Assembly (NCBI RefSeq): GCF_001422375.1
Contig: NZ_LMMU01000008.1
Coordinates: 76,268 to 140,267 of the forward strand
DNA: 64,000 nucleotides
Direction: 5' to 3'
Source: Methylobacterium sp. Leaf99
GTDB lineage: Bacteria; Pseudomonadota; Alphaproteobacteria; Rhizobiales; Beijerinckiaceae
Under the pieces are notes generated by a model, which saw only the letters and a list, made by a program, of their open reading frames with translations, did no database searches and had not been told where the DNA came from. The translations under genes and the position numbers were made by a program. How positions within the stretch are numbered: the stretch's first letter is position 1; each line of letters starts with the position of its first letter. Positions 1 through 64,000 of this stretch are shown here, piece after piece.

Positions 1-1241
1 GTCACGCTGTCGCCCGCGCGGCTCGCCTCCAGGCTCACCACGGGCGCGCGGTTCGTCGCCTCGGCCTGCATGGCCTGAACGGCATTGCGCACAAGGTTGG
101 CGAGCGCCCGCGAGAGCTGCTCGGGATCGGCGTGGACGGTGATGTCGGGCGCGCAGCGTTCCCGAAAGACCACCGCGCAATCCGGCCCGCGCCCGGACAG
201 GTCGGCCTGGTCGGCCAGCAGGGGAGCCAGGGGAAACGGCCGCTGCTGCGGGTGGCACTCCGTCGCCCGTCCATAGGCCAGGGTCTCCTCGCAGAACCGG
301 ATCGCCCGGCCGAGGGTCGCCACCAGGCGCGGCGCCACGCGCTGCACCACCGGGTCGGTCACCCCCTCCAGGCGGTCGCCGAGGAGCTGCGCCGTGGTCA
401 GCAGGTTGCGCATCTCGTGGTTGATCTTGCTCACGGACAGCCCAAGATCGGCGAGGTGGCGCTTGGCCCGCAGCTCGCTCGCCAGCGACATCTCCATCCT
501 GGCCAGGGCGACCTCGGCATCGCCGACCTCGTCGTTGCGCCCCGATGGGACGATGACGCGGGCCGTCTCCTGCGGATCGTCGGCGAAGGCCGTGATGTTG
601 CTGACGAGCCGGCGCACGGGCCGCACGATGGCGCGCTGGAGCACGAAGAAGACCAGGCCGGCCACGACGGCGGCGATGGTCAGGGACGTGCCGAGCAGGC
701 GCAGGCAGAACGCCGCCACGGCCTGGCGCAGGGGCGCCTCGTCGACGATGACCTCCACGGGGTCGAAGCCCTCGCGGTATCGTCCGATCACCCGGATCGG
801 GGTCGCCGAGGGGCGGAACAGGGTCTCCCACGCACCGCCGATGGACTGGGCGAGATCGCTGGATTGCAGGTTGATCACGCGGGACACGGCGGGCGGCGGC
901 CCGCGGGCGATGACCTTCCGACTGCCGTCGGCATCGGCGATGATCGCCTGCGCCCGGACGCCGGTCAGGAGCCGGTCGGCGAGCTCGGGCGAGACGGTGT
1001 GATCCGGCGCGGCGTTGATCACCAGGGCCGCCACATGGGCGGCCGCGATCCGGTCCGAAAGCCACATCATCCGGTAGTTCGCTACCGTCGGCACGTAGAT
1101 CAGGATCTCGCACAGGCCCACGAGGGCGATGGTGAGCAGGAATACCCGCCCCGAGAGACCCAGGCGAAACCGGGATGCCCGTGGCGCCTGTGCCTGCGCA
1201 GCGATGAACGTCGTCTCCGGATGCAGAGCCTCCGATTTCAT
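1..1241 (-). CDS. Sensor histidine kinase, 3' end cut by window edge
   Basis: Membrane-bound two-component sensor kinase, read on the minus strand from an ATG at 1239-1241 and still open at base 1, so at least 413 residues are present. Residues about 32-52 and 180-200 are hydrophobic and flank a sensor region of about 125 residues. A HAMP-like linker follows, then a HisKA-type H-box KINHEMRN with the phospho-acceptor His near residue 275, and an N-box-like LVRNAVQAM close to the edge. The G-boxes of the ATPase domain would lie outside the window. The signal sensed is unknown, and no response regulator gene is visible on this side. The kinase assignment is firm; the target is not inferable. 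Confidence 0.85.
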   Translation of the reverse strand, partial: MKSEALHPETTFIAAQAQAPRASRFRLGLSGRVFLLTIALVGLCEILIYVPTVANYRMMWLSDRIAAAHVAALVINAAPDHTVSPELADRLLTGVRAQAIIADADGSRKVIARGPPPAVSRVINLQSSDLAQSIGGAWETLFRPSATPIRVIGRYREGFDPVEVIVDEAPLRQAVAAFCLRLLGTSLTIAAVVAGLVFFVLQRAIVRPVRRLVSNITAFADDPQETARVIVPSGRNDEVGDAEVALARMEMSLASELRAKRHLADLGLSVSKINHEMRNLLTTAQLLGDRLEGVTDPVVQRVAPRLVATLGRAIRFCEETLAYGRATECHPQQRPFPLAPLLADQADLSGRGPDCAVVFRERCAPDITVHADPEQLSRALANLVRNAVQAMQAEATNRAPVVSLEASRAGDSV

Positions 1242-1628
1242 GGATGATTTCAGCAAGCGTTTCGACCTCTACAGGCCCGTGTGAACAAGTCCGGTCTGGA
1301 CGATCGCGTCAGATATGGATGGCTCTTGGCCCGGCGACCATCCTCGAATGCGCCAAAAGGCAGGTTGCCCGTGACAAGACGCACGCGCGCATCATGAACA
1401 ATGATGAAAGCGTCGTTCAAACGGATGGGTTGCAAGGATCATCCACGGCAATGGTCCTGCCATTGCCCGGTGAAATGGCCGGGCCGAACTTCACGCGTTG
1501 GCCGGTACAGCCTGGGACGGAGCAGGCGTGCTTCGTCGACCAAATACGATATGCAAAAAACTTCGAACGGGACGGTTCGGTCGTCGGCGACCGAACCGCC
1601 TCCCTGCACGCCCGCGGTCGCGTCGGGC
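1242..1628. other. Intergenic region without a convincing gene
   Basis: About 390 bases separate the histidine kinase start from the stop of the TVP38-family gene. Short open frames exist on both strands, but none has a plausible ribosome binding site, domain or codon pattern. A local AT-rich patch lies near 1540-1570. The kinase promoter should lie in this stretch, but no clear promoter motif was recognised. Confidence 0.5.
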
Positions 1629-2513
1629 TCAGGGTAAGTGCGGAGGGCGTTCGGATATCTCAGGATGGGGTGCCGTCGGGAAACGGCGGCCGAGGCGGCG
1701 TCGCAGGACGACGGACAACATGGCGAAGGCGGCAAGGGCGGCGAGGCCGGCGATCATCTTAGGGGTGATCAGGCTCTTCAGGCTCAGGGTTTGGGCGCAT
1801 TCGAGCTCCCCCGCCGCGTGGCAGGCCGCTCGGGCCGCCTCATGGGTGGCGACCACGTCCTCGATGGCGGCCCCCGTGGTGGCATAGACCAGGGCGCCGG
1901 GGCTGAGGCCGACGATCGTCGCGAGGAGGAAGGTCCGCAACGGGACGCCGAAGGCCGCCGGCGCGAGGTTGGTCAGCCAGAACGGGAAGATCGGCAGCAG
2001 CCGCAGGAAGGCGACGTAGCCGAAGGCATCCTGCCGGAACCCCGCGGCGAGGCCGGCGAGGCGGGGGCCGGCGCGGCGCCGCAGCAGATCCGATGCCGGG
2101 CCCCGGCCGATGGAGAACACGATGGCCGCGCCCGTGCTCGCCGAGGTGACGGCGATGAGGGCGCCGGGCACGATGCCGAAGAGAAACCCGCACAGCATCG
2201 TGAGGAACAGGCTCGCCGGCACGGAGACCACCACGGCACCCACATAGGCGAGGGCCGTCACAGCCATGGTCCGGGCGGGATTCTCGGCGACGGCGGCGCT
2301 CAGCCACGCTCGGGACGCGAGGAGGCGGTCGAGATCGAGGAGTTGCGCTACGCCGGAGGCCAGGATCGCGAGGGAAGCCGTGACGAGGACGGCAATCGGC
2401 AGCCAGCGGAGGATTCGGCGCCAGGCGGGCCGGGGCGAGACCTCGGGAAGCGAGACTTCGGGAAGCGAGACCTCCGGGGGTGAGATCTGCGCAGGCGTGT
2501 CCTCTCGTATCAT
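1629..2513 (-). CDS. TVP38/TMEM64 family (DedA-superfamily) membrane protein
   Basis: 294-residue integral membrane protein of the SNARE-associated/VTT (DedA) superfamily. Start chosen at the ATG at 2511-2513 (MIREDTP); open frame continues upstream but without features. A cytoplasmic N-terminus of about 30 residues contains a proline repeat (PEVSL three times). Hydrophobic segments lie near residues 34-56 and 75-130. The family re-entrant signature LRLLPIFPFWLTNLAP is followed by a glycine-rich segment, and a last helix precedes a basic tail. DedA relatives are linked to lipid scrambling and membrane homeostasis; the substrate here is unknown. A short Cys-containing loop (about residues 240-255) before the last helix is lineage-specific. 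Confidence 0.85.
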   Translation of the reverse strand: MIREDTPAQISPPEVSLPEVSLPEVSPRPAWRRILRWLPIAVLVTASLAILASGVAQLLDLDRLLASRAWLSAAVAENPARTMAVTALAYVGAVVVSVPASLFLTMLCGFLFGIVPGALIAVTSASTGAAIVFSIGRGPASDLLRRRAGPRLAGLAAGFRQDAFGYVAFLRLLPIFPFWLTNLAPAAFGVPLRTFLLATIVGLSPGALVYATTGAAIEDVVATHEAARAACHAAGELECAQTLSLKSLITPKMIAGLAALAAFAMLSVVLRRRLGRRFPTAPHPEISERPPHLP

Positions 2514-2593
2514 TCCGGGCCCGTTCGTTCGGCATCGAAGGAGCGCGTTTGTCTTCGCACACCGGCGCGAATTCAACCGCCTTCGCACATACG

Positions 2594-2622
2594 AAAAAGG
2601 CGCCGTCCCGGGGGACGACGCC
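2594..2622 (-). terminator. Rho-independent terminator of the secreted-protein gene
   Basis: Read on the minus strand, AGGCGTCGTCCC and GGGACGGCGCCT form a 12-bp stem with one G-T wobble and a 2-base loop, followed directly by a T run. It lies 25 bases downstream of the stop of the gene at 2648-3049 and upstream of the TVP38-family gene, so the two are probably separate transcripts. Confidence 0.85.
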
Positions 2623-2647
2623 TGTTCATCAGATCCAAGCGCTTCGC

Positions 2648-3049
2648 TTAGTAGCGGCCGGCCAGCGGCGAAGTCGGATCCAGGATCGGATCGAGCGGCG
2701 AGAAGTCGATGTTGCGGATCGCGCTCGACCGGGCGCCGACGAACGGGCCGTTGGTGATCGGATCGGCGAGGATACCGGTGCCGAAACGGTCGTTGCGACC
2801 GTAAGGCGGGGAGTTCAGGTAGCTCGCCGTGATGAGCTGCGGGTTCGTGGCCGGATTGCTCACGGAGCCATTGTTGGCCTCCACCACGTTGCCGGCATCG
2901 AGCCAGGAGCGCGGGCGGATGCGGATCGGCAGCGGCTGGCTGACGCGAACGCCGGCGGGAGCATAGCGTCCCTGCGCTTCGGCCGCGGTGTTGAGGCCGA
3001 CGCCGGCGAGGGTCAGGGCGCCCATCAGGGCAATCGTGGCAGAGCGCAT
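2648..3049 (-). CDS. Small secreted protein of unknown function
   Basis: 133 residues with a clear Sec signal peptide (MRSATIALMGALTLAGVGL, cleavage after AEAQ near residue 25). The mature part is rich in Asn, Pro and Ser, with no cysteines and no recognised domain. Its own terminator follows, and an EcfG-like promoter motif (GGAAC-N17-CGTC) lies 77-102 bases upstream of the start, suggesting a monocistronic, stress-induced exported protein. Function unknown. Confidence 0.75.
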   Translation of the reverse strand: MRSATIALMGALTLAGVGLNTAAEAQGRYAPAGVRVSQPLPIRIRPRSWLDAGNVVEANNGSVSNPATNPQLITASYLNSPPYGRNDRFGTGILADPITNGPFVGARSSAIRNIDFSPLDPILDPTSPLAGRY

Positions 3050-3125
3050 GATGCACCTTGTGTAAATCTGGAGCGAATGTGTAGGCCGAACTCGTTAAGA
3101 AACTCGGCCATTCGTATGCGGGGTT

Positions 3126-3151
3126 GACGTTCGAACCCGCGCTTTAGTTCC
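3126..3151 (-). promoter_or_regulatory. EcfG-like general stress promoter motif
   Basis: On the minus strand GGAAC (plus 3147-3151) is followed after exactly 17 bases by CGTC (plus 3126-3129). The alphaproteobacterial EcfG consensus is GGAAC-N16/17-CGTT, so only the last base differs. It faces the secreted-protein gene that starts at 3049, leaving a leader of about 70 bases. Confidence 0.5.
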
Positions 3152-3155
3152 ACGA

Positions 3156-4160
3156 TTAAGGCCGCGCTTGCGCATTGCGCCGCAATCTGGCCTCATTTTT
3201 TCGTGGGCCGCCCGTGGCGAGGGACCCCGTCCGGGTATCCGGCGGCGGACGGCAGGCGGGATCGCGCCGTCCGGAGAAGCCGGGCGTGTCCGGCGCGGCC
3301 GCGAGGAGGCCATTGAGGGCACAAGCCACGGCGCGGGGCTCCGGCGCCTGGCCGAGGGGGGCGCAGAGCCAGCCGTCGAACCGGAAGAGTGCGCCGGCCG
3401 ATCCGGCAAAGCCGGTGCAGATCCGGTCGAGGGGGCCGCTGAACGTCGCCTCGAGGGTCTCGACGGCACCGAACTTCGTCTCGATGCGCCCGCGCTCGCC
3501 CGTGCGGATCACCGAGAGGCCGGGACCGTCGGCGGCGCGCCGGGCGAGGGTCACGAACAGGCGTCCGGCCGGGGCGCCCGGACCGGCTTCGGCGACGGTG
3601 AGGCGCAGGTAGGGCGACTCGATGTTCGGGAAGGCACCGAGAGCGAGGGTCTCCTCGCGCCGGCCGCTGACGGGATCGTGGCGCACGGCCTCGGTCCGGG
3701 CCGGTTCTCCGGCCCCGGAATCGTCGAGGCGGAAGCGCGGCGCCGCGACGGCGCTCGGCATCGCCGGCCGGACGGCGAGGCTCACGCTCGGGACGAACGG
3801 CGCCGGCGCATCGGACGCCGCCGCAGCATCGCCCTCGGGCCGGGCCGCCTGCGGGCGGGTCTCGCGCGCGAGCAGGCTCAACCCGGCGATGAGGGCAGCC
3901 GCACAGGCGAGGCGCGGGAGAATCCGCAGGGCCGCCGCCGGGCGCCGCCGGGGACCGGCCAGGCCTGTCTCCCGTGCCGTGTCATCGCTCGTGGTGATCT
4001 GCCGCAACCGTACCGCCTCCGCTTCGGACCGCCCGTCGCGGCGATCCTCGCCGACCGGCCGGTACGATCCGGTTTCGGCCGCGCGCGGCGGCGGCGGTTT
4101 TCCGAGTCGCGGTGAATCGCTGCTTAAGCGTCGCGGGCCCGACCCATGCCATGACGGCAT
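3156..4160 (-). CDS. Hypothetical membrane-anchored protein
   Basis: 334 residues. The first 75 are charged and cytoplasmic in character. A single hydrophobic helix follows near residues 80-100 ([19 protein letters not shown]), then an Ala/Pro-rich linker and an exported region with scattered beta-like segments containing three cysteines (contexts DRICTG, GWLCAP, VACALN). No catalytic signature was recognised. The frame is supported by typical codon use and the single transmembrane segment. Three in-frame ATGs cluster at 4145-4160, so the start is uncertain by a few codons. It is divergent from the flavin monooxygenase gene and shares the short interval 4161-4253 with it. Confidence 0.65.
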
Positions 4161-4253
4161 GACAGGGTGCGCTTGCGTCCGCGCGCGCCCGTCGCGATCT
4201 CATGGGCGGGGGTACGCGATCCGTCTTCCGGATCGATGAAGGACAGCCACACG

Positions 4254-5264
4254 ATGATTCCGCTCTCCATCCTCGACCTTGCGCCGGTGCCGCAAGGGGC
4301 GACTCCGGGCGACGCCCTGCGCAATGCCCTCGCGCTCGCCCGCCACACGGAAGAACTCGGCTACCGGCGCTACTGGGTGGCCGAGCACCACAACATGATC
4401 GGCATCGCCAGCGCGGCGACCGCGGTGGTGGTCGGCTATCTCGCGGCCGGCACGCGCACCATCCGGGTCGGCGCCGGCGGCATCATGCTGCCGAACCATT
4501 CGCCCCTGGTGATCGCCGAGCAGTTCGGCACCCTGGAGGCCCTGTATCCCGGCCGGATCGACCTCGGCCTCGGCCGCGCGCCCGGCACCGATCCGCGGAC
4601 CTCGCGGGCCCTGCGCCGGTCCCACGAGGCGGCCGACACCTTCCCGCAGGACGTCCGCGAGCTGCAGAGCCTGTTCGGCGATCTCCAGCCGGGGCAGGCG
4701 GTGCAGGCCGTACCCGGCACGGGGCTGAACGTGCCCCTGTGGGTTCTCGGATCGAGCCTGTTCGGGGCGCAGCTCGCCGCCGCCTTCGGCCTGCCCTATT
4801 CCTTCGCGTCGCATTTCGCGCCCGACGCCCTGCTGCCGGCGCTGGCGACCTACCGGGCGAACTTCGTCCCCTCCCCCCAGCTGGCGGCCCCGCACGCGAT
4901 GATCGGCGTCAACGTGGTGGCGGCCGAGACCGATGCGGCGGCGCGCCGGCTGTTCACCTCGGCCCAGCAGCAGTTCACCCACCTGCTGCGCGGGACGCGA
5001 GGCCTGCTGCAGCCACCCCTCGATGACATCGAGACCTACTGGTCGCCCGCTGAGAAGGCGCAGGCCTCCCGGATGCTGGCCCGCTCCCTCGTCGGGTCGC
5101 CCGAGACCATCGCCCGCGGGCTCGCCGACCTCGTGGCCGAGACCGGGGCGGACGAGCTCATGGTGGCGTCGGCGATCCACGATCCGGCGGCACGCCAACG
5201 CTCCTACGCGCTCCTGGCCGAGGTGCGGGACGGCCTGGAACACCGGTCCGCCCGCGTCGCCTGA
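4254..5264 (+). CDS. LLM class flavin-dependent oxidoreductase (MsnO8-like)
   Basis: Luciferase-like monooxygenase-fold protein of about 336 residues. It has the typical N-terminal strand [14 protein letters not shown], the AEHHNM motif, the [20 protein letters not shown] block and the [18 protein letters not shown] block that mark the flavin-binding bacterial luciferase family in its MsnO8-like branch. It probably uses reduced FMN on an unknown substrate. The ATG at 4254 has an AGGA at a suitable distance; an in-frame ATG at 4236 (MKDSHT) is an alternative. No partner flavin reductase lies alongside. Monocistronic, between a divergent hypothetical gene and asd. Confidence 0.85.
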
Positions 5265-5543
5265 ACACCCCTGCCGGATGCGGTGAACCCTTGACAGGTT
5301 CGGGAGCAAGGCGTCTTGCTCCCGCGCTTCACGACTCATGCCGCAGCGCGGCATGGGACGGCATGCCGGATGTCCCGGGATGTGCGACCTCCACGGCCGG
5401 CAGGCCGCCGCGCTGCCCGTCCCGGGTGGTGCGGCGCACGGTGGGGAGGCCCTTAGGACGGTGCCCAAGTCCCGAACGTTGCCGCTTGGCTTCAGTCGAG
5501 CGCCGTCCCGGGATCGGGCGCTTCGAGCGGAGTGGTGAGGATC

Positions 5544-6575
5544 ATGGGTTACAAGGTCGCCGTCGTCGGTGCCACGGGCAATGTGGGCCGCGAGATGCTG
5601 GACATCCTGTCCGAGCGGGCGTTTCCCGCCGACGAGGTCGTGGCCATCGCCTCGCGCCGCTCCATGGGCCAGGACGTCTCCTTCGGCGACAAGATCCTGA
5701 AGGTGCAGGCGCTCGATTCCTACGACTTCTCCGACACGGACATCTGCCTGATGTCGGCGGGCGGCGAGACCTCGAAGGAATGGTCGCCGCGCATCGGCCA
5801 GACCGGCTGCGTCGTCATCGATAACTCGTCGGCGTTCCGCTACCATCAGGACGTGCCCCTGATCGTGCCGGAGGTGAACCCCGACGCGATCCTGGGCTTC
5901 TCCAAGCTCAACATCATCGCCAATCCGAACTGCTCGACGGCCCAGCTCGTCGTCGCCCTCAAGCCGCTCCACGATGTCGCGAAGATCACCCGCGTGGTGG
6001 TCTCGACCTACCAGTCGGTCTCGGGCGCCGGCAAGGACGCCATGGACGAGCTGTTCCAGCAGACCCGCTCGGTCTTCACCGCCGGCCAGATGGTGCAGGA
6101 GAAGTTCCCCAAGCGCATCGCCTTCAACGTCATCCCTCAGATCGACGTCTTCATGGAAGACGGCTTCACGAAGGAAGAGTGGAAGATGATGGCCGAAACG
6201 AAGAAGATGCTCGACCCGAAGATCAAGCTCACGGCCACCTGCGTGCGGGTGCCGGTGTTCATCGGCCACGCCGAGGCGGTCAACGTCGAGTTCGAGAGCC
6301 CGATGTCGGCCGACGAGGCCCGGGCGATCCTGCGCTCGGCGCCCGGCATCCTTGTGGTCGATAAGCGCGAGCCCGGCGGCTACATGACTCCGCACGAGGC
6401 GGCGGGCGAGGACGCCACCTACATCTCGCGCATCCGCGAGGACGCCACCGTGGAGAACGGCCTCGCGTTCTGGTGCGTGTCGGACAACCTGCGCAAGGGT
6501 GCGGCCCTCAACACCGTGCAGATCGCCGAGATGCTGGTGAACCGCAAGCTCCTGCCGCGCCATCAGGCCGCCTGA
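5544..6575 (+). CDS. asd: Aspartate-semialdehyde dehydrogenase
   Basis: Reduces aspartyl phosphate to aspartate semialdehyde with NADPH in the lysine/threonine/methionine/diaminopimelate pathway. 343 residues, the usual family length. An N-terminal Rossmann motif VVGATGNVGREML (residues 7-19) is followed by the active-site Cys130 in NPNCSTAQ and the substrate-site segment STYQSVSGAGKDA. The ATG at 5544 is preceded by GTGAGG; a GTG four codons upstream (5532) is possible. It stands alone, with a strong terminator at 6626-6654. Confidence 0.95.
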   Translation: MGYKVAVVGATGNVGREMLDILSERAFPADEVVAIASRRSMGQDVSFGDKILKVQALDSYDFSDTDICLMSAGGETSKEWSPRIGQTGCVVIDNSSAFRYHQDVPLIVPEVNPDAILGFSKLNIIANPNCSTAQLVVALKPLHDVAKITRVVVSTYQSVSGAGKDAMDELFQQTRSVFTAGQMVQEKFPKRIAFNVIPQIDVFMEDGFTKEEWKMMAETKKMLDPKIKLTATCVRVPVFIGHAEAVNVEFESPMSADEARAILRSAPGILVVDKREPGGYMTPHEAAGEDATYISRIREDATVENGLAFWCVSDNLRKGAALNTVQIAEMLVNRKLLPRHQAA

Positions 6576-6625
6576 AGCGCCCTCCCCGGTCCGTCGCGGA
6601 CCGGGTTCTTCGAATCTTGCCAGAG

Positions 6626-6654
6626 ACGCCGTCCCGTTCGCGGGGCGGCGTTTT
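6626..6654 (+). terminator. Rho-independent terminator of asd
   Basis: ACGCCGTCCCG and CGGGGCGGCGT form an 11-bp stem (one wobble) around a TTCG loop, followed by TTTT. A second perfect 9-bp hairpin, CCCGGTCCG/CGGACCGGG, lies just before it at 6585-6605 and is followed by TTCTT, so the asd transcript probably ends at a tandem terminator. Confidence 0.8.
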
Positions 6655-6763
6655 GCGTTCGAAGGCCCTCTTGACCGGCAATGGACCGAAATCGAATTTA
6701 CTTGAATAATTTCCTATTGTGCGCATCCTACGGTAGAACATTTCATGAACAAAGGTGTTCGCC

Positions 6764-7798
6764 ATGCCAGTGCGCAACCGAGATTTCCGGCTCCGGACGA
6801 CGGACGGTCGCGATGAGATGCGGCTTCGCCTCGCCCTCCTGACCACGGAGACGAAGCTGCTCCGCGTCCGCCACCTGATGCGGAAGTACGACCCGAATCA
6901 GCCCCGCGTTCCGGCCGGCCAGGGCGGCGGCGGACAATGGAGTCCGGCCGGGGGCGGGAACGATTCGAGTTCGCAGACGCAGCAGCGGACGCTGCTGGAC
7001 GGCGGCGGTGAAGTCCTTACCCTTCGCATTCGCTCCGGCCGCAATGAAGGGGACGAACAGCACCGGGTCATCACGCCCGACGGCGACAGCCGCTTGTTCG
7101 AGAATTCCGGCGACACCCAGACCGTTCGCGACGGGCAGACCGGCGAGGTCCTCTCGCGCGGAACGTTCCTGGGAGCGAGTGCGCCGCCCGAGGCGACGGT
7201 GCAACCGGTCTTCCTGCCGTTCGTCGTTGTCCCCGCCGTCGCAGCGACGCTGGAAGCAGCCGCGTTCCTGTTCATCTACCTCCGGGCGCGGGAACCGCGT
7301 TTCGGGAAGGCGCCCGGTACGACCGCCCTGCGCTACGACTTCGAGACGGATGTGGACAAGAAATATCCGTTGATCTGGGTTGGACCGGTCAGCCAAACGA
7401 CGCTCAATCAGGCGTGTCCCCTCAATCGCGAGGTGCAGGCGGTGACGAACGAGGCGGCGAAGCGATTGCGGGCTTTGAATCCGCATTTGGACAACACAAG
7501 ACTTGGCAATCTTATTCACTATGATATTGCCAGGACATTCAAAAATTTGAATTACCTGGGTGTTCATGTAGAGCTTTCGCTCGATAGGAGCGGCATAGAT
7601 GCTCATTATGGCAAGAAAGATTCGGTTCGCTTGGATCTCTTCGAGCTAACACCGGACAATAAGGTGTGCATCTATGACTATAAGACCGGCAGAGATGAGC
7701 TGACCCCTACTCGCGCTCTTTTGCTAACTAGGATCGCAAAGACTCGCTTTCCTGAATCGGAAGGTATTATCATGATACAAGTCCGGCCTGAAATATGA
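6764..7798 (+). CDS. Putative polymorphic toxin with PD-(D/E)XK-like C-terminus
   Basis: 344 residues, start ATG 6764 behind AAAGGTG. The N-terminus carries YDPNQPRVPAGQGGGGQW (residues 42-59), a Gly-rich motif I recall from alphaproteobacterial phage-head and toxin-like proteins. Residues about 145-180 are hydrophobic. The C-terminal third resembles a PD-(D/E)XK nuclease core: RLDLFE with Asp291, then 13 residues, then Asp305-Tyr-Lys307 in IYDYKTG. Base composition falls sharply in the last 300 bases compared with the first 700 and with flanking genes, as expected for a toxin tip acquired by exchange. The next gene overlaps it by ATGA. The nuclease and toxin roles are inference. Confidence 0.5.
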   Translation: MPVRNRDFRLRTTDGRDEMRLRLALLTTETKLLRVRHLMRKYDPNQPRVPAGQGGGGQWSPAGGGNDSSSQTQQRTLLDGGGEVLTLRIRSGRNEGDEQHRVITPDGDSRLFENSGDTQTVRDGQTGEVLSRGTFLGASAPPEATVQPVFLPFVVVPAVAATLEAAAFLFIYLRAREPRFGKAPGTTALRYDFETDVDKKYPLIWVGPVSQTTLNQACPLNREVQAVTNEAAKRLRALNPHLDNTRLGNLIHYDIARTFKNLNYLGVHVELSLDRSGIDAHYGKKDSVRLDLFELTPDNKVCIYDYKTGRDELTPTRALLLTRIAKTRFPESEGIIMIQVRPEI

Positions 7799-8487
7799 CA
7801 ACAAAACGTCAGATCAAGTCTTTGGTTCAGCCACTTCTGGAGAGGAATCCGGACCTCGTCCTCGTCGGAAACCAGACTCTCTGGTTTCGCCCGGTGGGAT
7901 CGGTTGGGCGAGTGATCCGAATCGATCGCACGAGCGATGCCGACCAGTGTGTCGCGGATTGGTTTCTGACGGAATTCTTCATGCCCGGCGTTCGGACATG
8001 GGAGACGTACGGACGTTGCGGTGATCGCATCGGTCGTTCGGATGGTTTCAAGGGTGGTTGGTATTGGTCCTGGTCCGATCCGACGATGCAGGCGGATTTC
8101 ATCACACGGGTCGAAGCGGACGCCCTGGACCGACTTCGACCCTTCGATACAGTCGACAAGTGCCTGAATTTCACCCGCGCGCGCCCTGAAACATTTATCC
8201 GTCTCGATTCGCATTGGTATCTCTTCGCCCACATAGCCCTCGGGGAACTCGACGCGGCGCGGGCGATGTGGACGAAGTCCAGGGAGTACTATCGCCCGGG
8301 CCGGATCATGGACGAACCCTTTCATCAATTGGAATATGACCGCCTTTGTCTGATCGACGCGCCGCTGATGGCCGACGACCGGGCGGGGCTGGCAGCTCTC
8401 CTGCACCGGTGGGAGGCGGAGAACATCGTCGGCAGCCCCCTCGAACCCCACTGGGTCAAGAAGCCCCTCCCCCTCGAAGTGGGCTGA
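7795..8487 (+). CDS. Putative immunity protein for the preceding toxin-like protein
   Basis: 230-residue soluble protein whose ATG overlaps the stop of the upstream gene (ATGA at 7795-7798), implying translational coupling. It has no signal peptide or transmembrane helix and is rich in Trp, Asp and Arg. No family was recognised; the segments GWYWSWSDPTM and DSHWYLFAHIALGE are distinctive. Position, coupling, size and soluble character fit an immunity protein that neutralises the upstream putative nuclease, but the sequence alone does not prove it. A bidirectional terminator follows, isolating the pair as a cassette. Confidence 0.5.
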   Translation: MTTKRQIKSLVQPLLERNPDLVLVGNQTLWFRPVGSVGRVIRIDRTSDADQCVADWFLTEFFMPGVRTWETYGRCGDRIGRSDGFKGGWYWSWSDPTMQADFITRVEADALDRLRPFDTVDKCLNFTRARPETFIRLDSHWYLFAHIALGELDAARAMWTKSREYYRPGRIMDEPFHQLEYDRLCLIDAPLMADDRAGLAALLHRWEAENIVGSPLEPHWVKKPLPLEVG

Positions 8488-8505
8488 TGCGGCATCCGAC
8501 CCACG

Positions 8506-8545
8506 AAAAAGCCGGCGGCGTCGCGAGGACGCCGCCGGCTTTTTT
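8506..8545. terminator. Bidirectional rho-independent terminator
   Basis: GCCGGCGGCGTC and GACGCCGCCGGC form a perfect 12-bp stem around a 5-base loop, with an A run on the left and a T run on the right. It serves both the plus-strand immunity-like gene ending at 8487 and the minus-strand glgB ending at 8566, and marks the end of the whole glucan/trehalose locus. Confidence 0.9.
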
Positions 8546-8565
8546 GTCCGCCATGCAGGCCGTTA

Positions 8566-10860
8566 TCAGTCCGCGCGCACGAAAATCGTCGTGGCCAGCG
8601 GCGGGATGGTCAGGCTGATGGAATGGCTCTGGCCGTGGCTGGCGATGGCTTCGGCACGCACCCCGCCCATGTTGCCGACGTTGGAGCCGCCGTAGCGCTC
8701 GGCGTCCGAGTTGATGGCCTCGCGGTAGAAACCCGCCTCCGGCACGCCGATGCGGTAGCTCTCGCGCACGACGGGCGTGAAGTTCGACACCACCACGGCG
8801 ACCTCGCCGGCCTCGCGGCCCTTGCGGGCCCAGGCGATGACGCTGTTGTCCTGGTCGTCCGCCACCAGCCACTGGAAACCGGCGGCTTCCGTGTCGCGGG
8901 TGTGGAGGGCCGGGACGGCTGCGTAGAGGTGGTTAAGGTCGCGGACCAGATCCTTGACGCCCTGGTGGTGGGGGTCGTCGAGGAGGTGCCAGTCGAGGGA
9001 CTGGTTGTGGTTCCACTCCTTCTCCTGGCCGAACTCGCAGCCCATGAAGAGCAGCTTCTTGCCCGGATGGCCCCACATGAAGCCGTAATAGGCTCGGAGG
9101 TTGGCGAACTTCTGCCAGCGGTCGCCGGTCATCTTGCCGAGCAGCGAGCCCTTCCCGTGCACCACCTCGTCGTGGGACAGGGGCAGGATGAAGTTTTCCG
9201 AGAAGGCGTAGAGCAGGCCGAAGGTCAAGTCGTGGTGGTGGTAGCGCCGGTGGATCGTCTCCTTGGAGACGAAGTTCAGGGTGTCGTGCATCCACCCCAT
9301 GTTCCACTTGAAGCCGAAGCCGAGGCCGCCCGTGTAGGTCGGGTGGGAGACGCCGGGCCAGGAGGTGGATTCCTCCGCCACCGTCAGGGTGCCGGGGGCG
9401 TGGGCGTAGGTGGCCTCGTTGGTCTTGCGCAGGAAGTCGATGGCGTCGAGGTTCTCGTTGCCGCCATAGCGGTTCGGGATCCACTCGCCCTGCCGGCGCG
9501 AATAGTCGAGGTAGAGCATCGACGCGACGGCATCCACGCGCAGGCCGTCGAGGTGGTAGTGCTCGAGCCAGAACCGGGCGTTGGCGGCGAGGAAGGTCGA
9601 GACCTCCGACCGGCCGAAATTGTAGATGTAGGTGCCCCAATCCTGATGGAAGCCCTGGCGCGGGTCGGCATGCTCGTAGAGGTGCGTGCCGTCGAACTGG
9701 CCGAGACCGTGGGCATCGAGGGGGAAGTGGCCCGGCACCCAGTCGAGCATCACACCGATGCCGGCGTCATGCGCGGCATCGACGAAGGCGGCGAAGTCGT
9801 CGGGCGTGCCGAAGCGGCTCGTCGGGGCGAACAGAGACACCGGCTGGTAGCCCCATGAGCCGTCGAACGGAAACTCCGTGATCGGCAGCATCTCGATGTG
9901 GGTGAAGCCCATCTCCTTGACGTAGGGGATGAGGCGGTCGCCGAGTTCCTTGTAGGTGAGGTAGCGGTTGCCCTCCTCGGCCACCCGCGCCCACGAGCCG
10001 AGATGGACCTCGTAGATCGAGATGGGGACATGGCGCGGGTCCTTTTCCCCGCGCGTCGCCATCCACTTCTCGTCGTGCCAAGCGGGATCGTTGGTGCCCT
10101 GCAGGACGGAGGCGGTCTCGGGGGGCTTCTGCGCCGCGAAGGCGACGGGGTCGGCCTTCAGCGGCAGCACGGTCCCGTCAGGGCCGAGCAGCTCGAACTT
10201 GTAGTGCGCGCCCGCCTTCAGGCCGGGGACGAACAGTTCCCACACCCCGCCGTTCTGCCACAGGCGCATGGGATGGCGCCGGCCGTCCCAGGCGTTGAAG
10301 TCGCCGACCACGCTGACGCGGCGGGCGTTGGGTGCCCACACGGCGAAGCGGAAGCCCTGGATGCCGTCGACCGTGCGCGCCTGGGCGCCGAGGATGCGGT
10401 AGGTGACGTTGCTGCCGACCTCGCGCAGGGCGTCGATGTCGTGCTGCTCCAGGGACGAGCCGAAGCCGTAGGGGTCGTGGCGGTTGCGCTCGGTGCCGTC
10501 CCAGTCCTCCACGGCGAGTTCGTAGAGCGGGCGACCCTGGGCTTCGACCTTCGCGACGAAGAAGCCGTCCGGGTGCTTGCGCTCGAACGGGATGCGCTTG
10601 CCCCCCGTCAGGAGGGTCGCGCCCTTCGCCTCCGGCAGCACGGCCCGGACTTCCCAGGCGCCCGGCCCGACCTCGTGGGGGCCCAGCACCGAGAACGGAT
10701 CGCCGTGGTTGGCCGCCATGATGGCGGCCACCGAATCGGGATGCACGCCGCGCGTCTCGGGCGCCCGCGTGCCCGTGGCAACAGGCGGTACGTTCGCGGC
10801 CCCCGAGGTTGCCGATGCGTGCCCGGTGCGGCCCGCGAACGTCTCGTCGATGCCCGTCAT
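8566..10860 (-). CDS. glgB: 1,4-alpha-glucan branching enzyme
   Basis: Makes alpha-1,6 branches in glycogen-type glucan. 764 residues, full length for a bacterial GlgB with an N1 beta-sandwich, a CBM48 domain ([20 protein letters not shown]), a GH13 barrel and a C-terminal all-beta domain. Catalytic motifs are intact: nucleophile Asp near residue 445 in [17 protein letters not shown], acid Glu near 495 in [10 protein letters not shown], and [14 protein letters not shown]. Its ATG at 10858-10860 directly follows the TGA of treS-mak (TGA-ATG), so translation is coupled. Last gene of the minus-strand locus. Confidence 0.97.
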
Positions 10861-14118
<3,258 letters not shown>

Positions 14119-14287
14119 CGCGTCGTTGCCTCATGCATCGAGTTCAAGGGCGTATTCGGAGTGTGCGCACCGGGGCCCGTACGGGGATCGCCGGGTGCGG
14201 CGTCCATCGGGTGGATAGGCGCCGACACTGAGGCGACACCGCGACGATCGCTCACGATTGTCGCGGTTTCTGCTGACATGGGTCCGG

Positions 14288-17671
<3,384 letters not shown>

Positions 17672-17705
17672 GCGTGCTCCATTGGGTTCTTGTGTCTCGC
17701 ACTAT

Positions 17706-17829
17706 CCCTCCCCCTCAACGGGAGAGGGTGCCTGCGGAGCAGGCGGGAGAGGGGGCGACCTTCCCGGACAAGGCGCTGCCCCCCTCCCGGTCGCTCCGCG
17801 ACCACCCTTCCCCGCATAGGGGGGAGGGT
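17706..17829. repeat. REP-like GC-rich palindromic intergenic element
   Basis: The spacer between malQ-treY and glgE consists almost entirely of imperfect inverted repeats: a CCCTCCCCCTC/GGGAGAGGGT hairpin, GCCTGC-GGA-GCAGGC, GGTCGC-TCC-GCGACC, and a closing CCCTTCCCC/GGGGGGAGGGT pair. The C-rich/G-rich unit recurs inside the tamB start at 46307-46331, as expected of a dispersed REP family. It may attenuate transcription between the two genes. Confidence 0.6.
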
Positions 17830-17839
17830 CGAACGGCCA

Positions 17840-20800
17840 TCAGCGGGTCCGTTTCAGGACCGCGTAGGGCAGACGCGCGAACAGGCGGTCGAGTTCGATC
17901 CGTCCATCCTTCGCCTCGGCGGTGTCCCCCGTGACGAGGTCGGTCCAGGCGCTATCGGCCTGCACCGGCAGGTGGGTCCCGGCGAAGGCCGCGCCCGACC
18001 ACACTCCGTCCCCGACGAGACCAGAGACGAGGCGCGGTACGGCGACCAGGAGGTCGCCTTCCCCGCTCGTCGCATCCGAACGTGTGAAGGCGATGACATG
18101 ATCGGCTTTTCCGCCGGCCGGAACGACGGCCTGATAGTCGGCTTCGGCGTAGAAGGCCGGCCGCTCGGTCCGGTCGGCCAGCAGGCGGGCCAGGGTCGCC
18201 TGTTTGACCCGGCCGTCGCTCCAATGCGCCAGGAGATCGGGGACCGCGCCGCCCTCCTCAAGGGATCGGGCGAGCGCCGGATAGTCCACCGGGCGGCGAT
18301 TGTCGGGATCGACGAACGAGAAATCCCAGAACTCCGTGCCCTGATAGGTGTCGGGCAGGCCCGGCAGGGTCGCCTTCAGCACCGTGCGGCCGAGACCCGC
18401 GATCATACCGAGATGGGCCAGGCGCTTGGCGAAGGGCCGCATCCGCGACAGGAACTCCGAGCCCGGGGCGATGAGCTTGGCGAAGAGCGCGTGGACGGCG
18501 CCCTCGTAGGATTCGTCGACGTTGACCCAGCTCGACCGGCGCTTCGATTCGCGCAGCGCCTTTTCGGAGTAGGCGTCGAGGCGGTGGCGGAAGTCCTCGA
18601 CGGCCGCGGGCTCGTCCCGGTCCAGCAGTTCGAGGGGCCACGCGCCCAGGATCGCCTGAAAGAACATCCACTGGTCGTTGGAATCCGGCACGGCCTCGCC
18701 GTCGATGGTGGTGAGGTGCGGGCCGGCAAGCGCTTGCCATGCGGTCCAGGCCTCGGCCCAGTCACCGGGCATCTCCGAGAGGGCGAGCAGGCGCGAGCGG
18801 GCATCCTCGCCGCGCTTGGTGTCGTGCGTCGCCGTGGCGATCATGGCGTTGGGCCAGTCGCGGGCGCGGGCCGCCTGGAGGGCGTGGAAGTGTGCGGCGT
18901 CGATGCCGTACTCGCCCGGATCGCCGCCGACTTCGTTCAGCGCCAGCAGTTCCGAGAACCGGTAGAACAGGGTGTCCTCCAGGCTTTTGGCCATCACCGG
19001 GCCGGTGAGCTGCTGGAAGCGGCGGCGGAAGCGCAGGATCACCGCCGGGTCGGGGCGACCCGGTCCGGTGACGTCGATGCGGCCCAGCATGGCGTCGGCG
19101 GCGAAGTCGTGCACCGAACGGTCCGGCAGGGCGCTCCAGCGCTTCGCCTTCTTCACCGCATTCTCGATGAGGCGGACATCCTCGTCCTCGACGTCGCTCT
19201 CGTCGATGTCCCCCGGCAGGTAGCTGCGGTAGGTGGGAAAGCGCGCGATGATCTCGATGAGCGCCCGGCGGATGGCGTTGACGGAGAAGTCGCGGGTGCG
19301 CCGGTCGGCATCGGCCACGGCCTTGAGGTCCGAGGTCATCACCTCGAGCTCGGAGGCGAAGCTGATCTCCAGGATTTCGGCCTTCGCCGCGCGAAGCTGA
19401 AACTTGTAGGGCTCGTCGAAATGCGTGCGCGCCTCGTAGAGGTCGCGGATCGCTGTCTGCTTGCCCTTGTCGACCAGGATGCCGTCGAGCTGGTTCAGCA
19501 CGTCGTAGCCGGTGGTGCCGGCGACGGGCCAAGGCCGCAGGCGCTCGCCGGGCTCGAGGATCTTCTCAACCACCACGTAGAAGCCGGGGCCGACGGCCGC
19601 TTGCAGCGCGCGGGCATAGCCCTGCGGATCGGCGAGACCGTCGATGTGGTCGATGCGAAGGCCGTCGATGCGGCCCTCGCGGATGTGGCGGAACACCGTC
19701 TCGTGCGAGCGCTGGAACACGTCGGACTTCTCGACGCGCAGGCCTGCCAGGCCGTTCACGTCGAAGAACCGGCGGTAGTTGATATCGCTCGCCGCCACCC
19801 GCCAATGGGCCAGCCGGTAGGATTGCTGCTCCAGCAGGCGGTGCAGGGGCCCGAAGCTGTCGGGATGTCCCTTGGCGCCATTCAGGAGTCGCAGGGTCCG
19901 TCCGATGGCCTCCGCGATGGCGGGCGAGGCGGCGACCGCCTCGACGAGGCGCTCCTTCAGGTCCTCGGCCTCGGCCGGGAAGGCCCGGCGACGCTCGTCA
20001 TTGGTCTCCTCGCCCATGAGGCGAAGGCGCTCGGAGATGCCGAGCACTTCCAGAGCTGCCGCATCCTCGATGTCGCCGAGCGCCGCGAGGGAGCGGTTGA
20101 GGATGGTCGGATATTGCTGCGGGCAGATCGGGAATTCGTGCTCGTAGTGCCAGACGCTGAAGGCGCCTTTCTGCGGATCGAACTTCAGCTCTAGCGTGCC
20201 CCTCTCCAGGGCCTCGCCGTAGCGGTCGCCGAGGAACGGCACCACGAGCTTGTTGTTGGCGCCGAGCCTGGACCAGTCGATATCGAAGGCGTCCGCGTGG
20301 GGCGACAGGCCGCCCCATTCGAGGACCGACAGCCACCACGGATTGTCGGCGCCGCCGACGCCCATGTGGTTGGGTACGATGTCGAGCAGCAGCTTCAGCC
20401 CGGCCGCGTGCAGGGTCTCGGAGAAACGCACGAAGCCTTCCTCGCCGCCGAGCTCCGGGTTGATGGTGGCGTGGTCGACGATGTCGTAGCCGTGGGTCGA
20501 GCCCGGTCGCGCCTTCTGGATCGGCGAGGCGTAGACGTGGCTGATGCCGAGCTTGGCTAGATACGGGACGATTTTTTCCGCGTCCGCGAAGGTGAAGTCC
20601 TTGTGGAACTGCAGCCGGTAGGTGGCACGCGGCGGCGGCGAAGCGAGGCGTGCAGCGCCCGAGCGCGGCCCGCGCTCCTCGGCCGCCAGGGAGGCGGCGA
20701 GCTTGGCGAGCGGCCCGCCGGGGGCCGCGATGGCCTCCAGAGTCCGGTCGAGCTTGCGCCGCCAGTTCGGGTAGCCCTCCGTCGAGCCCGGCACGTTGGC

Positions 20801-22747
20801 CTGGGACAGTTCGGAGACCACGTCCTCGTACTGCACCGCGGTCAGCATCGACGGCGCACGGGCGAGGTAGCGCGCGGCGGCTTCGAGAGGCGCGGCCTCA
20901 GGCGGATCGTAGCTCGGCAGCAACTGCTCGGCGGCCAACGCCTCGGTGAGGCGGGTGCGCTCGTCGACGCGCTCGCGCCGCTCCGTGTCGGCCCGCTCGG
21001 AATCGTAGAGGCCCAGCGCTTGACGGGTGTCGGTGTCGACCCCGCGCCACCAGCCGAGGAAGGTCGGCAGGTCGTGGGTGGTGATGGCCGTGAGGGCCTC
21101 GCGTGGATAGGCGGCCGGCGGCTTGAAGCGGGCGCCGTCCTCGCGCTCGAAGGCGAGGATGCGGTAGCTCAAGATACCCGCCTGCATCAGGGCGTCGGAG
21201 AAGCCCGCGGGCGCCGTGCCGAGATCCTCGGCGATGACGAGGCACTTGGCGCGGTGGCTCTCCAGGCGCAGCACGGCCAGCATGGGCTCGAACGGCATGG
21301 CGACGTAGGCGCCGGCCTGCGCCGTGGCGCCCAGCGGGATCAGGAACAGGCGGGCGAGCTGGAAAGCGTGGTCGATGCGGATGGCGCCCGCATGGCGCAT
21401 GTTCGCCTGGACCAGGGCGCGGAAGGCGGCGAGGCCGTCGCGCTCCATCTCCAGGGGGTGGAAGGCCGGCAGACCCCAGTCCTGGCCCTTGGGCGCGAGC
21501 AGGTCGGGCGGCGCGCCGATGGAGACGCCGTTGGCGAACCGCTCGGGGTGCGACCAGATCTCGGAGCCGCCGCGATCGGCGCCGACCGCAAGGTCGCGAT
21601 AGAGGCCGAGACGCATGCCGGTGCCCAGCGCGATCTCGGACGCGTCCTCCAGCTGCCGGTCGGCGAGGTACTGTAGCCAGACGTGGTAGGTCACCGTCGC
21701 CGCGTGCTCGGCGGCGAAGGCCCGCACGGCGTCGGTGCCGTTGCGCCGGTACTCTTCCGGCCAGTCGCCGAGCCAGAGGGCGCCCTGCCCCTGGAAATGT
21801 TCGGCCAGCGCCTCGAAGGTGCCGTGCGCCTCCAGATCCGCGCCGCCTGCGATGCGGAAGGCGGCAAAGCGCGCATCGGTACCGTCACGGGCGGCGGATT
21901 CCTGCCACAGGGCGCGGAGCACCGGCGAGAGCACGCCCCAGATCCCGGCGTGGTCGACAAGCTTGGCCTCGCGCAGGGCCTCGACCCGTGCGCCCATGGA
22001 GGCGAGGAGGTCCGCGGCCTTCGACCCGACGAAGCCCGGAAGGACACCCGGCTCGATGAACAGGGTCTCGAGGAACAGGCGCGAGGACGGCGAGTACGGG
22101 GAGATCTTGGTGCGATCGCTGGCGAACAGCGCGTGCACGGGGCTGAGGCCCAGGAACGAAGCGCCGCGCAGGCCGGCGTCGCGGGCGGCGCGGCCCGCAT
22201 CGGCGTAGGAGCCGATCCCGAGGTTGTCCGGCGAACGCAGGCCGTAGAGCTGGGCGGCGAGCCCCCAGTCGCGCGCACCCTCGTCGGCATAGGCACGCGG
22301 ACGCCAGCAGCGCTGGGGGGCTGCGATGACCCAGGATTCGGCGCGCTGATCGCCTAGCGTCGCCGTCAGGCGATGATAGCCGGGCGTCAGGGGCGGCAGT
22401 TCGAAGCCGGCTTGCGCCGAGGCGGGAACGGCGAGACGGCCCTCGCGGGTATGGCCGCGCTCATCGACGAGACGCCACGCCAGGGTCCCGGCCGCCGACA
22501 CCCTCAGGGGCACCCGCGCGGCGCGGCGCGCCTCGACGGGCAGCAGCGACGGGGTCAGTCCCTCGCGAACCTTCGCCACGAGGCTCAGACTCGCGGCAAC
22601 CTCAGCTTCGTCGCCGACGGGGAAGCCGAGGGCGGCGATCATGCCGCGCCGGATCTCCAGGGCAGTCTCCACGGCTTGGCCGAAGGCGTCGGTATAGCCG
22701 GGGGCGACGCCCAGAAGATCGGCGAGGCGTTCGAGGTCGCAGCTCAT
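17840..22747 (-). CDS. Bifunctional 4-alpha-glucanotransferase / malto-oligosyltrehalose synthase
   Basis: 1635-residue fusion. Residues 1 to about 700 are a GH77 amylomaltase (MalQ: LGIGSYADAG, the SPYSPSSRLF block, AIRIDHAFQLARLF, IAEDLGTAP). From about residue 705 the protein is TreY (TYRLQFHKDFTFADAEKIVP, ASPIQKARPGSTHGYDIVDH, IVPNHMGVGG, GLRIDHIDGLADP), which turns the reducing end of maltodextrin into a trehalosyl end. Start chosen at the ATG 22745-22747 (MSCDLERL), which overlaps the treZ stop as TGATG; about 96 more open codons upstream are antisense-like and unsupported. Fusing disproportionation to trehalosyl-end formation should channel short dextrins to TreZ. Confidence 0.93.
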   Translation of the reverse strand: MSCDLERLADLLGVAPGYTDAFGQAVETALEIRRGMIAALGFPVGDEAEVAASLSLVAKVREGLTPSLLPVEARRAARVPLRVSAAGTLAWRLVDERGHTREGRLAVPASAQAGFELPPLTPGYHRLTATLGDQRAESWVIAAPQRCWRPRAYADEGARDWGLAAQLYGLRSPDNLGIGSYADAGRAARDAGLRGASFLGLSPVHALFASDRTKISPYSPSSRLFLETLFIEPGVLPGFVGSKAADLLASMGARVEALREAKLVDHAGIWGVLSPVLRALWQESAARDGTDARFAAFRIAGGADLEAHGTFEALAEHFQGQGALWLGDWPEEYRRNGTDAVRAFAAEHAATVTYHVWLQYLADRQLEDASEIALGTGMRLGLYRDLAVGADRGGSEIWSHPERFANGVSIGAPPDLLAPKGQDWGLPAFHPLEMERDGLAAFRALVQANMRHAGAIRIDHAFQLARLFLIPLGATAQAGAYVAMPFEPMLAVLRLESHRAKCLVIAEDLGTAPAGFSDALMQAGILSYRILAFEREDGARFKPPAAYPREALTAITTHDLPTFLGWWRGVDTDTRQALGLYDSERADTERRERVDERTRLTEALAAEQLLPSYDPPEAAPLEAAARYLARAPSMLTAVQYEDVVSELSQANVPGSTEGYPNWRRKLDRTLEAIAAPGGPLAKLAASLAAEERGPRSGAARLASPPPRATYRLQFHKDFTFADAEKIVPYLAKLGISHVYASPIQKARPGSTHGYDIVDHATINPELGGEEGFVRFSETLHAAGLKLLLDIVPNHMGVGGADNPWWLSVLEWGGLSPHADAFDIDWSRLGANNKLVVPFLGDRYGEALERGTLELKFDPQKGAFSVWHYEHEFPICPQQYPTILNRSLAALGDIEDAAALEVLGISERLRLMGEETNDERRRAFPAEAEDLKERLVEAVAASPAIAEAIGRTLRLLNGAKGHPDSFGPLHRLLEQQSYRLAHWRVAASDINYRRFFDVNGLAGLRVEKSDVFQRSHETVFRHIREGRIDGLRIDHIDGLADPQGYARALQAAVGPGFYVVVEKILEPGERLRPWPVAGTTGYDVLNQLDGILVDKGKQTAIRDLYEARTHFDEPYKFQLRAAKAEILEISFASELEVMTSDLKAVADADRRTRDFSVNAIRRALIEIIARFPTYRSYLPGDIDESDVEDEDVRLIENAVKKAKRWSALPDRSVHDFAADAMLGRIDVTGPGRPDPAVILRFRRRFQQLTGPVMAKSLEDTLFYRFSELLALNEVGGDPGEYGIDAAHFHALQAARARDWPNAMIATATHDTKRGEDARSRLLALSEMPGDWAEAWTAWQALAGPHLTTIDGEAVPDSNDQWMFFQAILGAWPLELLDRDEPAAVEDFRHRLDAYSEKALRESKRRSSWVNVDESYEGAVHALFAKLIAPGSEFLSRMRPFAKRLAHLGMIAGLGRTVLKATLPGLPDTYQGTEFWDFSFVDPDNRRPVDYPALARSLEEGGAVPDLLAHWSDGRVKQATLARLLADRTERPAFYAEADYQAVVPAGGKADHVIAFTRSDATSGEGDLLVAVPRLVSGLVGDGVWSGAAFAGTHLPVQADSAWTDLVTGDTAEAKDGRIELDRLFARLPYAVLKRTR

Positions 22748-24558
22748 CAGTTCACACCCGTCAGGAAGATGCCCGTCCAGGACGGGAGTTCGATGGTCTC
22801 GCCGGTCACGACGTCGGCCCCGTTGCACCAAACGATCTGGCCTCCGCCGCGCGGCGTCTGCAGGGGCGCATCGCCGAAATTGGCGACGAAGCGCAGCCAC
22901 CCACCCTCGTAGCGCCAGGTGCAGTCCACGGCGTCGGCACGTGGCAGGGTAGCCTTCGCCCCCCGATACGCCGTCTTCGTCAGGGGTACGACGGTCTGAT
23001 GCCGGATCTGCAGGAGGTTGCGGGTGTCGGCCCACACGCCGCGATGGGGGGCGCGTTCAACTTCCGCCCAGTCGATCTGCGAATCCGTGAAAGTCTTCGC
23101 CTCCGTCGGATCGGGAATCATCGACGTGTCGTCGGCGAACGCCGCGAAGCTCTTGAACTCGCGCCGGCGGCCTTCGCGCACAGCCTTGTTCAGCTCCGCG
23201 TCGGGCGCGAAATCGACGAAGAACAGGAACGGTGCGGTGGCCGACCATTCCTCGCCCATCCACAGCATGGGGATCTGCGGGCTGAGCAGGAGGCCGGCGC
23301 GGGCAAGGGCGAGCTTGGCCGGATCGGCGAGCGCGGTCAGGCGTTCGCCGAGCGCCCGGTTGCCGACCTGATCGTGGTTCTGCAGGAAGGTGACGAAGGC
23401 CGAGGGCGGCAGGTGGCCCGAGGGCTCGCCGCGCGGATGGTTGTCGAGGGTCGGGAACGGCTCGCCCTGATAGGCGAAGCCTTCCGCCAAGCACCGGGCC
23501 AGATGGGCCACCGGCTTGTCCGAGAAGCTCTCGTAGTACCCGGCCTCTTCGCCGGTCAGCAGCACGTGCCAGCAATGATGCAGGTCGTCGGCCCATTGCG
23601 CCGTGTGCTGGACGGGCTGACCGTCGTCCCTGCGTTCCAGCCACTTCGCCTCGTTGGCCTCGTTCTCGAGGACGAGGTGGATGTGGCGGCCGGGCAGGCG
23701 GGCGCGGATCGTCTCGGCGAGCTCACCGATGAAGTGCTTTTCGGAATCGTCAAGGATGGCGTGGACGGCGTCGAAGCGCAGGCCATCGAAGTGGTATTCC
23801 TCCAACCAGTACAGGGCGTTCTCGATGAAGAAGTCCCGCACGGTACGGCCGCTGGTCTCGCCGTCGAAGTTGATGCCGGCGCCCCACGGCGTCTGGTGGC
23901 GCTCGGTGAAGAACGTCTTGGCGTAAGCGTGCAGATAGTTTCCGGCGGGGCCGAAGTGATTGTAGACGGCGTCGAGGAACACCATCAGGCCGAGGGAATG
24001 CGCCTTGTCGACGAAGCGCTTGAGGTCGTCGGGGCGGCCGTAGGCGCTGTCCGGCGCGTAGGGTAGTACCCCGTCGTAGCCCCAGTTGCGGGTGCCCTTG
24101 AAGTCGGCGAGCGGCAGCAGCTCGATGGCGGTGACGCCGAGGTCGCGCAGTTCCTCGAGCTTGCCTTCGAGGGCGGCGTAGGTGCCCTCCGGCGTCGCGG
24201 TGCCGACATGCAATTCGTAGAGGATCGTTTCCTCCCACGGGCGGCCGGTCCAGGCGGAATCGTTCCAGTCGAAGCTGCGCGGATCGATCACCTCGCTCAG
24301 GCCCGACACGTCGTCGGGCTGGAAACGCGAGGCGGGGTCGGGCACCACGAGGTCGCCGTCGATCCGGTAGCCGTAGCGCGCCCCCGCCTCGACGCCCGGC
24401 ACGGTCACACGCCGCCAGCCCTCGCCGGCCTCGGCGATCTCATGATCGGTCCCATCGACCACGAGGGTGACGGACTTCGCGGTGGGAGCCCACAGGGCGA
24501 ACCGCACGCCGTCTTTTCCCGCCTCGCCGCCGAAGGCCATCACATGGGCTCGCCGCAT
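22747..24558 (-). CDS. treZ: Malto-oligosyltrehalose trehalohydrolase
   Basis: Releases trehalose from the trehalosyl-dextrins made by TreY. 603 residues, normal length. An N-terminal CBM48-like domain (GVRFALWAPTAKSVTLVVDG) precedes a GH13 barrel with ELHVGTATPEGTY, LDAVYNHFGPAGNYL, nucleophile Asp near residue 261 in GLRFDAVHAI, acid Glu near 297 in LVLENEANE, and LQNHDQVGNRA. Its stop overlaps the start of malQ-treY by one base, so the two are translationally coupled. Confidence 0.96.
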   Translation of the reverse strand: MRRAHVMAFGGEAGKDGVRFALWAPTAKSVTLVVDGTDHEIAEAGEGWRRVTVPGVEAGARYGYRIDGDLVVPDPASRFQPDDVSGLSEVIDPRSFDWNDSAWTGRPWEETILYELHVGTATPEGTYAALEGKLEELRDLGVTAIELLPLADFKGTRNWGYDGVLPYAPDSAYGRPDDLKRFVDKAHSLGLMVFLDAVYNHFGPAGNYLHAYAKTFFTERHQTPWGAGINFDGETSGRTVRDFFIENALYWLEEYHFDGLRFDAVHAILDDSEKHFIGELAETIRARLPGRHIHLVLENEANEAKWLERRDDGQPVQHTAQWADDLHHCWHVLLTGEEAGYYESFSDKPVAHLARCLAEGFAYQGEPFPTLDNHPRGEPSGHLPPSAFVTFLQNHDQVGNRALGERLTALADPAKLALARAGLLLSPQIPMLWMGEEWSATAPFLFFVDFAPDAELNKAVREGRRREFKSFAAFADDTSMIPDPTEAKTFTDSQIDWAEVERAPHRGVWADTRNLLQIRHQTVVPLTKTAYRGAKATLPRADAVDCTWRYEGGWLRFVANFGDAPLQTPRGGGQIVWCNGADVVTGETIELPSWTGIFLTGVN

Positions 24559-24741
24559 CGCAGTCCGTCTTTCGTCATTACCTGAGGGGCGATCGGCGAG
24601 CGAAGCCGGCCGACCCTTCAGAAGGCTGTCGGCCGCGCTCTTGTTCCATCGTTTCGAGGTAAGGCGTCCCGCCGCGTCGGCAACCGCCCAGCTCGATAGA
24701 TTTGTGCGATGCGGGATCTCCGGCCGGTCGCGACGCCGGTG

Positions 24742-26880
24742 CTACGATCGTCCGTAGGTCGCCGGCCGGGTCCGCAGGACGTAGAGCGCGCGGGCGTCGA
24801 GGCGCAGGCGGGCGCCGGCCGGGAACAGGGTCTGGCCCTCCGGAACCGTGCCCGTCGATCGCGTCGTGTCGAACACCAGGCTCCACGGCCCTCCGATCAC
24901 GGGCGCGAAGGTGAAGTCGCACGGGTCTTCGGCGGCGTTGACGAGAATGAGGAGTCGGTCGGCGTTGGGCAGATCGTTGCCGATCTGCATGCCGAAGGCC
25001 TGGCGGGTTTCCTCGGCCCAGGCGTTCCCGTCCATCTCCGCCCCGCAGGGCGACAGCCAGTGCACGTCGCGCAACGGGCCGTCCTCGACGGCGCCGCCAT
25101 CGAGGAAATCGCGTCGGCGCAGGGCCGGCTGTTCCCGGCGCAGGCGGGTCAGGTTGGCGACGAAGCTGCCGAGCGCCGGATCGGGATCGGTCTCCCAGTC
25201 GACCCAGTTCGTGGCGTTGTCCTGATTGTAGGCGTTGTTGTTGCCGCCCTGGCTGCGCGAGCGCTCGTCGCCCATCAGCAGCATCGGCACGCCCTGGGCC
25301 AGGACGATCGTGGTCAGGATGTTCCGCTTCTGGCGGGCGCGCATCCCGAGAATCGCGGGATCGTCGCTCGGCCCCTCGACGCCGTAATTGCGCGTGAGGT
25401 TGTGACCATGGCCGTCGCGGTTGTCCTCGCCGTTGGCGAGGTTGTGCTTGTCCTCGTAGGCGACGACGTCGGCCAGGGTGAACCCGTCGTGAGAGGCGGC
25501 GTAGTTGATGCTGGCCAGTGGCGTGCGGCCGGAGGCGGCGAAGATCTCGCGCGAGCCGGAGAGCCCCTGCGTGACCTTCGACAGCACGCCCCGGTCGCCG
25601 CGCCAGAACCCGCGCACGCTGTCGCGGAACTGATCGTTCCACTCGCTCCACCCACGCGGATAGGCGCCGAGCTGATAACCGCCCTGCCCGATGTCCCACG
25701 GCTCGGCGATCATCTTGACCCGCGACAGGACGGGGTCCTGCGCCACGGCCTGGAAGAAAGCGGCCTTCGCCGAGAAGTCGTGGGGGACGCGGCCGAGACT
25801 GGTGGCGAGGTCGAAGCGGAAGCCGGCGACCCCGTAGGCCGTCACCCAGTGGCGCAGGGAATCGAGGGTGAGCTGCATCACCCTCGGGTGGTCGAGGTCG
25901 AGGGTGTTGCCGCAGCCGGTGCAATCGAGCTCCCGGCGCGGATCATCCGGTTCGAGCTTGTAGTAGCTCGCATTGTCGATGCCCCGGAACGACAGGGTCG
26001 GGCCGGAATGATCGGCCTCGGCCGTGTGGTTGTAGACGACATCCAGGAACACTTCGATCTCGGCCGCCGCCAATTCGCGGATCGCCGCCTTGAGGCCGCC
26101 GATCCCGGCCGGGCCCCGGTAGCGCGGTTCGAGGGCAAAGTAGTTCAGCGGCGAGTAGCCCCAGAAGTTGACCAGCCCCTTGTCCCCGAGGAAGCGGTCG
26201 TCGGCAAAGGCCTGGATCGGCAGGAGCTGGAGGGCGGTGACGCCGAGCTTCAGCAGATGTTCGATGATGGCCGGATGGGCCAGGGCCGCGTAGGTGCCGC
26301 GCGCGGCCTCCGGGACGTCGGGGTGGAGCTGGGTCAGCGCCTTGACGTGCGCCTCGTAGATCACCGTCTGCGACAGGGGACGGTGCACGGGACTGACCGC
26401 GAGATCGGGCACCTCCGGCGCGGTGACCACGCCGCGCGGCATGTAGGCCGCGCTGTCGCGCCGGTCGATCTGATCCTCCCGCAGGATTCCGCGCCGGTGA
26501 CCGTAGAGGGCGTCGTGCCAGCGGATGCGGCCCTGGATCTCGCGGGCATAGGGGTCGAGGACGAGCTTGGCCGGGTTGAAACGGTGACCATGGGCCGGGT
26601 CCCACCGGCCGTGGACGCGGTAGCCGTAGAGCTGACCGGGAAACACGCCGCGCAGGTGGCCGTGCCAGACATCGTCCGTGCGGCAGGGTAAGCGGATGCG
26701 GCGGGTCTCGTGGCGCTCGCCCGGCTCGAACAGGCAGAGATCCACGGCGGTGGCGTTCTGGGAGAACAGGGCGAAGTTGACGCCCCGGCCGTCGAAATGG
26801 GCCCCGAGCGGCGCGGGTACGCCGTCGTCGAGGCCGATCATGCTGTCAGTCACAGAGACGTCCGCGATAGGGAGAGCCAC
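24742..26880 (-). CDS. glgX: Glycogen debranching enzyme
   Basis: Isoamylase-type GH13 enzyme that cuts alpha-1,6 linkages and supplies linear dextrins to TreY-TreZ. 712 residues. CBM48 (GVNFALFSQNATAVDLCLF), GFRFDLATSLGR with the nucleophile near residue 357, and MIAEPWDIGQGGYQLG with the acid Glu near 393 are all present, as is SHDGFTLADVVAY. The ATG at 26880 was taken; an in-frame Met (MIGLDDG) 13 codons later is a possible alternative. It follows otsA after 64 bases and precedes treZ after about 180 bases. Confidence 0.95.
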   Translation of the reverse strand: MALPIADVSVTDSMIGLDDGVPAPLGAHFDGRGVNFALFSQNATAVDLCLFEPGERHETRRIRLPCRTDDVWHGHLRGVFPGQLYGYRVHGRWDPAHGHRFNPAKLVLDPYAREIQGRIRWHDALYGHRRGILREDQIDRRDSAAYMPRGVVTAPEVPDLAVSPVHRPLSQTVIYEAHVKALTQLHPDVPEAARGTYAALAHPAIIEHLLKLGVTALQLLPIQAFADDRFLGDKGLVNFWGYSPLNYFALEPRYRGPAGIGGLKAAIRELAAAEIEVFLDVVYNHTAEADHSGPTLSFRGIDNASYYKLEPDDPRRELDCTGCGNTLDLDHPRVMQLTLDSLRHWVTAYGVAGFRFDLATSLGRVPHDFSAKAAFFQAVAQDPVLSRVKMIAEPWDIGQGGYQLGAYPRGWSEWNDQFRDSVRGFWRGDRGVLSKVTQGLSGSREIFAASGRTPLASINYAASHDGFTLADVVAYEDKHNLANGEDNRDGHGHNLTRNYGVEGPSDDPAILGMRARQKRNILTTIVLAQGVPMLLMGDERSRSQGGNNNAYNQDNATNWVDWETDPDPALGSFVANLTRLRREQPALRRRDFLDGGAVEDGPLRDVHWLSPCGAEMDGNAWAEETRQAFGMQIGNDLPNADRLLILVNAAEDPCDFTFAPVIGGPWSLVFDTTRSTGTVPEGQTLFPAGARLRLDARALYVLRTRPATYGRS

Positions 26881-26944
26881 GCCGGCGACGGCCGCCCGGC
26901 ATGGAGTCCTGCAAGGCTTATTCCGCCGCGGCCGCCGCGGAAAC

Positions 26945-28366
26945 CTATTCCGCAGCCGCCGCTGCTCGCGGCGGCTCGCGCTCGACGGTGCGGAAGTTCT
27001 CCAGCTCCGTCATGAAGTTGCGCGCCCACCAGTCGACGTCTTCGCGCGTCATGCGCTCGAGCATCGGCTTCCAGCGTTCCAGGCGTTCGCCCCGCGGCAT
27101 GTAGAGCGCCGTGCGGATGGCCTCGGCCACTTCGAAGCGGTCGTAGGGATTGACCAGGAGCGCCTCCGGCAACTGCCGCGCCGCGCCGGCGAACTTCGAC
27201 AGGACGAGGACGCCGGGGTCCTCGTCGGACTGGGCGACGACGTATTCCTTTGCGACAAGGTTCATGCCGTCGCGCATGGGCGTCACGAGGCCGACGCGGG
27301 CGGCACGGTAGAGCCCAGCTAGGACGGGCCGGGGATAGGCCTTGGTGACGTACTGGATCGGGGTCCAGTTCGGCTCGCCCAAGCTGCCGTTGATCTCGCC
27401 CACGGTCTCGTTCACCTCGCGGCTGAGCTCCTCGTACTCGGGAACCTCCGTCCGGGATTTCGGCGTGATCTGGATGTAGACGACGTTGCCGCGCTGGTCC
27501 GGGTTCGAGGCGAAGAAACGCTCCACCGCCTCCATGCGCTCGGGCACGCCCTTGGAATAGTCGAGGCGATCGACGCCGATGAGGAGCTTGCGGGTGCGCA
27601 GGCCCGCCATGGTCTCGCGCACGGTCCGGTTGGCACCGGCATTCTCCGCCGCTTCCTTGAAGCCCGCCACGTCGATGCCGATGGGGAAGCTGCGGATGCG
27701 GGTACGGCGCCCGTCCACCATCAGGGAGCCGCCGCCCAGCGGAATGGCGCGCAGCTCGTCGATGAGATTGCGGGTGAGGTTGTGAACGTCCGGATCGGTC
27801 TGGAGGCCGATGAGGTCGTAGTCAGCGATGCCGCGCAGGAGGTCGTTGCTCGCCGGCAGGGTGTTGAACACGTCCGCCGCCGGCCACGGAATGTGGTGGA
27901 AATAGCCGATGGGGTTGGCGATGCCGAGGCCGCGCAGCTCGGAGGCCAGCGGCAGCAGGTGATAATCGTGCACCCAGATGATGTCGTCGGGCTGGATCAG
28001 GTCGGCGAGGGCCCGGGCGAAGATCCGGTTGACGCGCTGATAGCCGGCGTAATCCGAGCGCGAGAAGGCGCCGAGCCCGAGCCGGTAATGCATGATCGGC
28101 CACAGGGCACGGTTGGCGAAGCCGCTGTAATATTCCCGGTGGTCCTGGGGCGAGAGATCGACGACGGCGTACTGGACCCGGCCCCGATCGATGAGGGTCG
28201 GCTCCGTGGAGGGATTCTCCACGACGTTGCCGCTCCAGCCGAACCACAACCCCTCATAGGCCGTGAAGGCCTCCTTGACCGCGACGGCGAGACCGCCGGC
28301 CGCAACGGCTTTGCCACCATCCTCGGGGATTGCGACGCGGTTCGATACGATGACGAGACGTGCCAC
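26945..28366 (-). CDS. otsA: Alpha,alpha-trehalose-phosphate synthase (UDP-forming)
   Basis: GT20 enzyme joining UDP-glucose and glucose-6-phosphate to trehalose-6-phosphate. 473 residues, full length. It opens with [12 protein letters not shown] and carries [48 protein letters not shown] and [11 protein letters not shown]. The C-terminus is an Ala-rich tail. No otsB is adjacent, so the phosphatase must be encoded elsewhere or be a different enzyme. First gene of the minus-strand locus. A second AAAAE-stop-like segment directly after its stop looks like a local duplication of the 3' end. Confidence 0.97.
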
Positions 28367-28765
28367 GTAAGCCGGCTCCGGTCCTCAGGGCGCGGCGCGG
28401 GAATCGCGCGCGCTCAGACTGATACAGTGGGTGAACGCGCGGAAGCCGAGCGCGATCCGTTGGTTGCAGCCAAGCGCGTTAAGACTATCCCGGTCAAGGG
28501 GCGCCCGTGCCCGCCTCACGGCAAAATACGCACGCCCAGGGTCCGCCACACCCGTGATCCGGACACCCGCCGAAGCAAAGAGCGACAACGTTCATCGTCC
28601 CAACCGGTCGTCACGGCGAGGCTCCTCGGCCAAGCTTTTGTCTCCTAGGGGCCGTGACCTGAACAGAGACTGACGCGCACCGTTTCGCCCGTGCGGAACC
28701 CTGTCTCCACGGGCGCTGTTGAACTGCGGCAACAGCGCAACCGATCAGCGCCGAGGAGTATCACC
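28367..28765. other. Divergent control region between otsA and the stress operon
   Basis: About 400 bases without a gene. It must contain the otsA promoter on the minus strand, for which no consensus was found, and an EcfG-like promoter on the plus strand at 28695-28720. A GAGGAG ribosome binding site at 28753-28758 decides the GTG start at 28766. Confidence 0.6.
28695..28720 (+). promoter_or_regulatory. EcfG-like general stress promoter
   Basis: GGAAC at 28695-28699, a 17-base spacer, then TGTT at 28717-28720. The consensus is GGAAC-N16/17-CGTT, so one base of the -10 element differs. It lies about 46 bases upstream of the GTG start of a four-gene operon of stress-type proteins. Confidence 0.6.
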
Positions 28766-29308
28766 GTGAACGTGAATCAACCCACAGGAGCGCCGGGGGC
28801 GGAGGCTGCGGCGAATCGCGAGACGGCCGACTGGAAAGCCCTGCGCGGCGACGTCGAGGGCATCGCCGACGAGGCGGTGGAGCGCGGCCGGGGCTTCGTA
28901 TCCGCGGCCCGGGGGCACGCCGAGGAGTATGTCGACCGCCGCAAGGGCGACGCCGCCCAGTCGGTCAACGACCTCGCGCGCACGGTTCGGGACTCGAGCA
29001 AGACCTTCGAGGACCGGCCCAACATCCGTGCCTTCTTCGACAGCGCGGCGGAAGGCCTCGAGCACCTCGGGACGCAGATCGAGAACAAGAGCTTCTCCGA
29101 GTTCTACGAGGATGCCGAGGCCCTCGCCCGCCGGGCCCCTGTCGCCGTGGCTGTCGCCACCTTCGTGACCGGGTTCGTCGTGGCCCGTTTCATCAAGTCG
29201 TCGAGCGTTTCGGCCGTGCGTGACTTCGACGCCCGTGAGGTTCCGGTCCGGGGCGGTTCCCTGCGCGACGTGCCGGCACCCGGTCTCCGCCGCGATCACG
29301 GCGTCTGA
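28766..29308 (+). CDS. Stress-type membrane-anchored amphipathic protein
   Basis: About 180 residues from a GTG start behind GAGGAG. Residues 20-120 are charged and helical, with heptad-like Ala and hydrophobic spacing typical of DUF883- or LEA-like proteins. One hydrophobic segment follows near residues 127-148 (APVAVAVATFVTGFVVARF), then a short polar tail. No enzyme motif. It heads an operon with a holin-fold protein 11 bases downstream. Position behind an EcfG-like promoter and next to the trehalose genes suggests a role in envelope stress or desiccation; this is inference. Confidence 0.75.
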   Translation: MNVNQPTGAPGAEAAANRETADWKALRGDVEGIADEAVERGRGFVSAARGHAEEYVDRRKGDAAQSVNDLARTVRDSSKTFEDRPNIRAFFDSAAEGLEHLGTQIENKSFSEFYEDAEALARRAPVAVAVATFVTGFVVARFIKSSSVSAVRDFDAREVPVRGGSLRDVPAPGLRRDHGV

Positions 29309-29319
29309 GGCCGGCGCCC

Positions 29320-29715
29320 ATGTCGAACGGACCCAATCCCAGCATCCAGGGCCTCATCGGCGATGCCCTGCGGGAGACCAACGAACTCGCCCGCAAGGAG
29401 ATCGCCCTCTTCCGCAACGAGATGACGAGCAACGTCCGCTCGCTCTTCGTCGGTCTCGGGCTCCTCGTGGGCGCCGCCGTGTTCGGCGTCGTCGCCCTGT
29501 TCGTCCTCGTGGACGCCTTGGTGAAATGGCTCGCCACGGTGGTCCACTCGGAAGCGCTCGCCGCTCTCATCGTCGGCGGCGTGCTCCTCGTCGTCGCGGT
29601 GATTCTGGCGCTGGTCGGCCGCAACGCCATGTCGCTGTCGACCCTCGCTCCCGTGCGGACTTCGCGTCAGGTTCGCCAGGATGCCCGCGCACTGTCTGAA
29701 AGGGTCTCCGGATGA
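29320..29715 (+). CDS. Phage holin family (DUF1469-like) membrane protein
   Basis: 131 residues: an amphipathic N-terminus (IGDALRETNELARKEIALFRNEM), two hydrophobic helices near 40-66 and 80-100 separated by a short loop, and a basic tail. This layout matches the putative Actinobacteriophage holin III/DUF1469 family, which in proteobacteria is chromosomal and not a sign of prophage. Its stop overlaps the next start by ATGA (29712-29715). Confidence 0.75.
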   Translation: MSNGPNPSIQGLIGDALRETNELARKEIALFRNEMTSNVRSLFVGLGLLVGAAVFGVVALFVLVDALVKWLATVVHSEALAALIVGGVLLVVAVILALVGRNAMSLSTLAPVRTSRQVRQDARALSERVSG

Positions 29716-30107
29716 GCGGATCGTTGAACGAACTCGAGAAGGACATCGAGGCGAGCCGCGCCCGCCTCGACCAGACCATCGACCAGATCCAGGAACGGCT
29801 CTCGGTGTCGAGCATCGTCGACGAGATGCTCGGCAACGCCCGCCGGACACCGCTGATCGGAGTCTACGATGGGGCGTTGGCCGCCGTCCGCCGCAACCCG
29901 GTGCCGGTGATGATCATCGCCGCCGGGGTCGGCTGGCTCCTGCACCGGATGTCGTCCGACGCGGCCGCCGCCGTCGCCACGGAGCGCCGGGTTCGCCAGG
30001 CGAAGGACAGCCTGCCGGTGGTGCAGACGGGAGCCGACCGCGTCTACGACCCGGATCTGCCGACGCGCCATCCCGTCAAGGATCTCGGCCAAGAGACTCA
30101 ACTCTGA
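29712..30107 (+). CDS. DUF3618 domain-containing protein
   Basis: 131 residues. The N-terminal stretch ELEKDIEASRARLDQTIDQI followed by QERLS is the DUF3618 signature, and one hydrophobic segment (NPVPVMIIAAGVGWLLHRM, about residues 62-80) follows. DUF3618 genes are commonly found beside DUF1469 holin-like genes, as here. Translationally coupled to the preceding gene. Function unknown; membrane-associated. Confidence 0.8.
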   Translation: MSGSLNELEKDIEASRARLDQTIDQIQERLSVSSIVDEMLGNARRTPLIGVYDGALAAVRRNPVPVMIIAAGVGWLLHRMSSDAAAAVATERRVRQAKDSLPVVQTGADRVYDPDLPTRHPVKDLGQETQL

Positions 30108-30181
30108 CCCGGCTCTGATTCAGTCCGAGTCCGATCCCACTTCGGCCCGTGCCAAGGGCCTATTCTCTGCAGGAGCCACCC

Positions 30182-30859
30182 ATGTCCCACTCCCCGAAGC
30201 CCGGTGACGAATCCCGTTCCCTGCCCGACGACATCGCCCTCGCGGCGGGCATGCCGCGCGGCCACCAGGACGATCGCACCCTCGACGCGCGTGTCGGATC
30301 GACGGCCGATGACGTGCGGTCCGGCGCGACCAACCTGCGCGACATGGCCCTCGAGACCGCCGACGACCTGACGAACCGCGCCGCCGGCATCGCCGGAGAC
30401 GTCCGGGACCGGGTGTCCGAGACGGCCCAGACCGTGCGTGACCGCTTGGCCGGTACGGCCCAGGATCTGCGCGAGCGGGCCTACGATGTTCGCGACACCG
30501 GCCGGCGCCGGATCGAGGATCTCGGCGAGCGCGGGTCGGAGCGTCTTCGCGATGGCCGCTCGGCCGTCGAGGATTTCGTTACCGAGAACCCCCTCCTCGT
30601 CGGCGTCGTCGGCCTCGCCGCTGGCCTTCTCATCGGCGCCCTCCTGCCCCGCACCCGGCAGGAAGACGAGACCGTGGGTCCGTGGGCCGACGAGGTTCGC
30701 GACCAGGGGCTCCGCTACGCCCGCGACGTGACCCATCGCGGACGCGAGTTCGTCGCGAGCGCCCTCGACCCGGAAAACCTCCAGGCCGCCGCCCAGCGCG
30801 CGACGGCGCCCCAGGGCGGTACCGGCTACGCCGAGACGCCGGGTACCCGTCCGCACTGA
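30182..30859 (+). CDS. LEA/apolipoprotein-like amphipathic protein with one membrane segment
   Basis: 225 residues from an ATG behind AGGAG. Residues about 40-125 are a run of 11-residue-type amphipathic repeats rich in Ala, Arg, Asp and Val (DRVSETAQTVRDRLAGTAQD is typical), resembling group 3 LEA proteins. A hydrophobic stretch follows near 140-160 (PLLVGVVGLAAGLLIGALL), and the polar tail ends with Gly/Thr-rich sequence. It lies 74 bases after the DUF3618 gene and is followed by a terminator. LEA-like proteins protect membranes during drying, consistent with adjacent trehalose synthesis; the role here is inferred. Confidence 0.7.
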   Translation: MSHSPKPGDESRSLPDDIALAAGMPRGHQDDRTLDARVGSTADDVRSGATNLRDMALETADDLTNRAAGIAGDVRDRVSETAQTVRDRLAGTAQDLRERAYDVRDTGRRRIEDLGERGSERLRDGRSAVEDFVTENPLLVGVVGLAAGLLIGALLPRTRQEDETVGPWADEVRDQGLRYARDVTHRGREFVASALDPENLQAAAQRATAPQGGTGYAETPGTRPH

Positions 30860-30887
30860 CGCGACGGCGCGATCTGGTCGATGGTGA

Positions 30888-30922
30888 GGGGCGGTGTCCG
30901 AAAGGGCGCCGCCCCTTCTTTC
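30888..30922 (+). terminator. Rho-independent terminator of the stress operon
   Basis: GGGGCGGTG and CGCCGCCCC pair in a 9-bp stem (one wobble) around a 10-base loop, followed by TTCTTTC. It lies 29 bases after the stop of the LEA-like gene. Confidence 0.7.
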
Positions 30923-31001
30923 GTCGAGGGATGGATCGATCGCCGCCGGGCGCGACGGGATGGGCTCGACCGGTCAGGATCGAGGCGCTATCGCATCGCC
31001 C

Positions 31002-31553
31002 ATGAAGATCGGCGATTGCGACATCCTCATCCTGCCGGGCTATGCCGGCTCCGAAGACGGCCATTGGCAGGCCCGCTGGGCCGAGCGCCTGTCCACGGGC
31101 CGCATCGTCGAGCAGGACGACTGGCACCATCCCGACGCCCCTGCTTGGCGCGCCCGCATCGTTGCGGCGGTGTCGGAAGCGGAGCGTCCCGTTCTCCTCA
31201 TCGCGCACAGCCTCGGTGTGGTGGCCGCCATGCAGGCGGCCCCGGATTTCCCGCCGGGCGTCGTGCGCGGCGCGATCCTGGTGGCATTTCCCGATGTCGA
31301 GACCACGCCGAACCTTCCGGCCAGCGTCACCGCCTTCGCGCCGGTGCCGCGCGATCCCCTGCCGTTCCCGTCGCTTGTGGTGGCGAGCCGCAACGATCCG
31401 TACTGCGCCTACGAGCGGGCCGAGGATTTTGCGTTTTCCTGGGGCGCCGTGGTGGTCGATGCCGGGGAATCCGGCCACATCAACGTCGCCTCGGGCCACG
31501 GGCCGTGGCCGGAGGGTCTGATGCGCCTCGCGGGGTTCATGAAGAACCTTTAA
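31002..31553 (+). CDS. RBBP9/YdeN family alpha/beta hydrolase
   Basis: 183-residue serine hydrolase. The opening ILILPGYAGSEDGHWQ is the RBBP9/YdeN signature, the nucleophile Ser70 sits in IAHSLGVVAAM, a catalytic Asp in ASRNDPYC, and the His in ESGHINVASGHGPWPEG. Substrate unknown. The ATG at 31002 aligns with the family start; there is no strong ribosome binding site. Its last 17 bases overlap the 3' end of the convergent YcjF-like gene. Confidence 0.85.
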   Translation: MKIGDCDILILPGYAGSEDGHWQARWAERLSTGRIVEQDDWHHPDAPAWRARIVAAVSEAERPVLLIAHSLGVVAAMQAAPDFPPGVVRGAILVAFPDVETTPNLPASVTAFAPVPRDPLPFPSLVVASRNDPYCAYERAEDFAFSWGAVVVDAGESGHINVASGHGPWPEGLMRLAGFMKNL

Positions 31554-32595
31554 TTCCGGCTCCGTCCGCATCCCCGGCGGATCGGAACAGCGCACCGGCC
31601 ACATCCGACAGGCGCGGCGCCTCCTCGCGCACGAACGGCAGCGGGCGGCACACCGCCATGGCGGCGAGGCCGAACCGCGCCGTCATCAGACCGTTGAGGA
31701 CGCCCTCCCCGAGCTTGGCCGACACCTTCGCGGCGAGGCCGAGCCCCAGGGCCTGCTGGATCATGCTCTCGCCCACCGCCATGCCGCCCGTCACCGTGAG
31801 GTGGGCGAGGGCCGAGCGGGCGAGGCGCAGGAAGCCGAGGAAGCCCGGGCGCCCGCCGTAGATGGTGGCGATCTGGCGGAGCAGCCGCACGGCGGCGAAG
31901 ATCACGAACGCCACGTCGACGATGGCGCGGGGGCTGAGCGCCGTGACTCCCGACACTTGCTTCGCCGCCGTCGCGACGGCTTGGCGCGCCTGGCGGTCGA
32001 GGGGGGCGAGGAGCTCGTGTTCGGCGAGGCCGAGGCGGTCGTCGACATCGAGGATGGCGTCGCCGAGGGTGTCGAGGCGGGTCCGGCCGGCGGCCAGGGC
32101 AGCGCGCCCTGCATAGAGGGCGCTGAGATCCCTCACCACCGTCTGGGCCGCGCTGTGGTCGCGGCTCCCCAGCGCCTCCACGGCCCTGGCCCGCAGGCGT
32201 TCGATCTGGCGCTCGCGCCAGATGCCGGAGAGTTCGCGCACGACAAGTCCGAGGAGGCCCAGGGCCGCGACGCCCAGAAGCACCAGGGCGACGGCGCCGA
32301 GCCACGGGGCGGCGCTGAAGAGATCCGCGATGAGCCGCTCAATGGAGAGGCCGACGCCGAGGGACACGAGCCCGCCGAGGGCCACGAGCAGCATCGACAG
32401 CCACGGCGCGCGAGATTTCGGCGCCACCGGCACCGGCGTGCCGTCGGCCGCCTCGACGATTTCAAAGGGTTCTTCGACGATGCGGACCTGACTCGGAGAC
32501 ATCGGCGGCGGCACGACGCCCTCGGTCACCCCGGCCGGTTCGGTGGCGGGGATGCGGAAGGCCCGGGGGCGGTTCGGCGGGGGCGTGGAGGTCAT
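31537..32595 (-). CDS. YcjF-like (TIGR01620/DUF697) inner membrane protein
   Basis: 352 residues. A Pro-rich cytoplasmic N-terminus precedes two hydrophobic helices (about residues 65-90 and 98-120), and a DUF697-type C-terminal domain follows (ALSPRAIVDVAFVIFAAVRLLRQIA, then YGGRPGFLGFLRLAR). Lies 7 bases downstream of the YcjX gene, the standard ycjX-ycjF pairing. In enterobacteria these belong to the phage-shock regulon; here no psp genes are visible. Start at ATG 32593-32595. Confidence 0.85.
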   Translation of the reverse strand: MTSTPPPNRPRAFRIPATEPAGVTEGVVPPPMSPSQVRIVEEPFEIVEAADGTPVPVAPKSRAPWLSMLLVALGGLVSLGVGLSIERLIADLFSAAPWLGAVALVLLGVAALGLLGLVVRELSGIWRERQIERLRARAVEALGSRDHSAAQTVVRDLSALYAGRAALAAGRTRLDTLGDAILDVDDRLGLAEHELLAPLDRQARQAVATAAKQVSGVTALSPRAIVDVAFVIFAAVRLLRQIATIYGGRPGFLGFLRLARSALAHLTVTGGMAVGESMIQQALGLGLAAKVSAKLGEGVLNGLMTARFGLAAMAVCRPLPFVREEAPRLSDVAGALFRSAGDADGAGIKGSS

Positions 32596-32602
32596 GCGGG
32601 AC

Positions 32603-34042
32603 TCAACTGAGCTTGTCGCCAAGGAGGAACTGCATCGCCCGGTCGAGGCGGATCTGCGGCAGGTGGCCGGGCCGTCCGAGGGCGTCGGGCTTGACGAGAG
32701 GGGGGCGGAAGCGCGGGAAGCGCAGGGAACCGGGCGGCACCGCGCCTTCCAGCACCGCTTCCGGCCGTTCGGGGAGCTCGCCGGGGAAGATCGCCGCCTC
32801 GCTCGAGCCGTCGAAGGTCTCGTCGCCCACGGACTCGCCGGCCTCCGGCGTGCCCGAGACGGCGCGCAGGATTTCCGCGCCGTCGTGGATCGTGGTCTCG
32901 CGGGTGGCGCGCACGGAGGCCAGCGCCACGGTGCCGACCCGGGCCCCCGCGGCTTCCGTGCGGCGCATGGCCCGCGACACCAGGAGGCGCAGGAGGGCGT
33001 CGAGGCGGTCGTGGCTGGTTTGGTGGAGGTGATCGGCCTTGGTTGCGGCGAACAGAATGCGCTCGGCACGGGGCGCGAACAGGCGCGACAGGATGGTGTT
33101 GCGGCCGATGCGGAAGCTGAGCAGCACGGAATCGAGTGCTTCCTCCAGTTCGGCCAGGGCTGCCGGGCCGGCATCGACGGCGGCGAGGACATCCACCAGG
33201 ACGATCTGCCGATCGACCCGCTGGAAGTGGTTGCGGAAGAACGGCTCGACCACCTTGGCCTTGTAGGCCTCGAAGCGCCGCTCCATCAGGCCGGCTAGGC
33301 TGCCGGGGTCGAGGGGGTCGGTGAGATTGTCCAGCGGCGCGAAGGTCAGGGCCGGCGAGCCGGCGAGATCGCCCGGCATGAGGAACCGGCCGGGCGGCGT
33401 CGTCGCCACGGATTCCGGGCCGGCGCGCAGCGCCGAGAGGTAGGCCTTGAAGGCGGTGCTGGCGCGTTCGGCCACCATCTCGTCCAGGGGCGCCTTCGGA
33501 TCGAGACTCTTCAGGGTGGCGAGCCAGGGCGCCGCCATGGCGGCCCGGCCGCTGCGGCGCGTGCCGGATATCGTGGCCCGGGACCACGCCGTGTAGCTCT
33601 GGTCGATGAGGGCGAGATCGAGGAGCCATTCGCCGGGATAATCGACCACGTCGAGCATCAGGGTGCCCGGCCCCGAGCGCCAGCCGCCCTTGCGCTCGTA
33701 CTCGATGGCGAGGCGAAACTGGCTGATCCGGTCGGTGGAGCGCGGCCAAAGGCGCTCCTGAGTCAGGGCCGCGACGTGTTCCTCGAAGGGGAAACGCGGC
33801 AGGTCGTCGTCGGGCTGGGGCACGAGGCGGGCGCGGCGCAGACGACCCTCGTGGGCCGGCGCGAAGGCCGGGAGGGCGTGCGCCTCGACGAGATGGTGGA
33901 TCAGGGCCGTCGTGAACACGGTCTTGCCCGAGCGGGCGAGGCCGGTGACGCCCAGCCGCAGGGTCGGCTGGATCAGGAGGTCGCTCGATGCCTCGGCGAA
34001 AGCCTTGACCGCGGAACCCGCACGCGCGGCAAAGCTGTTCAT
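32603..34042 (-). CDS. YcjX family P-loop NTPase
   Basis: 479 residues, family length. Walker A GLARSGKT at residues 34-41, the characteristic MLDVVDYPGEWLLDL segment, and FAATKADHLH resembling a TKxD nucleotide-specificity motif. Belongs to the DUF463/YcjX stress-associated GTPase-like family of unknown exact role. Forms an operon with the YcjF-like membrane protein directly downstream. Confidence 0.9.
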   Translation of the reverse strand: MNSFAARAGSAVKAFAEASSDLLIQPTLRLGVTGLARSGKTVFTTALIHHLVEAHALPAFAPAHEGRLRRARLVPQPDDDLPRFPFEEHVAALTQERLWPRSTDRISQFRLAIEYERKGGWRSGPGTLMLDVVDYPGEWLLDLALIDQSYTAWSRATISGTRRSGRAAMAAPWLATLKSLDPKAPLDEMVAERASTAFKAYLSALRAGPESVATTPPGRFLMPGDLAGSPALTFAPLDNLTDPLDPGSLAGLMERRFEAYKAKVVEPFFRNHFQRVDRQIVLVDVLAAVDAGPAALAELEEALDSVLLSFRIGRNTILSRLFAPRAERILFAATKADHLHQTSHDRLDALLRLLVSRAMRRTEAAGARVGTVALASVRATRETTIHDGAEILRAVSGTPEAGESVGDETFDGSSEAAIFPGELPERPEAVLEGAVPPGSLRFPRFRPPLVKPDALGRPGHLPQIRLDRAMQFLLGDKLS

Positions 34043-34145
34043 GAACGACTCATCGAAGATACGGGGAGACTTGGGGAGTACGGGAGACGAGGTGCGGCGG
34101 CCCGGCTGAGGTGGCGCCGGTGCGGCCGGCCCGCAAGGTCACGGC

Positions 34146-35333
34146 TCAAGGGATCGGGGCCGGCGGCCCCACCGCCGCCAGGGTACCGGCGTCGAGGCGG
34201 CCGATGGCCGCGTCGACCAGGGCGGGGCCGGCACGGAGGGCGCCGAGTTCGACGCTCGACATGGCGAGCATCACCGCGCGCAGGGCCGGCAACGGACGTC
34301 CGTCCGGCCCGAACAGGTTGAGGTCGTCCTCGACCTTCAGGCCGACACTGTTGGCGATGCGCGCGGCGTAGTTGCGGATGCGGGTCTCGTCGGTGCCGCA
34401 GAACGGCGTCGGTACGCTGAGATCGAGGGGGTGCAGGCCGGCGACGAGGGGCGGCAGGGCGGCGGACTCGGCCACGAACCGCTTCTGCAACCCGGCCGTC
34501 GCCGTCTCGACGGCCCGGGTCGCGTTGCCCAGCACCACGCTCGGCTCGACGAGGAGCACGGAGGGTCTGGCCGTGATCACGGAGGGCTTCACCAGGAGTT
34601 CGGAGGGCCGCACCAGGAGCCCGTGGCGGGGCGTCGCCGGTGGTTTGGCCGAGACGGAGGCGAGGGTCTTCGGAGCCGATCCCGGAGGCACCCGCTTGCC
34701 CATCCGCGCCAGGGGCGACCACGGCTGGACCCGCAGGGGACCGCCCTTCGCCGCGAGCGCCCGGCGCGGCATCCCGGCCCGCGTGTTGCGGGCGAGAAAA
34801 CGCGCCCGCAGGGTCCCGCCGAGGCCGCGCGGCGCGAGGGCGGTCGGCACCCGCGTAGCGGTCGGCGGGGTTCCCCGGCACTCGGCTGGCGCCCAGCGCC
34901 TGACGATGGCGAGGGCCGTGCGCCGGTTGAAGTCGCGATAGTAGCGCCGGAGCAGCCCCGCGGCCGCGTCAGCGCCGTCGGCCGCCGTGGCGAAGCCCGT
35001 ATGACCCTCGGCATCGGCACCGATCTCGCCGGACCAGCGCGCCTTCTTGATGCACCAGTAATTGTTGAGCTTGACGCAGCGGGCGACGAAGGCCGGCTCT
35101 GTCGTGGACCAACGCGCCGCCAGGGCGAGGGATGCCGGACGCAGAGACGTCCCCGCCTCCGTTCGCCAGTTCGAGACCGCACGACTTTCCGCCAGGAAGT
35201 GGGGCGCCTCCAGAGGCGTGCCGAGGGCGGACCAGTCCCGGGCGGGTTCCGACACGGCGCGGCGCACGGTCTCGACGCCGCCCGCGAGGGACGGCACCAG
35301 CGCCGTCAGGACCAGTAGGGATGCGAGGAGCAC
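34146..35333 (-). CDS. Secreted protein with conserved Cys/Trp domain and proline heptad repeat
   Basis: 395 residues with an N-terminal signal sequence (LLASLLVLTALVPSLAGG). A compact domain near residues 85-155 contains CVKLNNYWCIKKARW, GHTGFATAADGADAAAGLL and RRYYRD ending in RRWAPAEC, with a lysozyme-like flavour that I could not assign to a family. The middle is basic and Pro/Arg-rich and includes four tandem seven-residue units (VRPSELL, VKPSVIT, ARPSVLL, VEPSVVL). The C-terminus has a second conserved-looking block with PFCGTDETRIRNYAARIANS. Periplasmic or cell-wall location is likely; function unknown. Confidence 0.65.
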   Translation of the reverse strand: MLLASLLVLTALVPSLAGGVETVRRAVSEPARDWSALGTPLEAPHFLAESRAVSNWRTEAGTSLRPASLALAARWSTTEPAFVARCVKLNNYWCIKKARWSGEIGADAEGHTGFATAADGADAAAGLLRRYYRDFNRRTALAIVRRWAPAECRGTPPTATRVPTALAPRGLGGTLRARFLARNTRAGMPRRALAAKGGPLRVQPWSPLARMGKRVPPGSAPKTLASVSAKPPATPRHGLLVRPSELLVKPSVITARPSVLLVEPSVVLGNATRAVETATAGLQKRFVAESAALPPLVAGLHPLDLSVPTPFCGTDETRIRNYAARIANSVGLKVEDDLNLFGPDGRPLPALRAVMLAMSSVELGALRAGPALVDAAIGRLDAGTLAAVGPPAPIP

Positions 35334-35418
35334 GACACTCGGAGAGCTTGACCGGGGAACAGGGAAACGGCCGCGCCCGGCAACGGTTCAATTCCCGTCG
35401 GACGTGGTCCGCCTGCGC

Positions 35419-35943
35419 TCAGGCAGCCTCTTCGGCGTCGAGGTCGCGGGGCGCCACGAAGCGCTCCAAGCGCCCGGAGCCCGCGCGGATCTCGTCCCAG
35501 GTCTCGACGTCGAAATCCAGCACCGCGAGTGCGCCCGTTGGAAATCCCTCGGCGAGGCGGCCGCGCGCCGCGCGCGGTCCGGACTCGACGAGGCGGAGCG
35601 CCACGTCCTGAAAGCCGGGATTGTGGCCGACCATGAGGAGGCACCGCGCCGCACCGGGCGTTGCGCGGATCACCTCCAGGAGGGCGGCGTCGGGCGCCTC
35701 GTAGATCTCGGGAACGAACGTCGCTTCCGGCCCGCTCAGGGCAGCGTGGATCGGCTCCCAGGTTTCCCGCGTCCGTTTGGCCGGCGAGACGGCGACGTGA
35801 TCGGGCCGCAGATTTTCCGTGGCGAGGTAGGCGGCCATGAGCGGCGCGTTCCGCCGGCCGCGCGGGTTGAGGGGCCGGTCGAGATCGGCGATCCCGGCCG
35901 GACGATCGGATTTGGCGTGGCGCAGGAGCAGGACACGGAGCAT
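35419..35943 (-). CDS. SixA-like histidine phosphatase
   Basis: 174 residues of the histidine phosphatase superfamily. RHAKSD at residues 8-13 is the catalytic RHG-type motif in its SixA form, followed by DRPLNPRGRRNAP, SPAKRTRETW and MVGHNPGFQDVALRL with the second catalytic His. Probably dephosphorylates phosphohistidine in a phosphorelay or a small substrate. It starts 11 bases after the aldo/keto reductase stop, so the two are co-transcribed. Confidence 0.88.
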   Translation of the reverse strand: MLRVLLLRHAKSDRPAGIADLDRPLNPRGRRNAPLMAAYLATENLRPDHVAVSPAKRTRETWEPIHAALSGPEATFVPEIYEAPDAALLEVIRATPGAARCLLMVGHNPGFQDVALRLVESGPRAARGRLAEGFPTGALAVLDFDVETWDEIRAGSGRLERFVAPRDLDAEEAA

Positions 35944-35954
35944 TCGGTGACCTT

Positions 35955-36935
35955 TCAGTTGAAGCCGACGACGGCGTGCGGAACGTACGGCCGCTCGAGG
36001 GCCGCCATTTCCTCCGCCGTCAAGGCAAGGTCGAGGGCCGCCGCGGCGTCGTCGAGGTGACCGGGCTTCGAGGCGCCGACGATGGGCACCGTCACGGGCG
36101 ACTTCTGGGCGACCCAGGCCAGGGCGACCTGGGCGCGGGGCACGCCGCGGGCCGCGGCGATGGACGCAACCGCCTCGACCACGGCCCGGTCGGCGGCTTC
36201 CGTGGCGTCGTAGAGACGCTTGCCGACGAGGTCCGTTTCCTGGCGTGCACTCGACGCGTCCCAGTCCCGGGTCAGGCGCCCGCGCGCCAGGGGACTCCAC
36301 GGCAGCACGGCAATGTCCTGATCGGCGCAGAGCGGCAGCATCTCGCGCTCTTCCTCGCGGTGGAGCAGGTTGTAGTGGTTCTGCATGGTCGCGAACCGGG
36401 TCCAGCCGTTGCGGTCGGCGAGGAACAACGCCTTGGCGAACTGCCACGCGTACATCGAGGACGCGCCGATGTAGCGGGCCTTGCCGGCCTTCACCACGTC
36501 GTGGAGCGCCTCCAGGGTGACCTCGATGGGCGTGTCGTAATCCCAGCGGTGGATCTGGAGGAGATCGACGTAGTCGGTGCCGAGCCGCGTCAGGCTGGCA
36601 TCGACGGCGGAAAAGATCGCCTTTCGCGAGAGGCCGCCGGCATTGGGGCGGTCGCTCAAGCCGTAATAGCACTTCGTGGCGATGACGAGGTCGTCGCGCC
36701 GTGCGAACTCCTTCAGGGCCCGGCCGACGATCTCCTCGCTGGTGCCGTCGGAATAGTAGTTCGCCGTGTCGAAGAAATTGATGCCCATCTCGACGGCCTT
36801 GCGCAGGAGCGGCCGGCTCGCCTCTTCGGTCATGGTCCAGGGATGGGGACCGCGCTCGGGGATGCCGTAGGTCATGCAGCCGAGGCAGAGCGGCGAGACG
36901 TCGAGGCCGGTGCGGCCGAGTTTCTTCATCTTCAT
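35955..36935 (-). CDS. Aldo/keto reductase
   Basis: 326 residues, NADPH-dependent TIM-barrel oxidoreductase. KLGRTGLDVSPLCLGCMTYG, the catalytic Asp/Tyr segment NFFDTANYYSDGTSEEIVG, the Lys in DDLVIATKCYYG, the His in LLQIHRWD, and the cofactor site VPIVGASKPGHL are all present. The ATG at 36933-36935 was chosen; a second Met two codons later (MKKLGRTG) is equally plausible. Lies between the MoxR and SixA-like genes in the same direction. Substrate unknown. Confidence 0.92.
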   Translation of the reverse strand: MKMKKLGRTGLDVSPLCLGCMTYGIPERGPHPWTMTEEASRPLLRKAVEMGINFFDTANYYSDGTSEEIVGRALKEFARRDDLVIATKCYYGLSDRPNAGGLSRKAIFSAVDASLTRLGTDYVDLLQIHRWDYDTPIEVTLEALHDVVKAGKARYIGASSMYAWQFAKALFLADRNGWTRFATMQNHYNLLHREEEREMLPLCADQDIAVLPWSPLARGRLTRDWDASSARQETDLVGKRLYDATEAADRAVVEAVASIAAARGVPRAQVALAWVAQKSPVTVPIVGASKPGHLDDAAAALDLALTAEEMAALERPYVPHAVVGFN

Positions 36936-37015
36936 GGGAACGGTCCGCTGCTGAGGATGGGACGCGGCGATGGGCTCTATCTGGTCCGGCCGGCCGGCTT
37001 CGCCAGGGGCGCTGT

Positions 37016-37867
<852 letters not shown>

Positions 37868-38236
37868 GGGATCTGTCCGTGGGCGGTGGTGCGGGGCGGA
37901 CTGGCCGAGACGGTACCACGTCCGTTTCTTGTCTCGTCCGGATGAGCCGGAGATACCGCGGAGGTTGCTCGCGGACAACGCATCTCGGAAGCGCGTGCAG
38001 CGCCTGTCGGTTCAGACTCCCCAGTGCGGCATCGATCGGTTCCAAATGACCGGCCGTGAGGTCGACCGCCGGATTGAGCTGTGACGCGCTATCTCTGCGC
38101 TACCATCATCGTCGGCGACCTCGGGACGCCGACGCCGTCCGCATCCGTCATCGCCCAAATGACCAACCGGGCCGACGCATCCCTATTCCTCAGCGCCACT
38201 TGCCTATTCCTCAGCGCCGCTTGGTAGAATGCCGCT
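37868..38236. other. Intergenic region upstream of moxR-like gene
   Basis: About 370 bases with no supportable gene on either strand. It holds the presumed promoter of the MoxR gene and, at its right end, a 21-base tandem duplication. No recognisable promoter or terminator consensus was seen. Confidence 0.5.
38182..38223. repeat. 21-base tandem direct repeat, two copies
   Basis: The unit CCTATTCCTCAGCGCCACTTG at 38182-38202 is followed head to tail by a second copy at 38203-38223 differing at one base (A to G at unit position 17). It lies just beyond the stop of the membrane-protein gene ending at 38237. No function is evident. Confidence 0.8.
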
Positions 38237-38887
38237 TCAGAGCGTCTTCCCGTCGTGCCAGACGCAATTCGAGGCCAGGATGCCGAGGTTCACGTCGGAT
38301 TTCTGCGGCTGCGGCAGGGTCTTGCCGTCCATGGCGAGATCGATCTTGATCTCGACCTGGCCCTTGGCCTCGTTGGTGCGGCGGGAGAAGTAGCAGTATT
38401 GCTGGAACGGCTGGTCCTCGTTGGCCTTGAAGTTCCAGCCGGTGACGATCTGGCCGTCCATGTAGGGCACCTGCTTGAACACCGTGAAGGTGGTGTTCAC
38501 GATGGCCTTCGAGGCCGGCGCCGCGTCGTTGCCGAGCTGCGCCTTCGTCGGGGTCGGCGTACCGGTGGCCTTCGGCAATCCGCCTTCGAGCTTGAGGACG
38601 TTGTCCGTGAGCGTCACTTCACCCTTGGTCTTCAGGGTCACGTCGGAGAGGGCCGCCTGCATGGCGGCGGCGATCTTCTCGGCCGCCGTGTCGAACTGGT
38701 TCATGTAGGCGTAGCCGTAGGACGCCGCGCCGAGGCCGATGCCGGCCAGCGCGCAGAACGCGCCGAAGCCGAGGGACCGGAACAGGAAGGCGCGGGCCGC
38801 GATGATCTTTGTCTCCGCGCGCAGGCGCCCGTTGACGTTCTGCGCCAGGACGACGTTCTCCGGCGTACCGGTGGTGTGGATGCTCAT
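38237..38887 (-). CDS. Unknown protein with one membrane helix, partner of the DUF4407-like protein
   Basis: 216 residues. A cytoplasmic N-terminus of about 35 residues is followed by one transmembrane helix (SLGFGAFCALAGIGLGAASYGYAY, about residues 38-61) and a periplasmic domain of about 150 residues with two cysteines (QQYCYFSRR and ASNCVWHD). No family recognised. Its ATG overlaps the stop of the upstream multi-helix protein by 4 bases (38884-38887), so the two products are probably made in fixed proportion and may form a complex. Confidence 0.7.
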   Translation of the reverse strand: MSIHTTGTPENVVLAQNVNGRLRAETKIIAARAFLFRSLGFGAFCALAGIGLGAASYGYAYMNQFDTAAEKIAAAMQAALSDVTLKTKGEVTLTDNVLKLEGGLPKATGTPTPTKAQLGNDAAPASKAIVNTTFTVFKQVPYMDGQIVTGWNFKANEDQPFQQYCYFSRRTNEAKGQVEIKIDLAMDGKTLPQPQKSDVNLGILASNCVWHDGKTL

Positions 38888-40095
38888 GCGCCGGCTCCCG
38901 CGCTGGCCGGCAACGCGGATTGGCCCGTCGGACGCCGGTCGATGGGCCGGTCGATGGGAATGACCGCGCCGGAGGCGGCGTTCGCCTCACGCGCCGGCTT
39001 CGGCTGCGAGAGCCCGATTTCCTGGCGCAGGGCGTCGGTGATGGAATCCAGCATATAGGGGGTGGCTGCCGGATCGACGGTGGCGCCGAGGTCGTCCTCG
39101 TCCATGAAGGTTTTCCGCACGGAGACGGCGCAGAGGGCCAGGATCGTCGAGGCGAAGGCGGCGCACAGGGCCGGCACGAACACGAAGATGCGCAGGAAGG
39201 CATGGACCTGCGCCTCCGTCACGTCGATGGGATCGACGCCGTAGACCATGGCGGTGAAGGAGTGCAGCTGCGAGCGGTTGACCGAGTTGCGGTAGGTCTG
39301 CTCGGCATCCGCCACCTTGCGGTCGGCCGCGCCCCGGTCGAGGGCGCTGCGGGCCTTGCGGGCTTCTTCGAGGGCCTTCGTCACGCCGGCGCGGTCGCTG
39401 CCGGCCTTGGCGACGCTGGCGTTGAGGGTCGCCGTGCGCGGGTCGGTGACGCATTTGAGGTTGGAGTATCGCTGGCCCCGGCTGTTGGTGCCGGAGACCC
39501 GCTCGCAGCGCTGGGGCGGCAGGGCGGAGAGCTGGCTCGCGTTCTCGGCGGCGCGCTTCTCGATCTGATCGAGTTCGGTGGTGTACTGCGTCACCCGGGC
39601 GTCGGCCGCCGCGATCCGACCGTCGATGGTGCTCCGGTCGGCCTGCGCGTCCTTGAGGGCGGTCTTGGCCTTGGCCGCATCCATCAGACGGGGATGGAAC
39701 ATCATCTCGCCGAGCTGCGAGACCGACTTCGTCGTGACTCCGGCGGCAAAGATGATCCCGATGATGGCCATGGCGCGGATCGCGTAGGAGCGCTGCGTCC
39801 GCGCGAGGATGCCCAGCGGCACCCGGCACAGCTCCACCGCCGCGTAGACCAGCGGCGCCAGGAGCATGAAGTAGAACGCTTGGGAATCGCCGTCGCTGTA
39901 GACCCCAGCGAACAGCCACGCGCCCCAGAGCGAGGCGCCGATGACCATGAACTCGACGAGATAGGCGATGCCGACGTAGCCCCACTTGATGCGGTAGCCC
40001 TTCTCGACGTGGCGCTCGTGGGTCCAGCGATCGGATTCCCGTTGCCATTCGCGGCGCTCGCGCTGGACATCCCGGCTGGGCGGCGTCTTTCGCAT
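38884..40095 (-). CDS. DUF4407-like four-helix membrane protein with coiled coil
   Basis: 403 residues. Three hydrophobic helices near residues 42-64, 73-95 and 105-127 precede a long Ala/Asp/Arg-rich coiled-coil region (about 140-290) with two Cys (RCER, KCVTD), then a fourth helix near 305-328 (VFVPALCAAFASTILALCAV) and a polar cytoplasmic tail. This topology resembles DUF4407 proteins, though the assignment rests on layout rather than a diagnostic motif. Overlaps the next gene by ATGA. Function unknown. Confidence 0.7.
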   Translation of the reverse strand: MRKTPPSRDVQRERREWQRESDRWTHERHVEKGYRIKWGYVGIAYLVEFMVIGASLWGAWLFAGVYSDGDSQAFYFMLLAPLVYAAVELCRVPLGILARTQRSYAIRAMAIIGIIFAAGVTTKSVSQLGEMMFHPRLMDAAKAKTALKDAQADRSTIDGRIAAADARVTQYTTELDQIEKRAAENASQLSALPPQRCERVSGTNSRGQRYSNLKCVTDPRTATLNASVAKAGSDRAGVTKALEEARKARSALDRGAADRKVADAEQTYRNSVNRSQLHSFTAMVYGVDPIDVTEAQVHAFLRIFVFVPALCAAFASTILALCAVSVRKTFMDEDDLGATVDPAATPYMLDSITDALRQEIGLSQPKPAREANAASGAVIPIDRPIDRRPTGQSALPASAGAGA

Positions 40096-40351
40096 GGGGC
40101 ACTCGTGTCTCGAAACGCGACGAACGCCGCACTTAACATTCCGTTACGCCCCCGGCTAAGCGGGTATTGTGCCGTTTTTGCGCCAAGCCGTGCGGTGCGT
40201 TGTCCTTGCAACGCTGCAGGGCGTGGGATTCGTGCGATCCGACGCGAACGGCGATTGCGCGTCCGCTCTCCCGGACCGCATGATCGCCGGGACCGAGCCC
40301 CGCACGAGGGATCGGCCGATGGCGCCGGCCGGAAGGAGACCCTGGGACCCG

Positions 40352-42196
40352 ATGACGGACATGCACGCCGGCTCCTACAAGGAAGCGATCCTGTTCCTCG
40401 TCACCGCCGGCGTGGTGGTGCCGCTGTTCCATCGCCTGCGCATCAGCCCCGTCCTCGGGTTCATCGGCGCGGGGGCCCTCCTCGGGCCGTTCGGCCTCGG
40501 CCGTCTCGCGGAGGCCTATCCGTGGCTCTCCTGGGTCACCATCGGCAACCGGGCCGAGATCGCGCATCTGGCCGAGTTCGGCGTGATCTTCCTCATGTTC
40601 ATGATCGGCGTCGAGCTCTCTTGGGAGCGCCTGCGCACCCTGCGCCGCCTCGTCTTTGGCCTCGGCTCGATCCAGGTGGTCGCCTCCGCCTTGGTGATCG
40701 GCGCGATCCTGTACGCCCTGGCGGTGCCCCTCGCTGCCGCCGCCATTGTCGGTCTGGCGCTGGCCCTGTCCTCCACGGCGGTGGTGCTGCCGGTCCTGGC
40801 CGAGCAGAAGCGCCTTAACACGCCCTCCGGCCGGGCGAGCTTCGCGGTGCTTCTGTTCCAGGATCTCGCCGTGGCCCCGGTCCTGTTCGCCATCGCGGTG
40901 CTGGGGCGCAGCGACGGGGCCAATGTCGGGGGCGCCCTGGCCTTCGCCCTCGGTCAGGCGGCGGTGGCCATCGTCGTCATCGTCGTGGCGGGGCGCCTCG
41001 CCCTGCGACCCCTGTTCCAGCTCGTGGCCCGCACCCGCTCGCCCGAACTGTTCATGGCAGCCTGCCTCCTCGTCATCATCGGCACGGCGCTCACGGCCGC
41101 CGCCGCCGGCCTGTCCATGACGCTGGGCGCCTTCGTCGCCGGCCTGCTACTCGCCGAGACCGAGTACCGCCGCGCCATCGAGGCCACCATCGATCCGTTC
41201 AAGGGCCTGCTGCTGGGCGTGTTCTTCGTGTCCGTGGGCATGAACCTCGACCCGGCCCACCTCATGGCGGCGCCCGGGGCCATCCTGGGCCTCGCCCTGG
41301 GGCTGATCCTGCTCAAGGGCGTGGTCATCGTCGCGGCCGCCCGCTTCCTCAGGCTGTCGCGCGCCGTGGGCCTCGAGGCGGCCCTGCTGCTCGGCCCCGG
41401 CGGCGAATTCGCCTTCGTGCTCATCGGCGGGGCTCTCGCCGGAAACCTCGTCCCCGAGGAAGTCGGCCAGGCCGCCCTCATCGTCACCACGGTGACGATG
41501 ATCGCGATTCCGGCGCTCGCCGTCCTCGCCCGCCGCCTCGGCAAACGGATGACGCACGGGCAGCTCGGCCGCGCCCGGGCGGAGCCCGTGCCGGACAAGC
41601 AGCAGAACCGTGTGATCATCGCCGGGTACGGCCGGGTCGGCCGCCTCGTCGGCGAGATGCTGGCCCGCCATAAGATCCCGTACCTCGCCCTCGATGCCGA
41701 CGCGGCCCGCGTCTCGGAGCACCGGCGCCTCGGCAACCCCGTCTACTTCGGCGACTCGGCCAATCCGGAGCTCCTGCGCCGCTGCGACATCGCCAATGCG
41801 CGGGCACTGGTTGTCACCCTCGACAACCCGCATGCCGTGGAGGCCGTTGTCGAGGCCGCCCGCGCCGAGCGGGCCGACATCACCATCGTGGCCCGCGCCC
41901 GCGACGCGCGCCATGCGACGGCCCTCTACGAGATGGGCGTGGACGACGCGGTGCCGGAGACCATCGAAGCCTCCCTGCAATTGTCGGAGGCCGTCCTCGT
42001 CGATGTCGGCGTACCCATGGGCCTCGTCATCGCCTCGATCCACGAGCGCCGCGACGAGTACCGCGCCATGCTCAAGCGGAAGGAGACGGAGGTGCGCCCC
42101 GCCTTCCGGGCACGGCGCACGGTGGGCAAGGGCACCGAAGCGCGCGAAGCGGCGTCGCTCAAGGACGAGGCGAAGCCGGTGGTCAAGAGCGCGTAG
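40352..42196 (+). CDS. CPA2 family cation/proton antiporter with RCK domain (KefB-like)
   Basis: 614 residues. The first 390 form a Na+/H+ exchanger-type domain of about 12 helices (SPVLGFIGAGALLGPFG, LALSSTAVVLPVL, LFQDLAVAPVL, LLLGPGGEFAFVLIG). A TrkA_N/RCK nucleotide-binding domain follows (VIIAGYGRVGRLVGEML, LDADAARV, GDSANPELL), with a short basic tail. Expected to exchange K+ or Na+ for protons in the inner membrane, gated by a bound ligand. Start set at ATG 40352 behind GGAAGGAGAC; an in-frame ATG at 40319 is possible. Confidence 0.92.
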   Translation: MTDMHAGSYKEAILFLVTAGVVVPLFHRLRISPVLGFIGAGALLGPFGLGRLAEAYPWLSWVTIGNRAEIAHLAEFGVIFLMFMIGVELSWERLRTLRRLVFGLGSIQVVASALVIGAILYALAVPLAAAAIVGLALALSSTAVVLPVLAEQKRLNTPSGRASFAVLLFQDLAVAPVLFAIAVLGRSDGANVGGALAFALGQAAVAIVVIVVAGRLALRPLFQLVARTRSPELFMAACLLVIIGTALTAAAAGLSMTLGAFVAGLLLAETEYRRAIEATIDPFKGLLLGVFFVSVGMNLDPAHLMAAPGAILGLALGLILLKGVVIVAAARFLRLSRAVGLEAALLLGPGGEFAFVLIGGALAGNLVPEEVGQAALIVTTVTMIAIPALAVLARRLGKRMTHGQLGRARAEPVPDKQQNRVIIAGYGRVGRLVGEMLARHKIPYLALDADAARVSEHRRLGNPVYFGDSANPELLRRCDIANARALVVTLDNPHAVEAVVEAARAERADITIVARARDARHATALYEMGVDDAVPETIEASLQLSEAVLVDVGVPMGLVIASIHERRDEYRAMLKRKETEVRPAFRARRTVGKGTEAREAASLKDEAKPVVKSA

Positions 42197-42228
42197 GGCG
42201 AGGCCGCCCTCCCCCCTACGCCCATGAC

Positions 42229-42402
42229 TCAGCCGTGGCAGGCGCAGCCGGAATGGCCGCAGCCGTCGTGGGAGGCGTGACCGTCGGCGCAGGCCTCGCA
42301 GCAGAAGGTCTTGCCGTCCCGTTCGATCCCGGTGCCTGTCTTCACCTTGCAGACGCAGTCGGCACAGGCACAGGGAACCATTTCGGCGGTCGCATCGGCC
42401 AT
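42229..42402 (-). CDS. Bacterial metallothionein
   Basis: 57-residue protein, easy to miss because of its size. It carries 9 cysteines and 3 histidines in the arrangement CACADCVCKV, KTFCCEACADGH, DGCGHSGCACHG, which matches the bacterial SmtA/BmtA family that binds Zn, Cd or Cu in Cys clusters. An AAGGA ribosome site lies 9 bases upstream of the ATG at 42400-42402. It is convergent with the CPA2 antiporter gene (32-base gap). No SmtB-type regulator is adjacent. Confidence 0.9.
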   Translation of the reverse strand: MADATAEMVPCACADCVCKVKTGTGIERDGKTFCCEACADGHASHDGCGHSGCACHG

Positions 42403-42576
42403 GGAAAACGATCCTTCGTTGGCAGGTGGATGGTGCGCATTCTTGCCAACGCCGCGCCCGTCCGCAAGCCGTGCCCGGTCCGCGCACGAAGATAGTCCCC
42501 ACCGCGGGGACGAAGCGTGCTAGGGGTCGGCCAACCCCGCACGACTCCGTGCCCTGGGCAACTCCATGAGGCCCCA

Positions 42577-42828
42577 GTGGCGAACGCGTTCAAGAGCGGT
42601 GCATCCCAATCGCGCACGACCGACGATTTCAACGAGCGCGCCAAGCGCCTCTCGGAGCGGCTCGGCGCCATCGAGAAGCCCGCCCAGATGAAGCGTGGGA
42701 ATGCGCCGCGTCGCTCGTTCAAGGCCGGGCCGCGCCCCGAGGCCGATACCGAGCCGAAGGACGAGCAGGCCGAAGGTCAGAACGAGGCCGCCGAGACCAA
42801 CGAGACTGAGACCGAAACCGAAGCCTGA
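42577..42828 (+). CDS. Small hypothetical acidic-tailed protein
   Basis: About 83 residues from a GTG with GAGG five bases upstream. The N-terminal half is basic and helical (TTDDFNERAKRLSERLGAIE) and the C-terminus is strongly acidic, ending in repeated Glu-Thr. No family recognised, no membrane segment. An upstream in-frame start at 42517 is possible but lacks a better ribosome site. A hairpin terminator follows. Confidence 0.55.
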   Translation: MANAFKSGASQSRTTDDFNERAKRLSERLGAIEKPAQMKRGNAPRRSFKAGPRPEADTEPKDEQAEGQNEAAETNETETETEA

Positions 42829-42853
42829 ACGACGGCGGCGACGGCCAAAAACA

Positions 42854-42876
42854 GGGGCCGACACGGCGTCGGCCCC
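42854..42876 (+). terminator. Hairpin terminator between two small genes
   Basis: GGGGCCGAC and GTCGGCCCC form a perfect 9-bp stem around ACGGC, followed by TTCCTCGTT on the plus strand and preceded by an A-rich tract (CAAAAACA) that would serve the minus strand. It lies between convergent genes ending at 42828 and 42906. Confidence 0.65.
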
Positions 42877-42905
42877 TTCCTCGTTCAGTGTCGGAGACGA
42901 ACCGC

Positions 42906-43280
42906 TCAGCGGCGGGCCTTGGCCTTGCGGGCGGCATAGCGCGCATCGCGTGCGGCCTTCTTCTCCGCCAGGTCGGAGGCCTTGCGTTCGGCGGCCGCGA
43001 CGGCCTCCGCCTCTTCGCGGGCGATCTGAGCCGCGAGCTCCGCCTCTTCGCGGGCGCGCTTCTCTTCCGCGGCTTGGCGCTCGGCGGCGATCCGGGCGGC
43101 TTCGCGCTCACGGGCCCGTTCCTCGCGGGCGCGGGAGACCGCGGCACGGGCCTCGGCCTTGGCGATTATGTCCGGGTCATCCGCCGGGGGACGGGCCTTG
43201 AATTTTTCCAGCAGCATCTGCTTAGCACTGGCGGAGTTCTTGCGGCGATCGTCGAAATTCCTGTAGTCGAAGGCGCCCAT
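42906..43280 (-). CDS. DUF6481 family protein
   Basis: 124 residues. The N-terminus (NFDDRRKNSASAKQMLLEKF and ARPPADDPD) matches the DUF6481 pattern I know from Hyphomicrobiales; the rest is a long Ala/Glu/Arg helix, probably a coiled coil, with a basic end. No enzymatic motif. It follows the cold-shock gene in the same direction, separated by 207 bases that include a terminator-like hairpin, so it is probably transcribed on its own. Function unknown. Confidence 0.8.
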   Translation of the reverse strand: MGAFDYRNFDDRRKNSASAKQMLLEKFKARPPADDPDIIAKAEARAAVSRAREERAREREAARIAAERQAAEEKRAREEAELAAQIAREEAEAVAAAERKASDLAEKKAARDARYAARKAKARR

Positions 43281-43410
43281 CTGACCTTTCTCGTGGTGTG
43301 TCGCGGCCGAGCCCGCTTCGCGGGGCGCGCGGCCTTAGGGTGAATCAGAACGTTTGGAAAGCTGTGTCGATCGGGGCTGCCAATGCCTGAACGACGGACC
43401 GGAATCAACA

Positions 43411-43436
43411 GAAGCCGCCCGGTGGCGAGCGGCTTC
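43411..43436 (-). terminator. Terminator-like hairpin after the cold-shock gene
   Basis: GAAGCCGC and GCGGCTTC form a perfect 8-bp stem with a 10-base loop, followed on the minus strand by TGTTGATT. It lies about 50 bases beyond the csp stop. The T content is low, so termination may be partial. Confidence 0.5.
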
Positions 43437-43487
43437 CCGTCGAGATGTTGAATCGATGCCTCAGTGGGCGGGCAACGAGGCCCGCCC

Positions 43488-43697
43488 TCAGGCCGCCTGG
43501 AGGTTTCCGGCGGATTGCTTGCCCGTGCGGCGATCGCTCTCGATCTCGTAGGACAGCTTCTGCCCCTCGATGAGATTGCGCATCCCGGCGCGCTCGACGG
43601 CGGAAATGTGGACGAACACGTCCTTGCTGCCGTCATCCGGCTGGATGAATCCGTAGCCCTTGGTCTCGTTGAACCATTTCACGGTACCCGTGCTCAT
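43488..43697 (-). CDS. Cold-shock domain protein
   Basis: 69-residue CspA-type nucleic acid chaperone. RNP1 KGYGFI (residues 13-18) and RNP2 VFVHI (27-31) are intact, and the start [10 protein letters not shown] is canonical. It binds single-stranded RNA/DNA and melts mRNA structure. A long structured leader with two tight hairpins lies upstream (see 43698-44282), as is usual for cold-shock mRNAs. Which of the several csp paralogues usual in this group it is cannot be told. Confidence 0.95.
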
Positions 43698-44282
43698 GGC
43701 TTATCCTTTCGTCGTGAGAAGTCGTGCCCGCAGCCCCGCGCCCGTGCAGGCGCGGCTCCTGGGAAGCGGGGCGGTGAGATGCCGTAGGACCGAGGGCGGC
43801 ATCCTCGCGCGGTCCCGTGGGACCGGTGGTCCCGAAAGGACCGGAGGCTGCGCGGCCGTGCTGGGGAAGCGACCATGCGGAGAACGTGGTGATCTGGGAA
43901 GCCTGCGACGGACAGACAAGGCGTGAAGCCGGGCGGGGTTCCCGCGGCCCATCCGGAGGGGCCCGCGCGTCCTGTCTTCAACCGCGCCCGGGACGGCGCC
44001 CTGGACGGGGACGACGACACCCCCGAGGTTGCTGCATGACGGTGTGACGGCTACGCTACAGCCCGATGGGAACGGCGCGTCGGGGGCTTTCGTGAGGAAC
44101 CCGCATGGTCGCGAAACGTCTCCGGTCATGTCGGCGCGGCCCTTAACCGCGTGGAGATGGGTCGGGTGAGTTAGTACGGACCGGCATCGAAGCGGGGGCG
44201 GGATGACGGCAGTGAACGGGTGGGGGCCGAACCGGCCGGGGAGCGGCGCGGGCCGGCTCCCTCGTGGGACGCGCCGTTCGTG
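43698..44282. other. Divergent non-coding region between csp and tamA
   Basis: 585 bases without a supported gene. Near the csp side, GGTCCC-GT-GGGACC (43811-43824) and GGTCC-CGAAA-GGACC (43828-43842) form adjacent hairpins that would sit in a csp leader. On the tamA side GGAAC-N16-CGTC occurs at 44096-44120, an imperfect EcfG-type motif about 165 bases before tamA. A GTG at 44220 could extend tamA by 21 codons. Confidence 0.5.
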
Positions 44283-46271
44283 ATGGTGGCTTTGTTACGT
44301 GATGCCGTGACGCGCGCCCTCGCGCGGGCCGCCCTGCCCCTGGCCGTCGCACTTGTCGGCGGCGGCATGGCGGTACAGCCGGCCGTCGCCTTCGATCTGT
44401 TCGGCCTGTTCGGCTCGGAGGAAGAGCCGCCGGCTCCCAGTTCGGGCGCCCTGCCCTACACGGTCAAGTTTCAGGGGATCGATGACGACGATGTCCTGCG
44501 CGCGCTTCAGGACACCTCCACCCTCTACCGCCTGCGCCAGGATGCGCCGCCGGATGGCGAGGGCCTCGTGCGCCGGGCCGAGGCCGACCAGCGCCGTCTC
44601 GCCGACGTGCTTTCCGGCTACGGCTATTATCAGGGCACCGTCCAGATCCGCATCGACGGGGTGACGCTCTCGGGCGAGTCGAGCGTCGCGGCGGCGGCCG
44701 GTGCTGCGGAGGGGTCCCGCGCCCGCGCTCTCGTACCGGTGCGGATCACCGTCGAGGCCGGCCCGCTCTACACCCTGCGCGCCGTCACCGTGCGCGATTC
44801 CGCCGGCAATCCGTTTCCGGAGGAGGTGCTGCCCGTCCGCTTCACCCGCGTGGACGACGACGTGCCGGCGCGCTCCGCTACCGTGCTCGCCCGCGAGGCC
44901 AAGGTCGTCGACCGCTTCCGGGCCCTCGGACATCCCTTCGCCAAGGCGGTCGCGCGCGCACCCGTGGTCGACGACACGGCCCATGTCATGGATGTGGGTT
45001 TCACCATCGATCCCGGCCCCATCGCGGACCTCGGCGACGTGACCGTGCGCGGCACCGCGGGCCTCGATCCGGCGGTGGTGCGCTCGTTCATCTATGCCGA
45101 GCCGGGTGATCCGTATTCGCCCAAGGCCATCGCCGACATCCGCCGGTCCGTGGCGAAGGTCGAGGCCCTGGGCTCGATCCGGGTGCGCGAGGGCGAGGCC
45201 CTCGATCCCGCCGGCAACCTGCCGATCTTCGTCGATGTGACAGAGCGCGATCACAACCTCATCGGAGTCGCGGCGCGCTACTCCACCGTCGATGGCCCCG
45301 GCATCCGCGCCTATTACGCCAACCGCAACCTGTTCGGCGGCGGCGAGACCCTGCGGCTCGATGCCGATGTCTACTACCTCGGCAACGACCTCTACGCGAC
45401 GCAGCGCAAGCTCGCGGGCATCGATTCCAACGGCCTCGGCGGTCGCCTCTCGGCCACCTTCGTCAAGCCGGCCCTGTGGGGCACCCGCAACGATCTCGTC
45501 GCCAACCTGTTCGTCGGCCGCGAGGCGCAGCAATCCTACGTCAGCGACGCGGCCGGCGGCACCATCGGCCTGCGCCACCGCTTCTCCGACGCGTTCTTCG
45601 CGCAGATCGGCGTCGACGGGCAGGCCGGCCGCTCGCAGGACGCCCTCGGCAAGGTCGATTACCGCCTCGTCGGCGTGCCGCTCTCGGTGTCTTACGATTC
45701 CACCGACAACCTCCTGGATCCGACCAAGGGGGTCCGCGTCATCGCCTCGGCGACGCCCTATGCGGGCTTCCTCGGCTCTGACCCGTCGATCTTCGTCGCG
45801 AAGGCGCAGGGCTCGACCTATTATGCCCTCGACGACGAGGCCCGCTACATCCTCGCCGGCCGCATCGGCTTCGGCTCGATCTCCGGCGCGAACCTCGACG
45901 AGATCCCGGCCAACATCCGGTTCTTCGCCGGTGGCGGTGGCTCCGTGCGCGGCTTCCCCTATCGGACCCTCGGGCCGCGCGGCCCGTTCAACCTGCCCAT
46001 CGGTGGGCGCAGCCTGCTGGAGGCCTCATTCGAGGCCCGCATCAAGGTGACCGACACCATCGGCGTCGTGCCGTTCTTCGATGCCGGTACCGCCTTCGCG
46101 TCGAGCCTGCCCGATTTCGAGGAGCGCATCCGCTACGCGGCCGGCTTAGGGCTGCGCTACTACACCGGCATCGGCCCGATCCGCGTCGACGTCGCCTTCC
46201 CCCTGGACCGCATCAAGGGCAACCGCGAGCGCCCCGTGGCCCTCTACATCAGCCTGGGGCAATCGTTCTGA
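44283..46271 (+). CDS. tamA: TamA-like outer membrane assembly protein
   Basis: 662 residues of the Omp85 family. A signal sequence (ALPLAVALVGGGMAVQPAVA, cleavage before FDLF) is followed by POTRA-type repeats to about residue 330 and a C-terminal 16-strand barrel domain with the conserved GVPLSVSYDSTDNLLDPTKG, GGGGSVRGFPYRTLGP and a terminal strand ending in SLGQSF. With TamB it moves lipids or proteins between inner and outer membranes. Start at ATG 44283; GTG at 44220 is an alternative. Its stop overlaps the tamB ATG (TGATG). Confidence 0.93.
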   Translation: MVALLRDAVTRALARAALPLAVALVGGGMAVQPAVAFDLFGLFGSEEEPPAPSSGALPYTVKFQGIDDDDVLRALQDTSTLYRLRQDAPPDGEGLVRRAEADQRRLADVLSGYGYYQGTVQIRIDGVTLSGESSVAAAAGAAEGSRARALVPVRITVEAGPLYTLRAVTVRDSAGNPFPEEVLPVRFTRVDDDVPARSATVLAREAKVVDRFRALGHPFAKAVARAPVVDDTAHVMDVGFTIDPGPIADLGDVTVRGTAGLDPAVVRSFIYAEPGDPYSPKAIADIRRSVAKVEALGSIRVREGEALDPAGNLPIFVDVTERDHNLIGVAARYSTVDGPGIRAYYANRNLFGGGETLRLDADVYYLGNDLYATQRKLAGIDSNGLGGRLSATFVKPALWGTRNDLVANLFVGREAQQSYVSDAAGGTIGLRHRFSDAFFAQIGVDGQAGRSQDALGKVDYRLVGVPLSVSYDSTDNLLDPTKGVRVIASATPYAGFLGSDPSIFVAKAQGSTYYALDDEARYILAGRIGFGSISGANLDEIPANIRFFAGGGGSVRGFPYRTLGPRGPFNLPIGGRSLLEASFEARIKVTDTIGVVPFFDAGTAFASSLPDFEERIRYAAGLGLRYYTGIGPIRVDVAFPLDRIKGNRERPVALYISLGQSF

Positions 46272-49200
46272 TGGGATTTCGGGACCTTTTCCGTTCGCGC
46301 AAGAATCCCTCCCCCCTCTGCGGGGGGAGGGGCGCGCGCACCATCGTCGCGCTGAGCTGCATGGTGCTTCTCCTCGGCCCCGCACGCCCCACCCGTGCCG
46401 ACGAGGCCGAAAAATCGGTCCTCGGCGGCCTGCTCTCGAAGGCGCTCTCCACCCCCGGTTCGCAGGTCGCCATCGGGGCCGTCGACGGCGCCCTGTCCTC
46501 CGATGCCACGGTGCGTGACATCGCCATCAGCGATGCGAACGGTGTCTGGTTGAAGCTCGACCGGGCACGCCTGGTCTGGCGCCGCCTCGCCCTGCTCTCG
46601 GGCCGCCTCGAGATCGACAGCCTGGAGGTCGGGCGCCTCGAAATCCTGCGTCGTCCCCTGCCCGCCCCCGTCTCGGCCAAGGCGGAGCCCGACGGCGCGC
46701 TGCTGCCCGATCTGCCGGTGAAGGTCGAGGTCAAGGCGTTCAAGCTCGCCGAACTCGTGCTGGGCGAAGCCCTGGCCGGCCAGACCGCGCGACTGGCCGC
46801 CGACGGACGGGCCAAGCTCGGCGCCCCGTCCGAAGGCCTCGACCTCGACCTCAAGGTCCGTCGCCTCGACGCGGCGGGGGATTTCGCCGCTCGCCTGCTG
46901 TTCGTCCCCAAGGGCGAGACCCTGGAGCTCAAGACCACCCTGGTGGAGCCCGTGGGCGGCCTGCTTTCCAAGGCGGCCAACCTGCCCGGGACGCCGGCGA
47001 TCAACCTCGATCTCGACGGGCGCGGCACCCTGGATTCCTGGAACGCCCGCCTCGATTTCGATGCCGGGCCGGACCTCGGCGCCAAGGGCTCGGCCCGGAT
47101 CTCGCGCATCGGCACCGACCGGCGCCTCGCCCTCGACCTCGCCTCGCGCATCGAGGCGCTGCTGCCCGGCCCCGCGGCGGCGGTGTTCTCGGGCACGACG
47201 AAGCTCGAAGGGGGCCTGCGCTTCTCCGACGGCGGCGCCTTCGGCATCGACCGCCTCGATCTTACTTCGCGGACCGCCCGCCTGGAAGCGCGGGGGACCC
47301 TGACCGCCGATCGCGTTGCGGATTTCGTCGTCGCGGCCCGCGCCGTGCCGACGGACGGCGCCACCACCAAGGCGGGCGACGCCGAGCTCGACAGCCTCGT
47401 CTTCGACGGCAGCCTGAAGGGCCCCATCGCCCGTCCGACCGTCGACGGCATCCTCAAAGCCGCCGGCTTGCGCGCCGACGGCAATGCCCTCGACCGCGTC
47501 GAGGCCGCCATCGCCATGGCGCCGACGGGGCCGGATTCCGCCGCGAGCCGCTTCGCGCTCAGCGCCGACGCCAAGGTCGAAGGCCTGAGCCTCGCCGATC
47601 CGGCCCTGCGCCGCGCCATCGGAGCGCGGGCCGCCCTCGCCTTCCGGGGTACGCTCCAGCCCAGCGGCGTCGTGGAGGTGGCGAAGCTCGCCATCGAGGG
47701 CCCGACGGCCCGCGCGACCTATGCCGGAACTGTCGGCCAGAACACCCTGACGGGCACCGTCGATGCGGCACTCGCCGATCTCGCCGCCTTCTCGGACATT
47801 GCCGGCCGGCCGCTCGCCGGAAGTCTGACCGGGCAGGCGAAGCTCGGCGGCGATCCGGCCCGCAAGGCGGTGACCGCCGATGTGGATCTGCGCGCCGACC
47901 GCCTCGCCCTCTCGGTGCCGACGCTGGACGGCATGCTCGGCCGTAGCCCGCGCTTCACCGGACGCCTTGCCCAGGTCTATGACGGCTATGCCTTCGACGG
48001 GGCGCGCCTCGAGGGCGCCGAAATGGTCGCCCGCCTCGACGGACGCGCCACCGCCCGCATGGCCGACGCCAAGCTGCTCGTCGACCTGAAGGACCTCTCC
48101 GTCGTCGATGCCGCCCTGTCCGGCCGCGCCCTCCTCGATGGGCGCCTGACCGGCACCCTGGAGAAGCCCGACCTCACGGCGACGGTGACGGGGGACGACC
48201 TGCGCGCACAAGGACGGCCCATCCGGGCTCTGCGCCTGGAGACGGCGCTCCGCGATCTGACCGGCGCCCTCGACGGGACCGTGACGCTTACCGGCGATGT
48301 CGCCGGCAAGGCCCTTCGCGCCGATGCCCACCTCGCCCGCCTGCCCCAGGACTGGTCGCTGGATCGCCTCGCCTTCAACCTCGGCTCCGTCGCCATCGCG
48401 GGCAGCGCCCGCGTCGATGCCCGCTCCTTCCTCGCGGAGGGTAGCCTCACCATCGCGGCGGCGAACCTCGACGATCTCACACCCCTGGCCCTGACCTCCC
48501 TGGGCGGAAGTGTCGACGCGGCCGTCACCCTCACGCGGGCAGGCGGGCGCCAGGACGCGGCGATCCGGGCGAAGGGCGCGTCGCTGCGCGCGGGCGCCCT
48601 CGGCCTCGCCCGCCTCGACGCCGACCTCACCGGGCGCGACCTCCTCGCCCGGCCCGTCATCGACGGCCGCGTCAATGCCGACCGGGTCGTGGCCTCGGGC
48701 GAGACCCTGGATACCGTGCGCCTCGTCGCCACGGGCTCGCCGAGTGCCAGCGATATCACCCTGACCGCCAAGGCCCGCGCCTTCGACCTCGACGGCGCCG
48801 CGCGCCTCGTGCCCGCGGACCGGACCCGGATCGAACTCGCGCGCTTCTCCGCCGCGCGCGGCGGCGATCGCCTGGCGCTGGCCGGACCCGCCACCATCAC
48901 CCTCGCGGAGGGTGGCGCCGTGATCGACAATCTCGTGATCGCCGCCGGCACCGGGCGGGTCAGCCTGTCGGGTCGGGCCGGCTCGAAGCTCGACCTGAAG
49001 CTCGGTCTCCGCGCCGTGCCGCTCGCCATGGCGCGCATCGCCTCGCCGGGGCTCGCCCTCACCGGCACCCTCGATGGCGAAGCGGATCTGCGCGGTACAT
49101 CGGAGCGGCCCGAGGGGCACTACGCCTTCACCCTCGTGCGCCTCGTTACCCCTGAGACACGCAAGGCCGGCCTGCCGCCCATCGACGCCAAGGCCAGCGG

Positions 49201-50638
49201 CACCCTGTCCGATGGCCGCGCCGGCATCGAGGGCCGCGTCTCGGCCGGGCGCGGCGCCGATATGACAGTTTCGGGCTCCGTCCCGGTGGCGGCCGGTGGC
49301 AACATCGCGCTGAAACTCCGGGGCACCCTGGAAGCGGCCCTCGCCAACTCCCTCCTCAGCGTCGGCGGGCAGCGCGTCACGGGCCGCGTCGCCATCGATG
49401 CCGGCGTGTCCGGCACCCTCGCTGCCCCGCGTGCGGAGGGCGCTGCCACCCTCACGGGCGGTTCGTTCACCGACCCTCTCCAGGGCATCCGGCTGACCAA
49501 CATCGAGGGCCGCGTCACCGGGCGGGGCGACACCCTGTTGGTGGAGCGCCTGACCGCGCTGACCCGCAACGGCGGTACCCTGCGCGCCGACGGTCGCGTC
49601 GCCCTCCAGCCGGCGGCCGGGTTTCCCGGCAACCTGCGCCTCGTCGCCGAGCGGGCCGAACTCGTGTCGAGCCCGCTGATGACGGTGGTGGCGAGCCTCA
49701 ACCTCGCCCTGAGCGGTCCGCTTGCCCGCACACCCAAGGTCTCGGGACGCGTCGACCTCGTCTCCGTCGATGTCACGGTACCCGATCGCCTGCCGGCCAG
49801 CGTGAAGCCCCTGGAGGGCGTGCGGCACGTCAACACACCGCCCGACGTGCGCGCCCGCCTCGCCGCCCGGGCCGATCGCAAGGCCGCCGTCGCGGCGGCC
49901 GGACGCCGGCGGGGCAAGGCTGCCCCACCCTTCGACGCCACCCTGGATGTGGCGGTGAACGCCCCCAACCGCATCTTCGTGCGCGGACGCGGCATCGATG
50001 CCGAACTCGGCGGGGCCCTGCGGCTCACCGGCTCGTCGCGCGACCCCGTGGCGACGGGCGACTTCGAGATGCGGCGCGGCCGCCTCAGCGTGGTCGGTCA
50101 GCGCCTCGACTTCACCCGGGGGCGCCTGACCTTCGGCGGCGAGATCGCGCAGCCCGACCTCGACTTCCTGGCCGAGACCAAGGCCGCCGAAATCACGGCC
50201 CGCATCGCCGTGACGGGGCCCGCGAGCCAGCCGGTCTTCGCCATCACGTCCGATCCGACCCTGCCGCAGGACGAGGTCCTGTCGCGCCTCCTGTTCAAGA
50301 AGGCGTCAGGCGGCCTGTCGCCGTTCCAAGCCCTGCAGCTCGCCCAGGCCGTGGCCCAGTTTTCGGGCGGTGCCGGCGGCATCGACGTGTTCGAGCAGGC
50401 CCGCAAGGGCCTCGGCCTCGACAGCCTCGACATTTCCACGGGGGCGAGCGGCGGCCCGGCGGTGGGCGCCTCGCGCTACCTCAGCGACAAGCTCAGCGTC
50501 GGGGTGAAGGCCGGAGCCAAGCCCGCCGACACGGCGGCCACCATCGATTACGACGTGACCCGCCGCATCAAGATCCAGGGCGAGGCCGGCAGCGACGGCC
50601 GCACCGCCGTCGGCGTCGGCGCCGAGTGGGAGTATTGA
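46271..50638 (+). CDS. tamB: TamB-like translocation and assembly module protein
   Basis: 1455 residues. An N-terminal signal anchor (about 22-40) precedes a very long region of repeated beta strands rich in Ala, Gly, Asp and Leu (AsmA/TamB-type lipid groove), and the C-terminal DUF490 domain contains RGRGIDAELGGALRLTGSS, TFGGEIAQPDLDFLAET and DPTLPQDEVLSRLLF. Spans the periplasm and works with TamA, to which it is translationally coupled. Residues 12-21 (NPSPLCGGRG) are encoded by a REP-like palindrome, so the extreme N-terminus looks recently altered. Confidence 0.93.
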   Translation: MGFRDLFRSRKNPSPLCGGRGARTIVALSCMVLLLGPARPTRADEAEKSVLGGLLSKALSTPGSQVAIGAVDGALSSDATVRDIAISDANGVWLKLDRARLVWRRLALLSGRLEIDSLEVGRLEILRRPLPAPVSAKAEPDGALLPDLPVKVEVKAFKLAELVLGEALAGQTARLAADGRAKLGAPSEGLDLDLKVRRLDAAGDFAARLLFVPKGETLELKTTLVEPVGGLLSKAANLPGTPAINLDLDGRGTLDSWNARLDFDAGPDLGAKGSARISRIGTDRRLALDLASRIEALLPGPAAAVFSGTTKLEGGLRFSDGGAFGIDRLDLTSRTARLEARGTLTADRVADFVVAARAVPTDGATTKAGDAELDSLVFDGSLKGPIARPTVDGILKAAGLRADGNALDRVEAAIAMAPTGPDSAASRFALSADAKVEGLSLADPALRRAIGARAALAFRGTLQPSGVVEVAKLAIEGPTARATYAGTVGQNTLTGTVDAALADLAAFSDIAGRPLAGSLTGQAKLGGDPARKAVTADVDLRADRLALSVPTLDGMLGRSPRFTGRLAQVYDGYAFDGARLEGAEMVARLDGRATARMADAKLLVDLKDLSVVDAALSGRALLDGRLTGTLEKPDLTATVTGDDLRAQGRPIRALRLETALRDLTGALDGTVTLTGDVAGKALRADAHLARLPQDWSLDRLAFNLGSVAIAGSARVDARSFLAEGSLTIAAANLDDLTPLALTSLGGSVDAAVTLTRAGGRQDAAIRAKGASLRAGALGLARLDADLTGRDLLARPVIDGRVNADRVVASGETLDTVRLVATGSPSASDITLTAKARAFDLDGAARLVPADRTRIELARFSAARGGDRLALAGPATITLAEGGAVIDNLVIAAGTGRVSLSGRAGSKLDLKLGLRAVPLAMARIASPGLALTGTLDGEADLRGTSERPEGHYAFTLVRLVTPETRKAGLPPIDAKASGTLSDGRAGIEGRVSAGRGADMTVSGSVPVAAGGNIALKLRGTLEAALANSLLSVGGQRVTGRVAIDAGVSGTLAAPRAEGAATLTGGSFTDPLQGIRLTNIEGRVTGRGDTLLVERLTALTRNGGTLRADGRVALQPAAGFPGNLRLVAERAELVSSPLMTVVASLNLALSGPLARTPKVSGRVDLVSVDVTVPDRLPASVKPLEGVRHVNTPPDVRARLAARADRKAAVAAAGRRRGKAAPPFDATLDVAVNAPNRIFVRGRGIDAELGGALRLTGSSRDPVATGDFEMRRGRLSVVGQRLDFTRGRLTFGGEIAQPDLDFLAETKAAEITARIAVTGPASQPVFAITSDPTLPQDEVLSRLLFKKASGGLSPFQALQLAQAVAQFSGGAGGIDVFEQARKGLGLDSLDISTGASGGPAVGASRYLSDKLSVGVKAGAKPADTAATIDYDVTRRIKIQGEAGSDGRTAVGVGAEWEY
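46307..46331. repeat. REP-like palindrome inside the tamB start
   Basis: CCCTCCCCCC and GGGGGGAGGG form a perfect 10-bp inverted repeat around TCTGC within codons 13-21 of tamB. The same C-run/G-run unit occurs in the intergenic element at 17706-17829. Elements of this kind are normally intergenic. Confidence 0.7.
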
Positions 50639-50660
50639 GCGGCGGGCTCGGTGAACGCCG

Positions 50661-50849
50661 TCAGCGCATCAGCCACAGCGACTGGCCGAACCCGCTCAAG
50701 GGGGCGTGAAAATGGGTCACCAGCACGATGGCCCAAAGCAGCCCGAGCACGCTCGTCAGGCCGAGGAGGATGACCTCGCCGAACTCGTGGGCGCCACGCC
50801 GGGCGCCGGTCGCGGTCAGGGTCTTCGCATCGTGCGGGTTGCGCGCCAT
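50661..50849 (-). CDS. Small single-pass membrane protein
   Basis: 62 residues from the ATG 50847-50849 with GAGGA seven bases upstream. A basic N-terminus (MARNPHDAKTLTATGARRG) precedes one strong transmembrane helix (VILLGLTSVLGLLWAIVLVT, about residues 29-48) and a short C-terminus. The stop is 22 bases from the convergent tamB stop. No family recognised. Confidence 0.7.
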   Translation of the reverse strand: MARNPHDAKTLTATGARRGAHEFGEVILLGLTSVLGLLWAIVLVTHFHAPLSGFGQSLWLMR

Positions 50850-50966
50850 TCGGTATCCTCTTCGTTGTCCGCGCCGCCGCATGCGGCGTGACGGGCGAAA
50901 CGCCGCAAGGCCTGCGCCAGCACCTTCTTCGATCCCAGCGTCGAGGGCAGGCAGGCCCCGCCCCAC

Positions 50967-51503
50967 ATGCATCCCTCCACGGACCTCGCCCATCGGAGCC
51001 GCGCTTTGCCCGCTCGATCCCTGCTCTTCTACCCCGATCCACGCCTGCGCCTGCCGGCCGAGCCCGTCCAGGCGTTCGACGACCCCCTGCGGGCGGCGGC
51101 CGATGACCTGTTCGAGGCCCTCAAGGCAGTCTCAGCCCTCGGCCTCACCCTGCCGCATCTCGGTCGCCTGCAACGGGTGATGGTGGTTTGGCTGGAGCCC
51201 GGCGACCCTGCTACCATCTACGTAAACCCCGAGATCGTCTGGGCCTCGCCGGAGCGCGCCCCGCAGATGGAGGGCAGCGTTTCGATGCCGGGCGTCACCG
51301 ATCTCGTCGACCGGGCGACTCAAGTACGCCTGCGCTTCCAAGACCTCGATGGCACCGTGCGGGAGGAAAGCGCGGCGGGGTTCCGCGCCGCCTGCCTGCA
51401 GCACGAGATCGACCAACTCGACGGCATCTTTTGGATCGACCGCCTGTCGCGCCTGCGCCGGGACCGGGCCGTGAAGCGCTTCGGCAAACTGCCGCGTCCC
51501 TGA
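50967..51503 (+). CDS. Peptide-deformylase-like protein lacking canonical metal ligands
   Basis: 178 residues with the overall deformylase pattern but altered catalytic motifs. Motif 2, normally EGCxS, is EGSVS with Ser104 replacing the metal-binding Cys. Motif 3, normally QHExDHLxG, is QHEIDQLDG (His146, Glu147 kept; second His replaced by Gln150). Motif 1 (GxGxAAxQ) is degraded to LGLTLPHLG. Removal of N-formyl groups by the usual metal site is therefore unlikely. A housekeeping def must exist elsewhere. Start at ATG 50967; a TTG at 51006 is possible. Confidence 0.85.
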   Translation: MHPSTDLAHRSRALPARSLLFYPDPRLRLPAEPVQAFDDPLRAAADDLFEALKAVSALGLTLPHLGRLQRVMVVWLEPGDPATIYVNPEIVWASPERAPQMEGSVSMPGVTDLVDRATQVRLRFQDLDGTVREESAAGFRAACLQHEIDQLDGIFWIDRLSRLRRDRAVKRFGKLPRP

Positions 51504-51547
51504 CCCGACTGTTCCGCGCGCGCCGCACCCATGATACGCAGCCGTCC

Positions 51548-51985
51548 ATGCGGTTCGCTCTTCCGACGCTCCTGTCCTCGCTTCTGTCGGGCTCGATCGC
51601 CCTGGCGGCCCCCGCCGCGACCCCGGCGACCCCGCCCGTGATCGGCTGCCCGTCGCTCGCCAACCTGCGCATCTTGCTGCGCCAGGCCGGCAACGACCCG
51701 GCCAAGGCGGCGCTGCTCCTGTCCGACGACAGGGCGGACCATCTCGGATGCTCGATCCTCGGTCGCGAGGCCGTGACGGCGCTCGCCGACCATGCCGCCC
51801 TCAACGGAAACGCCTACGACTGCGTCACGATTCGGACGACGAGCGTGTGTCAGTGGACCGTCGCCGGGTCCGTAACGCCGGCCGAGCAGGCGCGTCCGGG
51901 ACGCCGGGCCCAGCCCGATACCGGTAAGGCTGCACCGGGCAAGAGCGTTCCGGACAAGGGCGGACAGGAAAAGACGCCGCGATGA
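51548..51985 (+). CDS. Secreted four-Cys protein, first of a tandem pair
   Basis: 145 residues. A signal peptide (ALPTLLSSLLSGSIALAAPA) is followed by a domain with four cysteines in the order GCPSLANLR, HLGCSILGRE, AYDCVTIR and SVCQWTV, then a Pro/Lys/Gly-rich tail. The downstream gene, overlapping by 4 bases (ATGA), encodes a shorter protein with the same Cys-Leu-Arg and C-T-x-R-x-C-x-W pattern, so the two are diverged tandem duplicates. Periplasmic, function unknown. Confidence 0.75.
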   Translation: MRFALPTLLSSLLSGSIALAAPAATPATPPVIGCPSLANLRILLRQAGNDPAKAALLLSDDRADHLGCSILGREAVTALADHAALNGNAYDCVTIRTTSVCQWTVAGSVTPAEQARPGRRAQPDTGKAAPGKSVPDKGGQEKTPR

Positions 51986-52284
51986 AACATGCCATTGGTG
52001 CCTTGGGCGGCGCAGTCCTGTTGCTGGCTGGGGCCGCGGCCGCCGCGCAGGAGTCCGCACGGCCGATCATCGCCTGCGAGACCCTCGTCGGGCTTCGCCA
52101 GCTGATGGGCGACGGTGCCACCGATCACATGACCGCCCTGACGCGGCTCCCAAGGCATCCGGCCTGCCGCCTGGTTCCGCGTGACCGGGTCGGTGCCGCC
52201 GAGCAGCGGGCGATGATCGGCGGCGCGCCGTTCGAGTGCCTTACGGTTCGGCACGAGGGCCGCTGCGGCTGGGTGATGCCCTGA
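51982..52284 (+). CDS. Secreted four-Cys protein, second of a tandem pair
   Basis: 100 residues with a signal peptide (AIGALGGAVLLLAGAAAAAQ). The mature part repeats the pattern of its upstream neighbour: ACETLVGLR, PACRLVPRDRV, FECLTVR and GRCGWVM, giving four aligned cysteines likely paired in two disulfides. It lacks the basic tail of the first copy. Coupled to it by an ATGA overlap. Function unknown. Confidence 0.75.
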   Translation: MKHAIGALGGAVLLLAGAAAAAQESARPIIACETLVGLRQLMGDGATDHMTALTRLPRHPACRLVPRDRVGAAEQRAMIGGAPFECLTVRHEGRCGWVMP

Positions 52285-52328
52285 AGACCAGCTCGGCCGC
52301 GACCCCGGCTGATCCTGCGCCGGGACGT

Positions 52329-52538
52329 TCAGGCGCTCAGGGGAGCACCGATTCTGGCGCGGAGCTGATGGCGCAGGTTCTGGTTGGCGGTCGCATCGGC
52401 GTCGAGGGCGGACATCAGACGCAGGAGGCGGCTGATGGGTGTCGAACGGTCCTGAACCGCTGCGGCGATCAGGTCCTGAAGCGGCGTCTGCTCGCAGGGA
52501 AACTGGGTGGTCTCGCTCGAAAGGGCCGGCTGGAGCAT
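52329..52538 (-). CDS. Small hypothetical protein
   Basis: 69 residues with a helical, soluble character (SRLLRLMSALDADATANQNL). No domain, signal or membrane segment was recognised. It converges on the four-Cys gene pair with a 44-base gap. Reasonable coding pattern and free space support it, but it could be spurious. Confidence 0.45.
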   Translation of the reverse strand: MLQPALSSETTQFPCEQTPLQDLIAAAVQDRSTPISRLLRLMSALDADATANQNLRHQLRARIGAPLSA

Positions 52539-52726
52539 GGGTCCGCGAATCCGTCGCTGTGTTCAGGCTAATCCCGCGCGGCTCGCTACGCCATGGGATC
52601 GCGCGGCGCCACCCCTTTTTGCCGCCTATCCATAGCCGGCATGGAATTTATCGCCCGACTGACCGTATTCGTCGGAAATGCGTGGATATCCATGTGTGGG
52701 AAAGCACACGATTCCGGCGGAGCGCT

Positions 52727-53401
52727 TCACCGGGCCAGGAGCGATTCGCCGTAGCGGTCGCACAGATCCTGCGGGTCAGACGCGATGGCGACGCACCCGG
52801 CCGTGCGCAGTTCGGTTTCCGAGACCCCGCCGCACAGGACACCGATGGTCGGCAGGCCAGCCTTGGCCGCGGCCTGGACATCGTAGGCGGTGTCGCCAAC
52901 CACCATGCTGTCCCAGGCGTTCAGGGGGGCGAGCTTGGCAAGCGCCGACGCGAAGATGTCGGGAAACGGCTTCGAGCGCTCGGCATCGTCCGATGTCGTA
53001 GTCACCGAAACCAGGTCGGCGACGCCCAGAAGCTCCTTGTAATGCGCGACCTCGTCGGCCTTGCCGGACGAGGCCAGCGCGATGGTCTGGCCCTCGGTCC
53101 TGATCCGCTCGAACAGGGGGCGGACGCCCGGGAACGGCCGGACCTTGTCGAGGAAGTTCCGCTTGAACAGGTCGGAGCGGTAGGCCTCCATGGCCTTGCC
53201 CTCCCGCTTCACCCGGTCCCGGTCGACAAAGACGGGAAGCAACTGGTCCCCGCCCTTGCCGATCTGGCTGCGGACCTTCGCGTGCTCCGTCTCGATGCCG
53301 AAATGCGCGAAAGCCTCGACCCAGGCCTGGGCATGGAGATCGACGCTGTCGAGGAGCGTCCCATCGATATCGAAGATCACCGCCCTGACCGCTGACGCCA
53401 T
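52727..53401 (-). CDS. HAD family hydrolase, beta-phosphoglucomutase-like
   Basis: 224 residues. HAD motif I FDIDGTLLD with nucleophile Asp11, motif II in ALASSGKADE, motif III Lys in SKPFPDIF, and motif IV VVGDTAYDVQAAAKAG are all intact; a small alpha-helical cap lies between motifs I and II. Subfamily IA hydrolases act on sugar phosphates or related esters; substrate unknown. A consensus EcfG promoter 75-99 bases upstream suggests stress induction. Trehalose-6-phosphate phosphatase activity cannot be excluded but is not indicated, since OtsB has a different cap. Confidence 0.9.
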   Translation of the reverse strand: MASAVRAVIFDIDGTLLDSVDLHAQAWVEAFAHFGIETEHAKVRSQIGKGGDQLLPVFVDRDRVKREGKAMEAYRSDLFKRNFLDKVRPFPGVRPLFERIRTEGQTIALASSGKADEVAHYKELLGVADLVSVTTTSDDAERSKPFPDIFASALAKLAPLNAWDSMVVGDTAYDVQAAAKAGLPTIGVLCGGVSETELRTAGCVAIASDPQDLCDRYGESLLAR

Positions 53402-53475
53402 GTGCCCTGCCCCGTATCGACGGACACGGCGCGCATCCGGACAGGACGCGCCGGCCGAACCGTCGATGCTGCGCG

Positions 53476-53500
53476 AACGGTCGGCGTGCTCCGTCGTTCC
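53476..53500 (-). promoter_or_regulatory. Consensus EcfG promoter of the HAD hydrolase gene
   Basis: On the minus strand GGAAC (plus 53496-53500), a 16-base spacer and CGTT (plus 53476-53479) match the EcfG consensus exactly. The HAD start at 53401 lies 75 bases from the -10 element, giving a leader of about 68 bases. Confidence 0.75.
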
Positions 53501-53525
53501 GTCTCCGCCTAGAAGACGTGCTACC

Positions 53526-53810
53526 TTAGCGCGGGAAGATGTGCAGGCCGTCGTCGGGCAGAAGGTTGCGGGCGGGGCCGCCGGTCTGCTGGCCGCGGCC
53601 CTGCTGGTAGTAGGGCAACTCGGGGCGGCGGTCGTTGTCGCTGCCGGAATCGTACTCGTAGGGGCGGCTCCACGGCGCGCGGCCGCCGACACCCGCCACG
53701 GTCTCGACCTCGCCCGGGATGGGGGCGGTGCCGTAGCCGTAGGGCGTGGCCTGCCCGGTCACGGGGACGGCGATGGCGAGGGCGACGAGGGTGGGAAGAA
53801 GGGTCTTCAT
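53526..53810 (-). CDS. Small secreted protein, EcfG-type promoter
   Basis: 94 residues from ATG 53808-53810 with GAGG upstream. Signal peptide MKTLLPTLVALAIAVPVTG, then a polar Tyr/Pro/Gly/Asp-rich mature segment ending in LLPDDGLHIFPR, with no cysteines. No family recognised. A consensus EcfG promoter begins 76 bases upstream, so it is a likely member of the general stress regulon. It lies upstream of the HAD gene but each has its own EcfG motif. Confidence 0.75.
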   Translation of the reverse strand: MKTLLPTLVALAIAVPVTGQATPYGYGTAPIPGEVETVAGVGGRAPWSRPYEYDSGSDNDRRPELPYYQQGRGQQTGGPARNLLPDDGLHIFPR

Positions 53811-53885
53811 GAGCGACCTCGCGGAATGCGGCCGGAGCCAAGGTCGCCGACGGCACGGCAACGGACGGGGAGTGTTCCGTGACCC

Positions 53886-53911
53886 AACGTCACGCTTGAT
53901 CGGCCTGTTCC
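53886..53911 (-). promoter_or_regulatory. Consensus EcfG promoter of the small secreted protein gene
   Basis: On the minus strand GGAAC (plus 53907-53911), a 17-base spacer and CGTT (plus 53886-53889) match the EcfG consensus exactly. A second, weaker GGAAC-N16-CGTG occurs closer in (plus 53854-53878), so the gene may have two overlapping options. Confidence 0.75.
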
Positions 53912-53995
53912 CGTGTGGACGCTCGAAACGGCGAAGCCCGCCGTCCTGTTCGAACGGCGGGCTTCGAGGGCATTGGAAACGGGCGCGGGACGCCG

Positions 53996-54442
53996 TCAGT
54001 GCATGACCACTCCGGCCTCGAACGCCTTGGCGCGGGACGCCGCAGTCCGGGCGGAGGGGGCCTTGGCGGGAGCGGCTGTGGCCGAAGCCGCCTTGGCGGA
54101 GGCCGACTTCGTGGACGCCGACTTGGTCGTCGCGGATTTGGCTGCGGCCGTCTTCGGGGCGGCGGTCTTGGTGGTCTTGGCAGCCGCGGCCTTGGCGGGC
54201 TTCGCGGTCTCGGCGACTGCCTTGGCGGCGGCGCTGCGGGCACCGGCCTTGGGCTTCAGGGCGCGGGCTGGGCTCGGCGCCAAGCTGATCTCGGCGGCCA
54301 CCGGACGGACCTGGACGGGCGTGTCGGCGCAGAACTCGCGCTCGGCCCGCAGCCAATGCTCGGTGGCGTGGCCGAACACCCGGCCTTCGCCCTCCCAGAT
54401 GAAGTAGGCGCGTTCGCGCACCTGTTGCTCGAAAGGATGCAT
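53996..54442 (-). CDS. DUF2934 protein with Ala/Lys histone-like tail
   Basis: 148 residues. The N-terminal 40 residues (VRERAYFIWEGEGRVFGHAT and EHWLRAEREF) match DUF2934. The rest is low complexity: a proline-containing linker, then a long run of AAAK-, SATTKSAS- and KSASAKAAS-type units resembling histone H1 or AlgP-like tails, suggesting DNA binding or polyanion binding. Start at ATG 54440-54442. The function of the domain is unknown. An inverted repeat lies 40-63 bases upstream. Confidence 0.8.
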   Translation of the reverse strand: MHPFEQQVRERAYFIWEGEGRVFGHATEHWLRAEREFCADTPVQVRPVAAEISLAPSPARALKPKAGARSAAAKAVAETAKPAKAAAAKTTKTAAPKTAAAKSATTKSASTKSASAKAASATAAPAKAPSARTAASRAKAFEAGVVMH

Positions 54443-54482
54443 CGCGGTCTCCCCGTGGATTCGAGGCCGACGATGAAAGCGG

Positions 54483-54505
54483 ACGGTTAATGTCGGGTTA
54501 ACCGT
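54483..54505. repeat. Perfect 8-bp inverted repeat between two operons
   Basis: ACGGTTAA and TTAACCGT flank a 7-base centre TGTCGGG. It sits between the stop of the small helical protein gene (54517) and the start of the DUF2934 gene (54442), and could be an operator for the latter or a weak transcription end for the former; there is no T run. Confidence 0.5.
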
Positions 54506-54516
54506 TCCCGGAGGCC

Positions 54517-54777
54517 TCAGCCCCTGGTCAGGCGCCGGACATTGGCCCGCACCTTTCGGCGATATCCGGCGACCACCTTGGCGGTGGAGCCGCCCGTGGC
54601 CATGAGCAGGGCCGCCTCGTTGGCGGCCGTGATCTTCTCGCTCACCATGCGGTGCGCCTCGGCCTGGGCACCGCTTCCGCCGGCGGCGAGCTTGGCCAGC
54701 CGCAGGCCGATCACGTGCTGGGATTCCATCGCCAGCAGAGTCGCGTCGAGACCCAGCTTCCACCACGCACCGTACAT
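54517..54777 (-). CDS. Conserved small helical protein, phasin-like
   Basis: 86 residues, all helical in character: WKLGLDATLLAMESQHVIGL, then RLAKLAAGG, HRMVSEKITAANEAALLMAT and a basic end. The pattern of Ala-rich amphipathic helices with SEKxxAA resembles phasin-type proteins and a small conserved alphaproteobacterial family; no diagnostic motif is present. Last gene of a minus-strand run with 55581-55210 and 55213-54809, 31 bases after the latter. Confidence 0.65.
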   Translation of the reverse strand: MYGAWWKLGLDATLLAMESQHVIGLRLAKLAAGGSGAQAEAHRMVSEKITAANEAALLMATGGSTAKVVAGYRRKVRANVRRLTRG

Positions 54778-54808
54778 GCTGTCTTCTCCGTGCGCGGTTG
54801 CCCCGCCG

Positions 54809-55213
54809 TCAATCGAACGAGCGGCCCTTCGCGGCGGACCCGCCCAGGCTGATCTTCTTCGGGGGCGAGCCGGCGAGGCTGATCTTGCGGGCCGGAGCGG
54901 GCGCGGCCTCCGTCGGGACGGCGGGCCGGGCCGGCTTCATCCGCGACTGGCCAAAGACCACCGAGCCGATCTCGCCGGCGACGCGCACGAGGTCGTCGCG
55001 TTCGCAGGCCCGGGCCACCGTGAGGCCGAGCTGGTGCATGTGGCTCTTGCCGTAGAGGTAGACCGCGAGCTTCGAGCGGGTCGGTTCGGCGATGGTGGCC
55101 AGGAGTTCGGGCAGGTCGTCGGCATCGGCCCGGTAGACCTCTCCCAGGAGATCGAGGGAGACCGGGCAGGCCGGATCGGCGACGGGACCGCTGGTCGGGT
55201 GGGACTGGGTCAT
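54809..55213 (-). CDS. Conserved hypothetical soluble protein
   Basis: 134 residues. A helical N-terminal domain (LDLLGEVYRADADDLPELLA, YLYGKSHMHQLGLTVARAC) is followed by a linker and a C-terminal tail holding two copies of KISLxGS (KISLAGS, KISLGGS). No signal peptide or membrane segment. Its ATG overlaps the stop of the upstream secreted-protein gene by 4 bases, so the two are translationally coupled. Function unknown. Confidence 0.7.
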   Translation of the reverse strand: MTQSHPTSGPVADPACPVSLDLLGEVYRADADDLPELLATIAEPTRSKLAVYLYGKSHMHQLGLTVARACERDDLVRVAGEIGSVVFGQSRMKPARPAVPTEAAPAPARKISLAGSPPKKISLGGSAAKGRSFD

Positions 55214-55581
55214 GGGGCACCTGTCTGGGCGGAGGGGGAAGGAATGGGCGCGGCCGCCTCGACGGCGGCCGCGGACGGTCGCTCGGCGGGTGGCCGGGCG
55301 GGGGGCAGGCAGCCGGTGCAGACCGACGCGATGGCGATACGGGCGCGGCGCTCGGCGCGTGCCCAGACCGCCTCGTTGCGGGCGCGGGCCTGACGGACCT
55401 CGTCGTCCGTCATCGCCCCCGATCCGACGCCGAGGTCGCGCGGCGTCTCACCGGGCGGCCTGATGCGCAGGAGAAGCGGTTCCAGCGCCGGCTCCTGTGC
55501 CCTGGCCGGCGGGATAGCAGCCGGGAGGCTCAGTACGCCAGAGGCCAGGACGGCAAAGCGGACGAGGATCGAACGGCGCAT
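55210..55581 (-). CDS. Hypothetical secreted protein
   Basis: 123 residues with a signal peptide (LVRFAVLASGVLSLPAAIPP, cleavage after ARAQ). The mature part has an Arg/Ala-rich helix (DDEVRQARARNEAVWARAER) and a CTGC pair followed by a Pro-rich end. CxxC with a Pro-rich tail could bind metal or be redox-active, but this is not established. First gene of the three-gene minus-strand run. Confidence 0.65.
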   Translation of the reverse strand: MRRSILVRFAVLASGVLSLPAAIPPARAQEPALEPLLLRIRPPGETPRDLGVGSGAMTDDEVRQARARNEAVWARAERRARIAIASVCTGCLPPARPPAERPSAAAVEAAAPIPSPSAQTGAP

Positions 55582-55719
55582 CGGCTCCCCGGTCGGCTGT
55601 GGTGCCGGCGGACGATCGCCGCCGCATGGTTAAGAAGAGCTTACCGCCATGAACCGTGCGATGACGCAGCGGCAACCCGCCCAATCGACCGCACTGCAGC
55701 ATGACCCTACCGTCGCGCC

Positions 55720-55797
55720 ATGGACACCACAATCTGGCTCTGGATGGCCGCGGCCGTTACCTACTCCGGCTACATGGTCTTCGCGATGCGGTCGTGA
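55720..55797 (+). CDS. Possible 25-residue membrane microprotein
   Basis: Frame MDTTIWLWMAAAVTYSGYMV followed by FAMRS encodes one hydrophobic helix with a basic C-terminus, like many bacterial single-helix microproteins such as KdpF. No good ribosome binding site precedes the ATG, and the frame is short enough to be chance. It lies in the gap between two minus-strand genes. Confidence 0.3.
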   Translation: MDTTIWLWMAAAVTYSGYMVFAMRS

Positions 55798-55815
55798 GGG
55801 CGTCGCGGTTGCGCG

Positions 55816-56262
55816 TCAGGTCCGGTCGTCCTTGTCGATGACCGCGCAGGCCGTGACCGGACCGTCGGCGGAATTTGAGACCGAGCAGGTGACCAGAGCC
55901 TTGCCCGCGTCGACCTTGCTGTGGCGCTTGGTCTCGGCACTCGCCCGTGCCGTGCGGCCGGCCTCAGCGATAGCCTCCGCGGTGAGCCCGTTGATGGCCT
56001 GCCCGGCACACCCGAATAGCGCGAAGTAGCCCGCCGGCAGGGTCGGCCCCTTGAACTGGGCGCCCACGGCCGAGAGGTCGCCGCAGGCCAGGGTCAGGCC
56101 GACATCCTCGGCGGCCTTGAACTCGGCGAAGTCGATGGTTCGCCGAACCAGGGTCGCCCCCGTCGCCGCCATCACACGGTCGATGAGATCCCCGCATCGA
56201 TCCGCCCGGGCCGGCGTTGCAAGGGCGAGGGAGAGGCCGAGGATCGTCAACGGGATGCGCAT
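55816..56262 (-). CDS. Secreted protein with four cysteines
   Basis: 148 residues. Signal peptide MRIPLTILGLSLALATPARA, then a mature domain with cysteines at DRCGDL, LACGDL, LFGCAGQ, VTCSVS and TACAVID (five in all), with a helical centre (INGLTAEAIAEAGRTARASA). No family recognised. Start at ATG 56260-56262; the frame stays open upstream but the signal peptide fixes the start. Periplasmic, function unknown. Confidence 0.7.
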   Translation of the reverse strand: MRIPLTILGLSLALATPARADRCGDLIDRVMAATGATLVRRTIDFAEFKAAEDVGLTLACGDLSAVGAQFKGPTLPAGYFALFGCAGQAINGLTAEAIAEAGRTARASAETKRHSKVDAGKALVTCSVSNSADGPVTACAVIDKDDRT

Positions 56263-56320
56263 AAAGCGCCAACTAGGGGAGGCTCCGCGCTTGTCGAGCC
56301 GGACCTTCTCTAGGGGGGAA

Positions 56321-57583
56321 TCACGCCAGGGACGCGCGGCGCTTGCGCACGACGGTCCGGCGAAACACCCCCACCACCTCGACGTGGCTCGAATACTTGA
56401 ACTGGTCCACGGGGGTGACGGTCTCCAGGCGGTAGCCGCCCGCCACCAGGGCGGCGGCGTCACGCGCGAAGGTGCCGGCATCGCACGCGACACCCACGAC
56501 CAGGGGCACCTTGCTCTCGGCGATGCGGGCGGCTTGCGCCTGCGCTCCGGCGCGGGGCGGATCGAACACCACGGCGTCGTAGGCGTCGAGCTCGATGGGC
56601 AGGAGCGGGCGCCGGAACAGGTCGCGCCGCTCCGTGGTCACCCGGCGCAGGGACGGGGTCGCCCGCACGGCCCGGTCGAGGCTCGCCAGCGCCGCCGCCT
56701 CGCCCTCGACGGCGTGAACGTCGCAGCGTTGGGCGAGGGCCAAACTGAACGGTCCGCTGCCGGCGAAGAGATCGACGACGCGCTTGGTCTTCCTGTCGAG
56801 GGCGGCGAGCACCAGTGCCGTCAGGGCTGTCTCGCCGGCCTGCGTCGCCTGGAGGAAGCCGCCCGGCGGGGGGCTGAGACGGATGCCGCCGGCCTCGATG
56901 ACGGGCGCGCGGCGCTCGACCAGGATCTCGCCGTGGAGCGACAGGCGGGCGAGGTCCAGCTCACCGGCCAGACGCACGAGGACGGCGCGGACGCCCTCGG
57001 CGACGGGTCCATGGCCCCGGACATCGACATCGAGGCCGGCATCGGTGGCCGTGAAGGCGACGTCGAGGGGTTTGCGCCCATGGCCGAGGGGGGCACTCAG
57101 CGCCGTCGCCACGACGGGGGCCCGGTGGAGGGCCTCCACGGTAATCGGGCAATGGTCGATGGCGACGAGGTCGTGGCTGCGGGCCGCCATCAGGCCGGCC
57201 CGGGCCCCCGATTCACCGGCCCGAACATGCAACGTCAGGCGGCGGCGGCCCTCGCCATGGGCGTCCCGAAGAGCCTCGGGCTCGGCGTCGAGGCCGGATT
57301 GCGACAGGGCCTGACCGACGAGCGCCCGCTTCCAGGCGGCGTAGGGCTCGGGGGCCCAATGCTGGACGGCGCAGCCGCCGCAGGTTCCGAAATACGGGCA
57401 GAACGGATCGATCCGCTCCGGCGAGGCGGTCTCGACGGACAGAAGCTGCCCGCGCACGCCCTCGCGCCGGATGGCGACGCGCTCGCCCGGCAGGGCATAG
57501 GCCACCGCCGTGCCGTCCGTGGCCATGCCGTCGCCCCGCGCGCCGAGCTTGGCGATGGTGACGAGGTCGGGGGAATCGATCAT
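56321..57583 (-). CDS. RlmD/RumA-like rRNA uracil-C5 methyltransferase
   Basis: 420 residues. An N-terminal TRAM-like part (IAKLGARGDGMA, LPGERVAI) precedes a Cys cluster CPYFGTCGGCAVQH that should hold a 4Fe-4S cluster. The SAM-binding motif is VVDLFAGSGPFSLALA, followed by VFDPPRAGAQAQ and VACDAGTFARDAA with the catalytic Cys and a C-terminal QFKYSSHVEVVGVF. It methylates uracil C5 in RNA; whether rRNA position 1939 or 747 is not decidable here. Overlaps tlyA by 4 bases. Confidence 0.9.
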   Translation of the reverse strand: MIDSPDLVTIAKLGARGDGMATDGTAVAYALPGERVAIRREGVRGQLLSVETASPERIDPFCPYFGTCGGCAVQHWAPEPYAAWKRALVGQALSQSGLDAEPEALRDAHGEGRRRLTLHVRAGESGARAGLMAARSHDLVAIDHCPITVEALHRAPVVATALSAPLGHGRKPLDVAFTATDAGLDVDVRGHGPVAEGVRAVLVRLAGELDLARLSLHGEILVERRAPVIEAGGIRLSPPPGGFLQATQAGETALTALVLAALDRKTKRVVDLFAGSGPFSLALAQRCDVHAVEGEAAALASLDRAVRATPSLRRVTTERRDLFRRPLLPIELDAYDAVVFDPPRAGAQAQAARIAESKVPLVVGVACDAGTFARDAAALVAGGYRLETVTPVDQFKYSSHVEVVGVFRRTVVRKRRASLA

Positions 57584-58326
57584 GGAACTGCTTTCCGGCG
57601 TGCCCCGATGAGGAACTCGCGATTGCCGTCGCCGCCGGTGACGGGGGACGGGATCAGGCCGAGGATGGAGAATCCCACGCCTGCGATGAAGTCTCGGATC
57701 TCGGCGCAGACCGCGTCGTGGACGGCGGCGTCGCGGACGATGCCGCCGCGTCCGATCCGATCGCGGCCCGCCTCGAATTGGGGTTTGACGAGTGCGGCCA
57801 GGGCCGCCCCCTCCCCCATCAGGGTGGCGACCGCAGGCACCACGAGGCGGAGCGAGATGAAACTCACGTCGATGGCCACCAGCATCGGCGCCACCGGGAT
57901 CGTCGCCGCGTCGAGGCTGCGGGCGTCGCGTCCTTCCAGGCTCGTCACCCGGGGATGGGTGCGCAGGGACGCGTGCAGCTGGTCGCGCCCGACATCGACG
58001 GCATAGACATAGGCGGCCCCGCGCCCGAGGAGCGCGTCGGTGAACCCGCCCGTGGAGGCCCCGACATCGAGGCAGGTCAGCCCAGCCGGAGCGAACCCGA
58101 AGGCGTCGAGGGCGGCGACGAGCTTGAGTCCACCGCGCGAGACGAAGGGGTGCGGCGCCTCAGCCTCGATCCGCGCATCCGGTGCGACGAGGTCGGAGGC
58201 ACGCGCCACCACGCGGCCATCGGCCCGCACGAGGCCCGCCGCGATGGCGCCCTGCGCCCGGGCCCGGCTCTCGAAATGGCCGCGCTCGACCAGAAGGCGA
58301 TCGGCCCTGATCCGGTCCCGCGTCAT
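57580..58326 (-). CDS. tlyA: TlyA family rRNA 2'-O-methyltransferase/hemolysin-like protein
   Basis: 248 residues. An S4 RNA-binding domain (RADRLLVERGHFESRARAQG, residues 6-25) is followed by an RrmJ-type methyltransferase domain with VSRGGLKLVAALD, the SAM motif LDVGASTGGFTDALL, VDVGRDQLH and ALVKPQFEAG. In mycobacteria TlyA methylates 16S and 23S rRNA. Start at ATG 58324-58326 (MTRDRIRAD); the frame stays open upstream without support. Translationally coupled to the RlmD-like gene. Confidence 0.92.
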   Translation of the reverse strand: MTRDRIRADRLLVERGHFESRARAQGAIAAGLVRADGRVVARASDLVAPDARIEAEAPHPFVSRGGLKLVAALDAFGFAPAGLTCLDVGASTGGFTDALLGRGAAYVYAVDVGRDQLHASLRTHPRVTSLEGRDARSLDAATIPVAPMLVAIDVSFISLRLVVPAVATLMGEGAALAALVKPQFEAGRDRIGRGGIVRDAAVHDAVCAEIRDFIAGVGFSILGLIPSPVTGGDGNREFLIGARRKAVP

Positions 58327-58567
58327 TCCCAAACTCAAACCTTCGGCGTCCTGCTGTCCGCACGCCGGCACGGATGGCCCTCCGCTACACCACAAAGTGG
58401 CGTCCGCGAACGAAAATCATGCACGCCTGGGTCGCGCCGCCGTCCACACCTGTCGCATACTGGCAAGCCAGAGCGCGACCGCCCATGGGGGAACGGACGC
58501 GGGACCACGGTCTTGAGGTCCCACCGTTCGGCCCTCTCCCGACCCGGCCGCCACAACAGGACTGACC

Positions 58568-60121
58568 ATGACAACGCCGCGCGAGATCGAGCTGAAGCTG
58601 GAATGCGAGGTCGCCGACCTGGCCGCTCTCGCGAACCATCCCCTGCTGCGGGCGGACGGGACACCCGAGGCGGTGGTTCTCACCTCGACCTACTTCGACA
58701 CGGCCAAGGGCGATCTGCGCAAGGGCGGCTTGACCCTGCGGGTGCGCCGGGAGGGCGACCGTCGCATCCAGACGGTGAAGGCGGCCTCCGCGAGCGCGGG
58801 CCTGTTCGACCGGGCGGAGTGGGAGTCCGATATCGCGGGCGAGACCCCCGACCTCGCGGTTCTGGCGGAGACGCCGGTGCCCGCCCTCCTGGCGGCGGCA
58901 TCCAAAGCCGATCTCGTGCCTGTCTTCACCACCGTGGTCGACCGCACGACGCGTCTCGTCGTGCACGGCGCCTCGCTCATTTCCGCGACCCTCGATCAGG
59001 GGCGCATCGAGACGCCGGAGGGCGACGTGCCCCTCTGCGAAGTCGAGCTCGAACTCGACGAGGGCAGTCCTGCCGACCTGTTCGGCCTCGCCCAGGTGCT
59101 CGCCCAGACCGTGCCCCTGCGTCTCGGTGCCCTGAGCAAGAGCGCCCGGGGCTGGAGCCTCGTCGACGGCACCCTGCGCAAGTCCAGCAAGGCGGGTGCC
59201 GTGCGCCTCAATCCGGATGCCACGGCCGGTGAGGCGTTCCGGGCCGTCGCCCAAGCCTGCCTGCATCACCTGCGCCTGAACGAGGACGTGTTCCTCCACG
59301 GCCGCCACCCGGAGGGCCTGCACCAGATCCGCGTCGCCCTGCGGCGCCTGCGCTCGGCCCTCACCCTGTTCAAGCCGATCCTGGCGCCCGATCCCACCGC
59401 CGCGCAGTTGCGCGACGAGATCAAGCGGGTGACCGAGCCGTTCGGCCGGGCGCGCAATCTCGACGTCTTCCTCGAGACCACCCTCCCGGCGGAACTCGAG
59501 AAGCGGCCCGACGAGGCCGGTCTCCTCGACCTGCGCACGCGCCTGGAAGCCGAGCGCGACCGGGCGCACGATGCCGTCATCGCCACCCTCGAATCGCCGG
59601 CCTGGCGCAGCCTGATCCTCGATGTCGCCGCCTGGATCGAGACGGGGGCCTGGCGCACGGAAGGGGATGCGCAGGGCGATGGGCCCGCCCGCGACGCTCC
59701 GGCGGCGGAGTTTGCCGCCGATATCCTCGACCGCATCCGCGGCCGCATCCGCAAGCGCGGCCGCCACCTCGAACGCCTCGATGCCGAAGCCCGCCACCGC
59801 GTGCGCATCGAAGGCAAGAAGCTGCGCTACGGGGCCGAGTTCTTCGCCAGCCTCTACACCGACAAGAAACCGCACCGGCGCCACAAGGCCTTCGTCCAGG
59901 CCGTGTCCGAACTCCAGGACCACCTCGGCGCCCTGAACGACATGGCCACCGCCCACGAGGTTCTGGCCAGCTTGGCCACGGAGGGCAGCACGATCCCGGC
60001 CCCGACCCTGTTCGCCGCCGGTCTCACGGCGGGCGACAACGAGGTCGAAACCAAGGCGCTGCTCGGCAAGGCGGCGGACGCCCATGCCGACCTCGTCGAT
60101 CTCAAGCCGTTCTGGCGCTGA
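58568..60121 (+). CDS. CYTH and CHAD domain protein (inorganic triphosphatase-like)
   Basis: 517 residues. Residues 1-205 are a CYTH tunnel domain with the signature EIELKLE (6-12), RKGGLTLRVRREGDRR, and CEVELELDEG, typical of inorganic triphosphatases of the YgiF type. Residues about 215-510 are a CHAD domain with conserved histidines (VFLHGRHPEGLHQIRVALRR block, VRIEGKKLRYGAEFF, ELQDHLGALND), known to bind polyphosphate. It likely acts in polyphosphate or triphosphate metabolism in the cytoplasm. AGGA precedes the ATG. Convergent with rlmB. Confidence 0.93.
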   Translation: MTTPREIELKLECEVADLAALANHPLLRADGTPEAVVLTSTYFDTAKGDLRKGGLTLRVRREGDRRIQTVKAASASAGLFDRAEWESDIAGETPDLAVLAETPVPALLAAASKADLVPVFTTVVDRTTRLVVHGASLISATLDQGRIETPEGDVPLCEVELELDEGSPADLFGLAQVLAQTVPLRLGALSKSARGWSLVDGTLRKSSKAGAVRLNPDATAGEAFRAVAQACLHHLRLNEDVFLHGRHPEGLHQIRVALRRLRSALTLFKPILAPDPTAAQLRDEIKRVTEPFGRARNLDVFLETTLPAELEKRPDEAGLLDLRTRLEAERDRAHDAVIATLESPAWRSLILDVAAWIETGAWRTEGDAQGDGPARDAPAAEFAADILDRIRGRIRKRGRHLERLDAEARHRVRIEGKKLRYGAEFFASLYTDKKPHRRHKAFVQAVSELQDHLGALNDMATAHEVLASLATEGSTIPAPTLFAAGLTAGDNEVETKALLGKAADAHADLVDLKPFWR

Positions 60122-60129
60122 GGCGGCCG

Positions 60130-60156
60130 CGCCCTCAGCGCTCGACGCTGAGGGCG
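60130..60156. terminator. Inverted repeat shared by two convergent gene ends
   Basis: CGCCCTCAGCG and CGCTGAGGGCG form a perfect 11-bp stem around CTCGA. It overlaps the last codons and stop of rlmB and lies just beyond the CYTH-CHAD stop at 60121. No T run follows on either strand, so it may act as a transcript end stabiliser more than an intrinsic terminator. Confidence 0.5.
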
Positions 60157-60932
60157 TAGAGGGTGATGGCGGCGGCGTTCGAGACGTTGATGCTGCGGAT
60201 CTCGCCCCGGAACGGGATCCGCGCCAGCACGTCGCAATTGTCGCGGGTGCGCTGGCGCAGGCCCTTGCCCTCGGCACCCAGCACGATCACCGCCGGACGC
60301 TTGGCCCCCAGGGTGTCGAGGTCGGTGCCGGCCTCCGAATCGAGGCCGATGCGGGTGAAGCCGCGCTTGCCCAGATCAATCAGCGCTTCCGAGAGGTTGC
60401 GCACGACGACGAGGGGCACGTGCTCCAGGCCACCCGAGGCCGACTTGGCGAGGACGCCGGTGGCGGTGGGCGAATGGCGCGCCGTGGTGATGATGCCCGC
60501 CACGCCGAAGGCGGCGGCGGTGCGCACGATGGCCCCGACATTGTGCGGATCGGTGATCTGATCGAGCGCCAGGAGCAGCGCGTCGTCCGGCAGGTCTTCG
60601 AGATCCGGCCCCGGCAGCGGATCGGCTTCGAGGTAGAGGCCCTGATGCACGGCGTCCGGTCCCAGGAGCGCGTTGATGGCGCTCGGCCGCACCAGTTCGG
60701 GATCGATGCGCAGCTGACCGATCTCCTCCGTCAGTCGCACCATGGCATTCTCCGTGGCGAGCAGCCGGTGCAGGCGCCGACCCTCGTTGGCGAGCGCCTG
60801 GGCCACGGGATGCCAGCCGTAGAGCACCACGTGGTCGCCCTCCGGCCCGGCCGGTCGGGGCCGGAACCGGTCGCCGCCGGGCCCGGGCCGTCTCGTCTGC
60901 CGGCCCGGCGGGCCGTCGCGTCGCGTGGTCAT
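60135..60932 (-). CDS. rlmB: 23S rRNA 2'-O-ribose methyltransferase RlmB-like (SPOUT/TrmH)
   Basis: 265 residues. A basic N-terminal extension precedes the substrate-binding domain (VLYGWHPVAQALANEGRR), and the SPOUT knot is complete: DQITDPHNVGAIVRTAAAFG, VIVLGAEGKGLR and SINVSNAAAITLYAL. Methylates the 2'-O of a guanosine in 23S rRNA (G2251 in E. coli) as a dimer. Start at ATG 60930-60932. A tRNA gene lies divergently upstream after about 155 bases. Confidence 0.9.
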   Translation of the reverse strand: MTTRRDGPPGRQTRRPGPGGDRFRPRPAGPEGDHVVLYGWHPVAQALANEGRRLHRLLATENAMVRLTEEIGQLRIDPELVRPSAINALLGPDAVHQGLYLEADPLPGPDLEDLPDDALLLALDQITDPHNVGAIVRTAAAFGVAGIITTARHSPTATGVLAKSASGGLEHVPLVVVRNLSEALIDLGKRGFTRIGLDSEAGTDLDTLGAKRPAVIVLGAEGKGLRQRTRDNCDVLARIPFRGEIRSINVSNAAAITLYALSVER

Positions 60933-61088
60933 GAGGGTCGTCCGCTGTTGTCGTGCGCGGGCGGGACGCGCCCGCCGCTGTCTCCCGCGACAAACCGGCC
61001 ACCGGCCCATTCGTCAAGCGACAAACTTGTCCGGAAACGCCCGTTGCCCCCGCCTCCGATCCCGCCTATAGAGGCCTCGCTCCGACCA

Positions 61089-61164
61089 GCGCCCTTCGTC
61101 TAGCGGTCCAGGACGTCGCCCTTTCACGGCGAAAACACGGGTTCGATTCCCGTAGGGCGCGCCA
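61089..61164 (+). tRNA. tRNA-Glu (anticodon UUC), CCA encoded
   Basis: 76 bases with acceptor arms GCGCCCT and AGGGCGC pairing perfectly, a D arm around CTAGCGGTCCAG, anticodon stem CGCC/GGCG with loop CTTTCAC (anticodon TTC), and T arm ACGGG-TTCGATT-CCCGT. The 3' CCA is encoded at 61162-61164. A typical alphaproteobacterial tRNA-Glu. Confidence 0.97.
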
Positions 61165-61434
61165 TTCTCGGTGCAATCAGCGACCTTGCGGATGCTCATC
61201 GCCTCGTCGCGATGCAGGCGACTTCGCGGACGAGATGTCCCTTCAGTCAAACGGCGGCGTTCGGCGCTTCATACGCTTGACGGTGCCGGCTCGCGATCGG
61301 CCCGCAATTGTACCTATCCCGTAACTGCTTGAAGTTCGTTGATTTCGAAGGTCAATCAAACTTTGAATTCGACGTCTCGATCGATGCCGAGATCTTCGGC
61401 CTCGGGCTGCTGAGGCCGATCCTGAAATCTTCGA

Positions 61435-63309
61435 TCACGACATGTAGTTCACCAGGGTCAGTTTCGAGAGCATCGAGGTGACCTGATAGCTCGCCTGCAA
61501 CTGGTTCTGCACGGCGAGAAGGTTGGCCGCGACTTCCTCGGTGGAGATCGTGTCCGTCCCGTCGAGGGTATTCTGGAGCTGGGCGCGGGTGGCGCCGTTC
61601 TGCGCCTTGGCGTTGGTGATCTGGGCCGAGGCGAGGCTCAGTTCCGTGGCCACCTGGGCGATGCCCTGATCGTCCTGCTTGGGCGTGAGGACGGAGCGGA
61701 CACGGTCGGTCAGCGCCGTGTAGCGGCTGCGCTCGCTCAACGCCAAGGTCCGGTCCGTGGCCGAGAGGGTCGCGTCGTTGGGGTCCTTGGTGCTGGCGAA
61801 GCCCTCGCTCGCCAGGGCGGCGATGCCCGACAGGGCATTGCGAATGCCGGTCTCGTTGGCCTGGGCACCGATCCCGATGGATTGGCCGCTGCTGACCTGC
61901 ACGGTGGCCGTCCCGCGCGGGTCCGCCAGGCTCTCGTCGCCCGTGTACCAGATCACGGTCTTGCCGGCCGGGTTACTGGCGAAGCCGCCCTTGGCGGTAT
62001 CCACCCGGCGGGGCGCGAACACGTCGGACTTCGAGCCCGCGAAAAAATCCTTCGCGGCCAGAACGGCGGACGAGGCCGAGAGCGTGGTGCCGGCGCTGGC
62101 CTTGGTTGTCGCGAACAGGGCCTGCTGCAGGTTCTGCGCGGTCACCACCGGGTCGGCGTCGATGAGGAACACCGACGGGTCCTTGCCGTCCGTGGTGGTC
62201 TTGGCCGTGAGGGTCAGTGTCGTCGTGGTGCCGTCGCGCAGGCCGAGGGTCACCGTGATGGTGTCGCCGTTCTGGGGCGGCGTCGTGCTGCTGACCGTCA
62301 GGGTGGTGCTGGCGGCCGTCCCGCCATTGAACGTCGCCGTGACGCCGGGCGGGGACGAACTCTGGGCGGCCGCGATCTGGCTGGTCCCGAGGGCGGTCTT
62401 CAAGCTGGCCCCGCTCGCGGCGGCATTTGCGCCGATGACGAATTCGTTGGTCGCTCCCGTCGTCGCCGTCCGCGCCGTGTAGTCGACGAAGGTCTGGCTG
62501 CCATCGGCCTGGTTGACGCTCACCCGGACCACGTCGCCGTCCTTCGGCTGCGTGCCGAATCCCAGGGTTACGGTCGGCGCGGCGGCCGCGGCGGCCACGG
62601 TGGGGCTGAACGCGGTCGGGTTGGAGCTTGTGATCGTCCCCAGGGTGAAGCCGAAATTGGCGCGGTCGGCCGCGGTCTTGCCGTTGTCGCCGGTGACGTT
62701 CGCGGGCTCCGAGATCGTGACCGTCGCCGTCGTGGTGGCCGGGATGCTCAGATTGCCCGTCCCTGGCGATCCGGTGGCCCCGTCGGCCGCCTTGCGCTCG
62801 GCGATCATCGCGGTGAGGCCGGCCTTGGTGCCGTCGCCGTTGAGGATCGCGTCGGCGGACGCCACCGACGGGGTGTCGGTGGCGCGCCCCCCGAAAATGT
62901 AGGTTCCGGCGTAGTTCTGGTTCAGGGTATCGACGAACAGGTCGAGGTTGGCCGCCGCCGTGGTGCGGGTAGTGTCGCGGGCCGAGGATGAGCTCGTGTT
63001 GGTCAGTCCCGTGGCGATGGTGCTGACGGTGGTCGACGTGACCTTCGACAGGTTCTGCAGGCTGGCCGATCCGAGGGTGATGCGGTTGAGGGCGCCGGTG
63101 ATGCTGGCGGCATACCCGTCGAGGCGGGCGACCTGCGCGTGCGCGGTCAGGCTAGTGGTGCGGGCGGCCCCCAGACCGCCATAGGTTTCCGCCACCCGCC
63201 CCGTGGAGAGCTGAGTGGTGAGGCCGTCAAGCTTCTCCTTGGTCGCGAGCAGGCGCTGCGTGTTCAGGGTGGTGTTGTAGCTGCCGGCCGCGAAAGGCGT
63301 GATGGTCAT
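61435..63309 (-). CDS. flgL: Flagellar hook-associated protein FlgL, expanded
   Basis: Hook-filament junction protein. The N-terminal flagellin-type domain (about 1-150) holds LLATKEKLDGLTTQLSTGRV and NYAGTYIFGGRATDTPSV, and the C-terminal one (about 500-624) holds the heptad helix IAQVATELSLASAQITNAKA and ends KLTLVNYMS. At 624 residues it is nearly twice the usual 300-350: a Thr/Ala/Gly-rich beta insert fills about residues 180-480. It follows flgK in the same direction after a gap of about 50 bases. Confidence 0.9.
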   Translation of the reverse strand: MTITPFAAGSYNTTLNTQRLLATKEKLDGLTTQLSTGRVAETYGGLGAARTTSLTAHAQVARLDGYAASITGALNRITLGSASLQNLSKVTSTTVSTIATGLTNTSSSSARDTTRTTAAANLDLFVDTLNQNYAGTYIFGGRATDTPSVASADAILNGDGTKAGLTAMIAERKAADGATGSPGTGNLSIPATTTATVTISEPANVTGDNGKTAADRANFGFTLGTITSSNPTAFSPTVAAAAAAPTVTLGFGTQPKDGDVVRVSVNQADGSQTFVDYTARTATTGATNEFVIGANAAASGASLKTALGTSQIAAAQSSSPPGVTATFNGGTAASTTLTVSSTTPPQNGDTITVTLGLRDGTTTTLTLTAKTTTDGKDPSVFLIDADPVVTAQNLQQALFATTKASAGTTLSASSAVLAAKDFFAGSKSDVFAPRRVDTAKGGFASNPAGKTVIWYTGDESLADPRGTATVQVSSGQSIGIGAQANETGIRNALSGIAALASEGFASTKDPNDATLSATDRTLALSERSRYTALTDRVRSVLTPKQDDQGIAQVATELSLASAQITNAKAQNGATRAQLQNTLDGTDTISTEEVAANLLAVQNQLQASYQVTSMLSKLTLVNYMS

Positions 63310-63359
63310 GGGCGCGAACTCGGGATCGAGGGGCGGTCGGTGGTCTGCGGGGGCATGCG

Positions 63360-64000
63360 TCAGATCCGCAGCAGGGTGTCGAGCATGTCGCGGGCGGCCG
63401 TGAGCACCCGCGCGTTGGCCCCATAGGCCGTCTGAAGCTGGATCAGGTTGGCCATCTCCTCGTCGATCTTGACGCCGGATTCGCCAGCGAATCGGCTCTG
63501 GGCCGTCGCGAGGGCGATCTGCTGGCCCTCGTCGAGGCTCAGGCTCGAGGCGGCGTTCGCCCCCTGCGCGTCGATGATGCGCAGGGCGAAGTCGGCCACG
63601 TTGGTGGTGAACGGCGCGCGCACGCCGCCGATACCGGAGGCGGACGAGAACGTGTGGGTGTTGGTCGTTAGTCCGGCCAGGAGGCGCTGAGGCCGCGTCG
63701 CGTCGCCGGATTGCGTGGTGGGGGACGAAAGGACGAGGGCACTGGTGTCGGCCTTGATCGCCGGGTTGAGGGCGATGCGCTGGGCAAACCCCGTCAGCTG
63801 TGAACCACCGTCGAAGTTGCCCGTGTAGAGGCCGTTGGCCCGGCCGGAATCGACGAACAGGGCGATCTCGGCGTTGTTGGCCGAGTTCTTGGTCTCGGTG
63901 GCGCTGGACGGCACCGTCACGGTGGCGCCCACCGTCCCGACGGCCGGCGTCAGCGACGCGGCGCTGCGGGTGATCGTGAGCTTTCCGCCGGTGACCGCGA
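63360..64000 (-). CDS. flgK: Flagellar hook-associated protein FlgK, C-terminal part
   Basis: The last 213 codons of a gene that starts beyond the right edge. The end is diagnostic: LDEGQQIALATAQSRFAGES, GVKIDEEMANLIQLQTAYGA and NARVLTAARDMLDTLLRI form the C-terminal FlgK/FlgE helix. The visible upstream part is beta-rich and Thr/Ser-rich. It caps the hook as the first junction protein; FlgL, encoded next, is the second. Confidence 0.92.
   Translation of the reverse strand, partial: AVTGGKLTITRSAASLTPAVGTVGATVTVPSSATETKNSANNAEIALFVDSGRANGLYTGNFDGGSQLTGFAQRIALNPAIKADTSALVLSSPTTQSGDATRPQRLLAGLTTNTHTFSSASGIGGVRAPFTTNVADFALRIIDAQGANAASSLSLDEGQQIALATAQSRFAGESGVKIDEEMANLIQLQTAYGANARVLTAARDMLDTLLRI

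Follow-up and report, generated by a model that had tools for sequence, protein, structure and literature searches.

In Escherichia coli the genes yqjD, yqjE and yqjK are adjacent, with the last two overlapping. A sigma-S promoter precedes yqjD (PMC10746276), and yqjD, elaB and ygaM are RpoS-regulated (PMC10502375). The PA3040-3042 operon of Pseudomonas aeruginosa codes for a YqjD-like protein, a YqjE-like protein and a third protein; it is controlled by AlgU and is induced both by envelope stress and, strongly, in stationary phase (PMC11302039). In Actinoplanes, two gene pairs in which a DUF3618 protein stands beside a Holin-X superfamily III protein (ACSP50_3381-3382 and 4921-4922) were raised upon expression of the alternative sigma factor sigma-H-As (PMC11205660). 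ElaB of E. coli, a C-tail-anchored stress protein, has been reported to maintain membrane integrity (PMC6389858). Many of the genes regulated by EcfG are described as having no known function (PMC6599016). Here, a four-gene operon of Methylobacterium sp. Leaf99 is described, the order of which resembles that of yqjDEK.

The operon, g1-g2-g3-g4, is carried on the + strand of the 64-kb stretch of DNA that was analysed (the window), its open reading frames extending over 28766-30859 from a GTG start. A candidate EcfG-type promoter is present upstream at 28695..28720 (+), with the -35 element GGAAC at 28695-28699, a 17-nt spacer and the -10 element TGTT at 28717-28720, 45 nt from the start of g1. 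The first gene, g1 (28766..29308, +), begins with GTG preceded by GAGGAG and encodes a 180-aa helical protein with a hydrophobic anchor helix. It is followed by g2 (29320..29715, +), for a 131-aa membrane protein of PF07332 (Phage_holin_3_6, YqjE family), and by g3 (29712..30107, +), for a 131-aa DUF3618 (PF12277) protein with the hydrophobic segment NPVPVMIIAAGVGWLLHRM. The last gene, g4 (30182..30859, +), encodes a 225-aa protein with amphipathic 11-residue repeats, a Gly-zipper anchor (NPLLVGVVGLAAGLLIGALLPRT) and a C-terminal helix. The g2 stop and the g3 start overlap by 4 nt (ATGA), and this overlap is kept in 58 of 60 genus relatives. In all 60 relatives the gene order is intact, with the anchored helical protein, the PF07332 protein and the short helical protein close together, and a GGAAC-type motif is absent from the g3-g4 gap. 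An intrinsic terminator at about 30886..30922 (+), with a 14-bp hairpin, a GAAA loop and a short T-rich tail, was missed by the pattern scan and revealed by folding (-44.3 kcal/mol over 74 nt; 1 of 200 shuffles folded equally well). Scanning by pattern found no sigma-70-like promoter in the 26-33 kb part of the window. The promoter motif, the four short genes and the closing terminator named in an earlier, sequence-only reading of this DNA were thus confirmed, the terminator as a hairpin.

The pattern GGAAC-N16/17-[CGT]GTT occurs at four sites in the window, against a shuffle mean of 1.48, and at least four sites were obtained in 9 of 100 shuffles. Genome-wide, GGAAC-N16/17-[GT]GTT has 89 sites compared with 39 for the reversed pattern. 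The single site is thus weak evidence alone, and the window count, being near chance, was not used as proof. The pattern tried first, with a CGTT -10 form, does not cover the site at 28695-28720. Upstream of g1, GGAAC-N16/17-[GT]GTT was found in all 61 genus loci (the 60 relatives and the window), one site per locus, so that a GGAAC -35 element stands 16-17 nt from the -10 element in each. Shuffling of the same 61 stretches gave a mean of 0.40 and a maximum of 3 in 61 (200 rounds). Among the control motifs in these stretches, the reversed motif was seen once, the complement was not seen and the motif on the otsA-facing strand was seen twice. Out of 29 other permutations of GGAAC, CGGAA was present in 37/61 and the remainder in 0-2; 34 of the 37 CGGAA matches lie one base before the GGAAC site, as a result of the C found immediately upstream of it in 58/61. 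The spacers have diverged, with 27 distinct sequences in the 36 N16 loci and 21 in the 25 N17 loci. The conservation of the motif in every genus locus therefore places it far beyond chance. At the -10 position GGTT is found in 35 loci, TGTT in 26 and CGTT in none. The window site has TGTT, in contrast to the consensus published for M. extorquens, GAAC-N16,17-C/GGTT (PMC4814048); a GGAAC-N17-TGTT entry is listed among the promoters tabulated in a paper on EcfG of S. melonis (PMC6599016).

In the genome, phyR scores 365.2 bits with NF006623 (cut-off 240) and a gene resembling nepR has E 7e-9, below the model cut-off; GGAAC-N16-CGTT sites are present on both strands between the two. The ECF sigma model gave six strong matches in the genome, none of them at the cut-off, and it also matches 8 of 14 control genomes; these six sigma genes are regarded as candidates for EcfG. 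EcfG control of the operon, proposed in the sequence-only reading, thus gains strong support from the conserved motif together with phyR, the nepR-like gene and the candidate sigma factors, and on these sequence grounds the operon is very probably EcfG-controlled. In the literature passages searched, no report of the operon under EcfG was found, and a term search within PMC4814048, PMC6599016 and PMC7083833 likewise returned no such operon.

The structure model of g1 places helices at residues 12-81, 85-107 and 110-123, followed by a hydrophobic helix at 125-146, the predicted anchor. The models of g1 and g4 have low confidence (mean pLDDT 69.8 and 65.5, respectively), and a search of the PDB for folds like that of the g1 model found nothing below E 0.001. 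For the window proteins g1 and g4 no Pfam family scored above its cut-off, and both had sub-cut-off matches to Apolipoprotein. The g1 window protein had no DUF883 match at E 1; among the orthologues, N-terminal DUF883 matches at E 0.1 were seen in 4 of 34 for g1 and 12 of 34 for g4 (best E among the scores listed, 2.7e-5). In profile comparison by hhalign, g1 and g3 are distantly alike (E 3e-6 over 84 columns), and g1-g4 and g3-g4 match weakly (E 0.002 and 0.014), each E-value being that of a single comparison between shallow profiles (Neff 1.6-2.8). The g2 protein matches PF07332 with 90.5 bits (cut-off 28.4), and E. coli YqjE matches this family with 75.8 bits. By hhalign the two proteins are weakly similar (E 0.002), though both lie above the PF07332 cut-off. 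The holin fold (DUF1469) assigned earlier to g2 holds as a family label, Phage_holin_3_6. The idea that g2 is a prophage holin was set aside, because the operon is genus-wide and E. coli YqjE belongs to the same family.

The earlier assignment of g3 to DUF3618 agrees with its PF12277 score of 37.8 bits (cut-off 24.9), and all 34 aligned orthologues match the family at E 0.1. In g4, the 11-residue repeat is genuine: the window protein has an identity of 0.258 at lag 11, a value reached in none of 2000 shuffles. Across 59 of 61 orthologues no other lag from 3 to 18 is as strong as lag 11 (z 29); the remaining two lack the anchor by which the stretch was positioned. Hydrophobicity is strongest at a period of 11/3 among the six periods tested. 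An 11-residue repeat with an 11/3 hydrophobic period is the geometry of LEA proteins and apolipoproteins. Group-3 LEA proteins are generally soluble, with no membrane segment; g4, by contrast, carries the conserved hydrophobic segment NPLLVGVVGxAAG, the Gly-zipper anchor, and so departs from LEA solubility. About 70 residues, including a conserved helix, come after this anchor, which therefore does not stand at the extreme C terminus. The g4 window protein had no LEA_4 (PF02987) match at E 1, and LEA_4 was matched by 2 of 34 orthologues, with a best score of 34.8 bits against a cut-off of 51.1. Matches to PF01442 were seen in 33 of 34 orthologues, all below cut-off, and YtxH gave a sub-cut-off match. 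The DUF883 models also remained below cut-off (PF05957, 13.2 of 25.4; PF19029, 14.1 of 27), and the NCBIfam ElaB model gave E 0.03. The description of g4 as LEA-like thus stands for its repeat and falls short for the Pfam LEA family and for the anchor. Residues before the anchor are acidic and those after it basic, from which the repeat helix would lie outside; no signal peptide was seen in g4.

Elsewhere in the class Alphaproteobacteria the operon was found without otsA. Beyond the genus, 20 of 29 loci found by DUF3618 and 9 of 24 found by g1 have the motif in the 300 bp preceding g1, and the reversed motif is seen in neither set; the distance to the g1 start that was chosen exceeds 200 bp for 2 of the 20 sites and 3 of the 9, respectively. 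Outside the family the motif is frequently missing, as in 15 of the 24 loci found by g1. Among 32 further loci, 10 have g3 and g4 joined in one open frame. Neither this joined form nor the resemblance to yqjDEK and PA3040-3042 had been part of the sequence-only reading.

The divergent neighbour of the operon is otsA, for trehalose-6-phosphate synthase (26945..28366, -), as had been stated earlier; it scores 561.3 bits with TIGR02400, just below the cut-off of 564.85, and 414.9 bits with PF00982. Behind it, on the same strand, are further trehalose and glycogen genes, namely glgX (24742-26880), treZ (22747-24558) and a malQ-treY fusion, which ends at 17840 and the start of which is not fixed. 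The divergent arrangement of otsA and g1 is present in the window and in 60/60 relatives. The motif faces the operon; on the otsA-facing strand it is absent from 59 of 61 genus loci, and with spacers of 15-19 nt it is present there in 3/61. A promoter shared divergently with otsA is not supported by the 2 occurrences in 61. Around the 32 further loci no match to otsA was found in stretches of mostly 4 kb on each side. The link to trehalose drawn earlier is thus physical and genus-wide, but it extends neither to the motif nor, within the stretches covered, to the further loci.

These features suggest how the operon might act. Under stress, PhyR would remove NepR from EcfG, and RNA polymerase with EcfG would start a few nucleotides past TGTT, so that the four proteins would be made together. 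The g2 protein would reside in the inner membrane, where the anchors of g1, g3 and g4 would tether these three proteins as well. The amphipathic helices of g4, with their 11/3 period, and the long g1 helix may then rest on the lipid surface in the manner of apolipoproteins or group-3 LEA proteins, and the inner membrane would be kept intact while the cell stops growing. A membrane role of the operon is plausible, and EcfG control combined with a membrane-lining role is, on the sequence evidence, somewhat favoured.

The main rival to membrane lining is that, in the manner of YqjD, the anchored helical proteins tether idle ribosomes at the inner membrane under stress, so that the operon dampens translation. 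YqjD, the best-studied relative, binds ribosomes, associating with the 30S subunit of both the 70S and the 100S form (PMC10502375). The g4 anchor matches that of YqjD, the g3 profile resembles YqjD weakly (E 4e-4) and the gene order is similar to yqjD-yqjE-yqjK; however, g1 of the window is without a DUF883 match at E 1, g4 lies below the cut-offs and g1 compares with YqjD at E 0.12. If both segments of the joined form span the membrane, the repeat would also lie on the opposite side from the start of DUF3618. Ribosome tethering is rather unlikely. Alternatively, g2 may act like a holin by lowering membrane energy and slowing growth under stress, while the helical proteins restrain or position it. 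The family label of g2 points in this direction, and overproduction of YqjE reduces growth and raises persistence (PMC4738310), while that of YqjD arrests growth (PMC10746276). Overproduction of PA3040 and PA3041, on the other hand, is reported not to inhibit growth (PMC11302039), and growth arrest by g2 appears quite improbable.

A protectant against drying or osmotic stress, in which g4 would be a membrane-anchored LEA protein acting with trehalose from the divergent genes, is suggested by the 11-residue periodicity, the LEA_4 matches in two orthologues and the constant position of otsA in the genus. This explanation is doubtful, given the unreached LEA_4 cut-off, the lack of an otsA match in the stretches around the 32 further loci and the near absence of the motif from the otsA-facing strand. 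That the motif arose by chance, the operon being constitutive or under another regulator, agrees with the 1.5 occurrences expected in the window; its retention at all 61 genus loci, with diverged spacers, makes this highly improbable.

As a wider and tentative proposal, one widely shared stress module, made of a YqjE-family protein and anchored amphipathic-helix partners, could have been placed separately under EcfG, sigma-S, AlgU and an actinobacterial sigma factor according to lineage. The alphaproteobacterial form would be an LEA-like coat anchored in the inner membrane, in which DUF3618 and the repeat protein form one unit, encoded by two genes here and by one frame elsewhere. The operon gives DUF3618, a name found in one paper of the literature searched, a first working assignment, with gene order and anchor linking it to YqjE and YqjD. 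It is also a single deletable unit in which to ask whether bacteria are protected by membrane-anchored repeat helices when they dry or starve. Should several lineages indeed have placed such genes under different stress sigma factors, the unexplained phenotypes of yqjDEK and PA3040 become comparable.

In comparison with the known systems, one close likeness is to the yqjD-yqjE-yqjK part of E. coli yqjCDEK, where YqjE, like g2, lies above the PF07332 cut-off and the Gly-zipper anchor of YqjD matches that of g4 (29 columns, E 5e-7, probability 92.5). The flanking proteins are not homologous by profile comparison (g1 with YqjD, E 0.12; g3 with YqjK, E 0.23), and the pairings g1-YqjK, g2-YqjD and g2-YqjK were likewise without support; PF13997 (YqjK) was matched weakly by 2 of 34 g3 orthologues (best E 0.008). 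The operon described here differs from yqjDEK in having DUF3618 instead of YqjK, an additional fourth gene whose product carries 11-residue repeats, and an EcfG-type promoter. PA3040 has DUF883 and PA3042 no recognised domain, and PA3040-3042 is likened to the present operon by description only. The Actinoplanes pairs are actinobacterial, and their rise, which may be indirect, follows forced expression of sigma-H-As. With group-3 LEA and apolipoprotein helices g4 shares the 11-residue repeat, and it differs in its anchor, its conserved C-terminal helix and its scores below the Pfam cut-offs. ElaB is a single protein, in contrast to the four-gene operon here. By analogy, the operon may represent the alphaproteobacterial counterpart of the yqjDEK and PA3040-3042 stress operons, with DUF3618 in the third place.

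In the window, which belongs to a 4.65-Mb Methylobacterium genome, the arrangement described by the sequence-only reading was borne out. An EcfG-type motif, GGAAC-N17-TGTT (28695-28720, + strand), is followed on the same strand by four genes, g1 (28766-29308), g2 (29320-29715), g3 (29712-30107) and g4 (30182-30859), and a hairpin lies 3′ of g4 (about 30886-30922). The best named matches of g1 were in Methylobacterium sp. J-090, sp. Leaf112 and M. gossipiicola. The divergent otsA is followed by glgX, treZ and a malQ-treY fusion (17840-28366, - strand), all in one direction and pointing away from the operon; genes of two trehalose routes adjoin here.

Chance alone would give 1.5 copies of the motif in the window, where 4 were counted, and the genome holds 89 sites of the [GT]GTT form against 39 for the reversed pattern. 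To the operon of the window were compared the g1 loci of 60 other genus members (58 from one search and 2 from another); g1 was present in 59/59 genus genomes of the first search, own genome included. The order g1-g2-g3-g4 with divergent otsA was found in 60/60 relatives, two of the stretches stopping inside g4 at a contig end. Exactly one GGAAC-N16/17-[GT]GTT lies between otsA and g1 in each of the 60 and in the window, with GGTT as the -10 element at 35 loci, TGTT at 26 and CGTT at none. These 61 loci are related and hence not independent samples. Their spacers have diverged (27 distinct among 36 of N16 and 21 among 25 of N17), and therefore the two boxes are the conserved part. In the same stretches the reversed motif occurred in one and the complement in none, and plain shuffles gave a mean of 0.40/61 with a maximum of 3 (200 rounds). 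When 29 other permutations of GGAAC were tested, CGGAA scored 37 and the remainder 0-2; the high CGGAA count arises because C precedes GGAAC in 58/61, and 34 of the 37 sit one base before a GGAAC site. On the strand facing otsA the motif was seen in only 2/61 stretches. The genus comparison is the decider: with the motif kept at 61/61 loci, the EcfG control proposed by the sequence-only reading is very likely, although the single site in the window, taken alone, is no more than chance.

Beyond the genus, 32 loci around DUF3618 matches were collected: 23 from other Beijerinckiaceae (37 genomes of this group had a match, mostly a weaker one in those left aside), 7 from six other alphaproteobacterial families and 2 second copies in genus members. 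A g1 match precedes g2 and g3 in 31/32. In 22/31, or 20/29 minus the two genus copies, the motif was found no more than 300 bp upstream of the g1 start chosen (reversed motif 0); 2 of those 20 sites are more than 200 bp from the start, and some starts are uncertain. No otsA match was found in the 32 stretches, most of which extend 4 kb to either side. In a second sample of 199 Rhizobiales genomes, the g1 profile matched in 25 genomes, 4 of them of the genus. At the 25 loci examined outside the main genus copies, g2 was downstream in 24 and the motif present in 10 (reversed motif 0); as one of the 10 is a genus second copy already counted, the new count is 9/24, with 3 of the 9 more than 200 bp away. 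PF12277 (DUF3618) occurs in 7/190 class genomes, own genome included. The operon is patchy across the class, and the motif before it is common, not universal. More than one g1 match was found in 28/59 genus genomes, and a second g1-g2-g3 operon with an upstream GGAAC motif was seen in two genus members, at L271 (G201:C29) and L272 (G033:C7), with CGTT in one and GGTT in the other.

The genome encodes phyR, at 365.2 bits against a cut-off of 240. A nepR-like gene, scoring below its own cut-off (E 7e-9), diverges from it, and the interval separating the two holds GGAAC-N16-CGTT sites in both orientations. Around this pair (L270, own genome C1:76000-84000), six GGAAC-N16/17-CGTT sites fall within about 2.3 kb (C1:78487-80726). 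With the ECF sigma model PRK12546, six genes gave matches of at most E 7e-32, all of them below its cut-off; as the model also matched in 8/14 control genomes, these six are putative EcfG genes. M. extorquens AM1 has six ecfG genes, and the count here is in line with this. The consensus reported for M. extorquens is GAAC-N16,17-C/GGTT (PMC4814048). Two GGAAC-N16/17-CGTT sites of the full published form occur on the - strand of the window. The one at 53886-53911 lies 75 nt upstream of a small gene (ATG 53810, stop 53526) whose start resembles a signal peptide; the one at 53476-53500 lies 74 nt upstream of an ORF, at 53401, which is HAD hydrolase-like by eye. Both are possible further EcfG targets.

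Of the encoded proteins, g2 belongs to PF07332 (90.5 bits), the family of E. coli YqjE (75.8 bits), the direct profile comparison of the two being weak. g3 is a DUF3618 protein, to which g1 bears a distant likeness (E 3e-6, 84 columns). The g4 anchor matches that of YqjD (E 5e-7); the window proteins fall below the cut-offs of DUF883, the YqjD/ElaB family. The description of g4 as LEA-like stands for its clear 11-residue repeat with a hydrophobic period of 11/3, a geometry known from apolipoprotein and group-3 LEA helices, but not for family membership, the LEA_4 cut-off not being reached among g4 orthologues (best 34.8 vs 51.1). PF01442 was matched by 33/34 orthologues, at scores under its cut-off. 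AlphaFold predicts long helices for g1 and g4, with low confidence; searched against the PDB, the g1 model gave nothing under E 0.001.

A single open frame matching g3 and then g4 was found outside the genus in 10/32 loci (L258, L259, L261-L266, L268, L269), and g3 and g4 thus probably work together. Seven joined translations were read: a DUF3618-like part is followed by a hydrophobic segment and a linker, then by a Gly-zipper-like segment and C-terminal sequence. In this form the repeat sits between two hydrophobic segments; were both of them to cross the membrane, it would end up on the side opposite the DUF3618 start.

The analysis established that the promoter is conserved, how the operon is built, which families its proteins belong to, and the repeat. 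The membrane-protection role offered by the sequence-only reading is plausible, recast as a yqjDEK / PA3040-like module with DUF3618, its links to drying and to trehalose being hypothetical. EcfG released from NepR would transcribe g1-g4, the four proteins may assemble at the inner membrane, and their helices on the lipid surface could keep the membrane sound as growth comes to a halt. Ribosome tethering, for which YqjD is the reported precedent (PMC10502375), is the chief rival. A growth-arrest role ranks third, YqjE overproduction being reported to suggest such arrest (PMC4738310). For membrane protection, a reported parallel is ElaB, described as preserving the integrity of the membrane under oxidative stress (PMC6389858).

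In the article texts that the literature search covered, no paper naming the operon in an alphaproteobacterium was found. In Actinoplanes, two DUF3618-holin pairs are reported to rise on expression of an alternative sigma factor (PMC11205660); g2 and g3 pair the same kinds of protein. PA3040-3042 of P. aeruginosa is under stress sigma-factor control, and in this the g1-g4 operon would resemble it; it is described as AlgU-controlled, induced by envelope stress and strongly induced in stationary phase (PMC11302039).
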